Below, piece by piece: positions 1 through 64,000 of a stretch of DNA of 64,000 nt (position 1 is the first letter of the stretch; the number at the start of each line of letters is the position of its first letter). This DNA comes from Thauera aminoaromatica S2 (GTDB lineage Bacteria; Pseudomonadota; Gammaproteobacteria; Burkholderiales; Rhodocyclaceae): positions 1 through 64,000 of the forward strand of contig NZ_AMXD01000001.1 in the NCBI RefSeq assembly GCF_000310185.1, read 5' to 3'. The translations under genes were made by a program, and so were the position numbers. The notes below the pieces were generated by a model, which ran no database searches, was not told the DNA's origin, and was given only the letters and a program-made list of their open reading frames with translations.

Positions 1-253
1 GCAGCACGGCGCGCTCCAGCACGGCGCCGAGCACGCCCACCGCCAGCACCGCCGCCACCGCCGCGGCGACGAGCGGCCAGCCGGCGAAGGCGTGCAGGCC
101 GAGCGCGGCGAAGGCGCCGAGCATCAGCAGGTCGCCCTGCATGAAGCTGACCGTCTCGGTGGCCTTGTAGATGAGCACGAAGGAGAGTGCGACCAGGCCA
201 TAGACACAGCCGATCGCGACTCCGCTGGCGAGGACCTGGACGAATGCGAGCAT
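1..253 (-). CDS. livH: Branched-chain amino acid ABC transporter permease, LivH type (N-terminal part)
   Basis: Only the first ~84 codons are in the window; the gene continues beyond base 1. The translation starts MLAFVQVLASGVAIG and continues with GLVALSFVLIYKATETVSF and MQGDLLMLGAF, the hallmark N-terminus of LivH-type permeases of the HAAT (branched-chain amino acid/amide/urea) ABC family. It would be one of two inner-membrane permeases taking substrate from a periplasmic binding protein. The ATG is at 251-253; no strong Shine-Dalgarno is obvious. Substrate cannot be fixed from this fragment; UrtB-like urea permeases share the motif. Confidence 0.85.
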   Translation of the reverse strand, partial: MLAFVQVLASGVAIGCVYGLVALSFVLIYKATETVSFMQGDLLMLGAFAALGLHAFAGWPLVAAAVAAVLAVGVLGAVLERAVL

Positions 254-337
254 GGGGGCGAAGCATAGCCGAAGCGCCGCGCCCGTTCGCGCCCTACGGG
301 CCGCGGCGCCACCTCCACCCCCGCGATGCTTGATGCA

Positions 338-423
338 GGAGCGCCGCAAGGCGCGAATGCGGCGGTGGAGGCCCGCACCCGCATCGGCTCCCTGACCGCC
401 GTCTTCGCGCCTTGCGGCGCTCC
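338..423. repeat. REP-like inverted pair, copy 1
   Basis: A 20-bp unit (GGAGCGCCGCAAGGCG...) at 338-357 is followed by its exact reverse complement at 404-423. The same two arms occur at 3722-3741 and 3770-3789 in the opposite arrangement. Extragenic position, inverted pairing and exact recurrence fit a REP/BIME-type element. Confidence 0.7.
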
Positions 424-454
424 CACGGGGAAAGCGGCAGGCGTGTGCGCCACG

Positions 455-511
455 AAAAAGGGCCGGCCGGCGGGTGCCTGGGGCATTGCGCCCGCACCCG
501 CCGGCCGGCCC
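455..511 (-). terminator. Intrinsic terminator of the EF-hand membrane protein gene
   Basis: An 18-bp perfect stem (arms 460-477 and 494-511) with a 16-nt loop is followed on the minus strand by a run of five T (455-459). It lies 36 bp beyond the stop codon at 547 and reads in the gene's direction. Confidence 0.8.
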
Positions 512-546
512 CGCATCGGCCTGCTTGCCAGCCGGGGTGCTCCCGA

Positions 547-2721
547 TCAGCCGAGGAATCGGTCCAGATAGCCCTGCTGCCAGGCCACGACCACCGCCGC
601 GATCAGCAGCACGAGGAAGAGCCAGCTCTTCCACGGCGTCTTCTTCTCGGCATACGGATCGGTGAGCGCGCGCGAGGCGCCCGGCGGCAGCGCCGCGACG
701 CCGGTGAGCGCGCCGCCGAAGGGGATGTTGATGCGCGCACGCGTGTTGACCGCCCAGCCGTTGGCGTCGAGCAGCGGGCCGAGGTTGCGCTGGCGCAGCT
801 TGAGCCAGGCCAGCAGCATCGACGGACCGGAGATCACCAGCACCGCCCCCACGACCACCAGCGGCATCTGCCACACCGGCAGGCCGAGGAAGGCCGACAC
901 CACCGCGGCGAGTGCGGTGCCGATCGCGCCGACGGCGAGACCCATGGCGGCGAAGATACCGGCGAACTTGGCGATGTCGAACGGTGCCGCCGGTGCGGCG
1001 GGCGCTGCGGCCGCCGCCGGGGCGGCCTCGATCTTGGCGCTGGCGCCGGCGACGCCGGTCGCGGCCTGGTCATTGACCGCCTTGTCGCGCGCGGCGGCGA
1101 ACTTCTGCAGCTGCTCGCCGATCATGCGGCCGATGCGCTTGTACGGCGACCAGAAGGCCTGGCGCACGCTGATCGGCGCCTCCACCACCTTGACCACGCT
1201 GGCGCGCCAGTCGCGCCCCTGGCGGTCGTAGAAGATGCCGTTGCGGCCGGGCACCATCATCTCGTCGGCGTCGCCGCCGGTCATCGCGGCGACGATGTTC
1301 ATCGGCGCCTCGCCCTGGCGCTGGCACTCGCAATACACCAGGTAGGTGCCCGACAGCGGCGCGAGCGTGGCGTGGCGGGCCATGTCGCCCACGCGCAGGC
1401 AGAGCTCGCAGCTGCGCTGGTCGAGATAGAGCGTGCCGGCCTGGAAGATCGCCTTGTCGTGGCGCGAGTAGAAGTCGCTCAGGGTGACGAAGTTGCGCAG
1501 CAGGCGGACGAGGTCACGGTTGTAGCGCACCAGGCGCTCGAGCGCGTCGACCTGGCCGGCCGCGGTCTCGGCGGCGAGGTCCTCGTCGATCAGGCGGGTG
1601 AGCGCGGCGCAGGTGCCGTCGGCGAGCAGCCCCCGCACGTCGGCGACCGGAAGCACGGCCACCGGGTTGGCCGGCATCGCCGCCACCCAGGCGCGATGGG
1701 CGGCGAAGCGCCCGGCCAGGTCCTGCCATTCGGCCTGGGTGAGGACTTCGCGCGCGCCCAGGATGGGGGTGACGACCTCGTCGCGCAGCGCGGCGATGCG
1801 CGCCTCCCAGGCCGGGTTCAGCCCGACCGCCAGCGGCAGCGCGCGGCCCGGGCCCACAAGCGCGAGCGGCAGTGCGGCGACCGCGGCCGAGGCGGCATCG
1901 AGCGACTGCAGCGAGAGCTCGACATAGGCGGTGTCGGCCGGGTTGAGCGCGGCGGCGGCGCGCTCGTCGAAGGCGGCGAGGCGGCAGCGGGTGAAATAGT
2001 CCTCGACCTTCTCGCGCACGGCCTCGAAGACCGCGGCAGCAGCGCCGGTGGCGTCGCCGAGCGGCAGCACGGTGGCAGCGTCGGCCTCGGCGCGGGCGTG
2101 CCAGTCGGAGACCTCCTGCGCCGCGGCGAAGAAGGCGTCCACGCGCGCCTGGTCGACGCCCGGCTTGCCGCTGCGGTCCTCGGCGGCGCCGTAGGTCTCG
2201 ACGATGCGGGTGATCGCCCCGGCCAGGCGCGGATCGCCGGCGAGCTCGGCGGGCACCACGCCGTCACCGTTCTGGTGCTCGGGCGCGAACAGCTTCTCGG
2301 TCTCGGCGAGGTCGCCCATGGAAATCTCGCCCGCGTCGGCCTTGCCGACGTAGGCCAGCACCTTGGAGGCGGTGGCGAGCAGCTTGGCGCCCTCGGCGTT
2401 GGTCTCGTCGATGGCCGCCAGCGGCAGGCCGTCGCCGCCCTGGAAGAGCACGCCCGGATCCTTCAGCACCGTGCATACCCAGCGCGTGGCGTCGATGATC
2501 TCGGGCGCGCGGATGCTGCCGTCGTTGTCGACGTCGAGCAGCTGCAGCGTGCGCGAATCGAACTCCAGGCCGGAGGTCGGACAGGCCAGCACCGACCACA
2601 GCTTCTGGTCGAGCTCGCCGAGGTGGCGCAGGTCGTCGGCAGTCTCGATGCGGACCTGGTCGAAGCCACCCGAGCGGAAGAATCGCCACTGGTAGCCTTT
2701 CTTGCTGGTTTCGTCGCTCAT
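547..2721 (-). CDS. Conserved EF-hand-containing membrane protein of unknown function
   Basis: About 724 residues. Two calcium-loop-like segments are visible near the N-terminus: DVDNDGSIRAPE (about residue 63 from the chosen start) and, further on, HQNGDGVVPAEL, both resembling EF-hand loops. The C-terminal third has an alanine-rich linker, a hydrophobic stretch of two membrane segments (FAGIFAAMGLAVGAIG to VGAVLVISGPSMLLAWL) and a last membrane helix (WLFLVLLIAAVVVAW). So a large soluble, possibly calcium-sensing, N-terminal part is anchored near the C-terminus. The ATG at 2721 is preferred over an in-frame GTG at 2733 because AGGGAG lies 11 nt upstream of the ATG but abuts the GTG. No enzymatic motif recognised. 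Confidence 0.75.
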   Translation of the reverse strand: MSDETSKKGYQWRFFRSGGFDQVRIETADDLRHLGELDQKLWSVLACPTSGLEFDSRTLQLLDVDNDGSIRAPEIIDATRWVCTVLKDPGVLFQGGDGLPLAAIDETNAEGAKLLATASKVLAYVGKADAGEISMGDLAETEKLFAPEHQNGDGVVPAELAGDPRLAGAITRIVETYGAAEDRSGKPGVDQARVDAFFAAAQEVSDWHARAEADAATVLPLGDATGAAAAVFEAVREKVEDYFTRCRLAAFDERAAAALNPADTAYVELSLQSLDAASAAVAALPLALVGPGRALPLAVGLNPAWEARIAALRDEVVTPILGAREVLTQAEWQDLAGRFAAHRAWVAAMPANPVAVLPVADVRGLLADGTCAALTRLIDEDLAAETAAGQVDALERLVRYNRDLVRLLRNFVTLSDFYSRHDKAIFQAGTLYLDQRSCELCLRVGDMARHATLAPLSGTYLVYCECQRQGEAPMNIVAAMTGGDADEMMVPGRNGIFYDRQGRDWRASVVKVVEAPISVRQAFWSPYKRIGRMIGEQLQKFAAARDKAVNDQAATGVAGASAKIEAAPAAAAAPAAPAAPFDIAKFAGIFAAMGLAVGAIGTALAAVVSAFLGLPVWQMPLVVVGAVLVISGPSMLLAWLKLRQRNLGPLLDANGWAVNTRARINIPFGGALTGVAALPPGASRALTDPYAEKKTPWKSWLFLVLLIAAVVVAWQQGYLDRFLG

Positions 2722-2910
2722 GTTCTCGAACACTCCCTGTCGTTATGCGGGCAGCACCCGCAAGCCATGCTCAGGGAAAGATGGTGCGCCCGAAAATCGG
2801 GCCGAACAAGCGATGGATTTCCCGAATCCGGCTTAAGGTCCAGGGGAACGGGGAGGTCGAATGACGAAACGCGAAAAACGTCGCAGGCATCGCGGCGAAC
2901 GCCCCGCAGC

Positions 2911-3552
2911 TCAGCCGTAGGCGCCGACGAAGGGGTTGCTGTCGCGCTCCTCGCCGAAGGTCGAGGTGGGACCGTGGCCGGGGATGAAGGTGATGTCGTC
3001 GCCGAGCGGGAAGAGCTTCTCGCGGATCGAGCGGATCAGGGTCTGGTGGTCGCCGCGCGGGAAATCGGTGCGCCCGATCGAGCCGGCGAAGAGCACGTCG
3101 CCGACGATCGCCAGGCGCGCGCCCTCGTGCACGAAGACGACGTGGCCGGGGGTGTGGCCGGGGGTGTGGATGACCTTCAGCGTCTGCTCGCCCACGGTGA
3201 CGGTGTCGCCGTCGTGCAGCCAGCGGTCGGGCTCGAAGGACTCGACGTCGGGGAAGCCGAACATCTTGCTCTGCTGCGGCATGCCCTCGATCCAGAAGCG
3301 GTCCTCCTCCTGCGGCCCCTCGATGGGCACGCCGAGTTCGCGCGCCAGCTTCGCGGTGCCGCCCGCGTGGTCGATGTGGCCGTGGGTGATGAGGATCTTC
3401 TCGACCGTGACGCCGAGCTCGGCGACCGCGGCGAGGATGCGGTCGAGGTCGCCGCCCGGGTCGACCACCGCCGCCTTCTTCGTGCGCTCGCACCACAGGA
3501 TGCTGCAGTTCTGCTGGAACGGGGTGACCGGGACGATGGTGGCCTGGATCAT
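2911..3552 (-). CDS. MBL-fold metallo-hydrolase, glyoxalase II-like
   Basis: 213 residues with the complete metallo-beta-lactamase signature: THGHIDHAGG (HxHxDH), HTPGHTPGHVVF (third metal histidine), GDVLFAGSIGR (bridging Asp) and PGHGPTSTFGEE (last histidine). The short length and the GSIGRTDFPRGD segment match the small YcbL-type glyoxalase II-like hydrolases, which hydrolyse S-lactoylglutathione or related thioesters in the cytosol. AGGAG lies 10 nt before the ATG. The spacer to the EF-hand gene (2722-2910) holds no gene. Exact substrate uncertain; family call firm. Confidence 0.88.
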   Translation of the reverse strand: MIQATIVPVTPFQQNCSILWCERTKKAAVVDPGGDLDRILAAVAELGVTVEKILITHGHIDHAGGTAKLARELGVPIEGPQEEDRFWIEGMPQQSKMFGFPDVESFEPDRWLHDGDTVTVGEQTLKVIHTPGHTPGHVVFVHEGARLAIVGDVLFAGSIGRTDFPRGDHQTLIRSIREKLFPLGDDITFIPGHGPTSTFGEERDSNPFVGAYG

Positions 3553-3721
3553 GGGCGACGGACTCCTGTTGACGGGTTTGCGCGGCAGTTTAGCGGATGC
3601 ACGCCGTCGACCCGCACGAGATGCCGGCAGCGGGCGGGGCAGGCGCATGGGGATTGCCGTGCAGGAGCGTCGAGAGGCTGCGGTTGCGTGGACCGCCTGC
3701 CGTCGATTCGGAAACGTCGGA

Positions 3722-3789
3722 TTCGCGCCTTGCGGCGCTCCTGAAGGGGGGGCTGCGGCGGTTTCCGTAGGAGCGCCGCAAGGCGCGAA
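3722..3789. repeat. REP-like inverted pair, copy 2
   Basis: Arms 3722-3741 and 3770-3789 are exact reverse complements, spacer 28 bp, and are identical to the arms of the pair at 338-423 but in the reverse order. It sits in the 278-bp gap between gdhA and the MBL-fold gene, which otherwise shows no gene. Confidence 0.7.
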
Positions 3790-3794
3790 CCCCA

Positions 3795-3824
3795 CGTGCC
3801 ATGCCGGCGCGCCGGCACGGCACG
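3795..3824 (-). terminator. Hairpin downstream of gdhA
   Basis: CGTGCCATGCCGG pairs with CCGGCACGGCACG across a 4-nt loop with a single A-C mismatch, 6 bp beyond the gdhA stop. No T-run follows on the minus strand, so it may stabilise the mRNA end or aid termination. Confidence 0.5.
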
Positions 3825-3830
3825 CAGGGA

Positions 3831-5174
3831 TCAGATCACGCCTTGCGCCAGCATGGCCTCGGCGACCTTGACGAAGCCGGCGACGTTGGCGCCGTCGACG
3901 TAGCTCACCGTGCCGTCCTCGCGCTCGCCGTACTTCAGGCAGGCGGCGTGGATGCCGAGCATGATCTCCTTGAGGCGGGCGTCGACCTCCTCGCGGGTCC
4001 ACGACAGGCGCATCGCGTTCTGGCTCATCTCCAGGCCCGAGGTCGCCACACCGCCGGCGTTGGAGGCCTTGCCCGGCGCATACAGCACGCCGTTGTGCTC
4101 GAAGATCTTCGCGGCTTCCATGGTGCTGGGCATGTTGGCGCCCTCGGCGACCGCGATCACGCCGTTCTTGACCAGGGTGGCGGCGTCGTTGCCGTCGAGC
4201 TCGTTCTGGGTCGCGCACGGCAGCGCGACTTCCACCGGCACATGCCACGGACGCACACCCGGCTCGAAGCGGGCGCCGACGCGTTCGGCGTATTCGGAGG
4301 CGCGGCCGTAGTAGTGGTTCTTGATCTCCATGAGGATCGCCAGCTTCTCGGGGGTGAAGCCGGCCTCGTCGATCACGGTGCCGCTCGAGTCGGAGCAGGT
4401 GATCGGCTTGGCGCCGAGCTCCATCAGCTTCTCGATGGCGTACTGGGCGACGTTGCCCGAGCCCGACACCGAGACGCGCATGCCCTTGATGTCGCGGCCG
4501 GCGCGCTCGAGCATGGCGTTGGCGAAGTAGACCGTGCCGTAGCCGGTCGACTCGGGACGGATCAGCGAGCCGCCGAAGGACAGGCCCTTGCCGGTGAACA
4601 CGCAGGCCGAGTTGTTCGACAGCTTCTTCATCATGCCGGCCATGAAGCCGACCTCGCGGCCGCCCACGCCGATGTCGCCGGCGGGCACGTCGGTGTCGGG
4701 ACCGACGTGACGGTACAGCTCGGTCATGAAGGCCTGGCAGAAGCGCATGACCTCACCCGGGCTGCGGCCCTTGGGATCGAAGTCGGAGCCGCCCTTGCCA
4801 CCGCCCATCGGCAGCGTGGTGAGCGCGTTCTTGAAGGTCTGCTCGAAGGCGAGGAATTTCAGGATCGACAGGTTCACCGAGGGGTGGAAGCGCAGGCCGC
4901 CCTTGTAGGGGCCGATCGCGGAGCTGTGCTGGATGCGGTAGCCGCGGTTGACCTGCACCTCGCCACGGTCGTCCACCCAAGAGACGCGGAAGGAGATCGC
5001 GCGCTCGGGCTCGATCAGCCGGTCGAGGAGGGAGTGCTCCGCATAGCGCTTGTTGGCCGAGATGAAGGGCCACAGGCTCTCCATGACCTCGGTCACGGCC
5101 TGCAGAAACTCGGGCTGGCCGGGGTTGCGCTGTTCGACGTAGGCCAGGAACTCCTCGAGGGACTGATATTTCAT
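3831..5174 (-). CDS. gdhA: NADP-specific glutamate dehydrogenase
   Basis: 447 residues from the ATG at 5174, the same length as E. coli GdhA. It carries GPYKGGLRFHPSVNLS, PMGGGKGGSDFDPKG (catalytic lysine region), VPAGDIGVGGREVGFM and the Rossmann segment VSGSGNVAQYAIEK, in the usual order of hexameric anabolic GDH. It makes L-glutamate from 2-oxoglutarate and ammonium with NADPH in the cytosol. The ORF is open further upstream, but the ATG gives the family-standard start (MKYQSLEEFLAYVEQR); the Shine-Dalgarno is weak. With amtB 4.5 kb away it forms part of ammonium acquisition. The 5' region has a 14-bp perfect hairpin and a large dyad (separate entries). Confidence 0.96.
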   Translation of the reverse strand: MKYQSLEEFLAYVEQRNPGQPEFLQAVTEVMESLWPFISANKRYAEHSLLDRLIEPERAISFRVSWVDDRGEVQVNRGYRIQHSSAIGPYKGGLRFHPSVNLSILKFLAFEQTFKNALTTLPMGGGKGGSDFDPKGRSPGEVMRFCQAFMTELYRHVGPDTDVPAGDIGVGGREVGFMAGMMKKLSNNSACVFTGKGLSFGGSLIRPESTGYGTVYFANAMLERAGRDIKGMRVSVSGSGNVAQYAIEKLMELGAKPITCSDSSGTVIDEAGFTPEKLAILMEIKNHYYGRASEYAERVGARFEPGVRPWHVPVEVALPCATQNELDGNDAATLVKNGVIAVAEGANMPSTMEAAKIFEHNGVLYAPGKASNAGGVATSGLEMSQNAMRLSWTREEVDARLKEIMLGIHAACLKYGEREDGTVSYVDGANVAGFVKVAEAMLAQGVI

Positions 5175-5227
5175 GATGTTGGACCCATGGATTGATTGAA
5201 GACAGGTTTTTCTTGCGCACGCGCACA

Positions 5228-5261
5228 CGCGATGGCCTCGGTTTTACCCGAGGCCATCGCG
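5228..5261. promoter_or_regulatory. 14-bp perfect hairpin in the gdhA 5' region
   Basis: CGCGATGGCCTCGG (5228-5241), loop TTTTAC, and CCGAGGCCATCGCG (5248-5261). It lies 54-87 bp upstream of the gdhA ATG and has no T-run on either side, so it is not a standard terminator. It may be an operator or a leader structure. Confidence 0.55.
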
Positions 5262-5300
5262 CAGTGCAGGCCAATATTGTGCATCAACTCCCCTCTTTGG

Positions 5301-5353
5301 TGCATGATCTTCGTCAAACCTGCGCCGACTATGACGTTTGACGCATTCATGCA
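5301..5353. promoter_or_regulatory. Large imperfect dyad between gdhA and kbp
   Basis: Left arm TGCATGA-N4-CGTCAAAC (5301-5319) faces right arm GTTTGACG-N3-TCATGCA (5336-5353). Both parts are inverted around a 16-bp centre. GCACC-N5-TGTGC at 5351-5365 resembles one NtrC site with a single mismatch. The rest of the 304-bp divergent gap holds no gene. Confidence 0.5.
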
Positions 5354-5478
5354 CCGTTCTTGTGCGTAACGATGAATGTCATCCGACCCTGCGTTCAGGC
5401 GCCGTGCATGGACCGGGAATGACCCAGGGGTTATCCTGACCGTGCACGTGTAGCCAAACCAACGACAGGGAGGTGTTC

Positions 5479-5955
5479 ATGGGGCTGTTCGCATTCATCA
5501 AGGAAGCCGGCGAGAAGCTGTTCCGGACGGGCGAGGCCAACGCGGCGGCCGCCGATCCGGCCGCGGCCAATGCCAGGGCGGCGCAGGCGATCCATAACTA
5601 CATCGTCGCGCTCAAGCTCGCGCCGGCGGACCTGGGCGTGAGCTTCGACGCCGCGAAGAGCCTGGTCGTCGTCAGTGGCACCGCGCCCGACCAGGCCACG
5701 CGCGAGAAGATCCTGCTCGCCGCCGGCAACGTCGCTGGCGTGGCCGAGGTCGAGAACCGCCTGTCGGTGGCGCGTGCCGAACCCGAGGCGCAGTTCCACA
5801 CCGTGGCGCGCGGCGACACGCTGTCGGCGATCGCCAAGAAGTACTACGGCAACGCCAACCAGTACCCGGCGATCTTCGAGGCCAACAAGCCGATGCTGAG
5901 CCACCCGGACAAGATCTATCCTGGCCAGGTGCTGCGCATCCCGCCGCAGGCCTGA
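5479..5955 (+). CDS. kbp: BON-LysM domain protein (Kbp/YgaU-like)
   Basis: 158 residues. An N-terminal helix (MGLFAFIKEAGEKLF) is followed by a BON-like domain (about residues 35-98) and a C-terminal LysM domain (VARGDTLSAIAKKYYGNANQY to IYPGQVLRIP). This order and length match E. coli Kbp (YgaU), a cytoplasmic potassium-binding protein often annotated as LysM peptidoglycan-binding protein. No signal peptide is seen, agreeing with a cytosolic location. GGGAGG sits 5 nt before the ATG at 5479; an in-frame GTG at 5473 abuts it and is rejected. Potassium binding is taken from the family. Confidence 0.9.
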   Translation: MGLFAFIKEAGEKLFRTGEANAAAADPAAANARAAQAIHNYIVALKLAPADLGVSFDAAKSLVVVSGTAPDQATREKILLAAGNVAGVAEVENRLSVARAEPEAQFHTVARGDTLSAIAKKYYGNANQYPAIFEANKPMLSHPDKIYPGQVLRIPPQA

Positions 5956-6051
5956 TCACGCATCACCGGCAGGCGGCTTTGCGCTTGCCCCGCCGAGGCC
6001 CGGGCCGTTACGCTCGGGCCTCTTCCGTTTCCGCCTCCGCAAACATCCACC

Positions 6052-6480
6052 ATGGCCCGCATCCGGATCGAGCTGCCCGAGCGCTTCACCTTCTCCACCG
6101 ACATCCCGCTGCTGGTGTCGCACATCAACTACGGCAACCACCTCGACAACGCCCAACTGCTCGGCATCGTCTCCGAGGCGCGCGTGCGCTTCCTCAAGTC
6201 CATGGGCTATGGCGAACTCGACGTCGAAGGCCTCGGCATCATCGTCGCCGACGCCGCGCTGCAATACCGCTCCGAGGCCTTCCACGGCGAGACCATGCGG
6301 GTGGAGATGGGCGCGGCCGACTTCCATGAGCACGGCTGCGACCTGGTGTGGCGCATGGCGGAGGCGGCCAGCGGACGCGAGGTCGCGCGCGGCAAGACCG
6401 GCATCGTCTTCTTCGATTACGGCCAACGCCGCAAGGCGACGGTGCCGGAAGGTTTCGGCCGCCGCTTCGTTCCGGCCTAG
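6052..6480 (+). CDS. Thioesterase, 4HBT hotdog family
   Basis: 142 residues with hotdog-fold thioesterase features: VSHINYGNHLDNAQLLGIVSEAR near the N-terminus, close to the YbgC/4HBT Dx(N)YGH-type active-site loop, then FLKSMGY and a five-strand pattern ending GKTGIVFFDY. Likely hydrolyses an acyl-CoA thioester in the cytosol. The canonical catalytic aspartate appears replaced (HINYGNH), so activity may differ from classic YbgC. It stops 6 bp before the flavoprotein gene, and the two are probably co-transcribed. Substrate unknown. Confidence 0.8.
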   Translation: MARIRIELPERFTFSTDIPLLVSHINYGNHLDNAQLLGIVSEARVRFLKSMGYGELDVEGLGIIVADAALQYRSEAFHGETMRVEMGAADFHEHGCDLVWRMAEAASGREVARGKTGIVFFDYGQRRKATVPEGFGRRFVPA

Positions 6481-6486
6481 GCACCC

Positions 6487-7785
6487 GTGGAGCGCGCACG
6501 CGTCGCGGTCGTCGGTGGCGGCCCCGCCGGCCTGATGGCGGCGGGCGCGCTCGCCGAGCGCGGCTGCACGGTCACGGTGTACGACGCCATGCCCTCGGTC
6601 GGGCGCAAGTTCCTGCTCGCCGGGCGCGGCGGGCTCAACCTCACCCACGCCGAGCCCCTGGCGGACTTCCTCGGCCGCTACGGCGCCCGCCGCGACACGC
6701 TCGCGCCGCGCATCGAGGTCTTTCCGCCGCAGGCGCTGCGCGAATGGGCGCACGGCCTGGGTGTCGAGACCTTCGTCGGCAGCTCCGGCCGCGTCTTCCC
6801 GCAGGAGATGAAGGCCGCGCCGCTGCTGCGCGCCTGGCTCGCCCGCCTGCGCGCGACCGGCGTGCGCTTCGCGGTGCGTCACCGCTGGCTGGGCTGGGCG
6901 GAGGATCCCGCGCAGGATGGCGCGCTCCGCGCGGGCCTGCAGCACCTGCGCTTCGCCACCCCGGACGGCGAGCAGACGGTCGAGGCCGACGCGCTCGTGC
7001 TCGCGCTCGGCGGCGGCAGCTGGGCGAAGCTCGGTTCCGATGGCGCCTGGGTGGCACCGCTGCGCGCCGCCGGGGTCGAGATCGCCGACCTGCTCCCGGC
7101 CAACTGCGGTTTCGACGTCGTCGGCCCCGCCGGCACGGGCTGGAGCGCGCACTTCCTCGATCACTTCCGCGGCCAGCCGCTCAAGTCCGTCGCCGCACGC
7201 TGCACCGACCCCGCCGGCCGCGTCCATGCGCGCGCCGGCGAATGCCTGATCTCCGCCACCGGTATCGAAGGCGGCCTGGTCTATGCGCTCTCCGCGCCGC
7301 TGCGCGACACCCTGCTCGCGCGCGGCGAGGCCGTGCTCGAGCTCGACCTCGCCCCCGGCCGCAGCCTCGAGCGCCTCGCCGCCGAGCTTGCCCGCCCGCG
7401 CGGCAGCCGCTCGTTTTCCAGCCACCTGCACAGCCAGGCCGGCATCAAGGGCGTCAAGGCCGGCCTGCTGCGCGAATGCCTGGCGAAGGCCGAGTTCGAC
7501 GATCCCGCCCGCCTCGCCGCGGCCATCAAGGCCATGCCGCTGCGCCTCGTCGCCACGCGCCCGCTCGACGAGGCCATCAGCAGCGCCGGCGGCGTGCGCT
7601 TCGAGGCGCTGGATGCGCAGCTGATGCTGCGCGCCCGCCCCGGCGTCTTCGTCGCCGGCGAGATGCTCGACTGGGAAGCGCCTACCGGTGGCTACCTGCT
7701 CACCGCCTGCTTCGCCACCGGCCTCGCCGCCGGAACCGCCGCCGCCGACTGGCTGTCGCAGCAACCCCGACCGCCCTGCCCCTGA
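6487..7785 (+). CDS. TIGR03862-type flavoprotein (HI0933/BaiN-like NAD(P)/FAD oxidoreductase)
   Basis: 432 residues starting with GTG at 6487. The N-terminus is a dinucleotide-binding Rossmann motif (VAVVGGGPAGLMAAGALAE), followed by GRKFLLAGRGGLNLTH, the signature of the HI0933/YhiN (BaiN-like) family. A second FAD motif lies near the C-terminus (GVFVAGEMLDWEAPTGGYLL). The overall pattern, including GGSWAKLGSDG, fits the TIGR03862 subfamily. A cytosolic FAD-dependent oxidoreductase of unknown substrate. No clear Shine-Dalgarno in the 6-bp gap; translation may be coupled to the thioesterase gene. Confidence 0.87.
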   Translation: MERARVAVVGGGPAGLMAAGALAERGCTVTVYDAMPSVGRKFLLAGRGGLNLTHAEPLADFLGRYGARRDTLAPRIEVFPPQALREWAHGLGVETFVGSSGRVFPQEMKAAPLLRAWLARLRATGVRFAVRHRWLGWAEDPAQDGALRAGLQHLRFATPDGEQTVEADALVLALGGGSWAKLGSDGAWVAPLRAAGVEIADLLPANCGFDVVGPAGTGWSAHFLDHFRGQPLKSVAARCTDPAGRVHARAGECLISATGIEGGLVYALSAPLRDTLLARGEAVLELDLAPGRSLERLAAELARPRGSRSFSSHLHSQAGIKGVKAGLLRECLAKAEFDDPARLAAAIKAMPLRLVATRPLDEAISSAGGVRFEALDAQLMLRARPGVFVAGEMLDWEAPTGGYLLTACFATGLAAGTAAADWLSQQPRPPCP

Positions 7786-7834
7786 CGCCTCACTCCTTCC
7801 GCCTCACGCCTCACTCTTCACGCCTCGCACCCCA

Positions 7835-8467
7835 ATGAACCTCCACCCATTCCTGGTCGCAATCGAAGTCGGCGGCACCCTGGCCTTCGCGATGTCCGGC
7901 CTCATCGAGGCCACCCGCAAGCGCATGGATATCGTCGGCGTGTTCTCGGTCGCCTTCGTCAGCGCCTTCGGCGGCGGCACCCTGCGCGACATCCTGCTCG
8001 ACCGCCGCCCGCTGTTCTGGATCGAGAACCAGGAATACCTCTGGCTGGTGCTGGCCATGGTGGCGACGACGCCGCTATGGCTGCAGACCCTGCGCCACAA
8101 GGTCGGCGGCCGCCTGATGGAGCTCGCCGACGCGCTCGGCCTCGGCCTCTTCGCCATCTCCGGCGCCACTCTCGCCGACGCCGCCGGCATGCCGGTGCTG
8201 GTGTCGATGATGATGGGGGCGATCACCGCGGTGTTCGGCGGCGTGTCGCGCGACGTGCTGTGCAACGAGGTGCCCAAGGTCTATAGCGACCACCGCCCCT
8301 ACGCCATGTGCGCGCTGTTCGGCTGCGGCGTCTTCCTCGCGCTCGACGCGATCGGCCTGCCGCTGCCGATCGCCACCCTGGCCGGCATCGCCGCCGCTAC
8401 CGGCTCCCGCCTGCTCGCGCTCGTCTTCGACGTGCGCCTGCCGGCCTGGCCGGCGCATCGGGACTGA
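7835..8467 (+). CDS. UPF0126 / YicG-type (TRIC-like) membrane protein
   Basis: 210 residues made of two homologous three-helix halves, as in UPF0126 (YicG/YadS) proteins: IEVGGTLAFAMSGLIEATRKRMDIVG with FGGGTLRDILL in the first half, and ADALGLGLFAISGATLA with FGGVSRDVLCNEVP in the second. The glycine-rich GGGxxRD and GGVxRD segments are the conserved pore-lining repeats. The family is structurally related to TRIC cation channels; glycine transport is proposed for some members. The 49-bp leader is a pyrimidine-rich run of CCTCAC-like units without a clear ribosome-binding site. Confidence 0.88.
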   Translation: MNLHPFLVAIEVGGTLAFAMSGLIEATRKRMDIVGVFSVAFVSAFGGGTLRDILLDRRPLFWIENQEYLWLVLAMVATTPLWLQTLRHKVGGRLMELADALGLGLFAISGATLADAAGMPVLVSMMMGAITAVFGGVSRDVLCNEVPKVYSDHRPYAMCALFGCGVFLALDAIGLPLPIATLAGIAAATGSRLLALVFDVRLPAWPAHRD

Positions 8468-8497
8468 ACGCGGGGTCGGCGAACGACCGCCTGCCAG

Positions 8498-9700
8498 TTA
8501 CCAGTTCGACTCGCGCTCGGCCGTCGCGGTGATGCGGTGGATCGACAGGTCGGCGCCGTTGAACTCTTCCTCGTGGTCCAGGCGCAGGCCCACCGCGAGC
8601 TTGAGCCCGCCATAGACGAGCACCCCGCCGGCGAGCGCGACGGCGATCCCGAGCGCGGTCATGATCGCCTGCGAGGCGAACGCCACCCCGCCCAGCCCGC
8701 CCAGCGCCTGGCTGCCGAAGATGCCCGCCGCCAGCCCGCCCCAGGCGCCGCACAGGCCGTGCAGCGGCCACACCCCGAGCACGTCGTCGATCTTCCAGCG
8801 GTTCTGCGTCAGCGTGAACATCACCACGAACAGCCCCCCCGCCACCGCGCCGACCACCAGCGCACCGAGCGGGTGCATCACGTCCGAACCCGCGCACACC
8901 GCCACCAGCCCGGCGAGCGGCCCGTTGTGCACGAAGCCCGGGTCGTTGCGCCCGGCCGCGAGCGCCGCCACCGTGCCGCCGACCATCGCCATCAGCGAGT
9001 TGATCGCCACCAGCCCGGAGATGTTCTCCAGGCGCTGCGCCGACATCACGTTGAAGCCGAACCAGCCCACGATCAGGATCCACGCGCCGAGCGCGAGGAA
9101 GGGGATCGACGAGGGCGGATGCGCCGAGATCTGCCCGTTGCGCGCATAGCGCCCGCGCCGCGCGCCCAGCAGCAGCACCGCCGGCAGCGCGATCCAGCCG
9201 CCCATCGCATGCACCACCACCGAGCCGGCGAAGTCGTGGAACTCCGCCCCGAAGCTCGCCTTCAGCCAGGCCTGGATGCCGAAGGCCTGGTTCCACGCGA
9301 TGCCCTCGAAGAAGGGATAGACGAAGCCGACGAGCAGGAAGGTCGCCGCCAGCTGCGGCTGGAAGCGCGCGCGCTCGGCGATGCCGCCCGAGATGATGGC
9401 GGGGATCGCCGCCGCGAAGGTGAGCAGGAAGAAGAAGCGCGTGAGCTCGAAGCCGTGGTGCTCCACCAGCGCGCCGGCGCCGGAGAAGAAATGCACGCCG
9501 TAGGCGATGCCGTAGCCGATGAAGAAATAGGCCAGCGTCGACACCGCGAAGTCGGACAGGATCTTGACCAGCGCGTTGACCTGGTTCTTCCGCCGTACCG
9601 TCCCCACCTCCAGAAAGGCGAAGCCGGCGTGCATGGCGAGCACCATGATGGCGCCCAGCAGGATGAACAGCACGTCGTTGCTCGTTTGAACGGGTTGCAT
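8498..9700 (-). CDS. amtB: Ammonium transporter (Amt/MEP/Rh family)
   Basis: 400 residues with about eleven membrane segments and Amt signatures: FAFLEVGTVRRKNQVNAL near the N-terminus, DFAGSVVVHAMGGWIALPAVLLLG in the middle, and GVWPLHGLCGAWGGLAAGIFG towards the C-terminus, which holds one pore histidine. It conducts ammonium/ammonia across the inner membrane. GGAGG lies 4 nt before the ATG. No glnK is adjacent, unlike many amtB operons. A sigma-54 promoter-like sequence at 9729-9745 and an NtrC-type site at 9799-9815 lie upstream in the right order, so nitrogen-limitation control is likely. Confidence 0.93.
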   Translation of the reverse strand: MQPVQTSNDVLFILLGAIMVLAMHAGFAFLEVGTVRRKNQVNALVKILSDFAVSTLAYFFIGYGIAYGVHFFSGAGALVEHHGFELTRFFFLLTFAAAIPAIISGGIAERARFQPQLAATFLLVGFVYPFFEGIAWNQAFGIQAWLKASFGAEFHDFAGSVVVHAMGGWIALPAVLLLGARRGRYARNGQISAHPPSSIPFLALGAWILIVGWFGFNVMSAQRLENISGLVAINSLMAMVGGTVAALAAGRNDPGFVHNGPLAGLVAVCAGSDVMHPLGALVVGAVAGGLFVVMFTLTQNRWKIDDVLGVWPLHGLCGAWGGLAAGIFGSQALGGLGGVAFASQAIMTALGIAVALAGGVLVYGGLKLAVGLRLDHEEEFNGADLSIHRITATAERESNW

Positions 9701-9728
9701 GATGCCTCCGAAAGTGACGGGCATCCTT

Positions 9729-9745
9729 AGCAAGCACCGTTCCAG
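9729..9745 (-). promoter_or_regulatory. Sigma-54 promoter for amtB
   Basis: On the minus strand the sequence CTGGAACGGTGCTTGCT fits the -24/-12 consensus TGGCAC-N5-TTGCW with one mismatch (TGGAAC) and exact spacing. It is 29-45 bp upstream of the amtB ATG, leaving room for a start point and the GGAGG. Confidence 0.75.
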
Positions 9746-9798
9746 TGCGATGAATCGGGCGGAATCCAATGCGTCACGCCATGATGGTGCGCAGAAGA

Positions 9799-9815
9799 CG
9801 CACCAGAGGGGTGCG
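9799..9815. promoter_or_regulatory. NtrC-type enhancer site upstream of amtB
   Basis: CGCACCAGAGGGGTGCG has the GCACC-N5-GGTGC core of the NtrC consensus (TGCACC-N5-GGTGCA), with T/A changed to C/G at the two outermost positions. It lies about 55-85 bp upstream of the sigma-54 promoter. The rest of the 345-bp gap to ktrB shows no gene. Confidence 0.65.
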
Positions 9816-10045
9816 TTCGTCAGGCAGCGCGCACCGTGGCGGGGCGTGGCGAGGAGCTCGTCATCGCGCGTGCCGGCCAAGCCGTCGCAGCGCGGACCGC
9901 CTGCCGTCCCGTACGCCGCAGGATCGCCGGCTCGTCGAAGAACCGCAGGTGTCGAGAGCCGACATGTCCGGTCAAGCGGGCGTATGATCCGCAGCCGACA
10001 AGCGCCAGTTGCGGCGCAGCAGCATGACGCGAAGGAAGTCTTGAC

Positions 10046-11380
10046 TTGAAGGTTCGAGAGGTCCAGCACCCGGCGCACATCGTTCCGTTGGCCTTCCTGA
10101 TCACGATCCTGATCGGGACCGCGCTGCTCATGCTCCCGGTCTCCCGCGCGGATGCGGTCGGCGCGCCATGGATCGCAGCCCTGTTCACCGCGGTGTCGGC
10201 CGTGTGCGTGACCGGCCTGGTGACGGTGGACACCGGCACCTACTGGTCGTCGTTCGGGCAGTGGGTGATCATGGCGCTGTTCCAGATCGGCGGCTTCGGG
10301 ATGATGACCGCCGCCACGCTGCTCGGGCTGCTGGTCAATCGCTCCTTTCGCCTGCGCACGCGGCTCACGGCCCAGGCGGAAACCCACACCCTGGGGATCG
10401 GCGACGTCAGCAGCGTCGCCAAGCTCGTGCTGTTCGTGACCGTGATCGTCGAGGTGATGACCGCACTGGCGCTGGCTCTGCGCTTGCATCTCGGTTACGA
10501 CCTGCCTTTGGCCGAGGCTGTCTGGAGCGGCCTGTTCCATTCCGTCTCGGCCTTCAACAACGCCGGCTTTTCGATCCACGCCGATGGCTTGATCCGCTAC
10601 GCGTCCGACAGCTACTTCCTCGCACCCGTCATGCTTGCGATCGTGATCGGCGGTCTCGGCTTTCCGGTGCTGCAAGACCTCCGCAACAAGCTCAGGGACC
10701 CCCAGCATTGGTCGGTGCACACCAAGCTGACACTCGTGGGAACGGCCGTGCTGCTGGCTGGCGGCGCGATCTTGCTGCTTGCCTTCGAGTGGGCGAACCC
10801 GCGCACCCTCGGATCGATGCCGGCAGGGGACAAGCTGTTGTCGGCGATCTTCGCGTCGGTGTCGGCACGCACGGCCGGATTCAACTCGATCGATATCGGT
10901 GGGCTGACGCACGAGAGTCTCGGCCTGCACTACTTCCTGATGTTCATCGGCGGCGGCAGTGCCGGCACGGCCGGTGGCGTGAAGGTGGGCACGGCGATGA
11001 TCCTGGTGATGCTGGTCATCGCCGAGATCCGCGGCCGGATGGACACCGAGGCCTTCGGCCGGCGCATCAGCCATTCGGCCCAGCGCCAGGCCATCACCGT
11101 GCTGGTCCTCAGCAGTGCGGTCGTCGTGCTGGGCACGGTGTTCATCCTGCACACCACCGAGATCGCCACCGACCGGGTCATCTTCGAGGTGATCTCGGCC
11201 TTCGCGACGGTCGGCCTGTCCACCGGCATCACTGCAGACCTGCCGGATTCCGCCCAGCTGATGCTGATCCTGCTGATGTACATCGGCCGGGTCGGCACCA
11301 TCACATTGGCGGCGTCGCTCGCGCTCGGCGAGCACCGCATGCCCTTCCGCTATCCAGAGGAGCATCCCGTTGTTGGCTAG
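10046..11380 (+). CDS. ktrB: Potassium uptake membrane subunit, KtrB/TrkH type
   Basis: 444 residues, start TTG at 10046 with AAGGAAG upstream. It has the four pore-loop repeats of the SKT family: FTAVSAVCVTGLVT, FHSVSAFNNAGFS, FASVSARTAGFNSID and FEVISAFATVGLSTG. GGGSAGTAGGVKVGT is the conserved region after the third loop. The short length and N-terminus starting directly at the first membrane segment favour KtrB over full TrkH. It imports K+ (probably Na+-coupled) with the RCK subunit encoded next. The stop overlaps the ktrA start region by 11 bp, so the two are translationally coupled. Confidence 0.92.
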   Translation: MKVREVQHPAHIVPLAFLITILIGTALLMLPVSRADAVGAPWIAALFTAVSAVCVTGLVTVDTGTYWSSFGQWVIMALFQIGGFGMMTAATLLGLLVNRSFRLRTRLTAQAETHTLGIGDVSSVAKLVLFVTVIVEVMTALALALRLHLGYDLPLAEAVWSGLFHSVSAFNNAGFSIHADGLIRYASDSYFLAPVMLAIVIGGLGFPVLQDLRNKLRDPQHWSVHTKLTLVGTAVLLAGGAILLLAFEWANPRTLGSMPAGDKLLSAIFASVSARTAGFNSIDIGGLTHESLGLHYFLMFIGGGSAGTAGGVKVGTAMILVMLVIAEIRGRMDTEAFGRRISHSAQRQAITVLVLSSAVVVLGTVFILHTTEIATDRVIFEVISAFATVGLSTGITADLPDSAQLMLILLMYIGRVGTITLAASLALGEHRMPFRYPEEHPVVG

Positions 11381-12068
11381 GTTATTTACAGAGCAGTTCG
11401 CCTTCTCGAAAGGCGACAGTGTGGTCGTGATCGGCCTCGGGCGCTTCGGGGGAGCCGTCGCCAATTCGCTGATGCAGCTCGGGCACGACGTGATGGGCAT
11501 CGACCGCGATGCGGAGCCGGTGCACGAATGGGCGGATCTGCTCACCCATGCGGTGCAGGCGGACTCGACCAGTGCGATGACCATGCGCCAGCTCGGCGTG
11601 GGCGACTTCGCGCACGCCATCGTGGGGATCGGCGGCGACCTGGCCGCGAGCCTGATGACGGTGATGGCGCTGACCGAACTCGAGATCCCGGACATCTGGG
11701 TCAAGGCCATGACGCCCGAGCACGGCAAGATCGCCGAGCGCATCGGCGCACATCACGTGGTCTACCCGGAGGCCGACATGGGCGAGCGCGTCGCGCATCT
11801 CATCAGCGGCCGCATGATGGACTACATTGAATTCGACGACGGCTTTGCGATCGCGAAGATCCAGGCGCCGAGCGTCACGCACGAGCGCTCGCTCGCGGAA
11901 TCGGCGGTGCGCGAGCACTTCGGCGTGACGGTCGTCGGCATCAAGCGCGCACACGAGGATTTTCAGCACGGCAAGCCGGGCAGCGTCGTGTTGCCGGGTG
12001 ACCTGCTGATCGTTTCCGGACCGACGAAGAAGGTCGAGGCGTTTGCGGCCAGCGGTCGGCGCCGATAG
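11370..12068 (+). CDS. ktrA: Potassium uptake regulatory RCK subunit, KtrA/TrkA type
   Basis: 232 residues, start TTG at 11370 inside the end of ktrB, with GAGGAG upstream. An N-terminal RCK (Rossmann) domain is shown by VVVIGLGRFGGAVANSLMQLGHDVMGID, with the acidic residue for nucleotide ribose binding, followed by a C-terminal RCK_C domain (about residues 145-225, ending VVLPGDLLIVSGPTKKVEAF). It forms the cytosolic gating ring of the Ktr transporter, controlled by ATP/ADP or NAD(H). One RCK-N plus one RCK-C domain is typical of KtrA rather than the doubled TrkA. Confidence 0.92.
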   Translation: MLARLFTEQFAFSKGDSVVVIGLGRFGGAVANSLMQLGHDVMGIDRDAEPVHEWADLLTHAVQADSTSAMTMRQLGVGDFAHAIVGIGGDLAASLMTVMALTELEIPDIWVKAMTPEHGKIAERIGAHHVVYPEADMGERVAHLISGRMMDYIEFDDGFAIAKIQAPSVTHERSLAESAVREHFGVTVVGIKRAHEDFQHGKPGSVVLPGDLLIVSGPTKKVEAFAASGRRR

Positions 12069-12148
12069 CTGGCCAGCGTCGAGGTGGCGGCTGCGCTGCG
12101 ACCGTGCCGGCCTGTGCAATGCTCTCATTCCCGGAAAGGCCGCGGAAG

Positions 12149-12370
12149 ATGCTCAACTGGATCCTGAATCAATTCAAGCGACAGTCGGCCGAGGATCTCG
12201 AGCGGGCGCGGGAAATGGTAAAGGCCGCGGAAAGGGGGCACTCGCACCCGGACCTCGGGAAGGCACGCGATGTTGCGCGCACGCTCGGAATCGAAGTGGA
12301 TGTCCATGCGAGCGCCGAGCAGCTCATCCAGGCAATCCGCCGTTACCTCGCGCGCCACGGCGAGATGTGA
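12149..12370 (+). CDS. Small hypothetical protein
   Basis: 73 residues from the ATG at 12149, preceded by GCGGAAG. Sequence begins MLNWILNQFKRQSAED and is highly charged and helical (KRQSAEDLERAREMVKAAE), with no membrane segment or known motif. It follows ktrA by 80 bp on the same strand and could be its third cistron. No family recognised; coding status rests on length, ribosome-binding site and composition. Confidence 0.5.
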   Translation: MLNWILNQFKRQSAEDLERAREMVKAAERGHSHPDLGKARDVARTLGIEVDVHASAEQLIQAIRRYLARHGEM

Positions 12371-12713
12371 ACCCGACCGCGCAAGACGCCGAACGAGCGC
12401 TCGAGCCGGGGGACGCCGACCGGCAGCACGGCAGCTTTTGAAGGATCCTCATCGGCTGGGAATCTGTCGTGGGAACATCGGGGTGATGAATGTCTCTTCC
12501 GCATCCGGTCGAGACCGCCACCGTCGGTTTGCCGCGCCCCAACGCGGGTTCGGGGCTGGGAGTGTTTCAGTCCGGCCAGATCGAGACGACCATACCCGTT
12601 TCGCCCTGCCGCTGCGAAAGGTGGAGGTTTCACTCCGGCCAGTGGCAACCGCTGGAACGGCGCGCCGGCGGGTGGGCCGTGATGACGGGTCCGTGGCGTT
12701 GCGGGCGCTTGGG
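12371..12713. other. Gene-free stretch with a repeated motif
   Basis: No convincing gene. TTTCAGTCCGGCCAG (12565-12579) recurs as TTTCACTCCGGCCAG (12628-12642), 63 bp apart, which could be a remnant of an insertion-sequence end. Confidence 0.35.
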
Positions 12714-13051
12714 TCAGGCGAAGGCGTCCGGGGCCTGCATCCACGCGGGAATGTCGCGTTCGCCGTGCAGTACGCGCCAGACATCGATGTGGTCCGCGCG
12801 TTCGACGTAAAAGACCAAGTAGGGGTAGCGTAGCGCGAAAGCCTCCACGAGCGCAGATCAGGAAGGTCCAGCTCATGCCCAGAGCGCGGCGAACCCTTCC
12901 CCGGATGGCGGGAGATGTGGGTATAAGCCCGTTCCAGTGCGTCGATGAAGCCCACCGCAACCGCCGGGGAGACCTCTTCGAGGTCGTGGGCTATGGCGGC
13001 GTCGACGTCCCGGTTTGCCTGTTCACGAGGAACGACGGGCTTCAACTTCAC
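12714..13051 (-). pseudogene. ParE-type toxin of a type II toxin-antitoxin system, frameshifted
   Basis: The first ~73 codons (GTG at 13051) read VKLKPVVPREQANRDVDAAIAHD through FIDALERAYTHISRHPGKGSPR to SWRLSRY, the ParE/RelE-fold toxin. The tail YPYLVFYVERADHIDVWRVL, HGERDIPAWMQAPDAFA and a stop at 12714 is intact but in another frame. The shift is explained exactly by a 5-bp tandem duplication TAGCGTAGCG (12826-12835 on the plus strand); removing one unit restores a ~110-residue ParE. The preceding reading frame ends with a TGA overlapping this GTG, as in ParD-ParE pairs, but its product is not recognisable as an antitoxin. Confidence 0.8.
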
Positions 13052-13165
13052 CCGCGAGATGCCGACTTGCCTGCTCCGTGCACCCGGCCACGCAGACTTT
13101 CAAAGTAGGCGGCATCCGCCGGCGGCGCCGGCGCAGTGGCTGGCAAGATTTGGCAAGATTGTGCT

Positions 13166-13417
13166 TCAGCGGCCGCTGCGCCAGGCGTCCAGATCGCTGC
13201 GTTCGATGTGAGTCTCGCGCGGGTTGATGTTGCCCGGCAGCAGGGGCCCATCCCATTGCTCGGTGGCCCAGCGCTTGACGTTGGCGTGCAGCTCGCATTG
13301 CTGTATCGCGTTTGCCAGCAGGACCTCGGCGTCGTGCGTCGAAATGCCTCCGCCGGCGAGCAATTTCGCCGCGTCGTGCAGCGTCAGGGTGGTGCCACCG
13401 TCGCTCGTGTTGGTCAT
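13166..13417 (-). CDS. Small hypothetical protein downstream of the DUF4062-metzincin gene
   Basis: 83 residues, ATG at 13417 with GGGAG 7 nt upstream. It begins MTNTSDGGTTLTLHDAAKLL and ends INPRETHIERSDLDAWRSGR, a C-terminus reminiscent of excisionase/MerR-like helix-turn-helix peptides that end in RSDLDAW. It follows the DUF4062-metallopeptidase gene by 113 bp on the same strand and may be its operon partner. Function unknown. Confidence 0.6.
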   Translation of the reverse strand: MTNTSDGGTTLTLHDAAKLLAGGGISTHDAEVLLANAIQQCELHANVKRWATEQWDGPLLPGNINPRETHIERSDLDAWRSGR

Positions 13418-13530
13418 TTTGATCTCCCGGGCCTTGCAGCGTGTGCCGAACCGCGATCTCGACAACGGTGCCGGCGGATGGTGCGGCGAGCCAGCGGGGC
13501 GCGGGATCGGGATCTGAACCCGAGTTCCAT

Positions 13531-14715
13531 TCAGCCCCCCGTGGCGTAGGGATACAGCCGGCTGATGAACTCCTTGTCGCCCGATGACAGGGTGGTGTTG
13601 GTGCTGAAGATCTGCTTGCCGCCGGTGACTTCCTTCGGGAAGAAGTAGGACATGATGGACAGCGGATCGAAGGGTTTGGCAAAGGGGAAGCGGTCGGTCT
13701 CCCAAGTGCGGTAGAGGTACTGGTCGATGGTGTTCTGGTCCCAGTGGTTGGGCGGGCCGCCCAGGAGCTTGAGGACCTCCTTCCTGTCCCAGGGAATGTC
13801 GCCGCTGGGGTTGTTGTGTTCGTGGGCGAGGCCCAGCACGTGGCCGAACTCGTGCAGCACGACCGACTCGACGTCGTCGATCGGCAGCGCCGGCACAAGC
13901 CAGCCGAGGTTCATGGTCGGCTCGCTCGGCGGCACGGCCAGGGCGTTCGTGCCCTCGTAGGACCAGGAGCCGCCATCCTTGTCGAAGGCGACACGCACCT
14001 CGGCATCCTTGTCCTCGCTGGCGACGAAGAAGATGTTGGCGTAGGCGCTCCAGATCTGCGCAAGACGCAGGATGCGTGCCGCGAAGGCGCCGTCGGCGCC
14101 AAGGAAGCGCACCCTCAGGCGCGAGCCCGGCACCCACATCAAGGGGTTGGTCCTGCGTGCCGCCGCCTGAACCCCGGGCGCCAGGGCCTCTTCGACCGCA
14201 GCATGCCCAAGCTGCGATTGGGCGCGCGATGTCTCCGACTGCCAGCTGTAGAGCGCGGTGACGACCTTGATCGCGAGCGCCTCCGGCGTCTCGAAGGTCG
14301 ATACCAGCCCTTTTTCCCGCAGGGCCTTGCGCAAGGCGGCGATCTTCTTGCCGCTGTCGTTGTCGCCGGTGGTGGAGTCCATCTGGTCCGGCGGCCACGG
14401 CGCGCGATTGTCGGTCAGGAAGATCAGGCAGGGCTTCTTGTGCTTCTTCGCCTCGAGGTACTCCAGCTCGGTCACCGAGCGGCGCTGGGGATTGCCGGCG
14501 CGCGGCACGTAGCCGTAGCGCCAGGCGAACAGGCCGATATAGACGTCGCTGTCGCGCACGTCGCGCAGGCACTTGTCGAGCGGGCGCTCGTCGGCGGCGA
14601 CGTAGTCCTCCATCGCGATGACGTCGTGGCGCAAGGTCCGCAACTGCTCATACACGCGGCGCCGATAGTCCTTCAGGTCCTCGAAGGTCGAGGATAGGTA
14701 GATTTTCAGGCCCAT
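13531..14715 (-). CDS. DUF4062-metzincin fusion protein
   Basis: 394 residues, ATG at 14715 with GGGGAAGG upstream. Residues 1-95 form a DUF4062 domain: KIYLSSTFEDLKDYRRRVYEQL, DVYIGLFAWRYGYVP, SVTELEYLEAKKHKKPCLIFL. Residues ~195-394 are a metzincin-type zinc peptidase with HEFGHVLGLAHEH at 288-300 (HExxHxxGxxH plus the astacin-like following E) and a Met-turn (SIMSYF, 353-358). No signal peptide, so a cytosolic protease, whereas most metzincins are secreted. DUF4062 is known as an N-terminal module of NTPase and STAND-type proteins, many in defence contexts; here a protease takes the effector place. Role in defence is inference. Confidence 0.85.
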   Translation of the reverse strand: MGLKIYLSSTFEDLKDYRRRVYEQLRTLRHDVIAMEDYVAADERPLDKCLRDVRDSDVYIGLFAWRYGYVPRAGNPQRRSVTELEYLEAKKHKKPCLIFLTDNRAPWPPDQMDSTTGDNDSGKKIAALRKALREKGLVSTFETPEALAIKVVTALYSWQSETSRAQSQLGHAAVEEALAPGVQAAARRTNPLMWVPGSRLRVRFLGADGAFAARILRLAQIWSAYANIFFVASEDKDAEVRVAFDKDGGSWSYEGTNALAVPPSEPTMNLGWLVPALPIDDVESVVLHEFGHVLGLAHEHNNPSGDIPWDRKEVLKLLGGPPNHWDQNTIDQYLYRTWETDRFPFAKPFDPLSIMSYFFPKEVTGGKQIFSTNTTLSSGDKEFISRLYPYATGG

Positions 14716-14873
14716 CGCCTTCCCCTCATGCGGCCCCTGTGCTTTAAAGGTAGTGAGCCGCGGCAAAGTTGCAAGATGAACATCGGCTTTTCGGTCCGCC
14801 CGCATTGACCGCTTCCGGCGGGCTTTGCGGGCAGTCGGCCTCCGCGTGGCCCGGCAAAGTGCCGCAGCGTAAT

Positions 14874-14892
14874 CGGGGTCTGTCCCCGTTTT
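14874..14892 (+). terminator. Short terminator-like hairpin
   Basis: CGGGG-TCTGT-CCCCG followed by TTTTT, 27 bp before the VOC gene. It could end read-through transcription or act in the gene's leader. Confidence 0.4.
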
Positions 14893-14918
14893 TCATCGGC
14901 AAGCGGCGAGGTGTGGAG

Positions 14919-15332
14919 ATGAACACGCTGGGATGGCAGGAACTGAAGGTGGTGGCACTCGCCGTCGACGACCTGGCGAGGGCGGAGGATTTTTACCGCA
15001 GCAAGCTGGGCCTCGAGCCGAGGCCGCAGGCGGACGGTGACGTCGGTTTCGCCCTGGGCGGCCTGACGCTCCTGCTCAAGCCGCTTGCCGGACCCGGCGG
15101 CGCGGCGGAGAAATCGCCCTATCCGCGCCTGACCGTTGCGGTTGCGGACGCGCCGCGGATGGAGCGGGAACTGGCTGCGCGTGGCGTCACTATCAGCGAC
15201 GCGGTGCAACTCTATGAGGACGGCTGTTACTGGGTCGGCGCCTTCCTGGACAGCGAGGGCAACAAGCTGTGGTTCTGCTCCGAAGCCGGGAAGCCCGCGC
15301 GAAGTGTCTCTGGGGGCAGGTCTTCCCCTTGA
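14919..15332 (+). CDS. VOC-family (glyoxalase/bleomycin-resistance) protein
   Basis: 137 residues. The pattern KVVALAVDDLARAEDFYRSKLGL at the start, FALGGLTLLLKPL, LTVAVADAPRMERELAARGV and VGAFLDSEGNKLWFCSE gives the paired beta-alpha-beta-beta-beta modules of a single-domain vicinal oxygen chelate protein. The usual metal ligands are only partly evident (A for H in the first strand, E/D near the end), so the substrate and even metal use are uncertain. ATG at 14919 with GTGGAG upstream; an in-frame GTG at 14913 is possible. Confidence 0.75.
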   Translation: MNTLGWQELKVVALAVDDLARAEDFYRSKLGLEPRPQADGDVGFALGGLTLLLKPLAGPGGAAEKSPYPRLTVAVADAPRMERELAARGVTISDAVQLYEDGCYWVGAFLDSEGNKLWFCSEAGKPARSVSGGRSSP

Positions 15333-15381
15333 TTGCAGAGGAAACGCGGCCGTGGGGCTGCCCTCGGCTGTCCCAGGCCTT

Positions 15382-15768
15382 TCATGGCCCGGACGCGTCG
15401 CGGTCCGAGTGGGCGATGTGGCCGAGCAGCCAGTCGCGCAGCACCATCAGGAGCTCGACCGAACGCTCCTGGTCCGACAGGTCGCTCATGGCGCACAGGA
15501 GCGCGAGCTGATCGCGCAGCGCCTCGTGTTCCTGCCGATGGCGCGCCAGGTCCGGGTGGTCGCGTGCCTGCATCCACGCCTCCTCGCGCGCGAAGTGCCC
15601 GGTCACGTAGTCGTCGAGGGTGGCGAGTGCGCTGTGCAGGGCCGCGGAGCTGCGATCGAACAGCATCGCATCGAACACCATGTTCAGCGTGTCGATCAGC
15701 TTCTGGTGATCGGCGTCGAGGCTGTCGACCCCGAGCGAGAGCGCCGGGGTCCAGATCGCGATGGGCAT
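15382..15768 (-). CDS. Bacteriohemerythrin
   Basis: 128 residues with the di-iron ligand pattern of hemerythrins: W..LSLGVDSLDADHQKLIDTLN (first His), HFAREEAWMQARDHPDLARHRQEHEAL (HxxxE and HxxxH) and LRDWLLGHIAHSD at the C-terminus. A single-domain cytosolic oxygen-binding protein, probably for oxygen delivery or sensing. It is 7 bp downstream of the NCS2 permease gene and likely co-transcribed with it. Confidence 0.9.
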   Translation of the reverse strand: MPIAIWTPALSLGVDSLDADHQKLIDTLNMVFDAMLFDRSSAALHSALATLDDYVTGHFAREEAWMQARDHPDLARHRQEHEALRDQLALLCAMSDLSDQERSVELLMVLRDWLLGHIAHSDRDASGP

Positions 15769-15775
15769 GTCGGCC

Positions 15776-17425
15776 TCACTGCTCGAAACATAGCGAGATG
15801 ACGCTGCTGCCGTCCGCGCGCTTGCGGTGGGCCATCGCGTCGCTGACCCGGTCGGCGAAGAAGCGGCCGTCCGGGGTGGTTTGCGCGTCCTGCGCCGGGG
15901 CCGCGCGCGTGAGACCGATGTGCAGCGTGCAGCCGTTGAAGGCGAGCTTCAGGCTGGAGGCGCGCTCGTCGAGCAGCTCGCGCAGGGTGAGCATGACGCG
16001 AACCTTGACGTTGTGGGCCACGTTCCATTCGTCGAGGATCCTCCGGACCTGGCGCAGGCGCTCGCCGACGGGGTGGCCGGGATCGAGGGCGACCGTGGCT
16101 TGGCGGGCGTTGCCCCAGCTCAGGAAGGCGTTGACCAGCAGCGCGGCGAACACGCCGATCGCGAGCGCCGAGGACATCAGCGGCTTCACCGAGTCGGGCA
16201 GTTGCGCGAACAGGGGGGCGTTGGCGACGCGTGCGATCGCCACCAGGAGCGGAAACGCGACCACACCGGCCCGGCGCATGTCCATCGGGACGGTGCCGAG
16301 GATCTGGAATCCGTTGGCGATGACCAGGCAGCCGGTGAAGACCAGCATCCCGCCGACCACGGGATCCGGCAGGGTGACCACGAGGTGCGTGAACGCCGGA
16401 CTGAGTGCGAACACCAGCATCCATGCGGCGACGGCGATGCCGATGACGCGGCTGGTTGCGCCGCTCGCGTGCGAAACCCCCACGCTCGAGGTCGAGGAGT
16501 TCGTGCCGGTGCTGCCGAACAAGCCCGAGAGGGTGGTGGACAGCCCATCGACGAGCACGCCCCGCCGGATCGCGTGCATCTCCGGCCGAACCCAGGCGGC
16601 GTCGTTGATCCGCGCACAGATGTCGACGGCACCCATGGTCTTGAGCGACGCGGCGACCGCGGCGAAGAGGAAGGGGAGCAAGTAGCCGACGTCGAATTCG
16701 AGCCCCAGATGTGCGGAGGAGGGCAGGCCGAACAGCGCCGACGAGAAGGCGTCGCTTGCGCTGCTCGGGCCGGGGATGCCGGTCGTCAGGTACACGAGAT
16801 AGCCGCAGGCCATGCCGAGCAGGGAACAATACAGGCGCCAGCGGCCGCGCCCGAAGACGCCGAAGACCACCGAGACGAAGAAGGTGGCGCCGCCGACCAC
16901 CAGGCCGGGGACGCCCGCGCCGGAGAGGCGGTTCAGGCCGATGACGCCGATCTCGATGCCGACGATGATGATCGAGAGCGCGACGATCTCATTCGGGAAG
17001 AATCGGCGGGCCCGTACCAGCAGGCTGGCGAAGAAGGCCTGGAAGATCCCGGCGACCAGCGTCATCCCGCACACGACCGGCAGCCCGCCGGTGGCCGCGG
17101 CGAGCGAGGCCGACAGATAGATCCCCGAGTTGCAGCTGACGATGAAATACCCCGAGCCGAGTCGTCTGCTGCACTGGACCAGCGTCGCGATGGCCAGCGC
17201 GATGAGCGAAAACGAGAGCACCCCCTCGGCGGCGGCCGCGTCGACGCCCGCGGCCCGGCAGATCATGACGACGATCGCCAGGTTGGGCGCCGCCACCATG
17301 AAATGCTGGAGCCCGAGTGCAGCGAGCGTCAGGGCGCGCGGTTTATCGTCCAGTCCGTGGATGAGGCTGTCCGGCCGTCGCGCCATCAGGGAGTCGGACC
17401 CGCGGCGGATACCGGGAAACATCAT
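15776..17425 (-). CDS. NCS2-family (xanthine/uracil-type) permease with C-terminal cytosolic extension
   Basis: 549 residues, ATG at 17425 with GGAG 7 nt upstream. It has about twelve to fourteen membrane segments and NCS2 features: GLQHFMVAAPNLAIVVMICRA, FIVSCNSGIYLSASLAAATGG, and GLFGSTGTNSSTSSVGVSHASGA near helix 10. Residues ~440-549 (HPVGERLRQVRRILDEWNVAHN and onward) form a soluble tail not found in short NCS2 permeases. A nucleobase or related purine importer of the inner membrane; the substrate is not clear from sequence. Confidence 0.82.
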   Translation of the reverse strand: MMFPGIRRGSDSLMARRPDSLIHGLDDKPRALTLAALGLQHFMVAAPNLAIVVMICRAAGVDAAAAEGVLSFSLIALAIATLVQCSRRLGSGYFIVSCNSGIYLSASLAAATGGLPVVCGMTLVAGIFQAFFASLLVRARRFFPNEIVALSIIIVGIEIGVIGLNRLSGAGVPGLVVGGATFFVSVVFGVFGRGRWRLYCSLLGMACGYLVYLTTGIPGPSSASDAFSSALFGLPSSAHLGLEFDVGYLLPFLFAAVAASLKTMGAVDICARINDAAWVRPEMHAIRRGVLVDGLSTTLSGLFGSTGTNSSTSSVGVSHASGATSRVIGIAVAAWMLVFALSPAFTHLVVTLPDPVVGGMLVFTGCLVIANGFQILGTVPMDMRRAGVVAFPLLVAIARVANAPLFAQLPDSVKPLMSSALAIGVFAALLVNAFLSWGNARQATVALDPGHPVGERLRQVRRILDEWNVAHNVKVRVMLTLRELLDERASSLKLAFNGCTLHIGLTRAAPAQDAQTTPDGRFFADRVSDAMAHRKRADGSSVISLCFEQ

Positions 17426-17988
17426 CGTGATTCTCCGAGTCCGCGGATAGGTGGAACGATGGCGGCGAACGATCCGGGCGCGCCCGACCTCGGGCCGGCT
17501 GCAGGTGTGGAACACCCTTCAACCGGCCGGCCGCGTCAGGGTGGGAATGGCGCTCGGGCGTTGCGCGACAGGCGCTTCGTCGCGGGCGATTGATTCAACA
17601 TAGACGAGGAAACAGGCGGGGTCAGGCCTTTCGTTCGACGCTCACCGCGCTGTCTGCCGGCGCTCGTGTGCCGACGATGCGAGCCGCGTCTCCACTGCAT
17701 TTCGGCGCGCCAGAGTTTGCGAGGCACCGGTTAGCGCCCAAGATCGCTGGATCGCCTCGGCAAGGCAGATGATGATCGCCGCGCCCCTGTGCGTCGTTTG
17801 TGGCCGGTTCTAGTGCGCTGGGGGGTATGGCCGCCGACTTTCCGTCGCGTGAAGGCCGGACCGGAGCGCAGGCCGAGTGCGTGACTACGCGGTGGCCAGA
17901 TTGCCCGGATTTGGCTGCACCATGGCTACATGGCGCCACAAAGCACAACGCCAGCCCCGGGAGGCTGGCGCAAGTGCTTGAATTCAGA
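17426..17988. other. Chromosomal stretch without a convincing gene, ending at the ICE attachment site
   Basis: Short ORFs here have no recognisable features. The only structure noted is the hairpin at 17949-17970, next to the tRNA-like sequence. Confidence 0.5.
17949..17970 (-). terminator. tRNA-type terminator hairpin outside the ICE end
   Basis: CGCCAGCC-TCCCGG-GGCTGGCG (minus strand) lies 18 bp downstream, in the tRNA sense, of the tRNA-Gly 3' end at 17989. This is where a tRNA gene's terminator would be before the ICE separated it from the rest of the tRNA. Confidence 0.55.
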
Positions 17989-18006
17989 TGGAGCGGGCGA
18001 TGGGAA
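17989..18006 (-). other. ICE attachment site: 3' end of tRNA-Gly
   Basis: On the minus strand the 18 bp read TTCCCATCGCCCGCTCCA: the T-arm 3' side, the acceptor strand CGCCCGC and discriminator-CCA of a tRNA-Gly. No other part of a tRNA is nearby. ICEclc/PAGI-2-type elements integrate into exactly the 18-bp 3' end of tRNA-Gly, leaving such a copy at the far end. The intact tRNA should be at the other end, beyond 64,000. Confidence 0.8.
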
Positions 18007-18044
18007 CATCATCGTGTTCCCAACTCGTTGATTGATAACGAGTT
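18001..18044. repeat. Two inverted repeats at the ICE end
   Basis: TGGGAACA-N6-TGTTCCCA (18001-18022) overlaps the tRNA-Gly sequence and is directly followed by AACTCGTT-N7-AACGAGTT (18022-18044). The first has the layout of a tyrosine-recombinase core site (arms around a 6-bp spacer). Confidence 0.6.
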
Positions 18045-18175
18045 TTCCGCACTCGGCGAACCGAGATGGACATAATTATGGACTGAAAAACCACGCTTGG
18101 TCAACGCGCGCTCCGAGCAAGTCCAGTGCGAGCCATGGACAGCCAGCAGTAGCCAATGTACCCGAGCGCTCAACG

Positions 18176-19084
18176 TCACGAGGCCGGTTCATCTCCCTTT
18201 GGCAGGAACTCCTCGCGGGCGCGCTGCAGAAACCGCTTCATGGGCTCAGAGGGTTCGGCGCTGCGGCGCAGCAGGTAGGTGGACAGCATGGGCGGCGTGC
18301 CGGCCAAGGGGCGAACGGTTATGTCGGGGCGGTTCAGGGTCTGCACCTGCGAGGCAATGGCGAAACCTAGGCCATAACCGGCACCGACCAGAGTCAGCAT
18401 CACGCCTAGGCTCGTCACCTGATCTACCAGCTTGAGCGGCTTGGACGCACCTTGAAGCACCGCCTGGATCTGGTGGTGGCAGCCCGATCCCGCGTCCGGA
18501 TGGCACAGTACCAACGGAAACTTCAAGGCTTCATCCAATGGCGCTTCCGCGTGCGCCAACAAGGGGTGGCGCACGGGCACGATCACCGACAGAGGATCGG
18601 TCCACACGGGCTCGGCGACAAGGCCTTCGCTCACCGCGTCCGACAGCGCAAAACCGATGTCCAGCAGATCGTTGTGCAGGCCCTTGAGCTGCTGCGCGAA
18701 AGGCAGCTCGAAGACGCGAATCTCCAGTTCGGGCTCTTCCTCGCGGCTGCGCGCCAGCAAGGTGGCAATGTGGGGCTGCGCCAAGCTGTCGCAGATGGCG
18801 ATGCGCAGATAACCCTGATAGCCCTGCGCCGCCGCCTTTGCGGCACTCACCGCCTGCTCCACGGTGGCCAGCACGCGCCGGCACTCACCGAGGAACACTT
18901 GACCGGCCCAGGTCAGTCGCGTCTGGTGCGCGCTGCGGTCGAACAACTGCACGCCGAGCGTGGCTTCGAGATTTCGCATTGCGCGCGACACAGGCGATTG
19001 TTCTACGCCAAGGCGCTCGGCCGCTCGCGCGAAATGCAGTTCTTCCGCGACCGCAACGAAATAGCGCAGTAGTCTGAGTTCCAA
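18176..19084 (-). CDS. LysR-family regulator at the end of the stress locus
   Basis: 302 residues from a TTG at 19084 that has AGGAGG 5 nt upstream. The N-terminal winged helix reads LELRLLRYFVAVAEELHFARAAERLGVEQSPVSRAMRNLE; the rest is the LysR effector domain. It is exactly as long as the LysR at 39618-40526 and closely similar, including VAVAEELHFxRAAxRL, PLVLCHP/DP and GYGLGF/GYGVGF. The two flank the cargo in divergent, outward orientation. The two genes are presumably duplicates or captured relatives; inducer unknown. Confidence 0.88.
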   Translation of the reverse strand: MELRLLRYFVAVAEELHFARAAERLGVEQSPVSRAMRNLEATLGVQLFDRSAHQTRLTWAGQVFLGECRRVLATVEQAVSAAKAAAQGYQGYLRIAICDSLAQPHIATLLARSREEEPELEIRVFELPFAQQLKGLHNDLLDIGFALSDAVSEGLVAEPVWTDPLSVIVPVRHPLLAHAEAPLDEALKFPLVLCHPDAGSGCHHQIQAVLQGASKPLKLVDQVTSLGVMLTLVGAGYGLGFAIASQVQTLNRPDITVRPLAGTPPMLSTYLLRRSAEPSEPMKRFLQRAREEFLPKGDEPAS

Positions 19085-19316
19085 TGCGGCCTCCTGTTTG
19101 CCTCGTTCCTGGCCTGCGTCCACCTCATGCGGATTGCGCCTCGCTTTCTCCTTCGATGATTGGCAAGAGGTTCCGGCGTTGCATGCTTGCCTATTCGGAT
19201 AGGCAGATCGCATCCGAAAATTACGGAGGTTGAGGCGGAACGCTACCTGGCCGAAGACCTGAGAACCTCAATCGCCGCGACGCTGCACTACCGCCTGATC
19301 CACAGGTTCAGTTCAA

Positions 19317-20468
19317 TCAATTCCCGGGTTGCAGCTCCACACGCACCTCGCGCGATTTGCCGGCCCGCTCCACTGACAAGACCACCACATCGCCGACCTT
19401 CCTGTCGTCTAGCCGCGCGAGCAGCTTGGCCACATCGTCCGTCGCCTGGCCATCAACATCGATGATGCGGTCGCCCGGCACGATGCCTTGCGGCGTGACT
19501 TCGACACCCGCGAGGCCGGCCTTGTGCGCTGCCGAACCAGGGGTAACACGCAACACGAACACGCCCTTGCTTCCAGTCAGCGCCAGCAGGCGCTGATTGA
19601 GCTGTTCGTCCACCTCAATGCCCAGCGCCGGACGGATGTACTTACCGGTCTTGATGAGTTGCGGGACTACGCGCATGACGGTGTCCACCGGCACGGCGAA
19701 ACCAATCCCGGCCGAGGCGCCGGAGGGGCTATAGATCGCCGTGTTGATGCCGATGAGCCTTCCTGCCGAATCGAGCAGCGGCCCACCGGAGTTGCCAGGG
19801 TTGATGGCGGCGTCGGTCTGGATCAGGTGATCGATGGCCGGGCCGCCCGCTTCTCCGGGTAACGAGCGGTCGAGCGCGGAGACGATGCCGGTGGTGAGCG
19901 TCCAGTCCAGGCCGAAGGGGTTGCCGATAGCGAACACCTTCTGACCCACCTTGAGGTCGGCACTGGTGCCGACCGGCACGGCCGGCGGGCGCTTGAAACC
20001 GACGCCGATCTTGAGCACAGCGATGTCGTGCGCGGGGCTCGTCCCCACCAGTGCGGCCTGGTAGTCGCGGCCGTCGGCCAGTTTGACGGTGGCTTCGGAC
20101 GCGCCCTGGATGACGTGGAAGTTAGTGACGACGTGGCCGGCGTCGTCCCAGATGAAGCCCGAGCCAGTGCCGCGCGGCACGGAGAAGACGTTGCGCGTCC
20201 AGACATCGCGTACCAATTGTGCGGTAGTGATGTAGACCACCGAGGCGCGCGATTTCTCGAACAGTTCGATGGTGGCTTTCTCGTCCGCCGCCAGATCGCC
20301 ACGCGCCGTCACAGTGCGTTCTGCCGCCTCGCGCGGACTGAACCAGGCCTCGATGGCGGGCAGGAACTGCCACAGCAGCATGAGCGCGGCAATACAGGCG
20401 GTGATGAAGAGCCAGCGCCGGACGAAGTGGTCCGGCGCGGGACGTTGGTACGGGTCGGGGTAGGCCAT
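19317..20468 (-). CDS. degP: DegP/HtrA-like serine protease
   Basis: 383 residues, ATG at 20468 with AGGAG upstream. An N-terminal membrane anchor (WLFITACIAALMLLWQF, about 19-35) precedes a trypsin-like domain with catalytic His118 (TNFHVI), Asp148 (AHDIAVLKI) and Ser227 (NPGNSGGPLLD), then one PDZ domain (about 280-375). A membrane-anchored periplasmic quality-control protease, closest to DegS/HtrA architecture with a single PDZ. It is a known member of the stress-tolerance locus, lying after the M48 protease gene on the same strand. Confidence 0.93.
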   Translation of the reverse strand: MAYPDPYQRPAPDHFVRRWLFITACIAALMLLWQFLPAIEAWFSPREAAERTVTARGDLAADEKATIELFEKSRASVVYITTAQLVRDVWTRNVFSVPRGTGSGFIWDDAGHVVTNFHVIQGASEATVKLADGRDYQAALVGTSPAHDIAVLKIGVGFKRPPAVPVGTSADLKVGQKVFAIGNPFGLDWTLTTGIVSALDRSLPGEAGGPAIDHLIQTDAAINPGNSGGPLLDSAGRLIGINTAIYSPSGASAGIGFAVPVDTVMRVVPQLIKTGKYIRPALGIEVDEQLNQRLLALTGSKGVFVLRVTPGSAAHKAGLAGVEVTPQGIVPGDRIIDVDGQATDDVAKLLARLDDRKVGDVVVLSVERAGKSREVRVELQPGN

Positions 20469-20492
20469 GAGAGGTCTCCTGTTGATAGGCAA

Positions 20493-21458
20493 TCAGCGCC
20501 ACAGCCCGCTCGGGCGCCAGCGCGGTGGGCGCGGCGTCAAAGCGGATTCCGGCAAGAAATGGGGCGCGTGGAGTGGCAACGCTGATGCTGGCCCAGGCGC
20601 CAACGTCAGTAGGCGTGAGATGCGTTCTTGCGTGGCCGGATGCGTGCGCAACCAGGAGGGTTCGGGATTGCCCCATCCCGGCCACAGCCAGGCACGCCAG
20701 GAGCGGCTGACCCGCTCGATTTTCGCCAGCGCGGACGCCAGCCCCCGCGGGTCGCCAGTCAGTTCCGCAGCGAGGCGGTCAGCGTCGAACTCACGCACGC
20801 GAGACAAGCCGAGCTGTGCGAGCAGGGCCAGCTGGGGCGATGCGGCCAATAACAATAAACCAGGCCAATAGACCTCCGCCGCGCCAACCAGCAGCGCGGG
20901 CAGGCTCAGCAGGATAGCGATCTGTCCCATAAGGGCCAGTAGGCTCGTGAAGCGACTGACGGAATCCGCCAGCCCCATGACGCGCAGATCCTCACTGGCG
21001 ATGTGCGCGATCTCGTGCGCGAGCACACCCGCCAGCTCGCGTGGGCTCAGGCGGCGCAGCAGGCCATCGGTGAGGGCGATCGATGCCTCCTGCTTCGATC
21101 CGGTGGCGAAGGCGTTGACGACGGCACTGGGCACGTAGTGCGGCACCGGCGTTGCGGGCAAACCGGCACGGACGGACAGCTCGTGCAACAGGGCCCAAAT
21201 TTCCGGGGCTTCGTGTGGGTGCAGCGCCCGGGCGCGGTATAGGCGCAAGGTCAAGGCGGATGCGGCTGCCGGTTCCAGCAGCAGCGTGCCTGCAACGGCA
21301 AACAGCGCGAGCCACAGGTCGCTTTCCCCGAACAGCAGGCTTCCTGCGGCGGCTGCGATCCCGACCAGGGTCAGGACCAACAGTCCGGTCTGCAGGCGGT
21401 TGAGCCAGCGGTGTTGCAACAGCGCCGTGCGCGGGTCACTGGGATGATGACGGGTCAT
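20493..21458 (-). CDS. M48-family membrane metalloprotease (HtpX-like)
   Basis: 321 residues. Two N-terminal membrane segments (LLVLTLVGIAAAAGSLLF and LWLALFAVAGTLLLEP) precede the zinc site HEIAH at 148-152, with the third ligand in REFDADRLAAELTG. SAVVNAFATG is the conserved substrate-strand region of M48 peptidases. Active site expected on the cytosolic side of the inner membrane, acting on damaged membrane proteins. The start at 21458 overlaps the end of psiE by 23 bp. Known stress-locus member (orf15 position). Confidence 0.9.
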   Translation of the reverse strand: MTRHHPSDPRTALLQHRWLNRLQTGLLVLTLVGIAAAAGSLLFGESDLWLALFAVAGTLLLEPAAASALTLRLYRARALHPHEAPEIWALLHELSVRAGLPATPVPHYVPSAVVNAFATGSKQEASIALTDGLLRRLSPRELAGVLAHEIAHIASEDLRVMGLADSVSRFTSLLALMGQIAILLSLPALLVGAAEVYWPGLLLLAASPQLALLAQLGLSRVREFDADRLAAELTGDPRGLASALAKIERVSRSWRAWLWPGWGNPEPSWLRTHPATQERISRLLTLAPGPASALPLHAPHFLPESALTPRPPRWRPSGLWR

Positions 21459-21933
21459 GCTCAGATGTCTCGGCGGCGCGGTCGCCGCGCTTGCGCAGCA
21501 GCCAGTAGGTCGCACCCAGAGCCAGCGTGGCGCCTGCCAGCGCGGCGATCTTGCCAGGGCTCGCCTCGGGGTCAAGGATCACGAACTTGCGCGCCAGCGC
21601 GATCAGACCGATGAGGATCACGGTCTTGACCTGGATGATGCTGTCCCGACGCAGCGCCACGCGAACAATGGAATGCTTGAACTCCATCGCGATCAAGAGC
21701 GTCATGATCATGCCGAACACACTCTGGAATACCTTGTGATCCAGGGGATTGAAGGCATCGAGGACCAGCAGAGTGAAGACGATGGCGATGAGCTGGAACA
21801 GCGACACCACGATGATGACGGCAATTACCGCCGACAGCACGAGCGCGACGACCTGCTCGAAGCGCTCGTATAAACTCATGATGGCCCATTGGTCACGGAA
21901 GACCTGAAATGGGTTAAGGCGTGTTGATTTCAT
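21436..21933 (-). CDS. psiE: PsiE-like membrane protein
   Basis: 165 residues with four membrane segments (VVALVLSAVIAVIIVVSLF; AIVFTLLVLDAF; FGMIMTLLIAMEF; VKTVILIGLIALARKFVIL) and the PsiE-family motif EFKHSIVRVALRRDSIIQVKTVI. PsiE is a phosphate-starvation-inducible inner-membrane protein of unknown biochemistry. Starts inside the kefB stop (ATGA overlap at 21930-21933) and overlaps the protease gene, so translation is coupled. Corresponds to orf14 of the heat-resistance locus. Confidence 0.88.
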   Translation of the reverse strand: MKSTRLNPFQVFRDQWAIMSLYERFEQVVALVLSAVIAVIIVVSLFQLIAIVFTLLVLDAFNPLDHKVFQSVFGMIMTLLIAMEFKHSIVRVALRRDSIIQVKTVILIGLIALARKFVILDPEASPGKIAALAGATLALGATYWLLRKRGDRAAETSEHDPSSSQ

Positions 21934-23645
21934 GACGATGAACTCCCTGGAAAACGGCTGCTGTCGAGACGGCGGCGCATTGCGCTGATGTGTCCTTCAA
22001 TCAGCTCGGTCGACATGCCAAGCGTCGACATCACCTGTTCCGCCAGCCCAATAGCTGCGGCAAAGGATTGATGGTACACGCGCACGTTGGGCATGGCGCG
22101 AAATGCATCGGCCGCGGTCGTACTTCTGCATGACACCCACAAGGTCAGCGCCGGACGGCGCTCGGCAATCGCCTGGGCGATGCGCAACGCTTGCTGGGCA
22201 TGGGCGAACGTCAGCACCACCATGTGCGCATGCGTCAAGCCGGCAGCCAGCAAGGTATCGGGCCGACTGGCATCGCCATGGAACACCGGCGCGCCGGCGG
22301 CACGCGCGGCCTCGACCTTCTGCGCGTCCGCCTCCAGCAGCAGATGCGCCACGCCGGCGTGGCGAAGAATCTCGCTGACGGTCAGGCCAAGCTCGCCCGC
22401 GCCGCAAACGATGACATGGTCTCGATATCGCGCTGTCTGCGCGGCGATCTCGACTTCTTCAGCCTGGGGTGGCTGAATGACGCCGCCGGTGCGGCTCAAG
22501 AACCGGGCAAGTACATCGTGATGGCGGATCAGTAGCGGTGCCAGGGCCATGCTGAGCACCAGCGCAACTAGCATGGGTTGTACGACGGTCGCGGGGATCA
22601 GATGCTGCTGCAAGACCATGCCCAACAACAGCAGGGCGAACTCGCCGCCATGCCCCAACGCTATGCCCGTGCGCCAGGCATCGAGGGCGGACAAGCGCGT
22701 CGCCCGCAAGGCCAGGGTATTGAACACGATCTTGACCGGCACCAGCACTGCCAGCCACGCGAGCACCGCCAGTGGTGCCGAAAGAATCTGTGCTCCGTCC
22801 AGTTGCAGGCCGATGGTCACGAAGAACACGCCCGACAACACATCGCGAAACGGTTTGAGGTGGCTTTCCATGTGGTGCCGGAAGTCGCTCTCGCCCAGCA
22901 CCATCCCGGCGAGGAAGGCCCCTAGGGCGGCGGATACGCCGACCGCGTGCGCAGCGGCGGCGGCAGCCACCACCACGCACAAGGAGACGAGCACGAACGA
23001 TTCCTCGTGGCCCCGCCGCGCCACCCAGCCCAGCAGGCCATGCAACAGACGGCGCGAAGCAACCGCCGCTGCTGCGAACAACACCAGCACGCCCAACACT
23101 TCGAGCAGCATGCTCTCGACCTTCGGCGACTCGCCGCGCGCCCAGATCGCCAGCAAGGCCAACAGGGGCACGCTGGCCAGATCCTGAAAGACCAGCACGG
23201 CGATGGCGCTGCGGCCATGGCGTGTGGTGAGTTCACCCTGGTCGGCCAACTGCCGGCTGACCAGCGCCGTGGAAGACATGGCCGCCGCAGCGCCGAGCAG
23301 CGCAGCGCTCTGAGCTGGCTGCCCCAACCCCATCAGCATCAGGGTCAGAGGTGCGGCCACAACGACCATCTGCAAACTGCCAGCCACCAGTACGGTCTTG
23401 CGAGTGAGCCAAAAGTGCCCGAGGGAGAATTCCAGTCCGACCATGAACAGCAGTAGCGCCACTCCCAGCTCGGACAGAAAATCAAGCGCTTCTCCCGGCG
23501 CGATCACGCCGGTGACTGAGGGGCCCAGTAAGGCGCCGGCGGCGAGGTAACCCAGCAAGGCGGGCACTCTGAGCGCAGCCGTCACCACGGCGGCCAGACT
23601 GCACGCCGCCAGCAGACTCAGCGTAACGCCCAGCAGGCCCTGCAT
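21930..23645 (-). CDS. kefB: KefB-like cation:proton antiporter
   Basis: 571 residues: a CPA2 antiporter core of about twelve membrane segments (ALLGYLAAGALLGPSVTGVI, LLLFMVGLEFSLGHF, LVFQDLASVPLLALLAI, FLAGMVLGESDFRHH, FFVTIGLQLDG) and a C-terminal Rossmann (TrkA-N) domain starting DHVIVCGAGELGLTVSEIL. It resembles KefB/KefC glutathione-gated K+ efflux systems, though the locus version is not proven to be glutathione-gated. Ends 4 bp into psiE; begins 4 bp after trx. Known stress-locus member. Confidence 0.92.
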   Translation of the reverse strand: MQGLLGVTLSLLAACSLAAVVTAALRVPALLGYLAAGALLGPSVTGVIAPGEALDFLSELGVALLLFMVGLEFSLGHFWLTRKTVLVAGSLQMVVVAAPLTLMLMGLGQPAQSAALLGAAAAMSSTALVSRQLADQGELTTRHGRSAIAVLVFQDLASVPLLALLAIWARGESPKVESMLLEVLGVLVLFAAAAVASRRLLHGLLGWVARRGHEESFVLVSLCVVVAAAAAAHAVGVSAALGAFLAGMVLGESDFRHHMESHLKPFRDVLSGVFFVTIGLQLDGAQILSAPLAVLAWLAVLVPVKIVFNTLALRATRLSALDAWRTGIALGHGGEFALLLLGMVLQQHLIPATVVQPMLVALVLSMALAPLLIRHHDVLARFLSRTGGVIQPPQAEEVEIAAQTARYRDHVIVCGAGELGLTVSEILRHAGVAHLLLEADAQKVEAARAAGAPVFHGDASRPDTLLAAGLTHAHMVVLTFAHAQQALRIAQAIAERRPALTLWVSCRSTTAADAFRAMPNVRVYHQSFAAAIGLAEQVMSTLGMSTELIEGHISAMRRRLDSSRFPGSSSS

Positions 23646-23648
23646 CGG

Positions 23649-24089
23649 TCAGCGCCCAAGCTGTGCCGATACCCAGCGCACGATGTCCTGCGCGCCCATG
23701 GCGCCGGCCTGACGGGCGATCTCACGTCCCCCCTGGAACAGGGCGAGTGTCGGAATGCTGCGGATACCGAACTGCGCGGCCAGGTGGGGCTCAGCCTCGG
23801 TATTCACCTTTGCCAGCCTGATCCTGGGTTCGAGTTGGCGCGCGGCTTGTTGAAACTGCGGTGCCATCATCTTGCACGGCCCGCACCAGGGCGCCCAGAA
23901 ATCGACCAGCAGCGGCAAATCGCTGCGCTCCACGTGGCGCGAGAACGTCGCCGTGGTCAACTCGATGGGTTCGCCCGTGAACAAGGGCTGCTGGCAGCGG
24001 CCGCAGTTGGGATGTTCCGATAGCTTCGCAGTCGGTACGCGGTTGATGGACTGGCAATGCGGACAGACGAGGTAAAGATCATTCTTCAT
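23649..24089 (-). CDS. trx: Thioredoxin 2-like protein with N-terminal zinc ribbon
   Basis: 146 residues. Two CxxC pairs (C9/C12 and C29/C32) form the zinc ribbon typical of TrxC, followed by a thioredoxin fold with active site WCGPC at 68-72 and the cis-proline loop SIPTLALF. A cytosolic disulfide reductase. AGGAGG lies upstream; the start overlaps the end of the HPF-sigma-like gene by 11 bp, so its expression may suffer from the IS insertion upstream. Known stress-locus member. Confidence 0.93.
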   Translation of the reverse strand: MKNDLYLVCPHCQSINRVPTAKLSEHPNCGRCQQPLFTGEPIELTTATFSRHVERSDLPLLVDFWAPWCGPCKMMAPQFQQAARQLEPRIRLAKVNTEAEPHLAAQFGIRSIPTLALFQGGREIARQAGAMGAQDIVRWVSAQLGR

Positions 24090-24655
24090 GGTTCGCCTCC
24101 TTGGACCACAGTGAGGCTGCCGCGCTTCGGGTCACAGACAATGCCGACCAATCAACGCCTTGGAGCCAATCGTTCCCGTCTTTGCTTACTCCGGCCTCTT
24201 CCAAATGAGCAGCGATGAACGCTTCGGCCTGCATGAGCCACCTTTGGACAGTATCTTCCTGACTAGGAATCAGCAGGATTTCAGAGACGCTGCTGGCATC
24301 CAGCCCGTCCACACGGATAAGCAGAAAAATGCGCCGCCACAAACGCGGCATGTCCTTCAGCAGGTCGAATACAAAAGCGAACTCGCTCGACCAATCAACT
24401 AGCTCCTCCTGTTCCGCGATCGTTGCGGCATCGGGATGCTGACTGTCAGCGATGATATCGGCCAGCCTGAGTGTGTCATCGGGCTGATAAAATTCGAAGA
24501 CTTCCTCTTCCACCATGGCCTCGGCGACGTCCTGGGCATCCGCTTCGACCGGCGCGTCCAGAGAAACGAATTCGCCAAATTGCCGGCTGTTTGCCACTTC
24601 GTGATCCAGGACGGCGAACAGATGCTTCAGAAGACCGAAGTAAGCCGCTTTTTCT
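24079..24655 (-). pseudogene. HPF-sigma-like gene of the stress locus, 3' part (split by ISL3)
   Basis: This part encodes ~191 residues. Its C-terminal region (DLLKDMPRLWRRIFLLIRV, then SEILLIPSQEDTVQRWLMQAEAFIA) resembles sigma-70 region 4-like helix-turn-helix. Removing the IS and one copy of the 8-bp duplication joins it in frame to the 5' part at 27421-27997 (VPEEK-AAYFGLLKH). It may still be made from a start inside the IS (an open frame begins at 24699), but without the N-terminal domain. Confidence 0.85.
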
Positions 24656-24685
24656 GGCTCTATGCCCTTTCCAGTGGAAATTGAC

Positions 24686-26068
24686 TCAACAACAAACATG
24701 ACGGTAGCGCCCGTATTCGCGGGGGATCGCCGGCACCATGGGGTTCTTCGGTAGATGCTCGAGCTTGGACATGCGCAGGTAGGCGACGGCGATGAAATTG
24801 TCGAGGTTGCGGAAGCCTCGGGCGGCGGTCTTCGTCTGCTGAAGCTGCCCGTTCATCGCCTCGACGTAGGCGTTGCTGCGCCCGTCGAGCATGCCGCGGA
24901 GCACGCCGCCCAGATGCGCCTTGACCGTGGCGCCGAGCCGCTTGAAGGGTTCCAGGCGAGAGCGTCGGGCCCAACTGATCCACTTCATCAAGGCCCCGCG
25001 GGCGACCTCTTCGCAGTTGCTCGCCGCCGCCTCGCGGTAGACGAGCCGCAGGCCCTGCTTCATCCGCCACGCCCGCGCACTCTTGAGGCCCGAGCGCTGC
25101 AGCCAGTTCATCGCGTCGCACTGTGCCGGCGTCCATTGCGGCGGGTTCTTGCGCATCGCCCACAACAGCTGGCGCAGCGTCTTCTTGTTTCCCGTACCGG
25201 CCGCCGCGCGGACCGCGGCTGCGGCGCTGCGCATCTCCTCGCGGCGAACCTCGTCCATCGCCGTATTGGCCAGGGCCACGACGTGGAAACGGTCGTAGCT
25301 GACCTGCGCCGTGGGCAGCGCCTGGGCAATCCCCTTGGCGTAGGCCGCGCTCATGTCGATGCAGGCGTGCTCGATCCGCTCCGGCTCGCCACCGTGCGCG
25401 CGCAGGTCCTGGGCAAAGGCCTGCAGGGTCGCGTGGTCTCGCCCGGGCGTGGCGAACAGCAGGCGCTTGGCCTCCAGGTCATGCACCACGGTGATGTACG
25501 CGTGCCCGCGCTTGACGCTGGTCTCGTCGATGCCGACGTAGCGCACGCCCGACATGTCATCCCGAGCGCGTGCACCGTGAACGTAATGGCGGATCCGCCC
25601 CCACAGCCGCTTGGGCGCGACGCGCATCTGGGCGGCGGCCTGGCGCACGGGCAACTCGCTGCACAGGGACAGGCCCAGCGCCTCGAACAGCAGCGTGAAA
25701 CCGCTGCCCTCGCGAGCCCACGGCACCGGCAGCTGCGTGGTCTTGCCGCAGCCCGAGCACTGCACGCGCGGGATGTCGGCATGGAGCCACGCCTCGAACT
25801 GAAAGAAGTCCAGGTGACGCCAGCTGCGCCGCACTCGATCGTGGACCGGCTGATGCGCCGCCCCACAGGCCGGACAGGGCACGCGCTTGCCGGCGTGCTC
25901 GACTTCGAAGTCGATCCGCCGCTTCGCGGTGTCGAGGTCCACCTTGGCGACGTACCAGGGCGGCTGCAGGCCGAGCGCGGTGGTGAAGAGGGCTTCGATC
26001 GGAGAGCTCATGGTCTGTGCGGGTGCGGGTGCGGGTGCGGGTGCGGGTGCGGGTGCGGGTGCGGTCAA
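24686..26068 (-). CDS. ISL3-family transposase
   Basis: 460 residues if read from the TTG at 26068, or about 441 from the ATG at 26011 (MSSPIEALFTTALGLQPPW). N-terminal zinc-binding region (CPACGAAH, CSGCGKT), then the DDE domain: YVGIDETSVKRGHAYITVVHD, ACIDMSAAYAKGIAQALP, and the glutamate in RSNAYVEAMNGQLQQTKTAARGFRN. The frame reaches into the left inverted repeat. The N-terminal extension from the TTG is an Ala-Pro repeat encoded by eight GTGCGG units. The IS5-family element lies only 41 bp upstream and may have removed its native promoter. Confidence 0.93.
   Translation of the reverse strand: MTAPAPAPAPAPAPAPAQTMSSPIEALFTTALGLQPPWYVAKVDLDTAKRRIDFEVEHAGKRVPCPACGAAHQPVHDRVRRSWRHLDFFQFEAWLHADIPRVQCSGCGKTTQLPVPWAREGSGFTLLFEALGLSLCSELPVRQAAAQMRVAPKRLWGRIRHYVHGARARDDMSGVRYVGIDETSVKRGHAYITVVHDLEAKRLLFATPGRDHATLQAFAQDLRAHGGEPERIEHACIDMSAAYAKGIAQALPTAQVSYDRFHVVALANTAMDEVRREEMRSAAAAVRAAAGTGNKKTLRQLLWAMRKNPPQWTPAQCDAMNWLQRSGLKSARAWRMKQGLRLVYREAAASNCEEVARGALMKWISWARRSRLEPFKRLGATVKAHLGGVLRGMLDGRSNAYVEAMNGQLQQTKTAARGFRNLDNFIAVAYLRMSKLEHLPKNPMVPAIPREYGRYRHVCC
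26017..26064. repeat. Eight tandem GTGCGG hexamers
   Basis: Perfect 6-bp tandem array at the 5' end of the ISL3 transposase frame, coding for Ala-Pro repeats if translated from the upstream TTG. Hexamer gain or loss would keep the frame. Confidence 0.9.
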
Positions 26069-26109
26069 GATCGGGGCGTTGTACCACCGATCACACGGTT
26101 TGTTGTTGA

Positions 26110-27386
26110 GGGCACCTCGAATAACCCGAGGTTTTCAGTGAATCCCGCCGCGCAATGATGACCGCGACCGAGTTCGGTCCAATTTCTCTGGCAACCCACC
26201 GTCTTTCTCGGCGGGGTTGCCCCGTTTTTGCCTCGAATCGCCCCAGGCATCGGCGATTTGGCCCACTTCGGGTGTCAGAAGGCCTGGATTCCGGCCTTCT
26301 GGAAATACGTCAGCCGCTTCAGGTTGTAGCAGGCGGCCATCATCGTCATCGCGAAGCTCGCCCGCGCCTGGCCGATGGTGCGCAGCAACTTGCCACCCAT
26401 CTGCTCGATGGCGGCAAACACATGCTCGACTCGGGCGCGCGTTTTGGCGATGCGCTGGTTACGCCGCTGCTGGCACTCGGACAGCGGCTTGTTACGCTTG
26501 CCCTTCCTCTGGATCTGATTCCGGAAGCCCTTCTCTTTGAGCCAGGCTTCACGCGCCTCGGACGGGTAGCCCCGGTCGGCATAGACGTCCCGACTCGTGT
26601 TGCCCGCATCGAAGACGTTGTCGAAGTGCTGGCTGTCGTGCGTACTCGCCGTGTCGGTCTCGATTCGGCGAATGATCTTGTATTTCTTGTCGACGTTGAT
26701 CGAGAGCTTGTAGCCGAAGTGGCTCTTGCCGTGCTTCTTGGTCCAGGTGGCGTCGATGTCCCTCTGCCGCCGCTTCGCAGGCTTCCAATCGGCGGGCATC
26801 GCACCTTGCTCGATCAGTTCCTTCTCGCCTCGGCTGTTGTGCTGCTTGGGGGCGGGGACCAAGGTGGCGTCGATGATTTGACCGCCGCGCGCGATGAAAC
26901 CCTTCCTGAGCAGCTGCGCCGAGACGCCGTCAAAGAGCGCCTTGGCACCGGCTTCACCGATCCGGTTCTCGAAGGTCCATACGGTAGTGCGGTCCGGGAC
27001 ATTGGTCGCGTTCGCCAGTCCGCAGAAGCGCTTGTAGCTCATCCGGTCGAGCAACTGGTACTCCATCTGCTCGTCGGACAGGTTGTACAGGCGCTTGAGC
27101 ACCAGGATCCGTACCATGGTCTCGGTCGGGTACGGCGGGCGCCCGCCCTGCGCGCTCACCGGGCGCGGCGCAACCTCATCCACCTCGGCCGCCAACGCCG
27201 CAAAGTCGATGTGCGACTCGATCTCGACCAGCGGGTCGCCCAGCGAGTCGAGCTTCTTGCGGTGGTGTTCGTCAGCGAACAGGTCAGTCTTGATAGCGCT
27301 ACGCGGTTTCATCGGTGCAGGTTGCTGGGTTCAGGACGTCGTAATTTTAGCAAGGGCGGGCGGGACGGAGGTTTTTCGAGGCGCCC
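26110..27386. mobile_element. IS5-family insertion sequence nested in the ISL3 right end
   Basis: 1,277 bp. Imperfect inverted ends GGGCACCTCGAATAACC (left) and GGGCGCCTCGAAAAACC (right, minus strand), flanked by TTGA at 26106-26109 and 27387-27390. The duplication lies within the 42-bp inverted repeat of the ISL3 element, so this insertion is the later event and probably immobilised the ISL3. Confidence 0.92.
26275..27312 (-). CDS. IS5-family transposase
   Basis: 345 residues with the IS5 layout: an N-terminal DUF772-like region (RPPYPTETMVRILVLKRLYNLSDEQMEYQLLDRMSY), then a DDE domain with IIDATLVPAPKQHNS (first D), VYADRGYPSEA (second D) and RVEHVFAAIEQMGGKLLRTIG (E region). All appear intact. 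It reads leftwards like the ISL3 transposase. Confidence 0.94.
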   Translation of the reverse strand: MKPRSAIKTDLFADEHHRKKLDSLGDPLVEIESHIDFAALAAEVDEVAPRPVSAQGGRPPYPTETMVRILVLKRLYNLSDEQMEYQLLDRMSYKRFCGLANATNVPDRTTVWTFENRIGEAGAKALFDGVSAQLLRKGFIARGGQIIDATLVPAPKQHNSRGEKELIEQGAMPADWKPAKRRQRDIDATWTKKHGKSHFGYKLSINVDKKYKIIRRIETDTASTHDSQHFDNVFDAGNTSRDVYADRGYPSEAREAWLKEKGFRNQIQRKGKRNKPLSECQQRRNQRIAKTRARVEHVFAAIEQMGGKLLRTIGQARASFAMTMMAACYNLKRLTYFQKAGIQAF

Positions 27387-27420
27387 TTGAGTCAATTTCC
27401 ACTGGAAAGGGCATAGAGCC

Positions 27421-27997
27421 CTTTTTCTTCCGGCACGGATTGCCATTCCACCTCAGCTTGGACAATCGCTTCATCCACCACGTCGCGCAGCGTCGGATAA
27501 TCGCGCGGTACATCGCCGACGGCCCGCAGATAAGCCAGCTCACGCCTTGCGACAGCCTCAAGTTTCGACAGTAGAGGCATTCGGGTCGCCTCGGCCTCAT
27601 GGGCGGCTGATGCGGGTTTTGCGGCAATCCGCACCTTGAGCTCGCGCAAGCGCTCGCGTCGTGCTTTGCGCTTGATTTGATCCTGAGCATGCAGTCGGTC
27701 AAAATGCTTCTTGGCCTGACGGAACAACGACTGTGCGAGCATCTGCGCGAGGGGCGTCAGCTCGTCATGTGATGCAGTAACGCTGACAATCTTTTTGCCG
27801 GGCAGGTGCATATAGCCACTGGCCAGAAATTGCCGCTTGATCTTGTCGCGATCAAGGACGATTTGAAGTCGCACTGAATCTTTAGTGTGTTTGTCGAGCA
27901 ATGGCTTGAGGGCGTGCTCGATCACATTTCCCAAAGCTCTCTGCCAAGGTTCATGAAACTCTTTGTCGATAGCTCGATAGCTATATTGAATCTGCAT
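27421..27997 (-). pseudogene. HPF-sigma-like gene of the stress locus, 5' part (split by ISL3)
   Basis: ATG at 27997 with AAGGAG 6 nt upstream. The first ~115 residues (MQIQYSYRAIDKEFHEPWQ, VRLQIVLDRDK, LPGKKIVSVTASHDELTPLAQ, QAKKHFDRLHAQDQIKRKARR) resemble the ribosome hibernation factor HPF/RaiA fold, followed by a helical linker. With the 3' part at 24079-24655 the intact protein would be ~384 residues: an HPF-like domain fused to a sigma-70 region 4-like domain. This corresponds to orf11 of the heat-resistance locus. Here the product stops 8 codons into the ISL3 end. Confidence 0.85.
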
Positions 27998-28076
27998 GCA
28001 TGACTCCTTCGATGTCATTTCTATGGAGGTATGAATCGAGGATGCTCATATCCATAGAATTTAGTTTGACCCGCTC

Positions 28077-28688
28077 TTATCCCTGGCGCGTTTTGCGAAG
28101 ACGCCAACTCAAGAACAAAAGCGTGACACCATAGACTGCCGCATAGAAGCCCAACAGCCAGCCTGCGGCCAGGAATGACTCGACCGGACGGGAAAAAAAT
28201 ATCCACAAGACGATAGCGCCAAGGACAATCGAGAGCAGTCCACTGAAGGCAAGCCAAATTTCACCCTTGATTTCTTGACGCAGCCGAACGGCGGCGGATA
28301 TCTCCAGCACACCGGTGAAAATCGCCCAGAAGCCCACGCTAGCCCATAAAAAAGAAGCCAAGACTATCGTGGCGACCCAAGGAGCAACCAGGACGACGAC
28401 GCCCGTAAGTATGCCGACAATGCCGCTGAACAGCAGCCAGCCCCAGCGCTCTTTTTTCTGGATATGGCGCACCGCTGCAACCAAGTTGAAAGCGCCATTG
28501 ACCAAGGAAAATGCGCCGAACATGATGGTCATGGCCAACAGAGCCGATTGTGGCATCCAGAACGCAAGGGCTGCAAAAATCAATGCCAAGACACCGCGCA
28601 GCACAAAAAGCCACCAATTTTGGCTCAGCGAACACAGTGCTTTGGTGGGGTCATCCGCATTGGAATTAGCGGTGGTGTCTGTGTTCAT
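28077..28688 (-). CDS. hdeD: HdeD-family acid-resistance membrane protein
   Basis: 203 residues, ATG at 28688 with AGGAG upstream. Six membrane segments in three pairs (WWLFVLRGVLALIFAALAFW; LLAMTIMFGAFSLVNGAFNL; GWLLFSGIVGILTGVVVLVAP; FLWASVGFWAIFTGVLEI; WLAFSGLLSIVLGAIVLWIFF; GFYAAVYGVTLLFLSW) as in HdeD. HdeD supports acid resistance at high cell density in E. coli. Together with the YfdX genes this part of the locus is less GC-rich than its surroundings. Known stress-locus member. Confidence 0.92.
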   Translation of the reverse strand: MNTDTTANSNADDPTKALCSLSQNWWLFVLRGVLALIFAALAFWMPQSALLAMTIMFGAFSLVNGAFNLVAAVRHIQKKERWGWLLFSGIVGILTGVVVLVAPWVATIVLASFLWASVGFWAIFTGVLEISAAVRLRQEIKGEIWLAFSGLLSIVLGAIVLWIFFSRPVESFLAAGWLLGFYAAVYGVTLLFLSWRLRKTRQG

Positions 28689-28742
28689 GCAATATCTCCT
28701 AAAGATCTATACAAAATAAAAAATCAAACACTCATGGGACAA

Positions 28743-28769
28743 GAGAGGGGGCGCTATGCGCCCCCTCTC
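28743..28769 (-). terminator. 12-bp hairpin between yfdX2 and hdeD
   Basis: GAGAGGGGGCGC-TAT-GCGCCCCCTCTC, 8 bp beyond the yfdX2 stop. On the minus strand a T-rich tract follows only after ~20 nt, so partial termination or mRNA processing is likelier than full stop. Confidence 0.55.
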
Positions 28770-28777
28770 CAGGGGTT

Positions 28778-29665
28778 TCAGAACAACTTGGACAGTTTTG
28801 CCTTGATTTCATCGAGCCAGCCTTTTCCGCCGCCTCCCCCAGCCGTCTTTTGCTTGACTTTCTTGAGTTCAGCATACAGGGGCTCAAAGTCCTTCTTCTT
28901 TCCATAGCCCAGCAGTTCTGCCATTTCCAACTGCTGCCGCGCTTCGTTCAATAATGTCTCCAGGCGCTCATTGGACGCTTCGCTCCGCTGACCATCTTCT
29001 ACCAAGGTCTCGGCGCGCTTCAGGAGCAGCTTCGCACGCAGGACGGGCAGCGGAAGCACGCTGCGCTCCTCGACCAGCGTGCTGAGCGCTGACTGCAGCG
29101 CGGCTTTGGCTTCTTCGATCTTGCCCTGATCGATCAGCGGCACGACTGCCTTCACGGCTGCGGGATAGGACGCCAGAGGGATGTTGGTGACCGCGATCAC
29201 GATTTCACTGGCCAGCAAAGCCAGCACGTGACGTGCCTGTTGCACCTCGCCATGTTTGAGGGCATCCAGCGCCTCGTCGGTCATCGCCTCAATGGTTTCC
29301 GTGTTGGCGAACAAGTCGTGCACGATGGTGCGCACATCAACGGGGGCCAGGGCGAGCGTGGGTTCGCGCGCAACGATCAGCTCCAGCTTTCCCGTCACTT
29401 CGGCCAGCGTTGCCAATGCGCGTGCAGCGTCCTTTCCGTCAAGTGCGGCCAGCGCTGATTTGGTCAGCGCCAAGGCCGAGACGGCCTCATCGAGGACTTG
29501 TTTACGTTTGTCTGCCGCCTGCGAGTCCGTTTCCTTCTGAACCTCAGGCTGTACCTCCGTGACGACTTCAGCCTTGGCCTCTGGACTGACAGGAAGGCTG
29601 CTTACCGCGGCCTGTTCGTTTATTTCTTTGTTCGTCGCATTGGGATTCGATGTTTGCTCATTCAT
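28778..29665 (-). CDS. yfdX2: YfdX family protein (second copy)
   Basis: 295 residues. After a ~50-residue polar N-terminus (MNEQTSNPNATNKEINEQAA) follows the helical YfdX domain: LALTKSALAALDGKDAARALATLAEVTGKLELIV, APVDVRTIVHDLFANTETIEAMTDEALD and a conserved end ELLGYGKKKDFEPLYAELKKVKQKTAGGGGGKGWLD. Unlike the other copy it shows no signal peptide, so the two may act in different compartments. YfdX proteins are linked to acid and membrane stress; mechanism unknown. Confidence 0.92.
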   Translation of the reverse strand: MNEQTSNPNATNKEINEQAAVSSLPVSPEAKAEVVTEVQPEVQKETDSQAADKRKQVLDEAVSALALTKSALAALDGKDAARALATLAEVTGKLELIVAREPTLALAPVDVRTIVHDLFANTETIEAMTDEALDALKHGEVQQARHVLALLASEIVIAVTNIPLASYPAAVKAVVPLIDQGKIEEAKAALQSALSTLVEERSVLPLPVLRAKLLLKRAETLVEDGQRSEASNERLETLLNEARQQLEMAELLGYGKKKDFEPLYAELKKVKQKTAGGGGGKGWLDEIKAKLSKLF

Positions 29666-29767
29666 GGTGATATGCCTCGTGTGAGTTAGTGAAAATAGGC
29701 GAATCTATTGGGGCTGACTGCGAACATCGCGAGACTGACCGACCGAACAGTCGGCCCCTTCATCACC

Positions 29768-30682
29768 TCAAAACAGCTTTTGGAGGCGCGTCTTCAACTC
29801 GTCGAACCATCCCTTGCCGCTTTTGCCACCAGCCGACTTTTGCTCAATGGACTTCACATGATCGAAGATGGGTTTGAAATCCGCCTTCTTGCCATAACCC
29901 AGGATCTGCGCCATCTCGATCTCCGTGCGCACGGACGACAGCAAGGCGCTGAGCTCCTCGTTCTGCTTGGCATCGCGCTTGTCGGTCTCGGCCAGCTTTT
30001 CAGCTTTTGCCATCGCGGCTTCAGCCCGTAGCACGGGCAGAGGAAAGGCGACCGAGGTCACCACCAGCGTGTTCAGTGCTCGGGCGAGTTCCGCCTTGGC
30101 GTCGTCGATCTTGCCGCTGTCGATGAGCCGTGCGGCCGACTTGATCGCTGCCGGGTACGTTGCCATCGGCAGGTTGTCGGTTTCGATCACGATTTCGCTG
30201 GCCAGATTGGCGACGATGGGCCGGGCCTTTTGCAGCTCGCCATCACCCAAGAACTCCCGAGACAACTTGACCGCCTTCTTCACCGATTCCACGTTGGCGT
30301 GGATATCGTGGGTGATGACGCGTACATCGACCGGCGCCAAAGCAAGTTTGGCGTCGCGTGCCAATACCAGTTCCAGCTTTCCGCTGGCCAGTTCCAGCGC
30401 AGCGAGCGCCTCCTTGGTCTTCTTTGCATCAAGGAGTGTCAAAGCCTCCTGGGTCTTGGTGAGCGCCGTGATGGCGTCCTGAGTGAGCTCAGCACGCTTT
30501 TTTTCGGCTTCCCGGGCGGCCTTGTCATCTACCTGTGGCTGCGCCGCCTTGGATGCGGCAGAGGGTGCTGCAGCACCTGGGCTAGAACCTGCCGCCGATT
30601 GGGCCTGAGCCGGTCCGCTCAGTCCGACGACGACCGCCAGGGCAAGTGCGGAGAAGGTTGATTGGGGCTGTTTGATATTCAT
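29768..30682 (-). CDS. yfdX1: YfdX family protein (first copy), secreted
   Basis: 304 residues, ATG at 30682 with TAGGAG upstream. A clear Sec signal peptide (FSALALAVVVGLSGPAQAQSA, cleavage after AQA, about residue 27) is followed by a polar linker and the YfdX helical domain (TKTQEALTLLDAKKTKEALAALELASGKLELVL; VDVRVITHDIHANVESVKKAVKLS; MAQILGYGKKADFKPIFDHVKSI; GGKSGKGWFDELKTRLQKLF). Probably periplasmic. About half identical in pattern to the next gene, so a tandem duplication followed by loss or gain of the signal peptide. Confidence 0.92.
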   Translation of the reverse strand: MNIKQPQSTFSALALAVVVGLSGPAQAQSAAGSSPGAAAPSAASKAAQPQVDDKAAREAEKKRAELTQDAITALTKTQEALTLLDAKKTKEALAALELASGKLELVLARDAKLALAPVDVRVITHDIHANVESVKKAVKLSREFLGDGELQKARPIVANLASEIVIETDNLPMATYPAAIKSAARLIDSGKIDDAKAELARALNTLVVTSVAFPLPVLRAEAAMAKAEKLAETDKRDAKQNEELSALLSSVRTEIEMAQILGYGKKADFKPIFDHVKSIEQKSAGGKSGKGWFDELKTRLQKLF

Positions 30683-30704
30683 GATCTTGGGCTCCTAATT
30701 AAAG

Positions 30705-31161
30705 TTAGTTGACTGAGATTTCAATCTGTTTCGGTTTGGCTTGCTCGGGCTTGACAAGCCGCACTCCCAGCGCGCCGTCTTTCATCAGCCGTCACCTTGG
30801 TCGGATCAACGTTGTCAGGCAAGACAAAGCTGCGCACAAAGCGGCCATACGCACGTTCGATGCGGTGGAACTTCTTGCACTGCTTCTCTTTTTCCAGTTT
30901 GCGCTCGCCGCTGATGGTGAGCACGCCGTTTTCCGCGCTGACGCGCGCGGCATCCTTGGGGACCTCCGGCAGATCCAGCTTGAGGAGGAAAGCGTTCTCA
31001 TCCTCGCTGATGTCCGCCATTGGTGCCCAGTCCGCCGTGGTCATGGCTTCGTTGCCGGTATGGGCGCCCCGTCGCTAGGGTATTCGTCCGAACATCGTCG
31101 CCAGGCGGTTTTGCAATTCATCCAGTTCCCGGAAGGGGTCCCACGGAGTCAATGCAGACAT
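30705..31161 (-). pseudogene. Second small heat-shock protein of the stress locus, inactivated
   Basis: ATG at 31161 begins MSALTPWDPFRELDELQNRL, a typical Hsp20 N-terminus, but meets a TAG after GRIP (~codon 29). The alpha-crystallin domain resumes in the same frame (MADISEDENAFLLKLDLPEV, RKLEKEKQCKKFHRIERAYG, RFVRSFVLPDNVDPTKVTA) and then shifts frame: KDGALGVRLVKPEQAKPKQ and IEISVN lie one frame over, ending at 30705. One nonsense codon and one frameshift therefore break it. An internal ATG at 31044 could yield a truncated protein. Corresponds to shspGI between ftsH and yfdX1. Confidence 0.85.
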
Positions 31162-31248
31162 ATCGGTTCTCCTTGAACAATGCCGGCGAATTGGATGACG
31201 CACCGAACAGAGCCGCCGGCTTACTCTGAATGGCACCTACTACTGTTT

Positions 31249-33066
31249 TCAGTTCCGAACAAGTCCTTGAGTCAATTGACGGATATCGCTTTCGTCGAGC
31301 GTTTCCCGCGCCAGCAGTTCGCGCGCACAACGCTCCAGCACCGCGCGGTTGGTGTCGAGGATCCGGTAGGCGCGCTCGAACACGCCCATCACGATGTCGC
31401 GGATGGCCTGATCGATGCGCGCCTGGGTCGATTCGGCCACCCGGCAGCCGCCTTGGGCCAGTTCCGGTGTATCGAGAAAGCGTGGCCGCTGCGCCTCGAA
31501 GGCGATGTAGCCCAGTCCTTCGTCCATGCCAAAGCGGGTGATCATGTCGCGGGCAATGTCGGTGGCCCGTGCGAGGTCATCGGCAGCCCCGGTGGACAGC
31601 TCGCCGAACACGAGCTTCTCGGCCGCACGACCGCCCAGCAGTACGGCGATCTTGTGCTCGAGATCGGTACGCGTCATCAGGAAGCGGTCTTCGGTGGGGC
31701 GCTGCAAGGTGTAGCCCAGCGCGCCGATGCCGCGCGGGATGATCGAGATCTTGTGCACGGGGTCGGTGCCGGGCAGCGCCAGCGCCACCAGCGCATGGCC
31801 CATCTCGTGATAGGCCACGGTTTCCCGCTCCTTGGGATTGAGCACTCGGTTCTTCTTCTCCAGGCCCGCCACGATGCGCTCGATGGCGGAGGTGAAATCC
31901 TGCAACTCCACGGCGGACGCTTTGCGCCGGGTCGCGGCCAGCGCGGCCTCGTTGACCAGGTTCGCTAGGTCTGCCCCCGAAAAGCCCGTGGTCAGCGCAG
32001 CCACCTGTTCGAGATCGATATCCTGAGCCAGCGTCACCTTCTTGACGTGGACTTTCAGGATGTCCAGCCGTCCTTTCTTGTCGGGCCGGTCCACCAGCAC
32101 CTGACGGTCCAAGCGACCGGCGCGCAGCAGCGCCTGGTCGAGGATCTCCGGCCGGTTGGTGGCTGCAAGGATGATCAGCCCGACCGAGCTGTCGAAGCCA
32201 TCCATTTCGGTGAGCAGCTGGTTGAGGGTCTGTTCGCGCTCGTCGTGGCCGCCGATGGGCCCGCCGGCGCCGCGCGCGCGGCCCAGCGCATCGAGCTCGT
32301 CGATGAAGATGATGGCCGGCGCCTGCCCGCGGGCCTGCTCGAACAGGTCGCGCACGCGCGCTGCACCCACGCCGACGAACATCTCGACAAACTCTGATCC
32401 GGAGATGGAGAAGAAGGGCACCGCCGCCTCGCCGGCAACAGCCTTGGCCAGCAATGTCTTGCCGGTGCCCGGTGGGCCGACCAGCAACACGCCCTTGGGA
32501 ATGCGCGCCCCGAGCCGTCCATACTCCTGCGGATTCTTGAGGAAATCGACGATCTCAACCAACTCCGCCTTGGCTTCATCGACGCCAGCGACATCGGCAA
32601 AGGTCACGCCAGTGTTCTTCTCCATGAATACCTTGGCGCGACTCTTGCCGATGCTCAGGAAACCACCCATGCCCTGCTTCTCGGCGAAGCGGCGGAACAG
32701 GAAGAACCAGACGCCGAAGAAGGCCACGGCCGGCAGAATCCAGGAGAGCACATCACGCAGCCAGGTGCTTTCCACCACTCGCGCGTAGGACACATCGTAT
32801 TTCGACAGCTGCTCGGCCAGGTCGGGTTCGACGCGGGTGGCCACGATGGTGGTCTTGCCACGACTGTCCGGTGATTTCAGACGCCCGGTAACCGTGCGGT
32901 CCGACACCAATACTTCGGCGACGCGCCCCTCGGCCAGCGCTTTCTCGAACTCACTATAGGGAACGGGTTCAACCGTCTTCGCCGCCTGCCAGTAGTTCTG
33001 CAGCGTCAGCAGCAACAGGCCGGCGACGATCCAGTAGCCAATGTTCCATTGATCTTTCTTTTCCAT
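31249..33066 (-). CDS. ftsH: FtsH-type membrane AAA+ zinc metalloprotease
   Basis: 605 residues. Two N-terminal membrane segments (about 9-24 and 105-124) flank a small periplasmic domain; then the AAA module with Walker A GPPGTGKT (197-204), Walker [10 protein letters not shown], and the second region of homology [20 protein letters not shown]; then the M41 zinc site HEMGH (420-424). An ATP-dependent protease of the inner membrane acting on misfolded membrane and cytosolic proteins. This is the extra, island-borne copy (FtsH2 of the stress locus), shorter at the C-terminus than the housekeeping enzyme. Confidence 0.95.
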
Positions 33067-33093
33067 GGGCAATGTTCCTCGCAAGTCGTGTCG

Positions 33094-34545
33094 CTAGAGA
33101 ATGGGGGTGAACAGACGGGCCACCCCGTCGCGCAAGCGGATGGCCAGCGGGTGGGCGCGCAACGCCTTCGCCGATATCTCGCCCGACGCATCACGAGCGG
33201 CATCAAAAAGGGATTCCAGCCGCGTAGACAACACGGTGTCGTACACCTCCACATTGAACTCGAAGTTGAGGCGCAAACTGCGCGCATCCCAATTGGCCGA
33301 ACCCAGGCAGCACCACGCTCCGTCTACCAGCATCAGCTTGCTGTGGTCGAACGGGCCCGGCCGTTCGAAGATGCGCACACCGTGCTCCAGCACCTGCCAG
33401 TAGTGGGCGCGTGCGGCCCATTGCACCGTGGGATGGTCGCCGTTTGCGGGCGTCAGCACGTCGATACGCACGCCGCGCAACGCGGCCGTGCTTAGCGCCG
33501 CGATCATCGGCTGATCGGGCACGAAGTAAGGTGTCCAGATGCGCACCGAATGCTTCGCCGCGCTCAAAGCGCCCATGAAGGTCCAGCGCAGCCGGTCCAG
33601 GGCCTCATCGGGACCGGCCTCGATGCCGCGCGCCCAAGAGGTTCCTTGCTCATCAGCCGTTGCGGGCGGTTCGCCCCAGAGACCCTCGTTGAGCCGCTCG
33701 CCCGTGGTATCGCACCAATCGTCGGTGAAGCACCGCATCAGATGCGCAACCACCGGCCCGCGCAGACGAAAGTGCAAATCGTGACAGGCCCGGCCCGGCG
33801 CATCGGGCCGCCAATACGGGCTGAAGATGTTCATGCCGCCGGTGAAACCCGTCTCGCCATCGATCACCAGCAGCTTGCGGTGATTGCGCAGATGCGCGGC
33901 ATGCAGGCGCGCGGGAATCAACGTCGGGTTGAACGTCGCCGCCGGAACGCCGGCGCGCTGCAAGGCGCGGTAGGCGCTGCGGGGCGTCCAGCGGGCATAC
34001 ACGTCGTCGATCAGCACCCGCACTTGCACGCCGCGCTCATGAGCCCGGCGCAGCGCATCGACGAACTGCGCCCCGATGCCTTGGCTGTCGAAGATGTACG
34101 AGGCCAAGGCGACGCTGTACCGCGCCGATTCGATGGCGGCGAGCATGGCCGGGTAGGCCTGCTCGCCATCGACAAGCGGCTCGATGCGGTTGCCGCCGGT
34201 CAGCGACTGGCCGGTGGCGCGTCCCACCAGGTGGGCCAGACCGGCAAGCGGCGGCGATACAGCCTCGGGCATCGTGGGCGAGAGGTCCTGCCGAACAGCA
34301 GGATCTGCCCCCGGGAAGAGCCGCCGCGCCCGCCGCTGGTAACGGTTGATGCCGAACAGCCCATACAGCAGCGAACCGCCCAGCGGCAACAAGGCGATCA
34401 GCAGTACCCACAGCGTGGCCGATCGAGGGTCACGCTTGTAGATGACCGCGTGCCCCGCTGTGGGGATAGCGACCGCCAGCGACACGAGGGTGGCTGCCCA
34501 TGTCAGCCCGTTGGGGTCGGGCACGACAGCCTCCCCATGACTCAA
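33094..34545 (-). CDS. Cardiolipin synthase-like phospholipase D family protein
   Basis: 483 residues. Two N-terminal membrane helices (WAATLVSLAVAIPTAGHAVIY and LWVLLIALLPLGGSLLYGLFG) as in bacterial cardiolipin synthases, then two PLD half-sites: HLRNHRKLLVIDGETGFTGGMN and PFDHSKLMLVDGAWCCLGSANWD (HxK(x)4D with following G/S-N). Catalyses phosphatidyl transfer to form cardiolipin, or a related phospholipase reaction. It starts with TTG at 34545 overlapping the clpG stop (TTGA), so translation depends on clpG. It lies between clpG and ftsH, which favours a membrane-repair role in heat stress (inference). Confidence 0.88.
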   Translation of the reverse strand: MSHGEAVVPDPNGLTWAATLVSLAVAIPTAGHAVIYKRDPRSATLWVLLIALLPLGGSLLYGLFGINRYQRRARRLFPGADPAVRQDLSPTMPEAVSPPLAGLAHLVGRATGQSLTGGNRIEPLVDGEQAYPAMLAAIESARYSVALASYIFDSQGIGAQFVDALRRAHERGVQVRVLIDDVYARWTPRSAYRALQRAGVPAATFNPTLIPARLHAAHLRNHRKLLVIDGETGFTGGMNIFSPYWRPDAPGRACHDLHFRLRGPVVAHLMRCFTDDWCDTTGERLNEGLWGEPPATADEQGTSWARGIEAGPDEALDRLRWTFMGALSAAKHSVRIWTPYFVPDQPMIAALSTAALRGVRIDVLTPANGDHPTVQWAARAHYWQVLEHGVRIFERPGPFDHSKLMLVDGAWCCLGSANWDARSLRLNFEFNVEVYDTVLSTRLESLFDAARDASGEISAKALRAHPLAIRLRDGVARLFTPIL

Positions 34546-37391
34546 GATTCGCCGCCCGCTGACTTCTTCTTGCGCGCAGGCTTGCTCGCGTCGCTAGGCG
34601 GCGTCTCGGCCGCGTTCGCGGCATCGGGCTTCTCAGGCTCGGCCGGCTTCGCGGGTGGCTCCTGGCGCTCGAAGACCACCCGTTCGGCCTTGTCGTCCCA
34701 GCGGGCGCTGGCGTGATCGGCCTTGCCGATACCGCCACCCAGCATCTCGCGCGCCAGTGCCGTCTCCAGCTCGCTGCGGATCAGCCGCTTGAGCTCACGC
34801 GCGCCGAACTCGGGCTTGTAGCCTTCCTCCGCGAAGTGATCGATCAAGGTCTGATCGAAGGTCAGCGTCACGCCCTGGCTGGCGGCGTTGCGGGCCACAC
34901 GATCGAGCTGCAGGCCGACGATATGGCGGATCTCCTCCTTGCCCAGCGCATGGAAGACGATGATTTCGTCTATGCGGTTGAGGAACTCGGGGCGGAAGTG
35001 TCCGCGCAGCACGTCCATCACCTCGAACTTGGTCTTCTCGTATTCCTCGCCGGCGGCGCCACGGGCCTTCAGCCGACGCTGGATGATGTCCGAGCCCAAG
35101 TTCGAGGTGGCGATGATGATGGTATTGGTGAAATCCACCACCCGGCCCTTGCCGTCGGTGAGCCGCCCGTCGTCGAATACCTGCAACAGGATGTTGTAGA
35201 CGTCGGGGTGCGCTTTTTCGATCTCATCGAGCAACAACACGCTGTAGGGTTTGCGCCGCACTTTCTCGGTGAGCTGCCCCCCCTCGTCATAGCCCACATA
35301 GCCCGGAGGCGCGCCCACCAGGCGTGCCACGGTATGGCGTTCACCGTACTCGGACATGTCGATGCGCAGCAGCGCACCTTCATCGCCATAGATCGACTCG
35401 GCCAGCGCCTTGGCGAGTTCGGTCTTGCCCACACCCGTCGGCCCGAGGAACAGGAAGGTGGCCACTGGCTTGCCGCCTTCGCGCAGGCCCGCGCGCGCCA
35501 GACGCACGGCATCGGCCACCGCGCGCACCGCTTCGTCCTGGCCCACCAGGCGCTCGTGCAGCCGCTGCTCCAGATGCAGCAGCTTCTCGCGTTCTTCCAC
35601 CGTCAGCTCGTTGACCGGAATGCCGGTCAGGCGCGAGACGATCTGCGCGACATGCTCGGCCTTGACTTCGGCGCTGCCCGAGGCGCGCTCGCGTTCCCAT
35701 TCCTCGACAAGCTTCTTGAGTTCGGCCTCTTTGGCCTCGATGCGCTTACCCAGCTCGGCGGCCTTGTCGTACTGCTTGCGCGAGGCCATGTAGTCCTGCT
35801 CACGCCGCAGCTGGTGCAGTTCGGACTCCAGCTCTTGCACCGCCACCGGGCGGGCCGTGGCCGACAGCTTCACGCGTGCGGCCGCCTGGTCGAGCAGGTC
35901 GATGGCCTTGTCAGGCAAAAAGCGCGCGGTGATGTAGCGGTCCGACAACTCGGCGGCGGCGATGATCGCATCCTCGGTGATGCTGACCTTGTGGTGCGCC
36001 TCGAAGGTGTCGCGCAGGCCGCGCAGGATCATCATGGTCTGCGCTACCGTCGGCTCGGGCACCATCACCGGCTGGAAGCGACGCTCCAGCGCGGCGTCCT
36101 TCTCGATGTACTTCTGATACTCGTTGAGCGTGGTGGCGCCGATCAGGTTCAGTTCGCCGCGCGCCATCATCGGCTTGAACACGTTGGCCACGTCCAGCCC
36201 GCCTTCGCCGCCACCCTGGCCTGCACCGACGATGGTGTGCACCTCGTCGATGAAGAGAATCAGGTCGCCCTGGTGCTCGGTCACTTCCTTGAGCACCTTC
36301 TGCACGCGCTCCTCGAACTCGCCGCGGTACTTGGCGCCTGCCACCATGGCGTTGATGTTGAGTTCGACCAGACGCTTGTCGCGCAGCGTCTCGGGCACTT
36401 CGCCGGCGACCATCCGCTGCGCCAGTCCTTCGACAATGGCGGTCTTGCCGACGCCGGGCTCACCGATCAACACCGGGTTGTTTTTCTTGCGCCGGGCCAG
36501 CACCTCGATGGTGGTCTCGATCTCCTGCGCACGGCCGATGACTGGATCGAGTTTGCCCTCGCGCGCCATCTTGGTGAGGTCGCGCGAGTATTTATCCAGC
36601 TCGGGCGTGTTGGTCGGCGTCTCGGCGCGGCCATCCTCGGCCCCTTTGCCGACCACCTTGCTTACCTGCTGGCGCAGCGCTTGCGGCGTGAGGCCGTAAC
36701 GGCGCAGCAGGTTGGCCGCCAAACCTTCGCCTTCCTCGGCGAGCCCGATCAGGAAATGCTCCGGCCCGACATAAGAGTGGCCGAGTTCGTTGGAGGCCAC
36801 GAAAGCACGGCTGAGCGCGTCCTTGACCCGGGGCGACACGCCGATCTCGCCCTCGAACGGCTTGTCGCCGCGCTTGGCTTCGGATTCGATCTGTCGCTTG
36901 AGGTCATCGACCTTGATCTTGAACTGCCCCAGGATGGTCTTCACCACGTCGCTGTCGGCGAGCGCCAACAGCAGGTGTTCGGTATCGACTTCGGGGCGGC
37001 CAAATTCGGCGGCATGTTTGGCGGCCTCCTGCAACAAAGCCTCGGACTGTTCGCTGATGCGGCTGGCGAGCCCACTGCCGCGCCGGCGCGTTGTACCCGT
37101 AGCAGCCGGGGCGGGTTCGCCGAACGAGGCATCGACCACCTCGTCGGTATCGGCCGCCATGGACGGCGAATCGTCACCGATGCGGAAGAAGTCGCTGCCG
37201 AGGAAGTCTTCGAACAAGCCGCTGCGCGAGCCAAACAAGGCTTCCAGCGGCGAGACGGTGCGCTTTTGCTGGCGCACCAGTTGGCTATAGTGATCGTCAC
37301 ACAACAGCATGGTGCTGTGACGACCATTGAGATTGGCTTCCACCCGCACCGTGGCGGGCTGGCCGCAGACCTGGCATTGTTTTCTGGCCAT
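34542..37391 (-). CDS. clpG: ClpG/ClpK stand-alone AAA+ disaggregase
   Basis: 949 residues, the length of ClpK. N-terminal zinc-binding segment (C6, C9, C31, H34), linker, Clp-N repeats (about 110-250), AAA-1 with Walker A GEPGVGKT (310-317) and Walker B LILFIDE (377-383), a short middle region ([20 protein letters not shown], about 525-575), AAA-2 with Walker A GPTGVGKT (650-657), and a charged C-terminal extension (about 900-949). No ClpP-binding IGF loop is apparent. ClpG-type proteins resolve heat aggregates without DnaK and give strong thermotolerance. AGGAG precedes the ATG. The central enzyme of the locus. Confidence 0.96.
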
Positions 37392-37483
37392 GCTGATGCT
37401 CCTGTAAAGATTGATTTGACGAGGCGCCACCGATCACGGCGCCTCATCCTTTTGTGGTTTTGAGAAAAGCGAGCCGACCAGCG

Positions 37484-38053
37484 TCAGCCGTTGATCGGGA
37501 TCGAGCGGCCCTGCTTGGGCGCACTGGCCTCGCGCTTTTCCATCGTGATCGTGAGCACGCCGTTCTTGAAAGCGGCCTTGATCGTGTTCTGGTTGGCATC
37601 GGCCGGCAGGTTCAGAGCGCGCTGAAAGCTGCCGTAGGAGCGCTCCACCCGGTGGAAACCGCCGTCATTCATTTCCTGCTCCTGACGCTTTTCACCGCGC
37701 ACCAGGAGCACGTCGTTGTCGAGCGTGATCTGGATGTCTTTTTCCTCGACGCCGGGTACTTCCAGGGCGATCTTGTACTGCTTGTCGGTCTCCTGGATGT
37801 CCAGCGCCGGCTTCAGCAGGCCCGGCCAGTCCGACGGCCAGCGTGGCATGGCCAGCGTCGGGAAACCGAAGCCTCGAAACGTGTCGTCGAACAGGCGGTC
37901 GATCTCGCGGTGCAATTGCAAGATGGGACTGACGGGCCCACCCGCCACCGGCAGGTCATTGCGCTGCACCGGCAGCGAGGCAGTGCTCTGTTGTTCTTCC
38001 TGCTCCTTCTTGAACCAGTTCCAGGGAGCCAATTTCTTGAAATCAATGTCCAT
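37484..38053 (-). CDS. hsp20: Small heat-shock protein Hsp20
   Basis: 189 residues. A long N-terminal arm (MDIDFKKLAPWNWFKKEQEE) precedes the alpha-crystallin domain: PALDIQETDKQYKIALEVPG, VEEKDIQITLDNDVLLVRGEK, FHRVERSYGSFQRALNLPAD, and a C-terminal tail RSIPING with the I-x-I/V-type anchor. An ATP-independent holdase keeping unfolded proteins available for ClpG. 92 bp upstream of clpG on the same strand; first structural gene of the cargo. Confidence 0.94.
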   Translation of the reverse strand: MDIDFKKLAPWNWFKKEQEEQQSTASLPVQRNDLPVAGGPVSPILQLHREIDRLFDDTFRGFGFPTLAMPRWPSDWPGLLKPALDIQETDKQYKIALEVPGVEEKDIQITLDNDVLLVRGEKRQEQEMNDGGFHRVERSYGSFQRALNLPADANQNTIKAAFKNGVLTITMEKREASAPKQGRSIPING

Positions 38054-38088
38054 GTCACACCTCCAGAGGAAAAATTGAAGAATCTCGC

Positions 38089-38370
38089 TCACTCCGCTTG
38101 CCTGCGGCTATGGATAGCGCGCCCAGGCAACACGGGATGTTTCGCTGACTTCGGCTGGTCATCTGTACGTATCACCTCCTTCTTTCTGCCTGCTTGGGTC
38201 TGATCATTGATCCATCGATCGATTTCACTTTGACGAAACCGCCACGTCCCGCCGACCTTGAAGGCCGGAATCTCCCCGTGCGAGGCGAGCCGGTAACGCA
38301 TCCGCTTGCCGACTTTCAAGTAGGCAGCCAACTCGTCGAGTGTGAAGATCGCCTGCTGGCGCGCTGTCAT
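38089..38370 (-). CDS. Excisionase/MerR-like helix-turn-helix protein at the head of the stress locus
   Basis: 93 residues from the ATG at 38370. A DNA-binding module FTLDELAAYLKVGKRMRYRLASHGEIPAFKVGGTWRFRQSEIDRWI is the AlpA/excisionase-like (HTH_17) fold; the tail is basic and polar. It corresponds to the small first ORF of the heat-resistance locus, upstream of hsp20 by 35 bp. A palindrome 47 bp upstream is a candidate operator, so it may regulate the locus; autoregulation is inferred. Confidence 0.85.
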   Translation of the reverse strand: MTARQQAIFTLDELAAYLKVGKRMRYRLASHGEIPAFKVGGTWRFRQSEIDRWINDQTQAGRKKEVIRTDDQPKSAKHPVLPGRAIHSRRQAE

Positions 38371-38416
38371 ACCACCCCACAAGTTCCGTCGTCACGCGGC
38401 CTCGCCTGAGGAAATT

Positions 38417-38434
38417 CTTGCAAGACGTTGCAAG
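38417..38434. promoter_or_regulatory. Palindromic operator candidate upstream of the stress locus
   Basis: CTTGCAA-GACG-TTGCAAG, a perfect 7-4-7 inverted repeat, 47 bp upstream of the HTH gene. On the minus strand a weak promoter-like pair TTGAAT-N16-CAATAT lies just before it. No gene is seen in 38371-38592. Confidence 0.5.
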
Positions 38435-38592
38435 ATATTGCGCCTAACATGCCGAAATTCAAGAGTCAACATCCAGCGATCTGCTGGCCGATTGATGTGA
38501 CTCAATCGTAAGCAGCGAGGAAACAAATGTTGGCTGCCGCCGCGATGGTGCTCCCCAAGTCGTCAATCTGTAGCCATGTGAAGGGGAAGTCC

Positions 38593-38965
38593 ATGAACGA
38601 GATTGCGCGAGTCGGGGTGGATCTGGCTAAGCGGGTTATCTAGGTGCATGCGGTGGATGCGCGCGTGGTGGTTGCCAAGGCGCTGGCCGCTGACAAGTTT
38701 GCGGCCCGGTGCGCGCAGTTGCCTCCCGGCTGCCTGGTGGCCCTGGAGGCCTGCGGCGGTGCGCATCACTGGGCACGCAAGCTGCGCGGCTATGGGCTGG
38801 ATGCGCGGCTGATCGCAGGCCACTTCGTCACGCCCTACCGCATGGCCGGCAAGGGACGCAAGAACGATTCGGCCGATGGGCAACCCGCCCGCACATGCGC
38901 TTCGTGCCGGTGAAGACGCCGGCGCAGACGCTGCTGACCACCCATCAGCTGCGCAAACCTCCCGA
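38593..38965 (+). pseudogene. IS110-family transposase remnant
   Basis: MNEIARVGVDLAKRVI is followed by a TAG (38641) and then VHAVDARVVVAKALAADKF, GCLVALEACGGAHHWARKL and GHFVTPYRMAGKGRKNDSAD, the N-terminal RuvC-like domain of IS110 transposases. After KNDSADG the frame shifts (MRFVPVKTPAQTLLTTHQLR in another frame), with codons missing. Only the 5' third remains. A relic of an insertion next to the cargo. Confidence 0.85.
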
Positions 38966-39002
38966 TTCACTCACGCAGCTGATTCCTGCTTGCCTAGGGA
39001 CG

Positions 39003-39496
39003 ACCATGTAAGCCGCAGATGGTCGGAGTCCTTTGCGACCAGCACCTACGTGAGCAGCCCGGAGGTGGGGATGCCCTTGGCGATGATCTCCGCCGGGACT
39101 GGCGCCTGGGTCAGCGTTCGGCACCTGTGCGCAGGTCCACTTGCCGCGGATGTGGCACTCTACCGTGAATACGCCCGGTGTGTTGTCCAGCTTCTCGCTG
39201 ATGCGCTTGAGCGCACAGCCGCACGCGCAGCGAGTGTTCTCGGGCTCGTGGTGGCAGTCCACGCGCGGCAGGTCCGCCGGCAAGGCGGTGCGCTTAGGCA
39301 TCGCGCCAGGCGTAGCCGGCGGCTTCTTCTTGCCCAGCAGTTCCTGGAGCTGCGCCTCAGCCGCGGCAAGGTCGGCGTCCAGAGCCTCGTCGAACAGCGC
39401 GCGTTGTTCGGCATCGAGCTGCTCGCTCTTCTTGCCGAACTTCAGGCGTCGCAGCTGGGCGATCTCGAACGAGAGCTTCGCCGTAGGCGCTGACAT
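39003..39496 (-). pseudogene. IS66-family transposase remnant
   Basis: AKLSFEIAQLRRLKFGKKSEQLDAEQRALF, EAQLQELLGKKKPP, CACGCALKRISEKLDNTPGVF and HIRGKWTCAQ are the zinc-binding N-terminal half of an IS66 TnpC. It then shifts frame to TLTQAPVPAEIIAKGIPTSG, a stop, and VLVAKDSDHLRLT. The C-terminal catalytic part is absent. It abuts the IS110 relic head to head. Confidence 0.85.
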
Positions 39497-39617
39497 GGGC
39501 GAAAAGCATCCGAGCATCACCCCCCAGGATGGCTCTCATCTCGATACAGAGGTGAATCCTCCGCACTATTCGGCTCCCTACGATGATATGGACTGATCAC
39601 ATCGGTAGGGAGAAAGC

Positions 39618-40526
39618 ATGAACTTACGCCATCTTCGCTGCTTCATCGCCGTAGCCGAGGAACTGCACTTCGGCCGGGCTGCTCGACGGCTGCACATCGA
39701 ACAGTCTCCACTGTCGCGCACGATCCGCCAGATGGAGGCGGATTTAGGGGTGCCGCTGCTCAACCGCTTGCCACGCAGTGTTCGTCTCACACCGGCGGGA
39801 CAGGTCTTCCTCGAAGAAGCCCGGCGCGTACTGCTGGCCTTCGAGCAAGCGCAGACCAAGGCACGCGCCGCAGCGAACCAGCGGAACACGCTGCGCATCG
39901 CACTATCTGGTGACATGGGGCAGGCCCGCTTGTCGGCGTTGCTTGCGCTTTGCCGCGAGGAGGCACCACAGGTCGGCATTCGGATATTTGAAACGCCACT
40001 GGCGCAGTTGGTGACTGGACTGCGCAACGACTTGTATGACGCAGGTTTTGCATTGGCTGGTGAAATGGACGCCGGCATCGTCGCCATGCCGGTGTGGCGA
40101 GACCCGCTGGTGGTGGCTTTGCCCGCCAGGCATCCGCTGCTGGCTTTCAAGGAAGTGCCGCTGGAGGAAGTGGCGAGCTATCCGCTGGTGCTGTGCGATC
40201 CCCAGGTCTGCGAAGGTTGCAGCCGGCAGCGCGAACGGCTGCTCCGCACGGTGGATGCGCAGCCGACGGTAGCCGAGTACGTCAAGACCCATTCCCTGAT
40301 GCTGGCCCTCGTGGCCGCCGGCTACGGCGTGGGCTTTTCGAGCGCGGCGCATCTGGCGGGTTGCCATCAGGCCGATGTCGTCGTGCGGCCGCTGGCCGAC
40401 GAGACCGCTTCGCTGACGACCTATCTACTGCGACCCGAAGGCGAAATCATGGAGCCGCTGCGGCAGTTCATCGACCGCGTGGAGCGTGTCGGACGCCCGC
40501 AAGGCACCGATCAACGCCCGATGTGA
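39618..40526 (+). CDS. LysR-family regulator next to the ICE regulatory block
   Basis: 302 residues, GGGAG before the ATG. The helix-turn-helix MNLRHLRCFIAVAEELHFGRAARRLHIEQSPLSRTIRQME is followed by a LysR substrate domain. It equals the LysR at 18176-19084 in length and shares its pattern. In ICEclc a LysR regulator (TciR) activates bisR; this gene lies directly upstream of a bisR-like gene in the same direction and could do that job, but TciR of ICEclc sits elsewhere, so this is a hypothesis. Confidence 0.88.
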   Translation: MNLRHLRCFIAVAEELHFGRAARRLHIEQSPLSRTIRQMEADLGVPLLNRLPRSVRLTPAGQVFLEEARRVLLAFEQAQTKARAAANQRNTLRIALSGDMGQARLSALLALCREEAPQVGIRIFETPLAQLVTGLRNDLYDAGFALAGEMDAGIVAMPVWRDPLVVALPARHPLLAFKEVPLEEVASYPLVLCDPQVCEGCSRQRERLLRTVDAQPTVAEYVKTHSLMLALVAAGYGVGFSSAAHLAGCHQADVVVRPLADETASLTTYLLRPEGEIMEPLRQFIDRVERVGRPQGTDQRPM

Positions 40527-41065
40527 CGCGGGGATTTTGGACGGTACGATTCCCTTTCGGTCTGGACCTTGACCCGCATTGCATCGGCGGCCGACCTTTT
40601 GCGTCACGGGCATGGATGGCGAATCGGGCCTATCCACCCGGCATCAAGCAAGGCACCTTCAAGCTGTCGAGGTCACAGCAGTGACGCAGAACGCATGAGC
40701 CCTTGCTGGATGCAAACCGGCTCAGCCGGAAGTCGCATTGGCGCTTTACCCCGCCCGTATTCCTACGAAAACTTTGCCCTGGTTTTCCGGTAAAGCGCAG
40801 CATCCCTTCCTGATCGAACTTGGATGCGCGGCTTTTCAGACCGTTGCGCCGGTAACAAGATTTTTCGCAGGTGCATTATGGTTGAGGTGTAGCGGGCACC
40901 GCAAGGAGGTTTGCCCCCTGCGTAACGCTCGGCGACATCGCCGCACCCAACGTCCACCACGATGCCGACCGGCTCGCGCTTCATCGGGTTCTTTGGGCAA
41001 TCGCTGCGCCCATGTGGGCCGCGCGCGCTTGCCATGTGTCGATCCGACGATGGGAAGAGCGCGAT
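40527..41065. other. Gene-free leader region upstream of the BisR-like gene
   Basis: 539 bp without a convincing gene; the bisR promoter should lie here. Its main visible structure is the inverted repeat at 40741-40798. Confidence 0.5.
40741..40798. promoter_or_regulatory. 10-bp inverted repeat with nested hairpin upstream of bisR
   Basis: GCGCTTTACC (40741-40750) and GGTAAAGCGC (40789-40798) are exact complements. Inside, GAAAAC and GTTTTC form a second stem. Lies ~270 bp upstream of the BisR-like start. Confidence 0.5.
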
Positions 41066-41824
41066 ATGCCGAAATCGAGCAGCCACGCCTTTGGCGCAAA
41101 GACGTACTACCGACCGATCGAGGCGGCCGTCCGCTGGTGCGGTCTCCTGCGCTTCGAGCAGCGTATTCTGGAAGCGCTGGAGCAGCGTGCCATGCCGGAG
41201 CCCGGCGAATTCCCGCGCTGGCCGCTGCTGCGCCTGTATGCCGAGCGCATCTTCGACGCGCTGACGCATGGCGAATTGCCCGGTGGCAAGGCCGGCATCG
41301 TGCTGGACTCGCAGCGGCCGGCGCTCGACGACCCCGAGCTGACCGTGCGCCACGTGGACTTGAAAGCGTGGATGTCGCAGTTCTACCCCGGCGATCGGCC
41401 GGGGTTTTTGTTTGACGGCATCGAACGCGCGGTGCATCCGGCGGTGAGCGTGGACACGCTCAACATTCTGCTGGCCGATCGCGAAGCAGCGAAGTCGCAA
41501 CTTGCCGAACTTGCCCTGGTGCATGAAACGCTGCGCACCGCGCACGAAGCACTGGCGAAGGAACATGCCACGCGCGCGGCCAACGACGAACAGGCGCGCG
41601 AGCCTGGCCTGCGCAGCGAGACGACTTACCTCAACATCATCGGCGGACTGCTGACGCTGCTGCTGGGCAATTCGCCGTCAGGCGCGGCCTATTCGTCGTT
41701 CCGCAGCATGGATGCCGTGGTCAGCGCGCTGATCGCACACCATGAGGGGCGGCCGGGTCTCAGCGAGCGGACGCTGTGGAGCAAGCTCGCGCAGGCGCGG
41801 CGCCACCTGGAGGCGTCGCGCTGA
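41066..41824 (+). CDS. bisR: BisR-like ICE regulator
   Basis: 252 residues from the ATG at 41066 (GGGAAGAG upstream). Begins MPKSSSHAFGAKTYYRPIEAAVRWCGLL; no classical DNA-binding motif is evident. The middle contains a coiled-coil-like stretch (ADREAAKSQLAELALVHETLRTAHEALAKEHATRAA). Length and place, just upstream of alpA-parA-shi, match BisR of ICEclc (about 251 residues), the relay activator of the alpA promoter. Assigned by synteny and length from memory, not by alignment. Confidence 0.7.
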   Translation: MPKSSSHAFGAKTYYRPIEAAVRWCGLLRFEQRILEALEQRAMPEPGEFPRWPLLRLYAERIFDALTHGELPGGKAGIVLDSQRPALDDPELTVRHVDLKAWMSQFYPGDRPGFLFDGIERAVHPAVSVDTLNILLADREAAKSQLAELALVHETLRTAHEALAKEHATRAANDEQAREPGLRSETTYLNIIGGLLTLLLGNSPSGAAYSSFRSMDAVVSALIAHHEGRPGLSERTLWSKLAQARRHLEASR

Positions 41825-41855
41825 CGACGCGGCCAGCATGATGCCGATGCGGCGC

Positions 41856-41889
41856 ACTGCAATTGCAGTCGCTGCTTCTGCAATTGCAG
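41856..41889. promoter_or_regulatory. Twin palindromes in the alpA promoter region
   Basis: ACTGCAATTGCAGT (41856-41869) and CTGCAATTGCAG (41878-41889) have centres 21 bp apart, i.e. two helical turns, between bisR and alpA. Candidate operators for BisR or AlpA. Confidence 0.7.
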
Positions 41890-41965
41890 TGATTTCGGCG
41901 ACCGCGGTGTATTGAATACGAGGCACTTTCCGAACAGCGCCAGTGAGCGTCAAGGAGTGTCTCTC

Positions 41966-42184
41966 ATGTCTTCGCAGACCACCGCGCCGGCAGTGCCGGC
42001 CGAGCACCGCATCCTGCGTCGCGCCGAAGTCGAGGCCAAAACCGGCTTCAAGCGCGCGCACATCTACAGCCTGATGAAAGAAGGCAAGTTCCCCAAGGCG
42101 CTGCGCTTGGGCGTGCGCGCCGTGGGCTGGGACTCGGAGGAGGTCGAGCAATGGATCGCCGATCGCCTCGATGAGCGCGCCTGA
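41966..42184 (+). CDS. alpA: AlpA-family DNA-binding regulator
   Basis: 72 residues, ATG at 41966 with AAGGAG 9 nt upstream. ILRRAEVEAKTGFKRAHIYSLMKEGKFPKALRLGVRAVGWDSEEVEQWI is the complete AlpA helix-turn-helix module. First gene of the ICE regulatory operon alpA-parA-shi-bisD-bisC. The ATG is preferred over an in-frame one at 41912 because of the ribosome-binding site. Confidence 0.9.
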   Translation: MSSQTTAPAVPAEHRILRRAEVEAKTGFKRAHIYSLMKEGKFPKALRLGVRAVGWDSEEVEQWIADRLDERA

Positions 42185-42224
42185 CGCTTTTCCTCGGTAC
42201 ATGCCATTCAACCGGGAGAGGCCC

Positions 42225-43091
42225 ATGCAGGTGGTGTCCATCATTTCGACCAAGGGCGGCGTCGGCAAGACCACGACGGCGGCCAACCTGGGCGGCTTCG
42301 CAGCCGACACCGGGCTGCGCGTGCTGCTGCTGGACCTGGACGTGCAGCCCACGCTGTCGAGCTACTTCACGCTGGCCGAGCGCGCGCCGGCCGGGATCTA
42401 CGAGATGCTGGCCTACAACGAGCAGCGCGCCGAGCAACTGGTGTCGCGCACCGCGATCGAGCGGCTTGACCTGGTGCTCTCGAACGACGACCGCGGCGAG
42501 CTGAACACGCTGCTGCTGCACGCGCCCGATGGCAGATTGCGGCTGCGCCACCTGCTGCCCACGCTGGCGCCGCACTACGACCTGCTGCTGATCGACACCC
42601 AGGGCGCGCGCAGCGTGCTGCTGGAGATGGCGGTGCTGGCCTCGAACTTGGCGCTTTCGCCGGTGACGCCGGAAATCCTCGCGGCGCGCGAGCTGCGGCG
42701 CGGCACGCTGCAACTCATCGAGGACATCGCGCCGTACCGCCACCTCGGCATCGAGCCGCCGCCGCTGCACCTGCTCATCAACCGCGTGCATCCGGTGTCG
42801 TCGAATGCGCGGCTGATCCAGCAGGCGCTGCGTCAGGTATTCCAGGAGCAGCCTGGCGTGCGCGTGCTGGACACCGACGTGCCGGCGATTGAAGCCTATC
42901 CGCGCGCCGCGACGCGCGGACTGCCGGTGCATCGGGTGGAATACCGCCAGCCGGCGGGCCGCACGGCACCTGCCGCATTGGAGACCATGCGCGCGCTGGC
43001 CGGCGAGCTGTTCCCGGCGTGGCAGGAGCGCTTTGCGCTCGTCACCGGCCGAGGCGACGCGGGAGGGGCCGGCCATGGCCAGCGCACATGA
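42225..43091 (+). CDS. parA: ParA-family ATPase
   Basis: 288 residues from the ATG at 42225 (GGGAGAGG upstream; earlier in-frame starts at 42201 and 42171 are possible). Deviant Walker A STKGGVGKTTTAANL (residues 8-22), LLLDLDVQPTLSSYF and LLIDTQGARSVLLEM are the ParA/Soj/MinD signatures. Expected to bind DNA with ATP and segregate or maintain the excised ICE; in ICEclc parA and shi also contribute to the slowed growth of transfer-competent cells. Overlaps shi by 17 bp. Confidence 0.93.
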   Translation: MQVVSIISTKGGVGKTTTAANLGGFAADTGLRVLLLDLDVQPTLSSYFTLAERAPAGIYEMLAYNEQRAEQLVSRTAIERLDLVLSNDDRGELNTLLLHAPDGRLRLRHLLPTLAPHYDLLLIDTQGARSVLLEMAVLASNLALSPVTPEILAARELRRGTLQLIEDIAPYRHLGIEPPPLHLLINRVHPVSSNARLIQQALRQVFQEQPGVRVLDTDVPAIEAYPRAATRGLPVHRVEYRQPAGRTAPAALETMRALAGELFPAWQERFALVTGRGDAGGAGHGQRT

Positions 43092-43332
43092 CCTGGCCCG
43101 CGGCCACAAGCGGCTGCGAGGGCTGATCGAGTTCGCCCTGGGAGAAGGTTGGAAGGTGGTGTGCACCCGCGGCGGGCACCTGCTGTTCACGAAGCAAGGC
43201 TGCGCGCCGATCTACACCAGCTCGACGGCGAGCGACCACCGCGCCGAGCGCAACGCCCGTGCGCAGCTTCGCCGCGCCGACCGACAGGCGGCCCAGGGTG
43301 TTGCAGCATCTCAGGAGAATGGCCGTGGCTGA
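43075..43332 (+). CDS. shi: Shi-like small protein with HicA-type fold
   Basis: 85 residues, starting inside parA. The core GLIEFALGEGWKVVCTRGGHLLFTK matches the HicA/YcfA dsRBD-like fold (GW.V.R..GGH..F), followed by a basic helical tail (HRAERNARAQLRRADRQ). Position between parA and parB equals that of shi in ICEclc, a small gene involved with parA in growth arrest of donor cells. A HicA-like fold would make an RNA-directed toxin role plausible; this link is inference. Confidence 0.75.
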   Translation: MASAHDLARGHKRLRGLIEFALGEGWKVVCTRGGHLLFTKQGCAPIYTSSTASDHRAERNARAQLRRADRQAAQGVAASQENGRG

Positions 43333-44986
43333 CCTGACGCCGCAGGACATGGCCGCCAATCTGCTGGCCTCGGGCTTCGAGCGCAACGGCCCTTCGGTCG
43401 CGGCCCTGAGCGACCCCATCGCCGACACGCCGATGGTGGTGACGCTGGACCAGTTGCGCCCCTACGACCACGACCCGCGCGTGACGCGCAACCCGGCCTA
43501 CGAGGACATCAAGGCCTCGATCCGCGAACGCGGGCTCGATGCGCCGCCCGCGATCACGCGCCGGCCCGGCGAACCGCACTACATCATCCGCAACGGCGGC
43601 AACACGCGCCTGGCGATCCTGCGCGAGCTGTGGAGCGAGACGAAAGACGAACGGTTCTTCCGCATCCCCTGCCTGTTCCGCCCGTGGCCGCAGCGCGGCG
43701 AAGTGGTGATGCTGACCGGGCACCTGGCCGAGAACGAGTTGCGCGGCGGGCTCAGCTTCATCGAGCGGGCCTTGGGCGTGGAGAAGGCGCGCGAGTTCTA
43801 CGAGCAGGAAATGGGGCGGGACAGCGGCCAGCCGCTGTCGCAGAGCGAGCTGGCGCGGCGGCTTACGGCCGATGGCTTCCCGCTGCCGCAGTCGCACATC
43901 AGCCGCATGCAGGACGCCGTGCACTACCTGCTCCCGGCGATCCCCATGCTGCTGTACGGCGGGCTCGGCCGGCATCAGGTGGAACGGCTCGCGGTGCTGC
44001 GCAAGGCCTGCGAACGCACCTGGGAGCGGCATGCCCTGAGGCGCAACCTGTCGATGGACTTCGCTACGCTGTTCCAGGACCTGCTGGCGCAGTTCGACAC
44101 GCAGCCCGACAACTTCTCACCGCAGCGGGTGCAGGACGAGCTGGTCGGCCAGATGGCCGAGCTGCTGGAAGCGGACTACGACACGCTGAGCCTGGAAATC
44201 GACGACAGCGAGAGCCGGCAGCGCGCATTGACCAGCGATCCTGCGCCGCTGCAGGCGGCAAGACCTGCGGTGCCGGCCGGGCCACCGCGACCACCGTCAC
44301 CGCCTTCGCTGCCGCCCGGCCCCTCGGTGCAGTCGTCGGAGCCTGGCCCTGGCCAGGCTGCGCAGGCCGGTTCCACGCCGGCCGCCAGCGACAAGGGCAT
44401 GCAGCAGGATGACGAACGCCTGCAGGGTCACATCGTGTCCCCGGCCCCGACCACCGAACGCCTGCAATCCATCCAGCGCATGGTGGCCGATCAGATGGGC
44501 GACAAGCTGCCCGACTTCGAGGCCGACGCGCTGCGCGCGATCCCTGTGCAGGCGGGCGGGCTCTACCCCATCTCGGATGTCTGGTACATCGAGCCCGGCC
44601 TGGATGTGCCGGATCGGCTGCGGGTGCACATCGCACAGTTCGCGCGCGAGATCGCCGAGGAAGCCGACGTGGCCGGGCAGGTCGAACCCAGCGAAGGCGG
44701 CATGGGCTTCGTCTGCGTGGCGCCCCCGGCGGTGCGCGCATTGCCTCCGTTCGCGTGTGCGGTGCTGACCTTGCTGCATGCGCTGTGCGCCGCGCCCCGA
44801 CCCGCCCCCGGCTTCGATGGCGCCCGGCTGGCCGACGACCTAGCGGCCTTGCTGCATGGCGGCGGCGCATATCCGCGCCTGAGCGATGCCGGGCTGGTAA
44901 AGCTGTTCCGGCTGCTGCGCATGGCGCGCCGGCTGCTGGATCTGGAGACCGGCGCGGCCTCCAGCAACCCCGGCCACGGCGCCTGA
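43325..44986 (+). CDS. bisD: ParB-like ICE regulator (BisD-like)
   Basis: 553 residues if begun at the GTG 43325 (AGGAG 7 nt upstream); an ATG at 43319 is nearly on the ribosome-binding site. ParB/Spo0J N-terminal domain: VTLDQLRPYDHDPRVTRNPAYEDIKASIRERGL, HYIIRNGGNTRLAIL, GEVVMLTGHLAENELRGGLSF, then a KorB-like HTH (LSQSELARRLTADGFPLPQSHISRM). The C-terminal half has a Pro/Ala-rich linker (~320-380) and an unknown domain. In ICEclc the corresponding ParB-like protein BisD works with BisC as a positive-feedback activator. Confidence 0.82.
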   Translation: MADLTPQDMAANLLASGFERNGPSVAALSDPIADTPMVVTLDQLRPYDHDPRVTRNPAYEDIKASIRERGLDAPPAITRRPGEPHYIIRNGGNTRLAILRELWSETKDERFFRIPCLFRPWPQRGEVVMLTGHLAENELRGGLSFIERALGVEKAREFYEQEMGRDSGQPLSQSELARRLTADGFPLPQSHISRMQDAVHYLLPAIPMLLYGGLGRHQVERLAVLRKACERTWERHALRRNLSMDFATLFQDLLAQFDTQPDNFSPQRVQDELVGQMAELLEADYDTLSLEIDDSESRQRALTSDPAPLQAARPAVPAGPPRPPSPPSLPPGPSVQSSEPGPGQAAQAGSTPAASDKGMQQDDERLQGHIVSPAPTTERLQSIQRMVADQMGDKLPDFEADALRAIPVQAGGLYPISDVWYIEPGLDVPDRLRVHIAQFAREIAEEADVAGQVEPSEGGMGFVCVAPPAVRALPPFACAVLTLLHALCAAPRPAPGFDGARLADDLAALLHGGGAYPRLSDAGLVKLFRLLRMARRLLDLETGAASSNPGHGA

Positions 44987-44998
44987 GCAGAGGCCATC

Positions 44999-45559
44999 AT
45001 GTCGGCACCGCATCCGCTCAACCAGGCCGTCATCGCACAGGCGCTGCACGACCTGCGCAATGGGCAACTGCGGCGCTGCAAGGCGATGGGCTTCGGCGAG
45101 GAGGAGCTGGACGCGCTCAAGCACCCCGAACTCGTGAGCATGCTGGTGAACGCCACGGTGTCGTGGTGTTCGGTGTCGGTGAACCGCGATGTGCTGAAGC
45201 GGCTGCTGAGCCAAGTGCACGACGTGGAGCGAGAGATCGCGACGGTCGACCGCATGCTGCGCCTGGGCGCCAGCACGGAGATGGTCAGCCGCTTCTACGG
45301 GCTTACGCACCAGGAGGTGGCCCTGCGCCGCGACATCCTCGGCCTGCCCAAGCGCAAGGGGCGGCATCCGGTGCTGGACGAGGCGCAGGACACGGCGCTG
45401 TGGAAGCAGTGGAAGGCCGGCGTCATGGAGCGCGGCATCGCGCTGGACGATGAGGTGGCGATGCTGACGCTGACCATGGACCTGGCCGAGACCTTGAACC
45501 TGCCGATGTCGGTGATCTGGTCGGCGATACGCAACTGGATCGACCAGGGGCTGGTGTAG
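44999..45559 (+). CDS. bisC: DUF2857 protein (BisC-like)
   Basis: 186 residues, 12 bp after bisD. NQAVIAQALHDLRNGQLRRCKAMGFGEEELDALKHPELVSML is the DUF2857 start; SRFYGLTHQEVALRRDILGLPKRKGRHP looks like a helix-turn-helix. In ICEclc this family member, BisC, has remote similarity to FlhC and forms the BisDC activator that keeps transfer competence on and drives promoters such as inrR and intB13. Role transferred by synteny. Confidence 0.82.
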   Translation: MSAPHPLNQAVIAQALHDLRNGQLRRCKAMGFGEEELDALKHPELVSMLVNATVSWCSVSVNRDVLKRLLSQVHDVEREIATVDRMLRLGASTEMVSRFYGLTHQEVALRRDILGLPKRKGRHPVLDEAQDTALWKQWKAGVMERGIALDDEVAMLTLTMDLAETLNLPMSVIWSAIRNWIDQGLV

Positions 45560-45562
45560 GCC

Positions 45563-46813
45563 ATGGCGACCGGCGGCGCACCCCGGCGCGATGGCCCCGT
45601 GGCGCTGTCGGCACTGTTCGACGACGCGCTGCGGGAACTGGTGCCACGGGCACCACCGACACCGCCAGCCCCGCGCGGCGCTGCTGCTGCATTGCCGGCC
45701 GCGCCGGTCAGCGACGGCTTCCTCTACAGCGGCAACCGGCACGAGAGCGTGCCGCGTGCGCTGTTCCTCGACCGGCGCCTGACGCCGCTGGAGCGCAACG
45801 CCTGGCAGGTGCTCCGCCTGCAGCTCCAGAGCGACGGCGTGACGGCGTTCCCGACCTACGACCAGCTTCGCCCCTACCTCGCCTCGATGCCCTGCGCGGC
45901 GCAGGCCTCGCACGAGACCGTGGCGCGCGCCTTGACGCTGCTGCGGCTGACGCGCTGGCTGAGCCTGGTGCGACGGCGCCGCGACCCGAAGACCGGGCGC
46001 ATCCTGAGCAACCTCTACGTGCTGCACGACGAACCGCTGACACCCTTCGAGGCGATGCAGCTCGACCCCGACTACCTCGGCCTGGTCAGCCAGGCGCTGA
46101 CCCATGCGGCGAAGGCGGTGCAGATCGTCGGCATGAACACCCTGCGCGAGATCGCCGAAGACCCGATGCTCAACGGCCGCACGCTGCCCACGCGGCTGCA
46201 GGTGCTGGCACATCGCATGGCGCGCAACGAATGGGCGGACGCGAGTTATCCACAAGCGCCTGTGGATCACGAATCCGAAGAAGGCCAGGACGGCCTGCTT
46301 CGGAATCTCGAAGGCCCGTCTTCGGAATCCGAAGCAGGGCTGAAATCCGCGCCAGACGGCTCACTTCGGAATCCGAAGGAGGACCGTACTGTACGTATGG
46401 ATCGTATAAATCAAGTACGTACAGTACCGCGCGCGAAGTCGTTGCAGCACCTGCGCCTGCCCGAGCGCCTGCTGCGCTTGAAGGACGAGCAGCAAAGCGG
46501 CGCGATGGTGGCCTTGCAGCAGGTGGACGAGTCGCTGCGGCAGGCGGTGTTGGACGAATGGGATGCGCGCTGCCGCAAAAGCGCGGTACGCAACCCGGCC
46601 GGCTATCTGTTCGGCATCATCCAGAAGGCGATGCGCGGCGAGTTCAAGGCCTGGGCCGGCGAAGGCGGTTCGCCATCGACGCCGCCTGCGCCGCCGCCAC
46701 GGCCAGCCGCACCGGCACCGTCTGCACCGCCACCGCCCGCGCCGAACGGCCCTGGCCGCGAGGCAGCGCGGGCCTACCTGGCGAAACTGCGTTCAACCCT
46801 GGGCGATTCCTGA
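45563..46813 (+). CDS. STY4528-family island replication-type protein
   Basis: 416 residues, start 3 bp after bisC. N-terminal winged-helix region (ESVPRALFLDRRLTPLERNAWQVLRLQL, FPTYDQLRPYLASM, SHETVARALTLLRLTRWLSLVRRRRDP) resembles plasmid/island replication-initiation or helix-turn-helix proteins of the STY4528 family. A repeat-rich middle (codons ~236-290) overlaps DNA repeats described separately. C-terminal part: LRQAVLDEWDARCRKSAVRNPAGYLFGIIQKAMRGEFKAW, then a Pro-rich stretch. Role in ICE replication is suggested by the family name and the intragenic iterons, not shown. Confidence 0.75.
   Translation: MATGGAPRRDGPVALSALFDDALRELVPRAPPTPPAPRGAAAALPAAPVSDGFLYSGNRHESVPRALFLDRRLTPLERNAWQVLRLQLQSDGVTAFPTYDQLRPYLASMPCAAQASHETVARALTLLRLTRWLSLVRRRRDPKTGRILSNLYVLHDEPLTPFEAMQLDPDYLGLVSQALTHAAKAVQIVGMNTLREIAEDPMLNGRTLPTRLQVLAHRMARNEWADASYPQAPVDHESEEGQDGLLRNLEGPSSESEAGLKSAPDGSLRNPKEDRTVRMDRINQVRTVPRAKSLQHLRLPERLLRLKDEQQSGAMVALQQVDESLRQAVLDEWDARCRKSAVRNPAGYLFGIIQKAMRGEFKAWAGEGGSPSTPPAPPPRPAAPAPSAPPPPAPNGPGREAARAYLAKLRSTLGDS
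46298..46427. repeat. Iteron-like repeats and a 12-bp inverted repeat inside the STY4528 gene
   Basis: CTTCGGAATCCGAAG occurs at 46320-46334 and 46364-46378, a variant at 46298-46313, and a half copy at 46271-46280. Then GTACTGTACGTA (46386-46397) faces TACGTACAGTAC (46416-46427) around an AT-rich centre. Confidence 0.75.
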
Positions 46814-46814
46814 G

Positions 46815-46837
46815 CAGCTATCCCCAGGGGATAGCTG
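46815..46837. promoter_or_regulatory. CTATCCCC-N-GGGGATAG palindrome, copy 1
   Basis: A 23-nt perfect palindrome (11-1-11) starting 2 bp after the STY4528 stop. First of three copies around the TIGR03761 operon. Confidence 0.7.
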
Positions 46838-46906
46838 GGACACGAAGCCTTCCAGGCATCGGCTTCGGTTCTGTCATGCGTCGCACGGTCGCAGCCCGGC
46901 GCGGAC

Positions 46907-46923
46907 CTATCCCCTGGGGATAG
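46907..46923. promoter_or_regulatory. CTATCCCC-N-GGGGATAG palindrome, copy 2
   Basis: A 17-nt perfect palindrome (8-1-8), 89 bp centre to centre from copy 1, in the 229-bp gap before the TIGR03761 gene, where the promoter of that operon should be. Confidence 0.7.
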
Positions 46924-47042
46924 ACGGAACACGCGACCTTCCGGGGCGACAACCGGGAGCGCACCCGCTGCGGTTTGTTGACTGACGCCCTTCCGGGCGA
47001 TGCCGATGCTGGCGGCTCGTTCCCGTACCGCGAGTCGTCACC

Positions 47043-47822
47043 ATGGCCAATGAATCCCAGCCGCCCCTGCAGTTGAATCTCGGATCGCTGCGCAGCGCGA
47101 TGTCGCTGACGCTGCACACCCACCACGCTTCACGCATCTGGCATGGCCGAGCGCCTGCCGAGGGCCGGCCCGGGATCATCGGCCTGAACGGCTACATCAG
47201 CGTGATGAACAAGATGAAGCGCGGCGCCGAGCAGGACGATCCCTACTCGGATTTCTGGATGCTGCGCATCGAGGACAAGCTGACGCAGACCAAGGACAGC
47301 TTGCAGGCGCTGCGTGAGCAGGTGGACCAGGCGCTGGCCGACGTGCCGCCCGCGCTGTCGCTGGGCGAGAACATGAACGTGCAGCCCGTGAAGCTGCCGC
47401 TGTTCGTCAATGCGCAGCTCGGCTTCATAGCGGTGTACCTGCTGGCCGACTACGACGACCTGGCCCGCAAGCTGATCCTCGCCCACCACACCGCGCTGAT
47501 CGACCGCAGCACGCTGGAACGCTGGCTCAACGACGGCGCGCATGCGCTGCGCAGCCTGTTCTCGCTGGCACAGCAGTACCGCTACTCCGGCGCGACGCGC
47601 GACGACTTCGCCTCGAAGAACGCGGTGGCGCGGGCGGCGCTGGAGAAGTTCGGCGAGTTGCCGCAGGACGTGCTCGAAGGCACGCGCCGCTCGCGCTTTG
47701 CGCCACCGATCGCACGGCGGTCGGGCAAGCCTGGTAAAGCCGCGGATGCCGCACCCAGCGCTGGCGCAGCCGACGTGGCGGACGACGACCACGACCATGA
47801 CGGCGAAGGCACGAAGGCATGA
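47043..47822 (+). CDS. TIGR03761-family integrating conjugative element protein
   Basis: 259 residues. LGSLRSAMSLTLHTHHASRIWHGRAPAEGRPGIIGLNGYISVMNKMKRGAEQDDPY is the conserved start of the TIGR03761 ICE family; the C-terminus is a low-complexity Asp/His/Ala tail. Function unknown. First gene of a tightly overlapping operon with DUF3158 and ssb, behind two palindromes. In ICEclc this region holds the promoter of inrR, needed for full integrase expression; either this or the next gene would be its counterpart. Confidence 0.85.
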   Translation: MANESQPPLQLNLGSLRSAMSLTLHTHHASRIWHGRAPAEGRPGIIGLNGYISVMNKMKRGAEQDDPYSDFWMLRIEDKLTQTKDSLQALREQVDQALADVPPALSLGENMNVQPVKLPLFVNAQLGFIAVYLLADYDDLARKLILAHHTALIDRSTLERWLNDGAHALRSLFSLAQQYRYSGATRDDFASKNAVARAALEKFGELPQDVLEGTRRSRFAPPIARRSGKPGKAADAAPSAGAADVADDDHDHDGEGTKA

Positions 47823-48370
47823 CAGCATCGTCTTCCAACGGCCAACCGGCGCGCTTCCTGCCGCTGGAACAGGCGGACTTCCAGCGCCTGGAACACGGCT
47901 CCTACCTAAAAGGCCTTTTACAGCCTTTTAAAGGTAAGGGGAGTCTGGAGGCCTGGGCCAACCAGTGCACGGCGCTGCGCGACGACTTAATCGGGCTGGC
48001 GCAGCGGCGCGTGCTGCAACAGGCGCGGGCCTACCCCTTCTCGCTGCTCGACGTGCAACTGGCCCAGCAGACCACTGGCGCAGGCACGACCTTCCTGCGC
48101 TGGCGCAACCACGACCGTTCTTCCATGGGCGTGGCGCTGTGGGAATCGCTGCTCGACCGCCCGGCGACGCCGGCCTCGCTGATCGACGACCTGTACGCGA
48201 TGGAGCTGCAGCGCATCGCTTTGAACATGCAGATCAGCCTCCTTCACACGCTGGGCCGCCAGGCCCAGGAGTGCGCCAGCAAGGCCGCGCAGGCCGAAGC
48301 GGCTTACCTGCGACGTGTCCACGGGCATGCCGCGTCGGTTCCATCCACCACCCCCAAGGAGTCTCCATGA
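47819..48370 (+). CDS. DUF3158-family ICE protein
   Basis: 183 residues, ATG overlapping the previous stop (ATGA). FLPLEQADFQRLEHGSYLKGLLQPFKGKGSLEAWANQCTALRDDLIGLAQRRVL and FLRWRNHDRSSMGVALWESLL fit DUF3158. Possibly the InrR counterpart of ICEclc by position in the inrR-ssb operon; not certain. Odd feature: codons ~31-39 carry two abutting AT-rich palindromes, AAAAGGCCTTTT (47908-47919) and CCTTTTAAAGG (47924-47934), unlike the GC-rich surroundings. Confidence 0.8.
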   Translation: MTASSSNGQPARFLPLEQADFQRLEHGSYLKGLLQPFKGKGSLEAWANQCTALRDDLIGLAQRRVLQQARAYPFSLLDVQLAQQTTGAGTTFLRWRNHDRSSMGVALWESLLDRPATPASLIDDLYAMELQRIALNMQISLLHTLGRQAQECASKAAQAEAAYLRRVHGHAASVPSTTPKESP

Positions 48371-48816
48371 GCACGCACTTCGTCGGCGAGGGCAACATCG
48401 GTTCCGCGCCGGACTATCGCGAATTCCCTAACGGCAACGACGAGCCGCGCCGGCTGCTGCGCCTGAACGTCTACTTCGACAACCCGATCCCAAAGAAGGA
48501 CGGTGAATTCGAGGACCGCGGCGGCTTCTGGGCGCCGGTGGAGCTGTGGCACCGCGACGCCGACCACTGGAAAGACCTGTACCAGAAGGGCATGCGCGTG
48601 CTGGTAGAAGGCCGCACGGTGAAGGACGAGTGGGAGGACGCCGACGACAACGAGCGCACGACCTTCAAGATCGAGGCCCGCCGCATCGGCATTCTGCCGT
48701 ACCGCATCCAGGCCGTGACCCTCAGCGCCAGGACGCTGGAACCCGAGGCCGCAGTACCGCCGCCGAAGGAGACCAAGGGGACGAAGGCGTCGAAGGAAAC
48801 CAAGGCCAAGGGCTGA
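48367..48816 (+). CDS. ssb: ICE single-stranded DNA-binding protein
   Basis: 149 residues, ATGA overlap with DUF3158. The OB-fold pattern (FVGEGNIGSAPDYREFPNGN, RRLLRLNVYFDNPIP, GGFWAPVELWHRDADHWKDLYQKGMRVLVEGR, TFKIEARRIGILP) is that of ICE-type SSB proteins. The C-terminus is basic (ETKGTKASKETKAKG) and lacks the acidic DDDIPF tip of chromosomal SSB, so partner recruitment is probably different. It would coat single-stranded ICE DNA during transfer and replication. Confidence 0.9.
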   Translation: MSTHFVGEGNIGSAPDYREFPNGNDEPRRLLRLNVYFDNPIPKKDGEFEDRGGFWAPVELWHRDADHWKDLYQKGMRVLVEGRTVKDEWEDADDNERTTFKIEARRIGILPYRIQAVTLSARTLEPEAAVPPPKETKGTKASKETKAKG

Positions 48817-48865
48817 TTCCCCGCAGGGGGCGGCTGTAGCAACCGTCAGACGCCCGCCATGCACC

Positions 48866-48886
48866 AGCTATCCCCAGGGGATAGCT
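48866..48886. promoter_or_regulatory. CTATCCCC-N-GGGGATAG palindrome, copy 3
   Basis: A 21-nt perfect palindrome (10-1-10), identical in core to copy 1, in the 277-bp gap between ssb and topB, 208 bp before the topB start. No small gene is seen in this gap. Confidence 0.7.
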
Positions 48887-49093
48887 CCAGGGTGTTCCAC
48901 CGGGTTCCAGCCGCCCTCCCGAAACGACGCTCCCGCTGCGCCAGCCGTTGCGGCTTCGCGCATGCCGCTGCGGCAACGCATCGCCTGCCGATCACAAAGC
49001 GGTGTCTGCGCCAATCGGCTTCCTTGCTGCCGTCATCCGCTGGCCCGGCCAAGCTGGGGCCATCCGATGACCGCACACTTCCAAGGAGGCTTC

Positions 49094-51109
49094 ATGCGCG
49101 TGTTCCTGTGCGAGAAGCCGTCCCAGGGCAAGGACATCGCCCGTGTGCTGGGCGCCGGCCAACGCGGCAACGGCTGCTACAGCGGTGCGGGTGTCGTCGT
49201 GACCTGGTGCATCGGTCATCTGGTCGAAGCGGTTCCGCCCGAAGGCTACGGCGAGCAGTACAAGCGCTGGGGCATCGAGCAACTGCCTATTCTTCCCGAG
49301 CGTTGGCGTGTCGAGCCCAAGGCGGCGACCGCGGCGCAGTTCAAGGTCGTGCAGCAGCTCGTCGCCAAGGCGGGCGAACTGGTGATCGCGACCGACGCCG
49401 ACCGCGAGGGCGAGATGATTGCCCGCGAGATCATCGAGCTGTGCGGCTACCGCGGCCCGATCCAGCGCCTGTGGCTGTCGGCGCTCAACGATGCGTCGAT
49501 CCGCAAGGCCCTGGGCACGCTCAAGCCGTCCGCCGAGACGCTGCCGCTTTACTTCTCCGCGCTCGCCCGATCGCGTGCCGACTGGCTGATCGGGATGAAC
49601 CTGAGCCGCCTGTTCACGTTGCTCGGGCGCCAGGCCGGCTACACCGGCGTGCTGTCGGTCGGGCGCGTGCAGACACCGACGCTCAAGCTGGTGGTGGACC
49701 GTGACCGCGAGATCGCGCGTTTCGTTTCGGTGCCGTTCTGGGCCATCGAGGTTGCACTCTCACATGCGGGCCAGTCCTTCGTCGCAAGCTGGACGCCGCC
49801 GCAGGGCAGCACCGACGACGCCGGCCGCTGCCTGCAACAGCCGGTGGCGCAGCAGGCTGCCGAGCGCCTGCGCGCGGCCGGTGCCGCCCAGGTGCTGTCG
49901 GTGGAAACAGAGCGCGTGCGCGAAGGGCCGCCGCTGCCGTTCGACCTCGGCACGCTGCAGGAGGTGTGCTCGAAGCAGTTGGGTCTGGACGTGCAGGAGA
50001 CGCTGGACATTGCCCAGGCGCTGTACGAGACGCACAAGGCGACCACCTATCCGCGCTCGGACTCAGGCTACCTGCCCGAGAGCATGTTGGCCGAGGTGCC
50101 CACCGTACTCGACAGCCTGCTCAAGACCGACCCCGGCCTGCGCCCGCTGATCGACCGCCTGGATCGCCAGCAGCGTTCGCGGGCCTGGAACGACGGCAAG
50201 GTCACGGCGCACCACGGCATCATTCCCACGCTGGAACCGGCGAACCTCTCGGCGATGAGCGACAAGGAGCTGGCCGTCTACAGGCTGATCCGCGCCCACT
50301 ACCTCGCGCAGTTCCTGCCGCACCACGAATTCGACCGGACGGTGGCGCAGCTTACGTGCGGCGGGCAGTCGCTGGTCGCGGTCGGTAAGCAGATCGCGGT
50401 GGCCGGATGGCGCCAGGTACTGGCGGCGCCGGAGCCCGACGACGCGGACGGCGAGGAAGCGCAGCGCGGCCAGGTGCTGCCGGCGCTGCGTGCTGGAGCT
50501 TCCTGCCAGGTCGGCCAGGTCGATCTGAAGGCGTTGAAGACGCTGCCGCCCAAGCCCTACACGCAGGGCGAGCTGGTCAAAGCCATGAAGGGCGTCGCCA
50601 AGCTCGTGACCGACCCACGCCTGAAGCAGAAGCTCAAGGACACCACGGGCATCGGCACCGAGGCCACGCGCGCCAACGTCATCAGCGCCTTACTGGCACG
50701 CGGCTATCTTGTGAAGAAGGGCCGTGCCATCCGCGCATCGGATGCGGCTTTCACGCTGATCGACGCGGTGCCGGCGGCCATCGCCGATCCGGGCACGACG
50801 GCGGTGTGGGAGCAGGCGCTGGACATGATCGAGGCCGGCCAGATGACGCTGGACACCTTCATCGCCAAGCAATCGGCCTGGGTCGCCCAGCTCGTGCAGC
50901 AGTACCGCGGCGCAACGCTCCCCCTCAAGCTGCCGCCCGCGCCGAGCTGCCCGCAGTGCGGCGCCCCGATGCGCCAGCGCACTGGCAAGAACGGCGCGTT
51001 CTGGTCGTGCAGCCGCTACCCGGACTGCAAGGGCACGGAGCCGGTCGAAACCGCGACAGGCAAGCCCGCAGCGCCAAGCCCGCGGCGTCGGTCTCCGAAG
51101 GCGAGCTGA
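49094..51109 (+). CDS. topB: DNA topoisomerase III (ICE type)
   Basis: 671 residues, ATG at 49094 with AAGGAGG 5 nt upstream. Toprim domain with the metal triad DADREGE (101-107), type IA core with active-site tyrosine in TTYPRSDSGYLP (Y319), GIGTEATRANVISALLARGY, and a C-terminal zinc ribbon CPQCGAPM...CSRYPDCKG (about 618-640). It relaxes and decatenates single-stranded regions; on ICEs it aids plasmid-like replication or transfer. Ends in a short basic tail. Probably expressed with ssb but separated by 277 bp. Confidence 0.95.
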   Translation: MRVFLCEKPSQGKDIARVLGAGQRGNGCYSGAGVVVTWCIGHLVEAVPPEGYGEQYKRWGIEQLPILPERWRVEPKAATAAQFKVVQQLVAKAGELVIATDADREGEMIAREIIELCGYRGPIQRLWLSALNDASIRKALGTLKPSAETLPLYFSALARSRADWLIGMNLSRLFTLLGRQAGYTGVLSVGRVQTPTLKLVVDRDREIARFVSVPFWAIEVALSHAGQSFVASWTPPQGSTDDAGRCLQQPVAQQAAERLRAAGAAQVLSVETERVREGPPLPFDLGTLQEVCSKQLGLDVQETLDIAQALYETHKATTYPRSDSGYLPESMLAEVPTVLDSLLKTDPGLRPLIDRLDRQQRSRAWNDGKVTAHHGIIPTLEPANLSAMSDKELAVYRLIRAHYLAQFLPHHEFDRTVAQLTCGGQSLVAVGKQIAVAGWRQVLAAPEPDDADGEEAQRGQVLPALRAGASCQVGQVDLKALKTLPPKPYTQGELVKAMKGVAKLVTDPRLKQKLKDTTGIGTEATRANVISALLARGYLVKKGRAIRASDAAFTLIDAVPAAIADPGTTAVWEQALDMIEAGQMTLDTFIAKQSAWVAQLVQQYRGATLPLKLPPAPSCPQCGAPMRQRTGKNGAFWSCSRYPDCKGTEPVETATGKPAAPSPRRRSPKAS

Positions 51110-51553
51110 CGCCCACGTTTCCCTCTGCCACGCCGGCTGCTGCCGACGGCGGGGCAAACCTCCCGCACCCCGCGGGACTCCCCAGCGCGCGTTCCCTTCT
51201 GCAACGGTGTGCGCGTCCTGCAGGCCCATCACGGCCTGCTGGGCGAGAAGGTCATTTCTCCCCGGATCGCGTTCGCCGCGGTTCCCCTGATCGAGGTGCT
51301 TCCGCCGATACGCGAGCGGTCTCCTGACGCCTTGGTGTGCAAAACTGCGAGGCGCCAGGAGACCGCTTGCGGTCGACGGTATTCGGTGCCGGTGCCCGCC
51401 GGCGGAACAACGGGCTCCCTTTGTGTGTGGATGCACGCCAGAGGATTCCGGCCCCCAGCCACGAAACGGGCCGGGTGAGATTGCTGACGCAGCGAATGGC
51501 TTTGACGATGGCCTGGCCTGCTTGCAGCCCACAGGTGGATTGATTTCTCTCCA

Positions 51554-51583
51554 GCCGAAGCCTTGCGAGGCTTCGGCGCCTTT
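51554..51583 (+). terminator. Intrinsic terminator downstream of topB
   Basis: GCCGAAGCC-TTGCGA-GGCTTCGGC followed by GCCTTT. A perfect 9-bp stem, 445 bp beyond the topB stop. Confidence 0.7.
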
Positions 51584-51698
51584 GTCGTGGGCGAACGGAA
51601 TCGTGCATCGCTGCTCTTGCCAGCGCTCGGCCCAAACTGGACGGCGTTCGGTTCCGTTTGATCAGCGACGGAGTGCCGCCGCGCTTTCATTCTTCCCG

Positions 51699-51774
51699 CA
51701 TGTGTCGCTGACGGTCGTCAGCACCATGCCCTGGCAGCCCCGGTCCTCAAGGCTGCAACGCGGTTCGCCGCGTT
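51699..51774 (+). ncRNA. Three-hairpin ICE RNA element, copy A
   Basis: CATGT, hairpin 1 (GCTGAC-N4-GTCAGC, 51707-51722), linker CACCATGCCCTG, hairpin 2 (GCAGCC-N11-GGCTGC, 51734-51756), hairpin 3 (AACGCGG-TTCG-CCGCGTT, 51757-51774, UUCG tetraloop). Lies 141 bp before the next start codon. Confidence 0.75.
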
Positions 51775-51914
51775 GACCGATCCAGTCCGCTTCGCACCGA
51801 CCACCGCGGACGCGCGTCGCCACGACGCGGGTGCTTTTCATGTTCAACCCTTCGGGAGGTATCCGCTCCCGTCAGGGCGTGGTGCTCCCGGTCTTCAACC
51901 AACAGGAGAAAACC

Positions 51915-52166
51915 ATGTCCCTTGCGCTCGCATCGGCACCTTTGAGTGCTGAACAGGCCCGAGCCGAATCCATCGGCTACCAGGCCCTGGCCTGCGTCGG
52001 CAAGCGCCTGCCCCTGCAAGTGCTGTGCAGCGCAGCCGGCCACTACATCGGCACCGCCGATGCGGACGGCCCGGTCTCGCGGGAGTCGGTCAGCTACTTC
52101 CGCTCGCACCACGCCGCCGAGCACGCCCTGCAAACGGGCCGCTGGCAGCAGCGCCTCCACCCGTGA
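51915..52166 (+). CDS. Hypothetical ICE protein (83 aa)
   Basis: ATG at 51915 with ACAGGAG upstream. Sequence MSLALASAPLSAEQARAESIGYQALACVG, then GHYIGTADADGPVSRESVSYFRSHHAAEHALQTGRW. No family recognised. First gene after RNA copy A and the post-topB terminator, so probably the first cistron of the small-gene operon. The HYIGTAD...PVSRES core resembles small accessory proteins of conjugative elements. Confidence 0.75.
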   Translation: MSLALASAPLSAEQARAESIGYQALACVGKRLPLQVLCSAAGHYIGTADADGPVSRESVSYFRSHHAAEHALQTGRWQQRLHP

Positions 52167-52191
52167 TGTCCAACCACCAGGAGCCCATGTC

Positions 52192-52584
52192 ATGAACCGT
52201 GCCCTGCCTCAAGAGGTACTTGATCAGATCGAGCTGGAACACCAGCACTTCGCCGCCGCGCCCCAAGCCTTCTTCGAGGCGTGGAAACGCGGCGTCGACA
52301 TCGCCGGAGCCGAATGGTTCGGCGACGGCACCCGCGAAGGCCTGCAGCGTGCCACCACCAAGTGGGATCTGCGGCCGAAGCTGCTGATGCTCAACGATGC
52401 CCTCGGCGTCCTGAGCAGCGGCCAGCGGATGTTCCTGTCCGCGATGGTGAGCTTCTACAACGCCCGCGAGGGCGGTGCGATGCTCAAGCGTTGCGGCTTC
52501 GAGGGTCTGTCCGACCTGGGCGGCCTCGACCTGGAACGGCGCAAGGTCGTCGCCGACCTGACGCTGAACTACAACGGCTGGTGA
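52192..52584 (+). CDS. Hypothetical ICE protein (130 aa)
   Basis: MNRALPQEVLDQIELEHQHFAAAPQAFFEAW... then WDLRPKLLMLNDALGVLSSGQRMFLSAMVSFYNAREGGAMLKRCGFEGLSDLGGLDLERRKVVADLTLNYNGW. Mostly helical, soluble, no known motif. Recurrent in PAGI-2-like elements as far as I can judge from its style. AGGAG lies 13 nt upstream of the ATG at 52192. Confidence 0.75.
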   Translation: MNRALPQEVLDQIELEHQHFAAAPQAFFEAWKRGVDIAGAEWFGDGTREGLQRATTKWDLRPKLLMLNDALGVLSSGQRMFLSAMVSFYNAREGGAMLKRCGFEGLSDLGGLDLERRKVVADLTLNYNGW

Positions 52585-52629
52585 GCCGCGCTGCGGCCTG
52601 CCGACGTTCTTCTTTTCTTCCCACCCCAC

Positions 52630-52670
52630 GAGGGACATGCGTCCCTGCATGGGGCCATGTCCCTCCTTTT
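52630..52670 (+). terminator. Intercistronic hairpin with T-tract
   Basis: GAGGGACATG (52630-52639) pairs with CATGTCCCTC (52656-52665), followed by CTTTTC and then the next gene's AAAGGAG. Closely similar in layout and flank to the hairpin at 61733-61769. Confidence 0.55.
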
Positions 52671-52687
52671 CTTGAAAGGAGTGATTC

Positions 52688-53152
52688 ATGTCCCCTGACT
52701 TTTCCATCGGTCTGCTCGTGACCGACGACGACATCGATGCGGTCATCCTTGAAGGCTGGCCGGCCGACGTGCGCAAGCCGCGCATCGTGGTGTTCGACTA
52801 CGCCGGCAATGATGTGCCCGACGAGTATGTGCTGCATGTCAGCAGCGGAACCCCGAATACCGGATTGACCGGGCGCGAGGTGTTCCCGGTCGAGTACGGA
52901 CCCGACTGCCGCTACCCATCGCCCGCTGAAGTCCTTTCGGTGCTCGATGCACCTAAGCCGGCCGGAAAACCTTCCGCGCTGAGCATCGCCCGCAACGTGC
53001 ACCAGAGCATCCTCAACCTGGATGCGCGGCTGGATCGCCTGGAGCAGGCGCCGACCGGCGACGACTACAACCGCCTGTACCAGCTTGCGAATGGCGGCCT
53101 GCTCGACCTGTTGAAGGCGCTGGGCGACCCGTCCTCTACCGCTGCCGGCTGA
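52688..53152 (+). CDS. Hypothetical ICE protein (154 aa)
   Basis: Starts MSPDFSIGLLVTDDDIDAVI with AAAGGAG before the ATG. IVVFDYAGNDVPDEYVLHVSSG and a C-terminal helical part (SILNLDARLDRLEQAPTGDDYNRLYQLANGGLLDLLKALG), the last part looking like a coiled coil. No family recognised. Acidic. Confidence 0.75.
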   Translation: MSPDFSIGLLVTDDDIDAVILEGWPADVRKPRIVVFDYAGNDVPDEYVLHVSSGTPNTGLTGREVFPVEYGPDCRYPSPAEVLSVLDAPKPAGKPSALSIARNVHQSILNLDARLDRLEQAPTGDDYNRLYQLANGGLLDLLKALGDPSSTAAG

Positions 53153-53179
53153 CCGGCTGCCACTTCATCCACCCGCTGG

Positions 53180-53199
53180 GGTTCAATCCCCAGCAGGGG
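53180..53199. promoter_or_regulatory. Palindromic hairpin before the 238-aa gene
   Basis: CAATCCCC-AGCA-GGGGATTG. It resembles the CTATCCCC-N-GGGGATAG palindromes in its CCCC/GGGG core but with a wider centre, and lies 33 bp before the ATG. Confidence 0.5.
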
Positions 53200-53232
53200 A
53201 TTGCCTCGGCCATCCCCTGCTGGAGAAATCCC

Positions 53233-53949
53233 ATGTCCTACTCGTACAACAATCCCTTTGTCCGCGGCTACGACGGCCTGTCCGTCCAGCGGCTGCTCGC
53301 CATCTCCTACGACGACGACTGCCCGCTGACCTACCTGCCGCTGCATCCTTCGCAGTCGAATCTGCCGGACAGCCAGGTCGAACGGCGGGCCTGCATCTTC
53401 TCGGACGACTTCGTGCTGATCACCGAGGACCAGGTGGTCCCCAACGAGTTGCAGGCGCAATGCCGCAGCCACGGGCTCGCCCGCAACGTGGTCTATGCCG
53501 TGATGGCCGAGGAAGACGGCAAGCCACTGCACGTGGGCGACACTTACTCCGAAGAAGCGGCGCGGGAAGTCGTGCGGCGCCTGCGCTATGAAACCGGCTA
53601 CTACAGCCGGTGCTGGGAAATCAGCAGCGCGCACCTCGACGCCGACGCACACCGCTTCCTCGCCGAACTGGCGGACATCGCCACGCCGACGCTGTTCCTG
53701 TTCGTCGCCTTCCGCATCCCGTACGGCCCGGCCATCGGGTTGAAGCTGATCGCCACGCCCTGGACCGACGAGAACCTGCGCGCGGTCGAAGGCATCACGG
53801 CCAAGCGGCTGATGCAGGAGCATCGCAAGAAGGGCATGCCGGAATCCCTCATGCACGTGCTGCACCTGGCCGCGCTCGCCGACGTGCGCATGCTGGTCTT
53901 CGATGCCGATGCGCAGGTGCTGGACGGCCTGCCGATCTACGACGACTGA
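53233..53949 (+). CDS. Hypothetical ICE protein (238 aa)
   Basis: Starts MSYSYNNPFVRGYDGLSVQRLLAISYDDDCP. Later segments: ACIFSDDFVLITEDQVVPNEL, NVVYAVMAEEDGKPLHVGDTYSEEAAREVVRRL, FLAELADIATPTLFLFVAFRIPYGPAIGLKLIATPW. Soluble, mixed alpha/beta, no catalytic motif seen. Two short cores (NVVYAVM..DG.PLHVGDTYSEEAAREVV) suggest a repeated or dimeric binding fold. Part of the ICE small-gene operon. Confidence 0.75.
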   Translation: MSYSYNNPFVRGYDGLSVQRLLAISYDDDCPLTYLPLHPSQSNLPDSQVERRACIFSDDFVLITEDQVVPNELQAQCRSHGLARNVVYAVMAEEDGKPLHVGDTYSEEAAREVVRRLRYETGYYSRCWEISSAHLDADAHRFLAELADIATPTLFLFVAFRIPYGPAIGLKLIATPWTDENLRAVEGITAKRLMQEHRKKGMPESLMHVLHLAALADVRMLVFDADAQVLDGLPIYDD

Positions 53950-54060
53950 CACCACCTTTCGAGCCCCCACGCGGGGCTCGTATTCTTTCTGGACGAAGCC
54001 GGTGGACGCGCAGTGCCGATTCCCCCGCGTCGCTGGCCCACGCCTGACGCACGCTGCTCG

Positions 54061-54134
54061 CATGTTCGCTGGCGTTGCCGGCAAGCATGCCCAGGCAGTC
54101 GAGACCTTCGAGGCTGCGGCACGGTTCGCCGTGC
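54061..54134 (+). ncRNA. Three-hairpin ICE RNA element, copy B
   Basis: CATGT, hairpin 1 (GCTGGC-GTT-GCCGGC, 54068-54082, one U-G pair), linker AAGCATGCCCAG, hairpin 2 (GCAGTC-N11-GGCTGC, 54095-54117, one U-G pair), hairpin 3 (GCACGG-TTCG-CCGTGC, 54119-54134). 107 bp before the next ATG. Confidence 0.75.
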
Positions 54135-54241
54135 TGGTTGCTATTCCTTCTCCGGGCGCATGTCGCGTCCATCCACCTCACCCCCAAGGGACACACCTCC
54201 CTTGCGGGCGGAAGTCCCTTGGTTGCCACAAGGAGTCTTCC

Positions 54242-55039
54242 ATGGATACCCAAGCCATCCGCGCACAGATGCCGACGCTGGTTCGCGGCCACGTGCCTTC
54301 CAACGTCCGCAGCTTCAAGTTCAACATCTTCGACGGCCAGCCCAAGGTTTCGACGCTGGGCTTCCACGTTGATCCCAAGCCCTTCGAGGGCAAGGTCATC
54401 GCCACCACCGACGAGGCCATCGTCGTCAAGACGGGGCGGGCCGAGTTCGCGGTGCTCGACAAGGCCCTCGTCACCGACGTGCCCGACGAAGGCGCCAAGG
54501 TGCAGGTCGAACCGTATGCGCGGCGCCGCTTCGACGGCTTGCGCGCGGATACGCCCGAGGAGAGCACTGAGTTCACCGCCGACGGCCAGCCGTACACGGT
54601 GAAGCGGCTCATCCTGGGTTCCGCGCCGGCCAAGCTGCCGATCCCCGAGCCGCAGTGCCCCGAGCTGCAGGAGCTGATCCACCAACTGGAGCAGTTGCCC
54701 GCGCCCGATGGATTCCGCCGCATCACGCACCTGCTGGTGGATGCCGGCGCGCGGGACTTCACGGTGGTCGATCCGAGCCCCAGCAACATCATCGCCACGC
54801 CGCCGGCCATCGGCTTCACCGTCGCTTCGGCGAAGTTCCAGGGGCGCGTCACCGTGCTCTACGAACGCGGCCTCGACACCTACGCGGTGGAGCTGCATCG
54901 CGAAGGCGAGCTGGTCGAGCGGGTCGATGAAGTGTTCTTCGACACCTTGGGCCAGATGCTGGAGCGGCTGATCGACGACGGGAGCTGGCGCCTCATCCGC
55001 GTACAGCGCCTGTCCGGTCGCAAGCCCGTCCAGCACTGA
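54242..55039 (+). CDS. Hypothetical ICE protein (265 aa)
   Basis: Starts MDTQAIRAQMPTLVRGHVPSNVRSFKFNIFDGQPKVSTLGFHVDPKPFEGKVIATTDEAIVVKTG. Proteins of this type are often labelled GTPase in ICE annotations, but no P-loop is visible, so I do not support that. C-terminal half: VVDPSPSNIIATPPAIGFTVASAKFQGRVTVLYERGLDTYAVELHREGELVERVDEVFFDTLGQMLERLID. Ribosome-binding site AAGGAG before the ATG. Function unknown. Confidence 0.78.
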   Translation: MDTQAIRAQMPTLVRGHVPSNVRSFKFNIFDGQPKVSTLGFHVDPKPFEGKVIATTDEAIVVKTGRAEFAVLDKALVTDVPDEGAKVQVEPYARRRFDGLRADTPEESTEFTADGQPYTVKRLILGSAPAKLPIPEPQCPELQELIHQLEQLPAPDGFRRITHLLVDAGARDFTVVDPSPSNIIATPPAIGFTVASAKFQGRVTVLYERGLDTYAVELHREGELVERVDEVFFDTLGQMLERLIDDGSWRLIRVQRLSGRKPVQH

Positions 55040-55114
55040 TCCCCTCACGTCCCCAAGCGGCTTCCCGTCCTCGCGGCGGGAAACCTTCTTCCTTCACCGT
55101 TGGAGACCACTTCC

Positions 55115-55480
55115 ATGACTGTTCGATTCAAAGGCACCGAGCTTCGGCCCGTGCTTGCCGAGGCGGCGGCCAACCAGTGCCGCGTCATCCTGGTCAAGGA
55201 CCAGGGCGTGTATTTCATGGCCGAGCACGGCGAGAGCCGGCCCGATGGGCGGCGCAAGACCATCGCCTACGCCGTGGGCTGCAACCCCGATGTCGATGCG
55301 TTCGACGACTGGTGGGAACTGGCGCGCGCCGAATTCGGCGGCGACGACTTCGGCGAGTTCTTCGCCCTGCAGGAACGGGTCCTCACCCGTATCCTGCACA
55401 GCGAGGACGACCTCGAAGTGTCGGCCACGGTCACGCACCTGTCGATGCAGGCGGTATCCGCTGCACCGGCCGGCCACTGA
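55115..55480 (+). CDS. DUF3085-like ICE protein
   Basis: 121 residues, ATG at 55115, GTTGGAGA upstream. VRFKGTELRPVLAEAAANQCRVILVKDQGVYFMAEHGES resembles DUF3085 (substrate unknown) with its VKDxGVYxM core; then KTIAYAVGCNPDVDAFDDWWELARAEFGGDDFGEFF. Soluble, acidic. Spacing and strand place it in the same operon. Family call from recall only. Confidence 0.65.
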   Translation: MTVRFKGTELRPVLAEAAANQCRVILVKDQGVYFMAEHGESRPDGRRKTIAYAVGCNPDVDAFDDWWELARAEFGGDDFGEFFALQERVLTRILHSEDDLEVSATVTHLSMQAVSAAPAGH

Positions 55481-55623
55481 CCGTACTGCTTCCCAGCCCC
55501 CTTCACGGGGGCTTCTCTTTATCTCGTGCCGCGGCCCATGGCCGCATCGCACGCGCTCGTCTCCAGTCCGGCTCGGGCCGCTCACGCCGGCATCTGCCGG
55601 TGCCACCGCCTGGTGACGCCTGC

Positions 55624-55968
55624 ATGCGAGACCCGTTCAAGATCGAGCAACCGACCTGCATCAGCTTCAGCGGCGGCCGCACCAGCGCGTACATGCTCTG
55701 GCGCGTGCTGCAAGCCAACGGCGGCCTGCCCGCAGATGCCGTCGTCTGCTTCGCCAACACCGGAAAAGAAGTGGAAGCCACCTTGCGCTTCGTGCGCGAC
55801 TGCGCCGAGCACTGGCAAGTGCCGATCCACTGGCTGGAGTACCGGCCCATCGAACCGGGCTTCGTGGTGGTGGACTTCGATACCGCCAGCCGCGCGGGCG
55901 AGCCCTTCGAGATGCTGGTCCGCAAGCGGCAGTACCTGCCCAACCCGGTGGCGAGAGGGTGCCACTAA
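55624..55968 (+). pseudogene. Truncated PAPS reductase/PP-loop family gene
   Basis: 114 residues: CISFSGGRTSAYMLWRVL is the PP-loop (SGGRTS) of PAPS-reductase-like/DndC-like ATP pyrophosphatases, followed by VVCFANTGKEVEATLRFVRDCAEHW and the start of the domain's second half (VRKRQYLPNPVARGCH, then stop). Relatives run on for ~150-200 residues after the PNP motif with further cysteines. Here the frame ends 64 bp before RNA copy C, so the 3' part seems deleted. Probably non-functional. Confidence 0.7.
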
Positions 55969-56031
55969 TGCGGACAGCCGCCGGTGCCGATTGCCGCTCG
56001 CGCGGGCGCGCGCCTGGCGCCACGCTGCCGC

Positions 56032-56108
56032 CATGTTCCGCTGACGCCCGTCAGCAGCATGCCCAGGCAGTCTCGATCTTCAAGACTGCGACGCGGTTCC
56101 GACCGCGT
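56032..56108 (+). ncRNA. Three-hairpin ICE RNA element, copy C
   Basis: CATGT, hairpin 1 (GCTGAC-N4-GTCAGC, 56040-56055), linker AGCATGCCCAG, hairpin 2 (GCAGTCT-N9-AGACTGC, 56067-56089), hairpin 3 (ACGCGGT-TCCG-ACCGCGT, 56091-56108). 158 bp before the DUF3577 ATG; the gap between also holds an hairpin with arms CACCCAAG/CTTGGGT. Confidence 0.75.
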
Positions 56109-56266
56109 TGATCAACCAGTTCGCTCCGGCATCCCAGCGCGAACAGCCATCGGTTCTCCCGATGGTGATGCCACCCAAGCTGTTCCTTCAACCCACGCGG
56201 GGGTTCCACACCTTCCCCGCCTTGGGTCGGGTGTGTCTCCGCCTCATTGTTCTCAGGAGATTCACC

Positions 56267-56830
56267 ATGACCACTTCCACCGACAAGTCCTACTTCGACC
56301 TGCACATCACCGGACTCGGGTATCTCAATCGCATCCGCGAAGTGAAGCCCAAGAAAGGCGATGCGTTCCTGGCCTGCGACATCGCGGCGCTCAACGGCCC
56401 CAGCGATGACGTGGCCTACGTGCGTTTCGACACGCGCGTCTCGGGCTCCGAAGCGCAGCACCTCGTGCGCCGCTGCATCCAAGCGGTCGATGCCGAGAAG
56501 AAAGTGATGATCGGCTTCCGTCTGGGCGACCTGTGGGCCGACACCTTCACCTACTCCAAGGGCAAGCGTGCCGGCGAGCAGGGGGTGAGCTTCAAGGCCC
56601 GCCTGCTGTTCGTCAGTTGGATCAAGGTCGACGGCAAGCTCGTCTACAAGGCCGAGCCCAAGCCGACCGATGCCGACCAGCGCGACGAACGCGACGTGCG
56701 TAACACGGATGTCCCCGCGACGTTCGCTGAGCCGCAAGCCGCTGCGTTCGAGCCCGCCAGGCCCGCCGCCGAAGCTGCCGACGAAGCCACTGCCGATGCG
56801 CCTGCATTGGAAGTTGCCGAGTCGTTCTGA
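56267..56830 (+). CDS. DUF3577-family ICE protein
   Basis: 187 residues, ATG at 56267 with CAGGAG upstream. KSYFDLHITGLGYLNRIREVKPKKGDAFLACDIAALNGPSDDVAYVRFDTRVSG is the STY3554-like/DUF3577 core; SFKARLLFVSWIKVDGKLVYKA ends the conserved part; the C-terminus is an Ala/Glu-rich tail. The overall fold pattern suggests an OB-like single-strand-binding module, but this is not established. Conserved across this ICE family. Confidence 0.82.
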   Translation: MTTSTDKSYFDLHITGLGYLNRIREVKPKKGDAFLACDIAALNGPSDDVAYVRFDTRVSGSEAQHLVRRCIQAVDAEKKVMIGFRLGDLWADTFTYSKGKRAGEQGVSFKARLLFVSWIKVDGKLVYKAEPKPTDADQRDERDVRNTDVPATFAEPQAAAFEPARPAAEAADEATADAPALEVAESF

Positions 56831-56835
56831 TCCGC

Positions 56836-56870
56836 AAGGCCCCGACTCTGAATTGAGTCCGGGGCCTTGT
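56836..56870 (+). terminator. Strong hairpin after the DUF3577 gene
   Basis: AAGGCCCC(-)GACTC pairs with GAGTCCGGGGCCTT around TGAATT, one bulged G, directly after the stop; followed by GTCTTCTCCC. Termination or mRNA-end stabilisation. Confidence 0.55.
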
Positions 56871-56950
56871 CTTCTCCCACTCGCGTGCGCATGCGACCGT
56901 CGCCATGACGGCCGTGTGCGTGATCGCAGCTTCGTCCGCAGGAGTTCTTC

Positions 56951-57580
56951 ATGATCACCATTCCCGGCCAATTGGCCATCAAGACCATCCACGGCCGTAA
57001 CGGCGACTTCAACGTCGGGCGCCTTGCGACCTCCATCGGCGAGTTCGTCGTGAAGAACGCCGAACTCGACCAGTACGCCGAAGGCAAGTACGAGGGCGAT
57101 TTCGCCATCGCGGAGATTCGCCCGTCCACGTACACCGCCAACGGCCGCATGGTCATTGAGATCCGCGCCCTCCTGGGTGGGATGACTTTGTCCAACATCG
57201 ACGCCCTGAGCCGTGACGACGCCCGCCGGCTGAGTCCGCAGGAAGTCGATCCGATCGACGAGGAAGCGCAGACCGCCACGCCGACGCCGACGACCGCCCC
57301 CAAGGCGGCCGGCCGGAAGAAGGCGCGCAGCTCGCGCGACCCGCTGGTCGATACCACGCCGTTCGGCAGCGAGCCGGCTGCTGCGTCTGCCGAGGCTACG
57401 GCCCATGCGGACGACGACGGCGACGCGGCGCTGTTCGGCACACTCTGGCCGCTGGGCGATGTCGTCAAGCTCGATGCCACCGTGGATCGGCGCGTGCTGC
57501 GTCAGCAGCGCGACCGCCTCGGCGACCTGGGCTACGAGTTCGCTCCGCTGTCCCAGGACTGGCACCTCACCAGGGTCTGA
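56951..57580 (+). CDS. DUF3275-family ICE protein
   Basis: 209 residues. MITIPGQLAIKTIHGRNGDFNVGRLATSIGEFVVKNAELDQYAEGKYEGDFAIAEIRPSTY is the DUF3275 N-terminus, followed by a Thr/Pro/Ala linker (about 105-150) and a small C-terminal domain (FGTLWPLGDVVKLDATVDRRVLRQQRDRLGDLGYEF). GCAGGAG upstream. Conserved in PAGI-2-like ICEs; unknown function. Confidence 0.85.
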   Translation: MITIPGQLAIKTIHGRNGDFNVGRLATSIGEFVVKNAELDQYAEGKYEGDFAIAEIRPSTYTANGRMVIEIRALLGGMTLSNIDALSRDDARRLSPQEVDPIDEEAQTATPTPTTAPKAAGRKKARSSRDPLVDTTPFGSEPAAASAEATAHADDDGDAALFGTLWPLGDVVKLDATVDRRVLRQQRDRLGDLGYEFAPLSQDWHLTRV

Positions 57581-57632
57581 TCCCATCGCCATTTCACGCC
57601 GCATGCCTGCGGCTTTCCACCACCCGCCGGGG

Positions 57633-57658
57633 CTCCTTCCCCGGCGGGAGGACTCCGG
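57633..57658 (+). promoter_or_regulatory. Intercistronic hairpin (10-bp stem)
   Basis: CCCGCCGGGG-CTCCTT-CCCCGGCGGG (within about 57627-57655), 20-30 bp before the next ribosome-binding site. No T-run, so more probably an mRNA punctuation element than a terminator. Confidence 0.5.
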
Positions 57659-57681
57659 CCCTTTCTCACAGGAGTCATTCC

Positions 57682-58074
57682 ATGGGCTGGACATTCGTTC
57701 GATTGACGCGCGATCAGTTGATCCGCGAGCTGACCGCAACCGAGGAAACCGAGCGGTCGCGCAGTGAGGTCATCGACCACACGCTGGTCGGCAACGTGCT
57801 GTGGACGGTGGCGCGCGTCACCGCCAAGCAGGCCGGCGTCCTGGGTCTCGCACCCGGCGAGTCGGCCACCTTGATCGGCTGCCATCTGCTGGAAAGCGAG
57901 GGCCGCGAATGGGGCTACAAGTTCCTGGTCGAGGCCGAGCACCCGTACTACTACTCGTGCCCGCTGCGCTATCTCGACATGGCGCCGCAGCGCTGCGCCA
58001 CCTGGCGCGCAAGGGTGCATGCCTTCCACCAGCAGCCGACGCGCAAAGCGGCCGGCGATGCAGCCACCGACTGA
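57682..58074 (+). CDS. Hypothetical ICE protein (130 aa)
   Basis: MGWTFVRLTRDQLIRELTATEETERSRSEVIDHTLVGNVLWTVARVTAK, then GYKFLVEAEHPYYYSCPLRYLDMAPQRCATWRARVHAFHQ. Soluble, small alpha/beta protein rich in aromatic residues; the EaeHPYYYsCPL core looks conserved in ICE proteins of this position. Preceded by CACAGGAG. No known motif. Confidence 0.75.
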   Translation: MGWTFVRLTRDQLIRELTATEETERSRSEVIDHTLVGNVLWTVARVTAKQAGVLGLAPGESATLIGCHLLESEGREWGYKFLVEAEHPYYYSCPLRYLDMAPQRCATWRARVHAFHQQPTRKAAGDAATD

Positions 58075-58081
58075 GGCGAAC

Positions 58082-58351
58082 ATGGACACCCTCATGTCGT
58101 CCTTGCCGCCCGAGCTGCTTCGCTTCGTCGAAGACCAGTTGGCCAACAACGAGGTTTCCGACGACGACGAACTGCGCGAGCACTTCATCGCCAACGGCCT
58201 GAGCGAAGAACAGGCGTGGCAGGCACTGACCTACCGCGCGCTGTACCTGCGACACGTCTTTCTCGACGGCTTCACGCCGATCCTCAAAGGCCAGGAAGCG
58301 CTTTGCTTCAACCCGCACAGCCGCGGCTGGGAGCCGGTTCCGAACCCATAG
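58082..58351 (+). CDS. Hypothetical ICE protein (89 aa)
   Basis: MDTLMSSLPPELLRFVEDQLANNEVSDDDELREHFIANGLSEEQAWQALTYRALYLRHVF... Acidic and helical. 8 bp after the previous gene, so co-translated. The segment LREHFIANGLSEEQAWQALTYR looks like a small UBA-like helical bundle; not a supported family. Confidence 0.75.
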   Translation: MDTLMSSLPPELLRFVEDQLANNEVSDDDELREHFIANGLSEEQAWQALTYRALYLRHVFLDGFTPILKGQEALCFNPHSRGWEPVPNP

Positions 58352-58392
58352 GCCGGCCTTCACGCGGCGCACTTCTTCATCCCTTTCATCAG

Positions 58393-58415
58393 GCCCTGTT
58401 CAGCAGGGCTTTTCT
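58393..58415 (+). terminator. Intrinsic terminator
   Basis: GCCCT-GTTCAGC-AGGGC followed by TTTTCTTC, 42 bp after the 89-aa gene. A 5-bp (weak) stem with T-tract. Confidence 0.55.
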
Positions 58416-58488
58416 TCGTCCTACGCAATCGCACGCATCCGGCCTCGGCCGCTGGATGCCGATTGCTCCATTCCGCAAGGAGATCATC

Positions 58489-59316
58489 ATGCAACTCGCA
58501 TCTCGCTTCGCCCCTCGTTCCCCGGTGCTGCGCGCCGACCATCCGTTGTCGGACGATCAGATTCGCACCGTGGCCCCATCCATCTTCGCGGACACCCCGC
58601 ACGAAAGCCGCTCCGAACGGTACAGTTACATCCCCACGGCGGCTGTGCTGACCGAACTGCGCAGAGAAGGTTTCCAGCCGTTCATGGTGTGCCAGACCCG
58701 CGTGCGACACGAGGATCGCCGCGACTACACCAAGCACATGCTGCGCCTTCGCCACGCCAGCCAGATCAACGGCGCCGAGGCGAACGAGATCATCCTGCTC
58801 AACTCGCACGACGGCACCAGCAGCTACCAGATGCTCGCGGGCATGTTCAGATTCGTCTGCCACAACGGCCTGGTGTGCGGCGACACCTTCGCCGACGTGC
58901 GCGTGCCCCACAAGGGCAACGTCACCGATCACGTGATCGAAGGCGCCTACGAGGTGCTGCACGGCTTCGAGCGCGTGCAGGACTCGCGCGACGCCATGCG
59001 CGTCATCACCCTCGACGACGGCGAGGCCGAAGTCTTCGCCAGGTCGGCGCTGACCTTGAAGTACGACGAGTCGGGCAAGGCCTTGCCCATCACGGAGACG
59101 CAGATCCTGCGGCCTCGTCGTTTCGACGACAACCGTGCCGATCTTTGGTCGGTCTTCAACCGGGTTCAGGAGAACCTGGTCAAGGGCGGCCTGACTGGCC
59201 GTGCCGCCAACGGGCGCCAGCAGCGCACGCGACCCGTTCAGGGCATCGACCAGAACGTCCGGCTCAACCGGGCGCTTTGGCTGCTCGCGGATGGCCTGCG
59301 TCAGCTCAAAGCCTGA
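58489..59316 (+). CDS. DUF932-family ICE protein
   Basis: 275 residues, ATG at 58489 with AAGGAG 7 nt upstream. Contains the DUF932/phage-plasmid-like core: LTELRREGFQPFMVCQTRVRHEDRRDYTKHMLRLRHA, GAEANEIILLNSHDGTSSYQMLAGMFRFVCHNGLVCGDTFADVRVPHKGN, VIEGAYEVLHGFERVQDSRDAMR. Known in plasmids, phages and ICEs; suggested anti-restriction or DNA-metabolism roles are unproven. Confidence 0.88.
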   Translation: MQLASRFAPRSPVLRADHPLSDDQIRTVAPSIFADTPHESRSERYSYIPTAAVLTELRREGFQPFMVCQTRVRHEDRRDYTKHMLRLRHASQINGAEANEIILLNSHDGTSSYQMLAGMFRFVCHNGLVCGDTFADVRVPHKGNVTDHVIEGAYEVLHGFERVQDSRDAMRVITLDDGEAEVFARSALTLKYDESGKALPITETQILRPRRFDDNRADLWSVFNRVQENLVKGGLTGRAANGRQQRTRPVQGIDQNVRLNRALWLLADGLRQLKA

Positions 59317-59323
59317 CCCACAA

Positions 59324-59357
59324 GCGGATCGTGCCTCGCGGCATGGTCCGCTTTTTC
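59324..59357 (+). terminator. Intrinsic terminator after the DUF932 gene
   Basis: GCGGA(TC)GTGCC-TCGC-GGCAT(GG)TCCGC followed by TTTTTC, 8 bp beyond the stop. A two-part stem with a 2x2 internal loop. Confidence 0.7.
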
Positions 59358-59638
59358 TTTGGCGGCGCTGTGCTGCCAGCGCACCACGTTCAGTTTGGTT
59401 CGGTGTAACCCTAATGCGGCAATTCGCTGCCGCCGCGAAAATTGCGGTTCGACTGCATACCTCCCTGGCTTTTCCTCCCTGAGCCAAGCAGTCATCTTTG
59501 CCGCCTCGGTGTTCCCGGGGCGGTTTTCTTTTATGGCCGTCCTTCCAGGCCGCGGGCGATGCGCCAGCGCAAACAGGGTTGGACGCTGGGTCGGTTTTCC
59601 GCTCCCGCTGTAGGCGCACCTTGGCGCAGGCTATGTCC

Positions 59639-59711
59639 CATGTCCGTCGGCGTTGCCGACAACATGCCCAGGTAGTCCAGACCTTCAAGGCTACGGTGCG
59701 TTGCGACGCAC
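59639..59711 (+). ncRNA. Three-hairpin ICE RNA element, copy D
   Basis: CATGT, hairpin 1 (GTCGGC-GTT-GCCGAC, 59646-59660), linker AACATGCCCAG, hairpin 2 (GTAGTC-N11-GGCTAC, 59672-59694, one U-G pair), hairpin 3 (GTGCGT-TGCG-ACGCAC, 59696-59711). 105 bp before the next ATG. No protein-coding gene is seen in the 500-bp gap 59317-59816. Confidence 0.75.
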
Positions 59712-59816
59712 GGTCTGATTCTTCACCACGACGCTCACCGCGTCTTCTTCCATCCCCCTGGGGCAGTGACTGCCCTCGCGGTTGGTGCTGTCTCCGCTCA
59801 CTTCGAGGACATCACC

Positions 59817-60473
59817 ATGCCTGCACCTTCTTCCCCCAAGACGCTCTATCGCATCGACGAATGCCCCGACCTGATGGCCGATGGCGTCGTCGGTGACGAG
59901 AACGGCAACCTGGTCTTCATCTCCCTCTGGGCGCGCGACACCGCCGTCCAGGAATTCCTGGCCCGCCTCACCCTGGGCCGGGACGAACAGGGACTGGATC
60001 AGTTCCACGTCATCACCGAGCAGGGCGCCAGCATCCCGGTCTTCGTCGGCAACGTCGAGAACCTGGAGAAACGCAGCGCACGCGCCTACCGGCGCACGCT
60101 GTTCGGCTCGCTGACCAACATCTGGCTGTTCGATCGGCGCTGCGTCAAACCCGACAAGGCCAACGCCAGCGCACTGGCGCTCCTGCCTCGCGATTCCACG
60201 CACCGGCTCGACCGGCTGTGGACGCTGGTGCGGGACACGTGCCCGCTGCCGCTTCTCGATCCCTGGCGCGACAGCGTACTGGAACTGCTGCAGGCGAAGT
60301 CGATGCTGACGCGCCTGCCGTTCGCCCTCGGGCCTCTGGAAGGCCATCGGCTCGCCATCGACGTGCCGACGCTGACCGAGGTGCTGGGCGGCCTGATCCG
60401 CAGCGGCGCGCTCGTCGGCGGCGCACCCGCCAGCCGCACCCCCTCGGCGCAACCGCTCGAAGCGGTGGCTTGA
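59817..60473 (+). CDS. Hypothetical ICE protein (218 aa)
   Basis: MPAPSSPKTLYRIDECPDLMADGVVGDENGNLVFISLWARDTAVQEFLARLTLGRDEQGLDQFHVIT, then FVGNVENLEKRSARAYRRTLFGSLTNIWLFDRRCVKPDKANASALALLPRDSTHRLDRLWTLVRDTCPLPLLDPW. Soluble, mixed fold; no motif known to me. In this ICE family it directly precedes the DUF6094 gene. Weak ribosome-binding site (CGAGGACATCACC). Confidence 0.75.
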   Translation: MPAPSSPKTLYRIDECPDLMADGVVGDENGNLVFISLWARDTAVQEFLARLTLGRDEQGLDQFHVITEQGASIPVFVGNVENLEKRSARAYRRTLFGSLTNIWLFDRRCVKPDKANASALALLPRDSTHRLDRLWTLVRDTCPLPLLDPWRDSVLELLQAKSMLTRLPFALGPLEGHRLAIDVPTLTEVLGGLIRSGALVGGAPASRTPSAQPLEAVA

Positions 60474-60540
60474 GGTTCCTTCACCGGACATGCACGCGCG
60501 CATGTCCGCATCCCTTCATCTTCAATGCCAGGAGATTCCC

Positions 60541-61656
60541 ATGGCCCTCATGTTCCCGCGGCTCGCCCGCAACTTCGTCAAGAACGGGTACTTCCCCACG
60601 GATGAACCCACGCTCGAAAGAGCACTCACCGCACTGGCGCCCGCCGAGGCCTCGGCCGGGCCGCTGTGCATCCTCGATCCCTGCGCCGGCGAAGGCGTGG
60701 CGATCGCCGAAGCCGCGCACGCCCTCGGGCGCGAGCAGGTCCAGGCCTTCGCCGTCGAGTACGAGGCCGAGCGCGCACGCCATGCCCGGCAACTGGTCGA
60801 TCGCTGCATCCACGGCGACCTGATGGACACACTGATCAGCCGGCAGAGCTTCGGCCTGCTGTGGCTCAACCCGCCGTATGGCGACCTGTCCAAGGACACC
60901 AACGGCAACGTCGGCTACCAGGGCCAGGGCCGCGCTCGGCTGGAAAAGCTGTTCTATCAGAAGGCGCTGCCGCTGTTGCAGTACGGCGGCGTGCTGATCT
61001 ACATCGTCCCGCACTACGTGCTCGACGCCGAGCTGGTCGGATGGCTGACCCGGCACTTCGCCGAGTTGCGCATCTACCGCGCGGTGGACACGCAGTTCAA
61101 GCAGGTCGTGATCTTCGGTCGCAAGGTTCGCCAGCGCGACCAGGCATCGGAGTCTGTCAAGGCCACGCGCGCGCTGCTGCTGCAGATAGGTCTTGGCGAC
61201 GCCGAAGCGGAAGAGCTGCCAGTCGAATGGCCGTTCCTGCCCTACACGGTGCCTGCCACGGCCGAGCCGGAGCACTTCTACCGCGTGACGATGGAGCCCG
61301 AGCAGTTCGCCGAGGAAGTCGGCCGACTGCAAGGGCTCTGGCCGACGCTCGACACGCACCTGGGCGCCGCGCAGCAGTCGCTGCGGTCCCCGGCGCGAGG
61401 TTTATCGCATTGGCATCTCGCCTTGGCACTCGCCGCAGGTGCGATCTCCGGAGTGGTGAAGTCCAAGACGGGCCGCGTGCTCGTCGTCAAAGGCGACACC
61501 CACAAGGAGAAGACCTTGCACACGGAGTACACCGAGCGCGACGACGGTTCCGTGGCCGAGACGCGCATCCTGACCGACAAGTTCGTGCCGGTCATCCGTG
61601 CCTGGGACATGACACCAGGCTCGCCGACCTGCGGCGAGGTGTTGACCATCCGCTGA
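60541..61656 (+). CDS. DUF6094 methyltransferase-like ICE protein
   Basis: 371 residues. SAM-binding motif I LDPCAGEGVAIAEAA and the catalytic LWLNPPYGDLS (NPPY, motif IV of N6-adenine methylases) are both present, with PLLQYGGVLIYIVPHYVLD after them as in gamma-type MTases. C-terminal ~170 residues unlike restriction-system methylases. So a possible DNA N6-adenine methyltransferase, or a structural derivative, conserved in these ICEs. Might shield the element from host restriction (inference). AGGAG 7 nt before the ATG. Confidence 0.85.
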   Translation: MALMFPRLARNFVKNGYFPTDEPTLERALTALAPAEASAGPLCILDPCAGEGVAIAEAAHALGREQVQAFAVEYEAERARHARQLVDRCIHGDLMDTLISRQSFGLLWLNPPYGDLSKDTNGNVGYQGQGRARLEKLFYQKALPLLQYGGVLIYIVPHYVLDAELVGWLTRHFAELRIYRAVDTQFKQVVIFGRKVRQRDQASESVKATRALLLQIGLGDAEAEELPVEWPFLPYTVPATAEPEHFYRVTMEPEQFAEEVGRLQGLWPTLDTHLGAAQQSLRSPARGLSHWHLALALAAGAISGVVKSKTGRVLVVKGDTHKEKTLHTEYTERDDGSVAETRILTDKFVPVIRAWDMTPGSPTCGEVLTIR

Positions 61657-61732
61657 TCGCTGTTCCCTGACGGTCGCCGTCGATCTGTTCTTCCACTGCG
61701 GCTTCGCGCCGTTCTTCTCTTCCCACCCCGGG

Positions 61733-61769
61733 GCATGCCATCGCCCCGCAGGGGGAGGTGCATGCCCCA
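61733..61769 (+). promoter_or_regulatory. Intercistronic hairpin before the helicase gene
   Basis: GGGGCATGC (61733-61741) pairs with GCATGCCCC (from about 61760), followed by ATCTTCTTT and the GGAG of the helicase gene. The flank CGTTCTTCT..TTCCCACCCC is shared with the hairpin at 52630. Confidence 0.5.
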
Positions 61770-61788
61770 TCTTCTTTGGAGCATCACC

Positions 61789-64000
61789 ATGTCCCTCGAT
61801 ACCGAAGTCGTTCCCGCCGCTGATGGCACGCCCGTCCAGAGCGACGTGCTCGAAGCGACTGCTTCTCCCCTGGCGATGAGCCTTCAGGATTTCGTTGCCG
61901 AATTCGGCGACGAGCTGCTGGACTCGCTCAACCGCGCCAACCCTCCCGTCTACACCGGCCAGGCCCGGCCGCATCGCCAGCTCGTGCTGGCCAGTCTCAA
62001 GCGCAAGCTGTTCGGCGCGCAGGCCGAGGTGGTGCATGCCGTTACCGAGCTGCTGGCCGACCGCGGCGAACGCGCCGCGATCGTCAATGGCGAGATGGGC
62101 TGCGGCAAGACCACGGTCGGCATCGCCACGGCGGCCGTGCTGCACGCCGAAGGCTATCGCCGCACGCTGATCCTCTCGCCGCCTCACCTGGTCTACAAAT
62201 GGCGCCGGGAAATCCAGGAGACGGTGGCCGGCGCCAAGGTCTGGGTGCTCAATGGCCCGGACACGCTGGTCAAGCTCATCAAACTGCGCGAGCAATTGGG
62301 CGTGCCGGTACGCGGCCAGGAGTTCTACGTTCTCGGTCGCGTGCGGATGCGCATGGGTTTCCACTGGAAGCCCGTCTTCAACGTGCGGCGCACGCGGCAC
62401 GGCGAAGTGGGCGCATGCCCGGACTGCGGCCAGGTCATCACCAATCTCGACGGCGAGCCGATCAACCCGGTCGAACTCGAAGCCGAGGACTACCGCCGCC
62501 GGTGCAGCCATTGCGCCGCACCGCTGTGGACGCTGATGCGACCGCGGAGCCTGTCCGCCAGCGACCAGTCCACGGCCGTCTTCAAAGCCTTGCAGCGCAT
62601 CCCGACCATCGGAGAGGTCACGGCGCATAAGCTGATGAAGAAGTTCGGCGACGGCTTCCTGGCCTCAATGCTGGGCGACAACATCCACGAGTTCATCAAC
62701 CTCATGGATGCCAACGGTGAGCTGGTGTTCTCGGATCGTCAGGCGCACCGCATGGAGCGGGCGATGGCGAACATGGAGTTCGGCTTCGGCGAGGGCGGGT
62801 ATCAGCCCAGCGAATTCATCAAAAGGTACTTGCCGCAAGGCACGTTCGACCTGCTCATCGCCGACGAGGCGCATGAGTACAAGAACGGCGGTAGCGCCCA
62901 AGGCCAGGCCATGGGCGTGCTCGCAGCGAAGGCGCGCAAGGCCTTGCTGCTCACTGGCACGCTGATGGGCGGCTACGGCGACGACCTGTTCCACCTGCTG
63001 TTCCGAGCCCTGCCTGGGCGAATGATCGAAGACGGCTACCGCCCGACCAAGAGCGGCAGCATGACCTCGGCCGCGATGGCGTTCATGAGGGATCACGGCA
63101 TCCTCAAGGACATCTATTCCGAGAGCACGGGCACGGCGCACAAGACGGCCAAGGGCAGCAAGGTCTCGGTGCGCACGGTCAAGGCGCCGGGCTTCGGCCC
63201 GAAGGGCGTGCTGCGTTGCGTCCTGCCGTTCACGGTATTCCTCAAGTTGAAGGACATCGGCGGCAACGTGCTGCCGTCCTACGACGAGGAGTTCCGCGAG
63301 GTGGCGATGGACACGGCGCAAGCCGCGGCTTATCGCGATCTGTCGTTTCGTCTGACCTCGGCGCTGAAACAGGCGCTGGCCAAGCGCGACACGACGCTGC
63401 TCGGTGTGGTCCTCAACGTGCTGCTGGCCTGGCCGGATTGCTGCTTCCGGTCGGAGACGGTGGTGCACCCGCGCACACGCCAGACCTTGGCCTTCGTTCC
63501 GGCTCAGTTCAACGAGCTGGAGGTGATGCCCAAGGAGCGCGAGCTGATCGAGATCTGCAAGCAGGAGAAGGCTGCGGGTCGCAAGACGCTGGTCTATTCG
63601 GTCTACACCGGCACGCGCGACACCACGTCGCGCTTGAAGGTGCTGCTGGAGCAGGAAGGCTTCAAGGTGGCGGTGCTGCGCGCAAGCGTGGATGCCTCCC
63701 GCCGCGAGGACTGGATCGCCGAGCAGTTGGACCGCGGCATCGACGTGCTGATCACGAACCCCGAGCTGGTGAAAACCGGCCTGGACCTGTTGGAGTTTCC
63801 GACGATCGTGTTCATGCAGTCGGGCTACAACGTCTACAGCCTGCAGCAGGCGGCCCGGCGCTCATGGCGCATCGGCCAGAAGCTGCCGGTTCGCGTGATC
63901 TACCTCGGCTACGCGGCTTCCTCGCAGATGACCTGCCTGGGGCTGATGGCGCGAAAGATCATGGTCTCGCAGAGCACGTCGGGAGACGTGCCCGAGTCGG
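61789..64000 (+). CDS. SNF2/DEAD-like superfamily 2 helicase of the ICE (runs off the window)
   Basis: 737 codons visible, no stop before 64000. Walker A GEMGCGKTT at 101-109, LSPPHLVYKWRREI (Ia), a zinc ribbon CPDCGQ...CSHCA (about 205-245), DEAH-type box LLIADEAHEYKNG (about 360), LLLTGTLMGG (motif III), and in the C-terminal RecA lobe LVYSVYTGTRDTTSRLK, ITNPELVKTGLDL and QQAARRSWRIGQ (V and VI), a SNF2-like motif VI. An ATP-driven DNA translocase or remodeller conserved in PAGI-2-like ICEs; the role in transfer or defence is unknown. ATG at 61789 preceded by TTTGGAG. Confidence 0.9.
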   Translation, partial: MSLDTEVVPAADGTPVQSDVLEATASPLAMSLQDFVAEFGDELLDSLNRANPPVYTGQARPHRQLVLASLKRKLFGAQAEVVHAVTELLADRGERAAIVNGEMGCGKTTVGIATAAVLHAEGYRRTLILSPPHLVYKWRREIQETVAGAKVWVLNGPDTLVKLIKLREQLGVPVRGQEFYVLGRVRMRMGFHWKPVFNVRRTRHGEVGACPDCGQVITNLDGEPINPVELEAEDYRRRCSHCAAPLWTLMRPRSLSASDQSTAVFKALQRIPTIGEVTAHKLMKKFGDGFLASMLGDNIHEFINLMDANGELVFSDRQAHRMERAMANMEFGFGEGGYQPSEFIKRYLPQGTFDLLIADEAHEYKNGGSAQGQAMGVLAAKARKALLLTGTLMGGYGDDLFHLLFRALPGRMIEDGYRPTKSGSMTSAAMAFMRDHGILKDIYSESTGTAHKTAKGSKVSVRTVKAPGFGPKGVLRCVLPFTVFLKLKDIGGNVLPSYDEEFREVAMDTAQAAAYRDLSFRLTSALKQALAKRDTTLLGVVLNVLLAWPDCCFRSETVVHPRTRQTLAFVPAQFNELEVMPKERELIEICKQEKAAGRKTLVYSVYTGTRDTTSRLKVLLEQEGFKVAVLRASVDASRREDWIAEQLDRGIDVLITNPELVKTGLDLLEFPTIVFMQSGYNVYSLQQAARRSWRIGQKLPVRVIYLGYAASSQMTCLGLMARKIMVSQSTSGDVPES

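Follow-up and report, generated by a model that had tools for sequence, protein, structure and literature searches.

Pseudoknotted radC RNAs (RF01754) at predicted 5′ ends of ICE transfer mRNAs in Thauera aminoaromatica S2

Four repeated elements in the window, a stretch of 64,000 nucleotides from Thauera aminoaromatica S2, were identified by their sequence as full-length radC RNAs (RF01754) on the + strand. By position, most copies of this RNA are located 38–40 nt past a promoter motif which also occurs at several promoters of the ICE transfer-competence regulon. The family itself is not new, having been catalogued in 2010; what is new here is its placement at the predicted 5′ ends of ICE transfer mRNAs. 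It is quite possible that the radC RNA is the 5′-terminal leader of transfer-phase ICE mRNAs and that its compact fold raises and coordinates the output of the operons after initiation. As the RNA is thereby placed at named, reporter-tested ICEclc promoters, the function of this orphan motif becomes testable with existing strains.

All four repeats matched RF01754 in cmscan with 88.6–126 bits (curated gathering cutoff 40) and E-values of 3e-15 to 1e-23, far beyond chance, each match spanning model positions 1–149 of 149. A covariance model built separately recovered the same four loci and no others in the window. Both searches had been proposed in the preliminary description, whose four coordinate ranges were correct (CATGT begins each core listed in Table 1), as were its stems, the linker CATGCCC-[A/T]-GG and its distance of 105–160 nt to the start codons (ATG at each gene start in Table 1). 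Its statement that no RNA with this layout had been described fails, since the motif was reported as radC RNA by Weinberg et al. (2010; PMC2864571), where it is entered as cis-reg 'y' and switch '?'. No functional test was found in the located literature naming the motif, an orphan since 2010. A fifth copy is present in the same genome, 27 kb downstream and outside the window, where it precedes a gene encoding a RadC-domain protein (PF04002); the copies thus occupy sense-strand positions 5′ of coding genes, one of them a radC gene. The protein encoded after copy B resembles the one after the radC copy at ICEclc ORF84835, and searches of phage and plasmid DNA added nothing. Rfam membership and the fifth copy go beyond the preliminary description, as do the outer helix, the pseudoknot and the promoter motif at a fixed distance upstream.

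Table 1. Features of the four radC RNA loci, with positions in the window.
Feature	Position	Strand	Remarks
Motif upstream of A	51634..51660	+	22.3 bits, window copies left out of training
radC RNA copy A	51689..51834	+	RF01754 120.7 bits (cmscan) and own model; core 51699-51774
Pseudoknot A	51741..51779	+	CGGTC 51741-51745 (hairpin-2 loop) with GACCG 51775-51779; covariation on A4
Gene after A	51915..52166	+	83 aa, no family
Terminator-like hairpin after gene preceding copy B	53960..53980	+
Motif upstream of B	53996..54022	+	18.9 bits
radC RNA copy B	54051..54211	+	93.5 bits and own model; core 54061-54134; ICEclc UR84835 type
Pseudoknot B	54103..54139	+	GACC 54103-54106 with GGTT 54136-54139; one G-U, one A-U, two C-G
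Gene after B	54242..55039	+	265 aa, no Pfam/NCBIfam family; counterpart of ICEclc ORF84835
Terminator-like hairpin before copy C	55495-55513
Motif upstream of C	55967..55993	+	25.9 bits
radC RNA copy C	56022..56171	+	126 bits and own model; core 56032-56108; ICEclc P81655 type
Pseudoknot C	56075..56113	+	GATC 56075-56078 with GATC 56110-56113
Gene after C	56267..56830	+	ICE replication protein of the STY4534 family (DUF3577); ICEclc counterpart ORF81655
Terminator-like hairpin inside unit of C	58391-58411		no motif after it
Terminator-like hairpins before copy D	59322-59353, 59500-59524
Motif upstream of D	59572..59598	+	16.5 bits
radC RNA copy D	59629..59782	+	88.6 bits and own model; core 59639-59711
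Pseudoknot D	59678..59717	+	CAGACC 59678-59683 with GGTCTG 59712-59717
Gene after D	59817..60473	+	218 aa, no family

Sequence comparison gave a fold in which an outer CATG/CATG helix is capped by hairpin 1 and followed by hairpins 2 and 3 and a pseudoknot. Pairs were counted on the model-fitted alignment A4, because the MAFFT alignment A3 misplaced hairpin 1 in about 16 rows. Among 100 distinct relatives 96.8% of the pair cells were paired; in the nested helices A4 is biased to the structure of the model it was fitted to. Both sides had changed in 15 of the 22 pairs of these helices, and 236 double-change cells were counted, compared to 68 ± 12 in shuffles. G-U wobbles outnumbered A-C mismatches by 103 to 17, which marks the + strand as the structured one. 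Folding energies of single copies are modest (z of -1.1 to -4.3), so that the case for the structure is carried by comparison and not by energy. The loop of hairpin 2 is conserved (GAUCUUCAAG) and leaves room for a bound protein. The preliminary description had proposed covarying stems, with the + strand as the structured strand, in leaders of ICE genes, and had named a lack of significant covariation in a wide alignment as an outcome against it; covariation was significant, and together with the Rfam match and the separate model it supports a structured + strand RNA.

The hairpin-2 loop pairs with the strand directly 3′ of hairpin 3 to form a covarying pseudoknot, which lies outside the nested RF01754 structure of Rfam. 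Both sides had changed in all five of its pairs, and double-change cells numbered 74 compared to 24.5 ± 3.6 in shuffles; the fitted model contained no pseudoknot, so A4 is unbiased for this helix. Its columns showed 85.3% pairing, compared to a maximum of 48.8% in slid controls and 24% in a register one column off, the column register having been chosen after viewing the slides and the per-sequence pseudoknot test being independent of it. For RF01754, extra covarying pairs have been reported which are unexplained and unnamed in the main text (Rivas, 2020; PMC7657543). Part of the pseudoknot helix also appears in the MFE fold of copy D.

ICEclc is a model element for which a few per cent of the cells become transfer-competent. 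Upstream of the radC copies a 27-bp promoter-type motif, AA..GG-N10-..TNCCGATT, was found at 75 of 106 copies, and the spacing to the RNA is rigid (38, 39 or 40 nt in 75 of 75). At about 30 of the 106 copies, including the type before radC genes, the motif is absent, so that the RNA is no mere component of this promoter. A PWM trained on the upstream flanks of radC copies, excluding those of ICEclc, gave six matches of at least 17 bits in 134 kb containing ICEclc, where 0.33 were expected; these are located upstream of ORF88400, 84835, 81655, 91884 (topA), 67231 and the inrR operon. Judged by sequence, they include the published BisDC-dependent promoters of ORF88400, ORF81655, ORF67231 and the inrR operon, which were described as BisDC- and InrR-dependent (Sulser et al., 2022; PMC9286271). 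The published set also includes alpA, traI, intB13 and 58432 (PMC9286271); scoring at the alpA, traI and 58432 promoters gave no match. A motif search on the raw ICEclc promoter regions returned noise, as the regions are long and radC copies dominate them, and among the matches checked in a contig scan with a loose inrR-promoter pattern only chance matches were seen. At inrR, topA and ORF67231 the motif is present without radC, which shows that the RNA is unnecessary for membership in the regulon. An identity of radC RNA with the published 27-bp promoter motif was rejected, as inrR and 67231 lack radC; it is also ruled out by UR84835 and UR89247, which carry radC yet were reported to be motif-free.

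That the element acts as DNA, either as an operator or as a single-stranded promoter or structure in conjugative transfer, is very improbable. It is located in ICE transfer genes beside a promoter motif, and single-stranded + DNA would also tolerate the G-T pairs, but the G-U/A-C asymmetry and the compensatory changes argue against a plain double-stranded site, which the preliminary description had named as a contrary outcome. Moreover, the pseudoknot and the UUCG-type loops suit RNA, the promoters have the motif and not radC in common, and in the type that precedes radC genes the fold occurs where the promoter motif is absent.

The transcription start of inrR was mapped by RACE (PMC2892462) and lies 40 nt after the motif; equal spacing at the radC loci reaches the outer stem. 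For ORF81655, a published primer extension ('results not shown') placed the mRNA 5′ end about 250 nt before the start codon, and the predicted start lies 224 nt before it. A radC copy stands at the start of each of the transcription units described for ICEclc as 85934-88400, 83350-84835, 68241-81655 and 53587-58432. Of the five radC copies in ICEclc, four fall on transcript starts known from the literature; this published mapping supports a + strand transcript only indirectly. We infer the start-site placement from a single RACE-mapped start, whose promoter lacks radC, and the one unshown primer extension: transcription would start at the outer helix or within 1–2 nt of it, which would make the radC RNA a 5′-terminal leader of transfer-phase mRNAs. 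In the motif-less copies, those of the type preceding radC genes, the 5′ end would be exposed by processing. The least certain step is that the compact 5′ fold would increase and coordinate operon output post-initiation, through stability and processing or through translation, the simplest route being that it shields the mRNA 5′ end from 5′-end-dependent decay and marks a processing end.

P81655, which carries radC, showed the highest read coverage of all in the ICEclc literature, yet its reporter equalled Pint, which the authors read as post-transcriptional control; at the integrase end, by contrast, the ICEclc copy gave no nearby radC match. The radC RNA may explain this coverage far above reporter output at ORF81655. 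It may likewise explain the coverage jumps at ORF84835 and ORF89247, which occur without promoter activity and were ascribed to 'transcript processing'. UR84835 showed no reporter activity in published work; with its strong motif and radC it is an awkward fit for the leader reading.

Such a leader could instead act on translation as a riboswitch-like cis-regulator, its pseudoknotted domain binding a protein or small molecule of transfer-competent cells and gating ribosome access about 110–160 nt downstream. The 5′-UTR position, the compact pseudoknot, the conserved hairpin-2 loop and the entries of Weinberg et al. (PMC2864571) agree with this, as do alternative stems just before the Shine-Dalgarno sequence in A and B. 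However, such stems are missing before the ribosome sites of C and D and present at the radC-less gene at 52688, so that no consistent expression platform was found, and the downstream genes share no metabolic theme; this reading is somewhat unlikely. The idea that these leader hairpins form a general switch was rejected on the same distribution.

A processive antiterminator in cis, like put of phage HK022, would modify RNA polymerase from the RNA 5′ end and allow terminator readthrough between ICE operons. It would fit the predicted place right where long operons begin, such as the 14.5-kb ICEclc transcript starting at ORF81655, and terminator-like hairpins are found within and between units, e.g., in the unit of C, as well as just before radC copies, with 16 of 18 sites on the + strand. 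These sites are consensus matches only (18 against 10 expected) and the units driven from ORF67231 and inrR lack radC, making this mechanism distinctly unlikely. A regulon-wide, 5′-terminal pseudoknotted RNA controlling ICE transfer operons post-initiation, be it by such antitermination or by sensing a factor confined to transfer-competent cells, is a doubtful proposition.

Compared with known systems, the copies resemble RF01754 in the end-to-end model match above the cutoff, the position upstream of genes and the further copy before a radC gene, and differ from its nested Rfam structure by the pseudoknot supported here. The first approximately 10 unpaired RF01754 positions may belong to the promoter DNA and not to the RNA, because they coincide with the inferred -10 region. 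The put antiterminator RNAs of lambdoid phages likewise place stem-loops at the 5′ beginning of long operons, and the likeness is one of position and stem-loops only, whereas radC RNA has three hairpins and a pseudoknot. In the ICEclc BisDC/InrR regulon, motif-bearing radC copies are located at the ORF88400 and ORF81655 promoters, and the motif also occurs at inrR and ORF67231; the published motif (PMC9286271) and the one found here are both 27 bp long, a comparison by length and promoter location only, and the regulon differs in that alpA, traI and 58432 belong to the published set while the motif scores at none of them. The STAXI motif (Weinberg et al., 2010; PMC2864571) shares pseudoknots and UUCG-type loops near DNA-processing genes of mobile elements, but its pseudoknots are in tandem, and cmscan assigned the window copies to RF01754 and not to STAXI.

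The Rfam search proposed in the preliminary description was run on the whole window (Rfam 15, curated cutoffs, 40 bits for RF01754). Each of the four copies (A to D, see table) matched RF01754, the radC RNA, on the + strand over model positions 1-149 (126, 120.7, 93.5, and 88.6 bits), and no other family was found. The copies had been positioned exactly, as the window sequence confirmed, but their layout had been taken for undescribed, which fails because RF01754 was already published (Weinberg et al., 2010; PMC2864571). The four elements are thus real, the members being new and the family known, and their functional placement is the useful part. Rfam classes RF01754 as cis-regulatory, and Weinberg et al. 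(2010) list it as certainly an RNA ("Y"), probably cis-regulatory ("y") and with "?" as a riboswitch. One further copy lies 27 kb beyond in the same genome, immediately upstream of a RadC JAB domain gene, the family's namesake. The RNA occurs in 15 of the 29 species in the genus, 2 of the 369 genomes in the class (T. aminoaromatica S2 being one) and 5 of the 160 for the order to which a Paraburkholderia belongs, a patchy spread as expected for mobile DNA.

After 106 copies had been gathered with flanks, a covariance model of the three-hairpin region was made, and 116 matches (100 distinct) were aligned to it. The stems covary as claimed, with changes on both sides in 15 of 22 pairs among the distinct sequences. 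Double-change cells numbered 236 vs. 68 ± 12 in shuffles, and 96.8% of cells were paired vs. 19-41% in slid structures. Both figures are counted per sequence, not per independent event, from an alignment already fitted to the helices. G-U outnumbers A-C (103 vs. 17), therefore the + strand is the structured one, as proposed. Two diverged copies in the Pseudomonas sp. MIACH genome (L150, L151) lack the CATG outer helix and retain hairpins and pseudoknot (AAACC/GGTTT and GAACC/GGTTC).

This pseudoknot is a fifth helix absent from the model, formed between the nucleotides directly 3′ of hairpin 3 and the loop of hairpin 2, in its 5′ half (in other copies GGGUG/CACCC, GAACC/GGUUC, AAACC/GGUUU, and GGAUCU/AGAUCC). 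All five pairs show double changes (74 cells vs. 24.5 ± 3.6), 85.3% of cells are paired vs. at most 48.8% in slides, and 98% of sequences have a helix of 4 bp or more vs. 71% with tails swapped between copies. It may already be contained in the supplement of Rivas (2020; PMC7657543), since that paper lists RF01754 among families with covarying pairs absent from the database structure. In the ICEclc locus L171 (UR84835), TCTTTTTTCTT follows hairpin 3, therefore in this type hairpin and tail look like an intrinsic terminator; this tail overlaps the pseudoknot strand.

Coordinates of radC RNAs and associated features
Feature	Position	Strand	Downstream gene	Remark
radC copy A	51689..51834	+	51915..52166	pseudoknot CGGUC/GACCG
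radC copy B	54051..54211	+	54242..55039	
radC copy C	56022..56171	+	56267..56830	
radC copy D	59629..59782	+	59817..60473	pseudoknot CAGACC/GGUCUG
Exclusive stems	51840-51914			
Exclusive stems	54170-54241			
Exclusive stems	52610-52687			gene without radC
Motif without radC	46951-46977		47043-47822	PFL_4669/AcaB family, inrR-type operon
Motif	14780-14806	-		16-18 bits, distant from transfer genes
Motif without radC, contig of the window	78133	+		16-24 bits
Motif without radC, contig of the window	87582	+		16-24 bits
Motif without radC, contig of the window	95053	-		16-24 bits
Motif, ICEclc (L164)	G577:C1:3568264-3568290		topA	strong, between ssb and topA

The upstream flanks of 43 nonredundant radC copies, from which ICEclc was excluded, share a 27-bp promoter-type motif, AAtccGG-N10-cGaTGCCGATTt. 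Its end lies 38 (47 copies), 39 (24) or 40 nt (4) before the first outer-stem base; 31 copies lack it, mainly those of the radC-gene type, which lie within the ORF upstream, at its 3′ end. At inrR the motif adjoins the published -35 and the RACE start follows 40 nt downstream, therefore radC-bearing units would start at the outer stem. In these loci a conserved block ending in CT occupies the position equivalent to the inrR -10 (GATCCT). As the conserved unpaired positions 1-10 of the RF01754 model coincide with this putative -10, the model may include promoter DNA.

ICEclc, present on a 4,895,836-base contig (22 ORF stop codons within 1 nt of the published ORF numbers, with one 1853-bp offset), carries five radC copies, upstream of ORF89247, ORF88400, ORF84835, ORF81655, and ORF58432. 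Independently mapped units start at 88400, 84835, 81655, and 58432 (PMC2892462), coinciding with four of the five. The reported 5′ end of the ORF81655 mRNA, some 250 nt upstream of the start codon (PMC2892462), roughly agrees with the predicted 224 nt. Nine regions with bimodal, subpopulation-specific expression include ORF88400, 81655, and 58432, the last weak (PMC9286271). UR84835 and UR89247 gain RNA coverage in stationary phase but show no promoter activity, a rise attributed by the authors to small fragments or transcript processing (PMC9286271). In the main texts of the open-licence papers searched, radC RNA was not found to be connected with the ICEclc regulon.

The conserved pseudoknotted + strand fold, the rigid promoter spacing and the coincidence with published transcript starts lead us to infer that the RNA forms the mRNA 5′ end; roles at the DNA level are unlikely. 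Most likely it acts after initiation, as a leader that would shield and define the 5′ ends of transfer-operon mRNAs, with or without a bound factor. A hint in support is ORF81655, which has the highest coverage of all, yet a reporter at Pint level (PMC9286271). With a strong motif and a radC RNA, yet an inactive reporter, UR84835 does not fit well with this leader role. Control of translation by the RNA is a lesser possibility, and put-like antitermination, in favour of which terminator-like hairpins lie upstream of copies B, C, and D and within the C unit, is less likely still.

Mutually exclusive stems, one 5′ arm with two identical 3′ arms, lie just before the Shine-Dalgarno sequence in three window leaders, an arrangement seen in 1% of shuffles (6-mers); they were looked for and absent before the genes of copies C and D.

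Finally, the motif is not confined to radC loci. With the window copies excluded from training, six matches above 13 bits were found in the window, four of them at the radC copies and the other two at 46951 and, on the - strand, at 14780. In a 134-kb stretch that includes ICEclc, six matches of at least 17 bits vs. 0.33 expected were found, all on the coding strand, before ORF88400, ORF84835, ORF81655, topA, ORF67231, and the inrR operon. The ssb-topA match lies where an additional promoter, upstream of ORF91884, had been suspected (Gaillard et al., 2010; PMC2892462). The window gene 47043-47822 is the counterpart of ICEclc ORF95213, the first gene of the inrR operon. As AcaB is a transfer activator in IncC plasmids, ORF95213 may be a regulator beyond a mere hypothetical protein.
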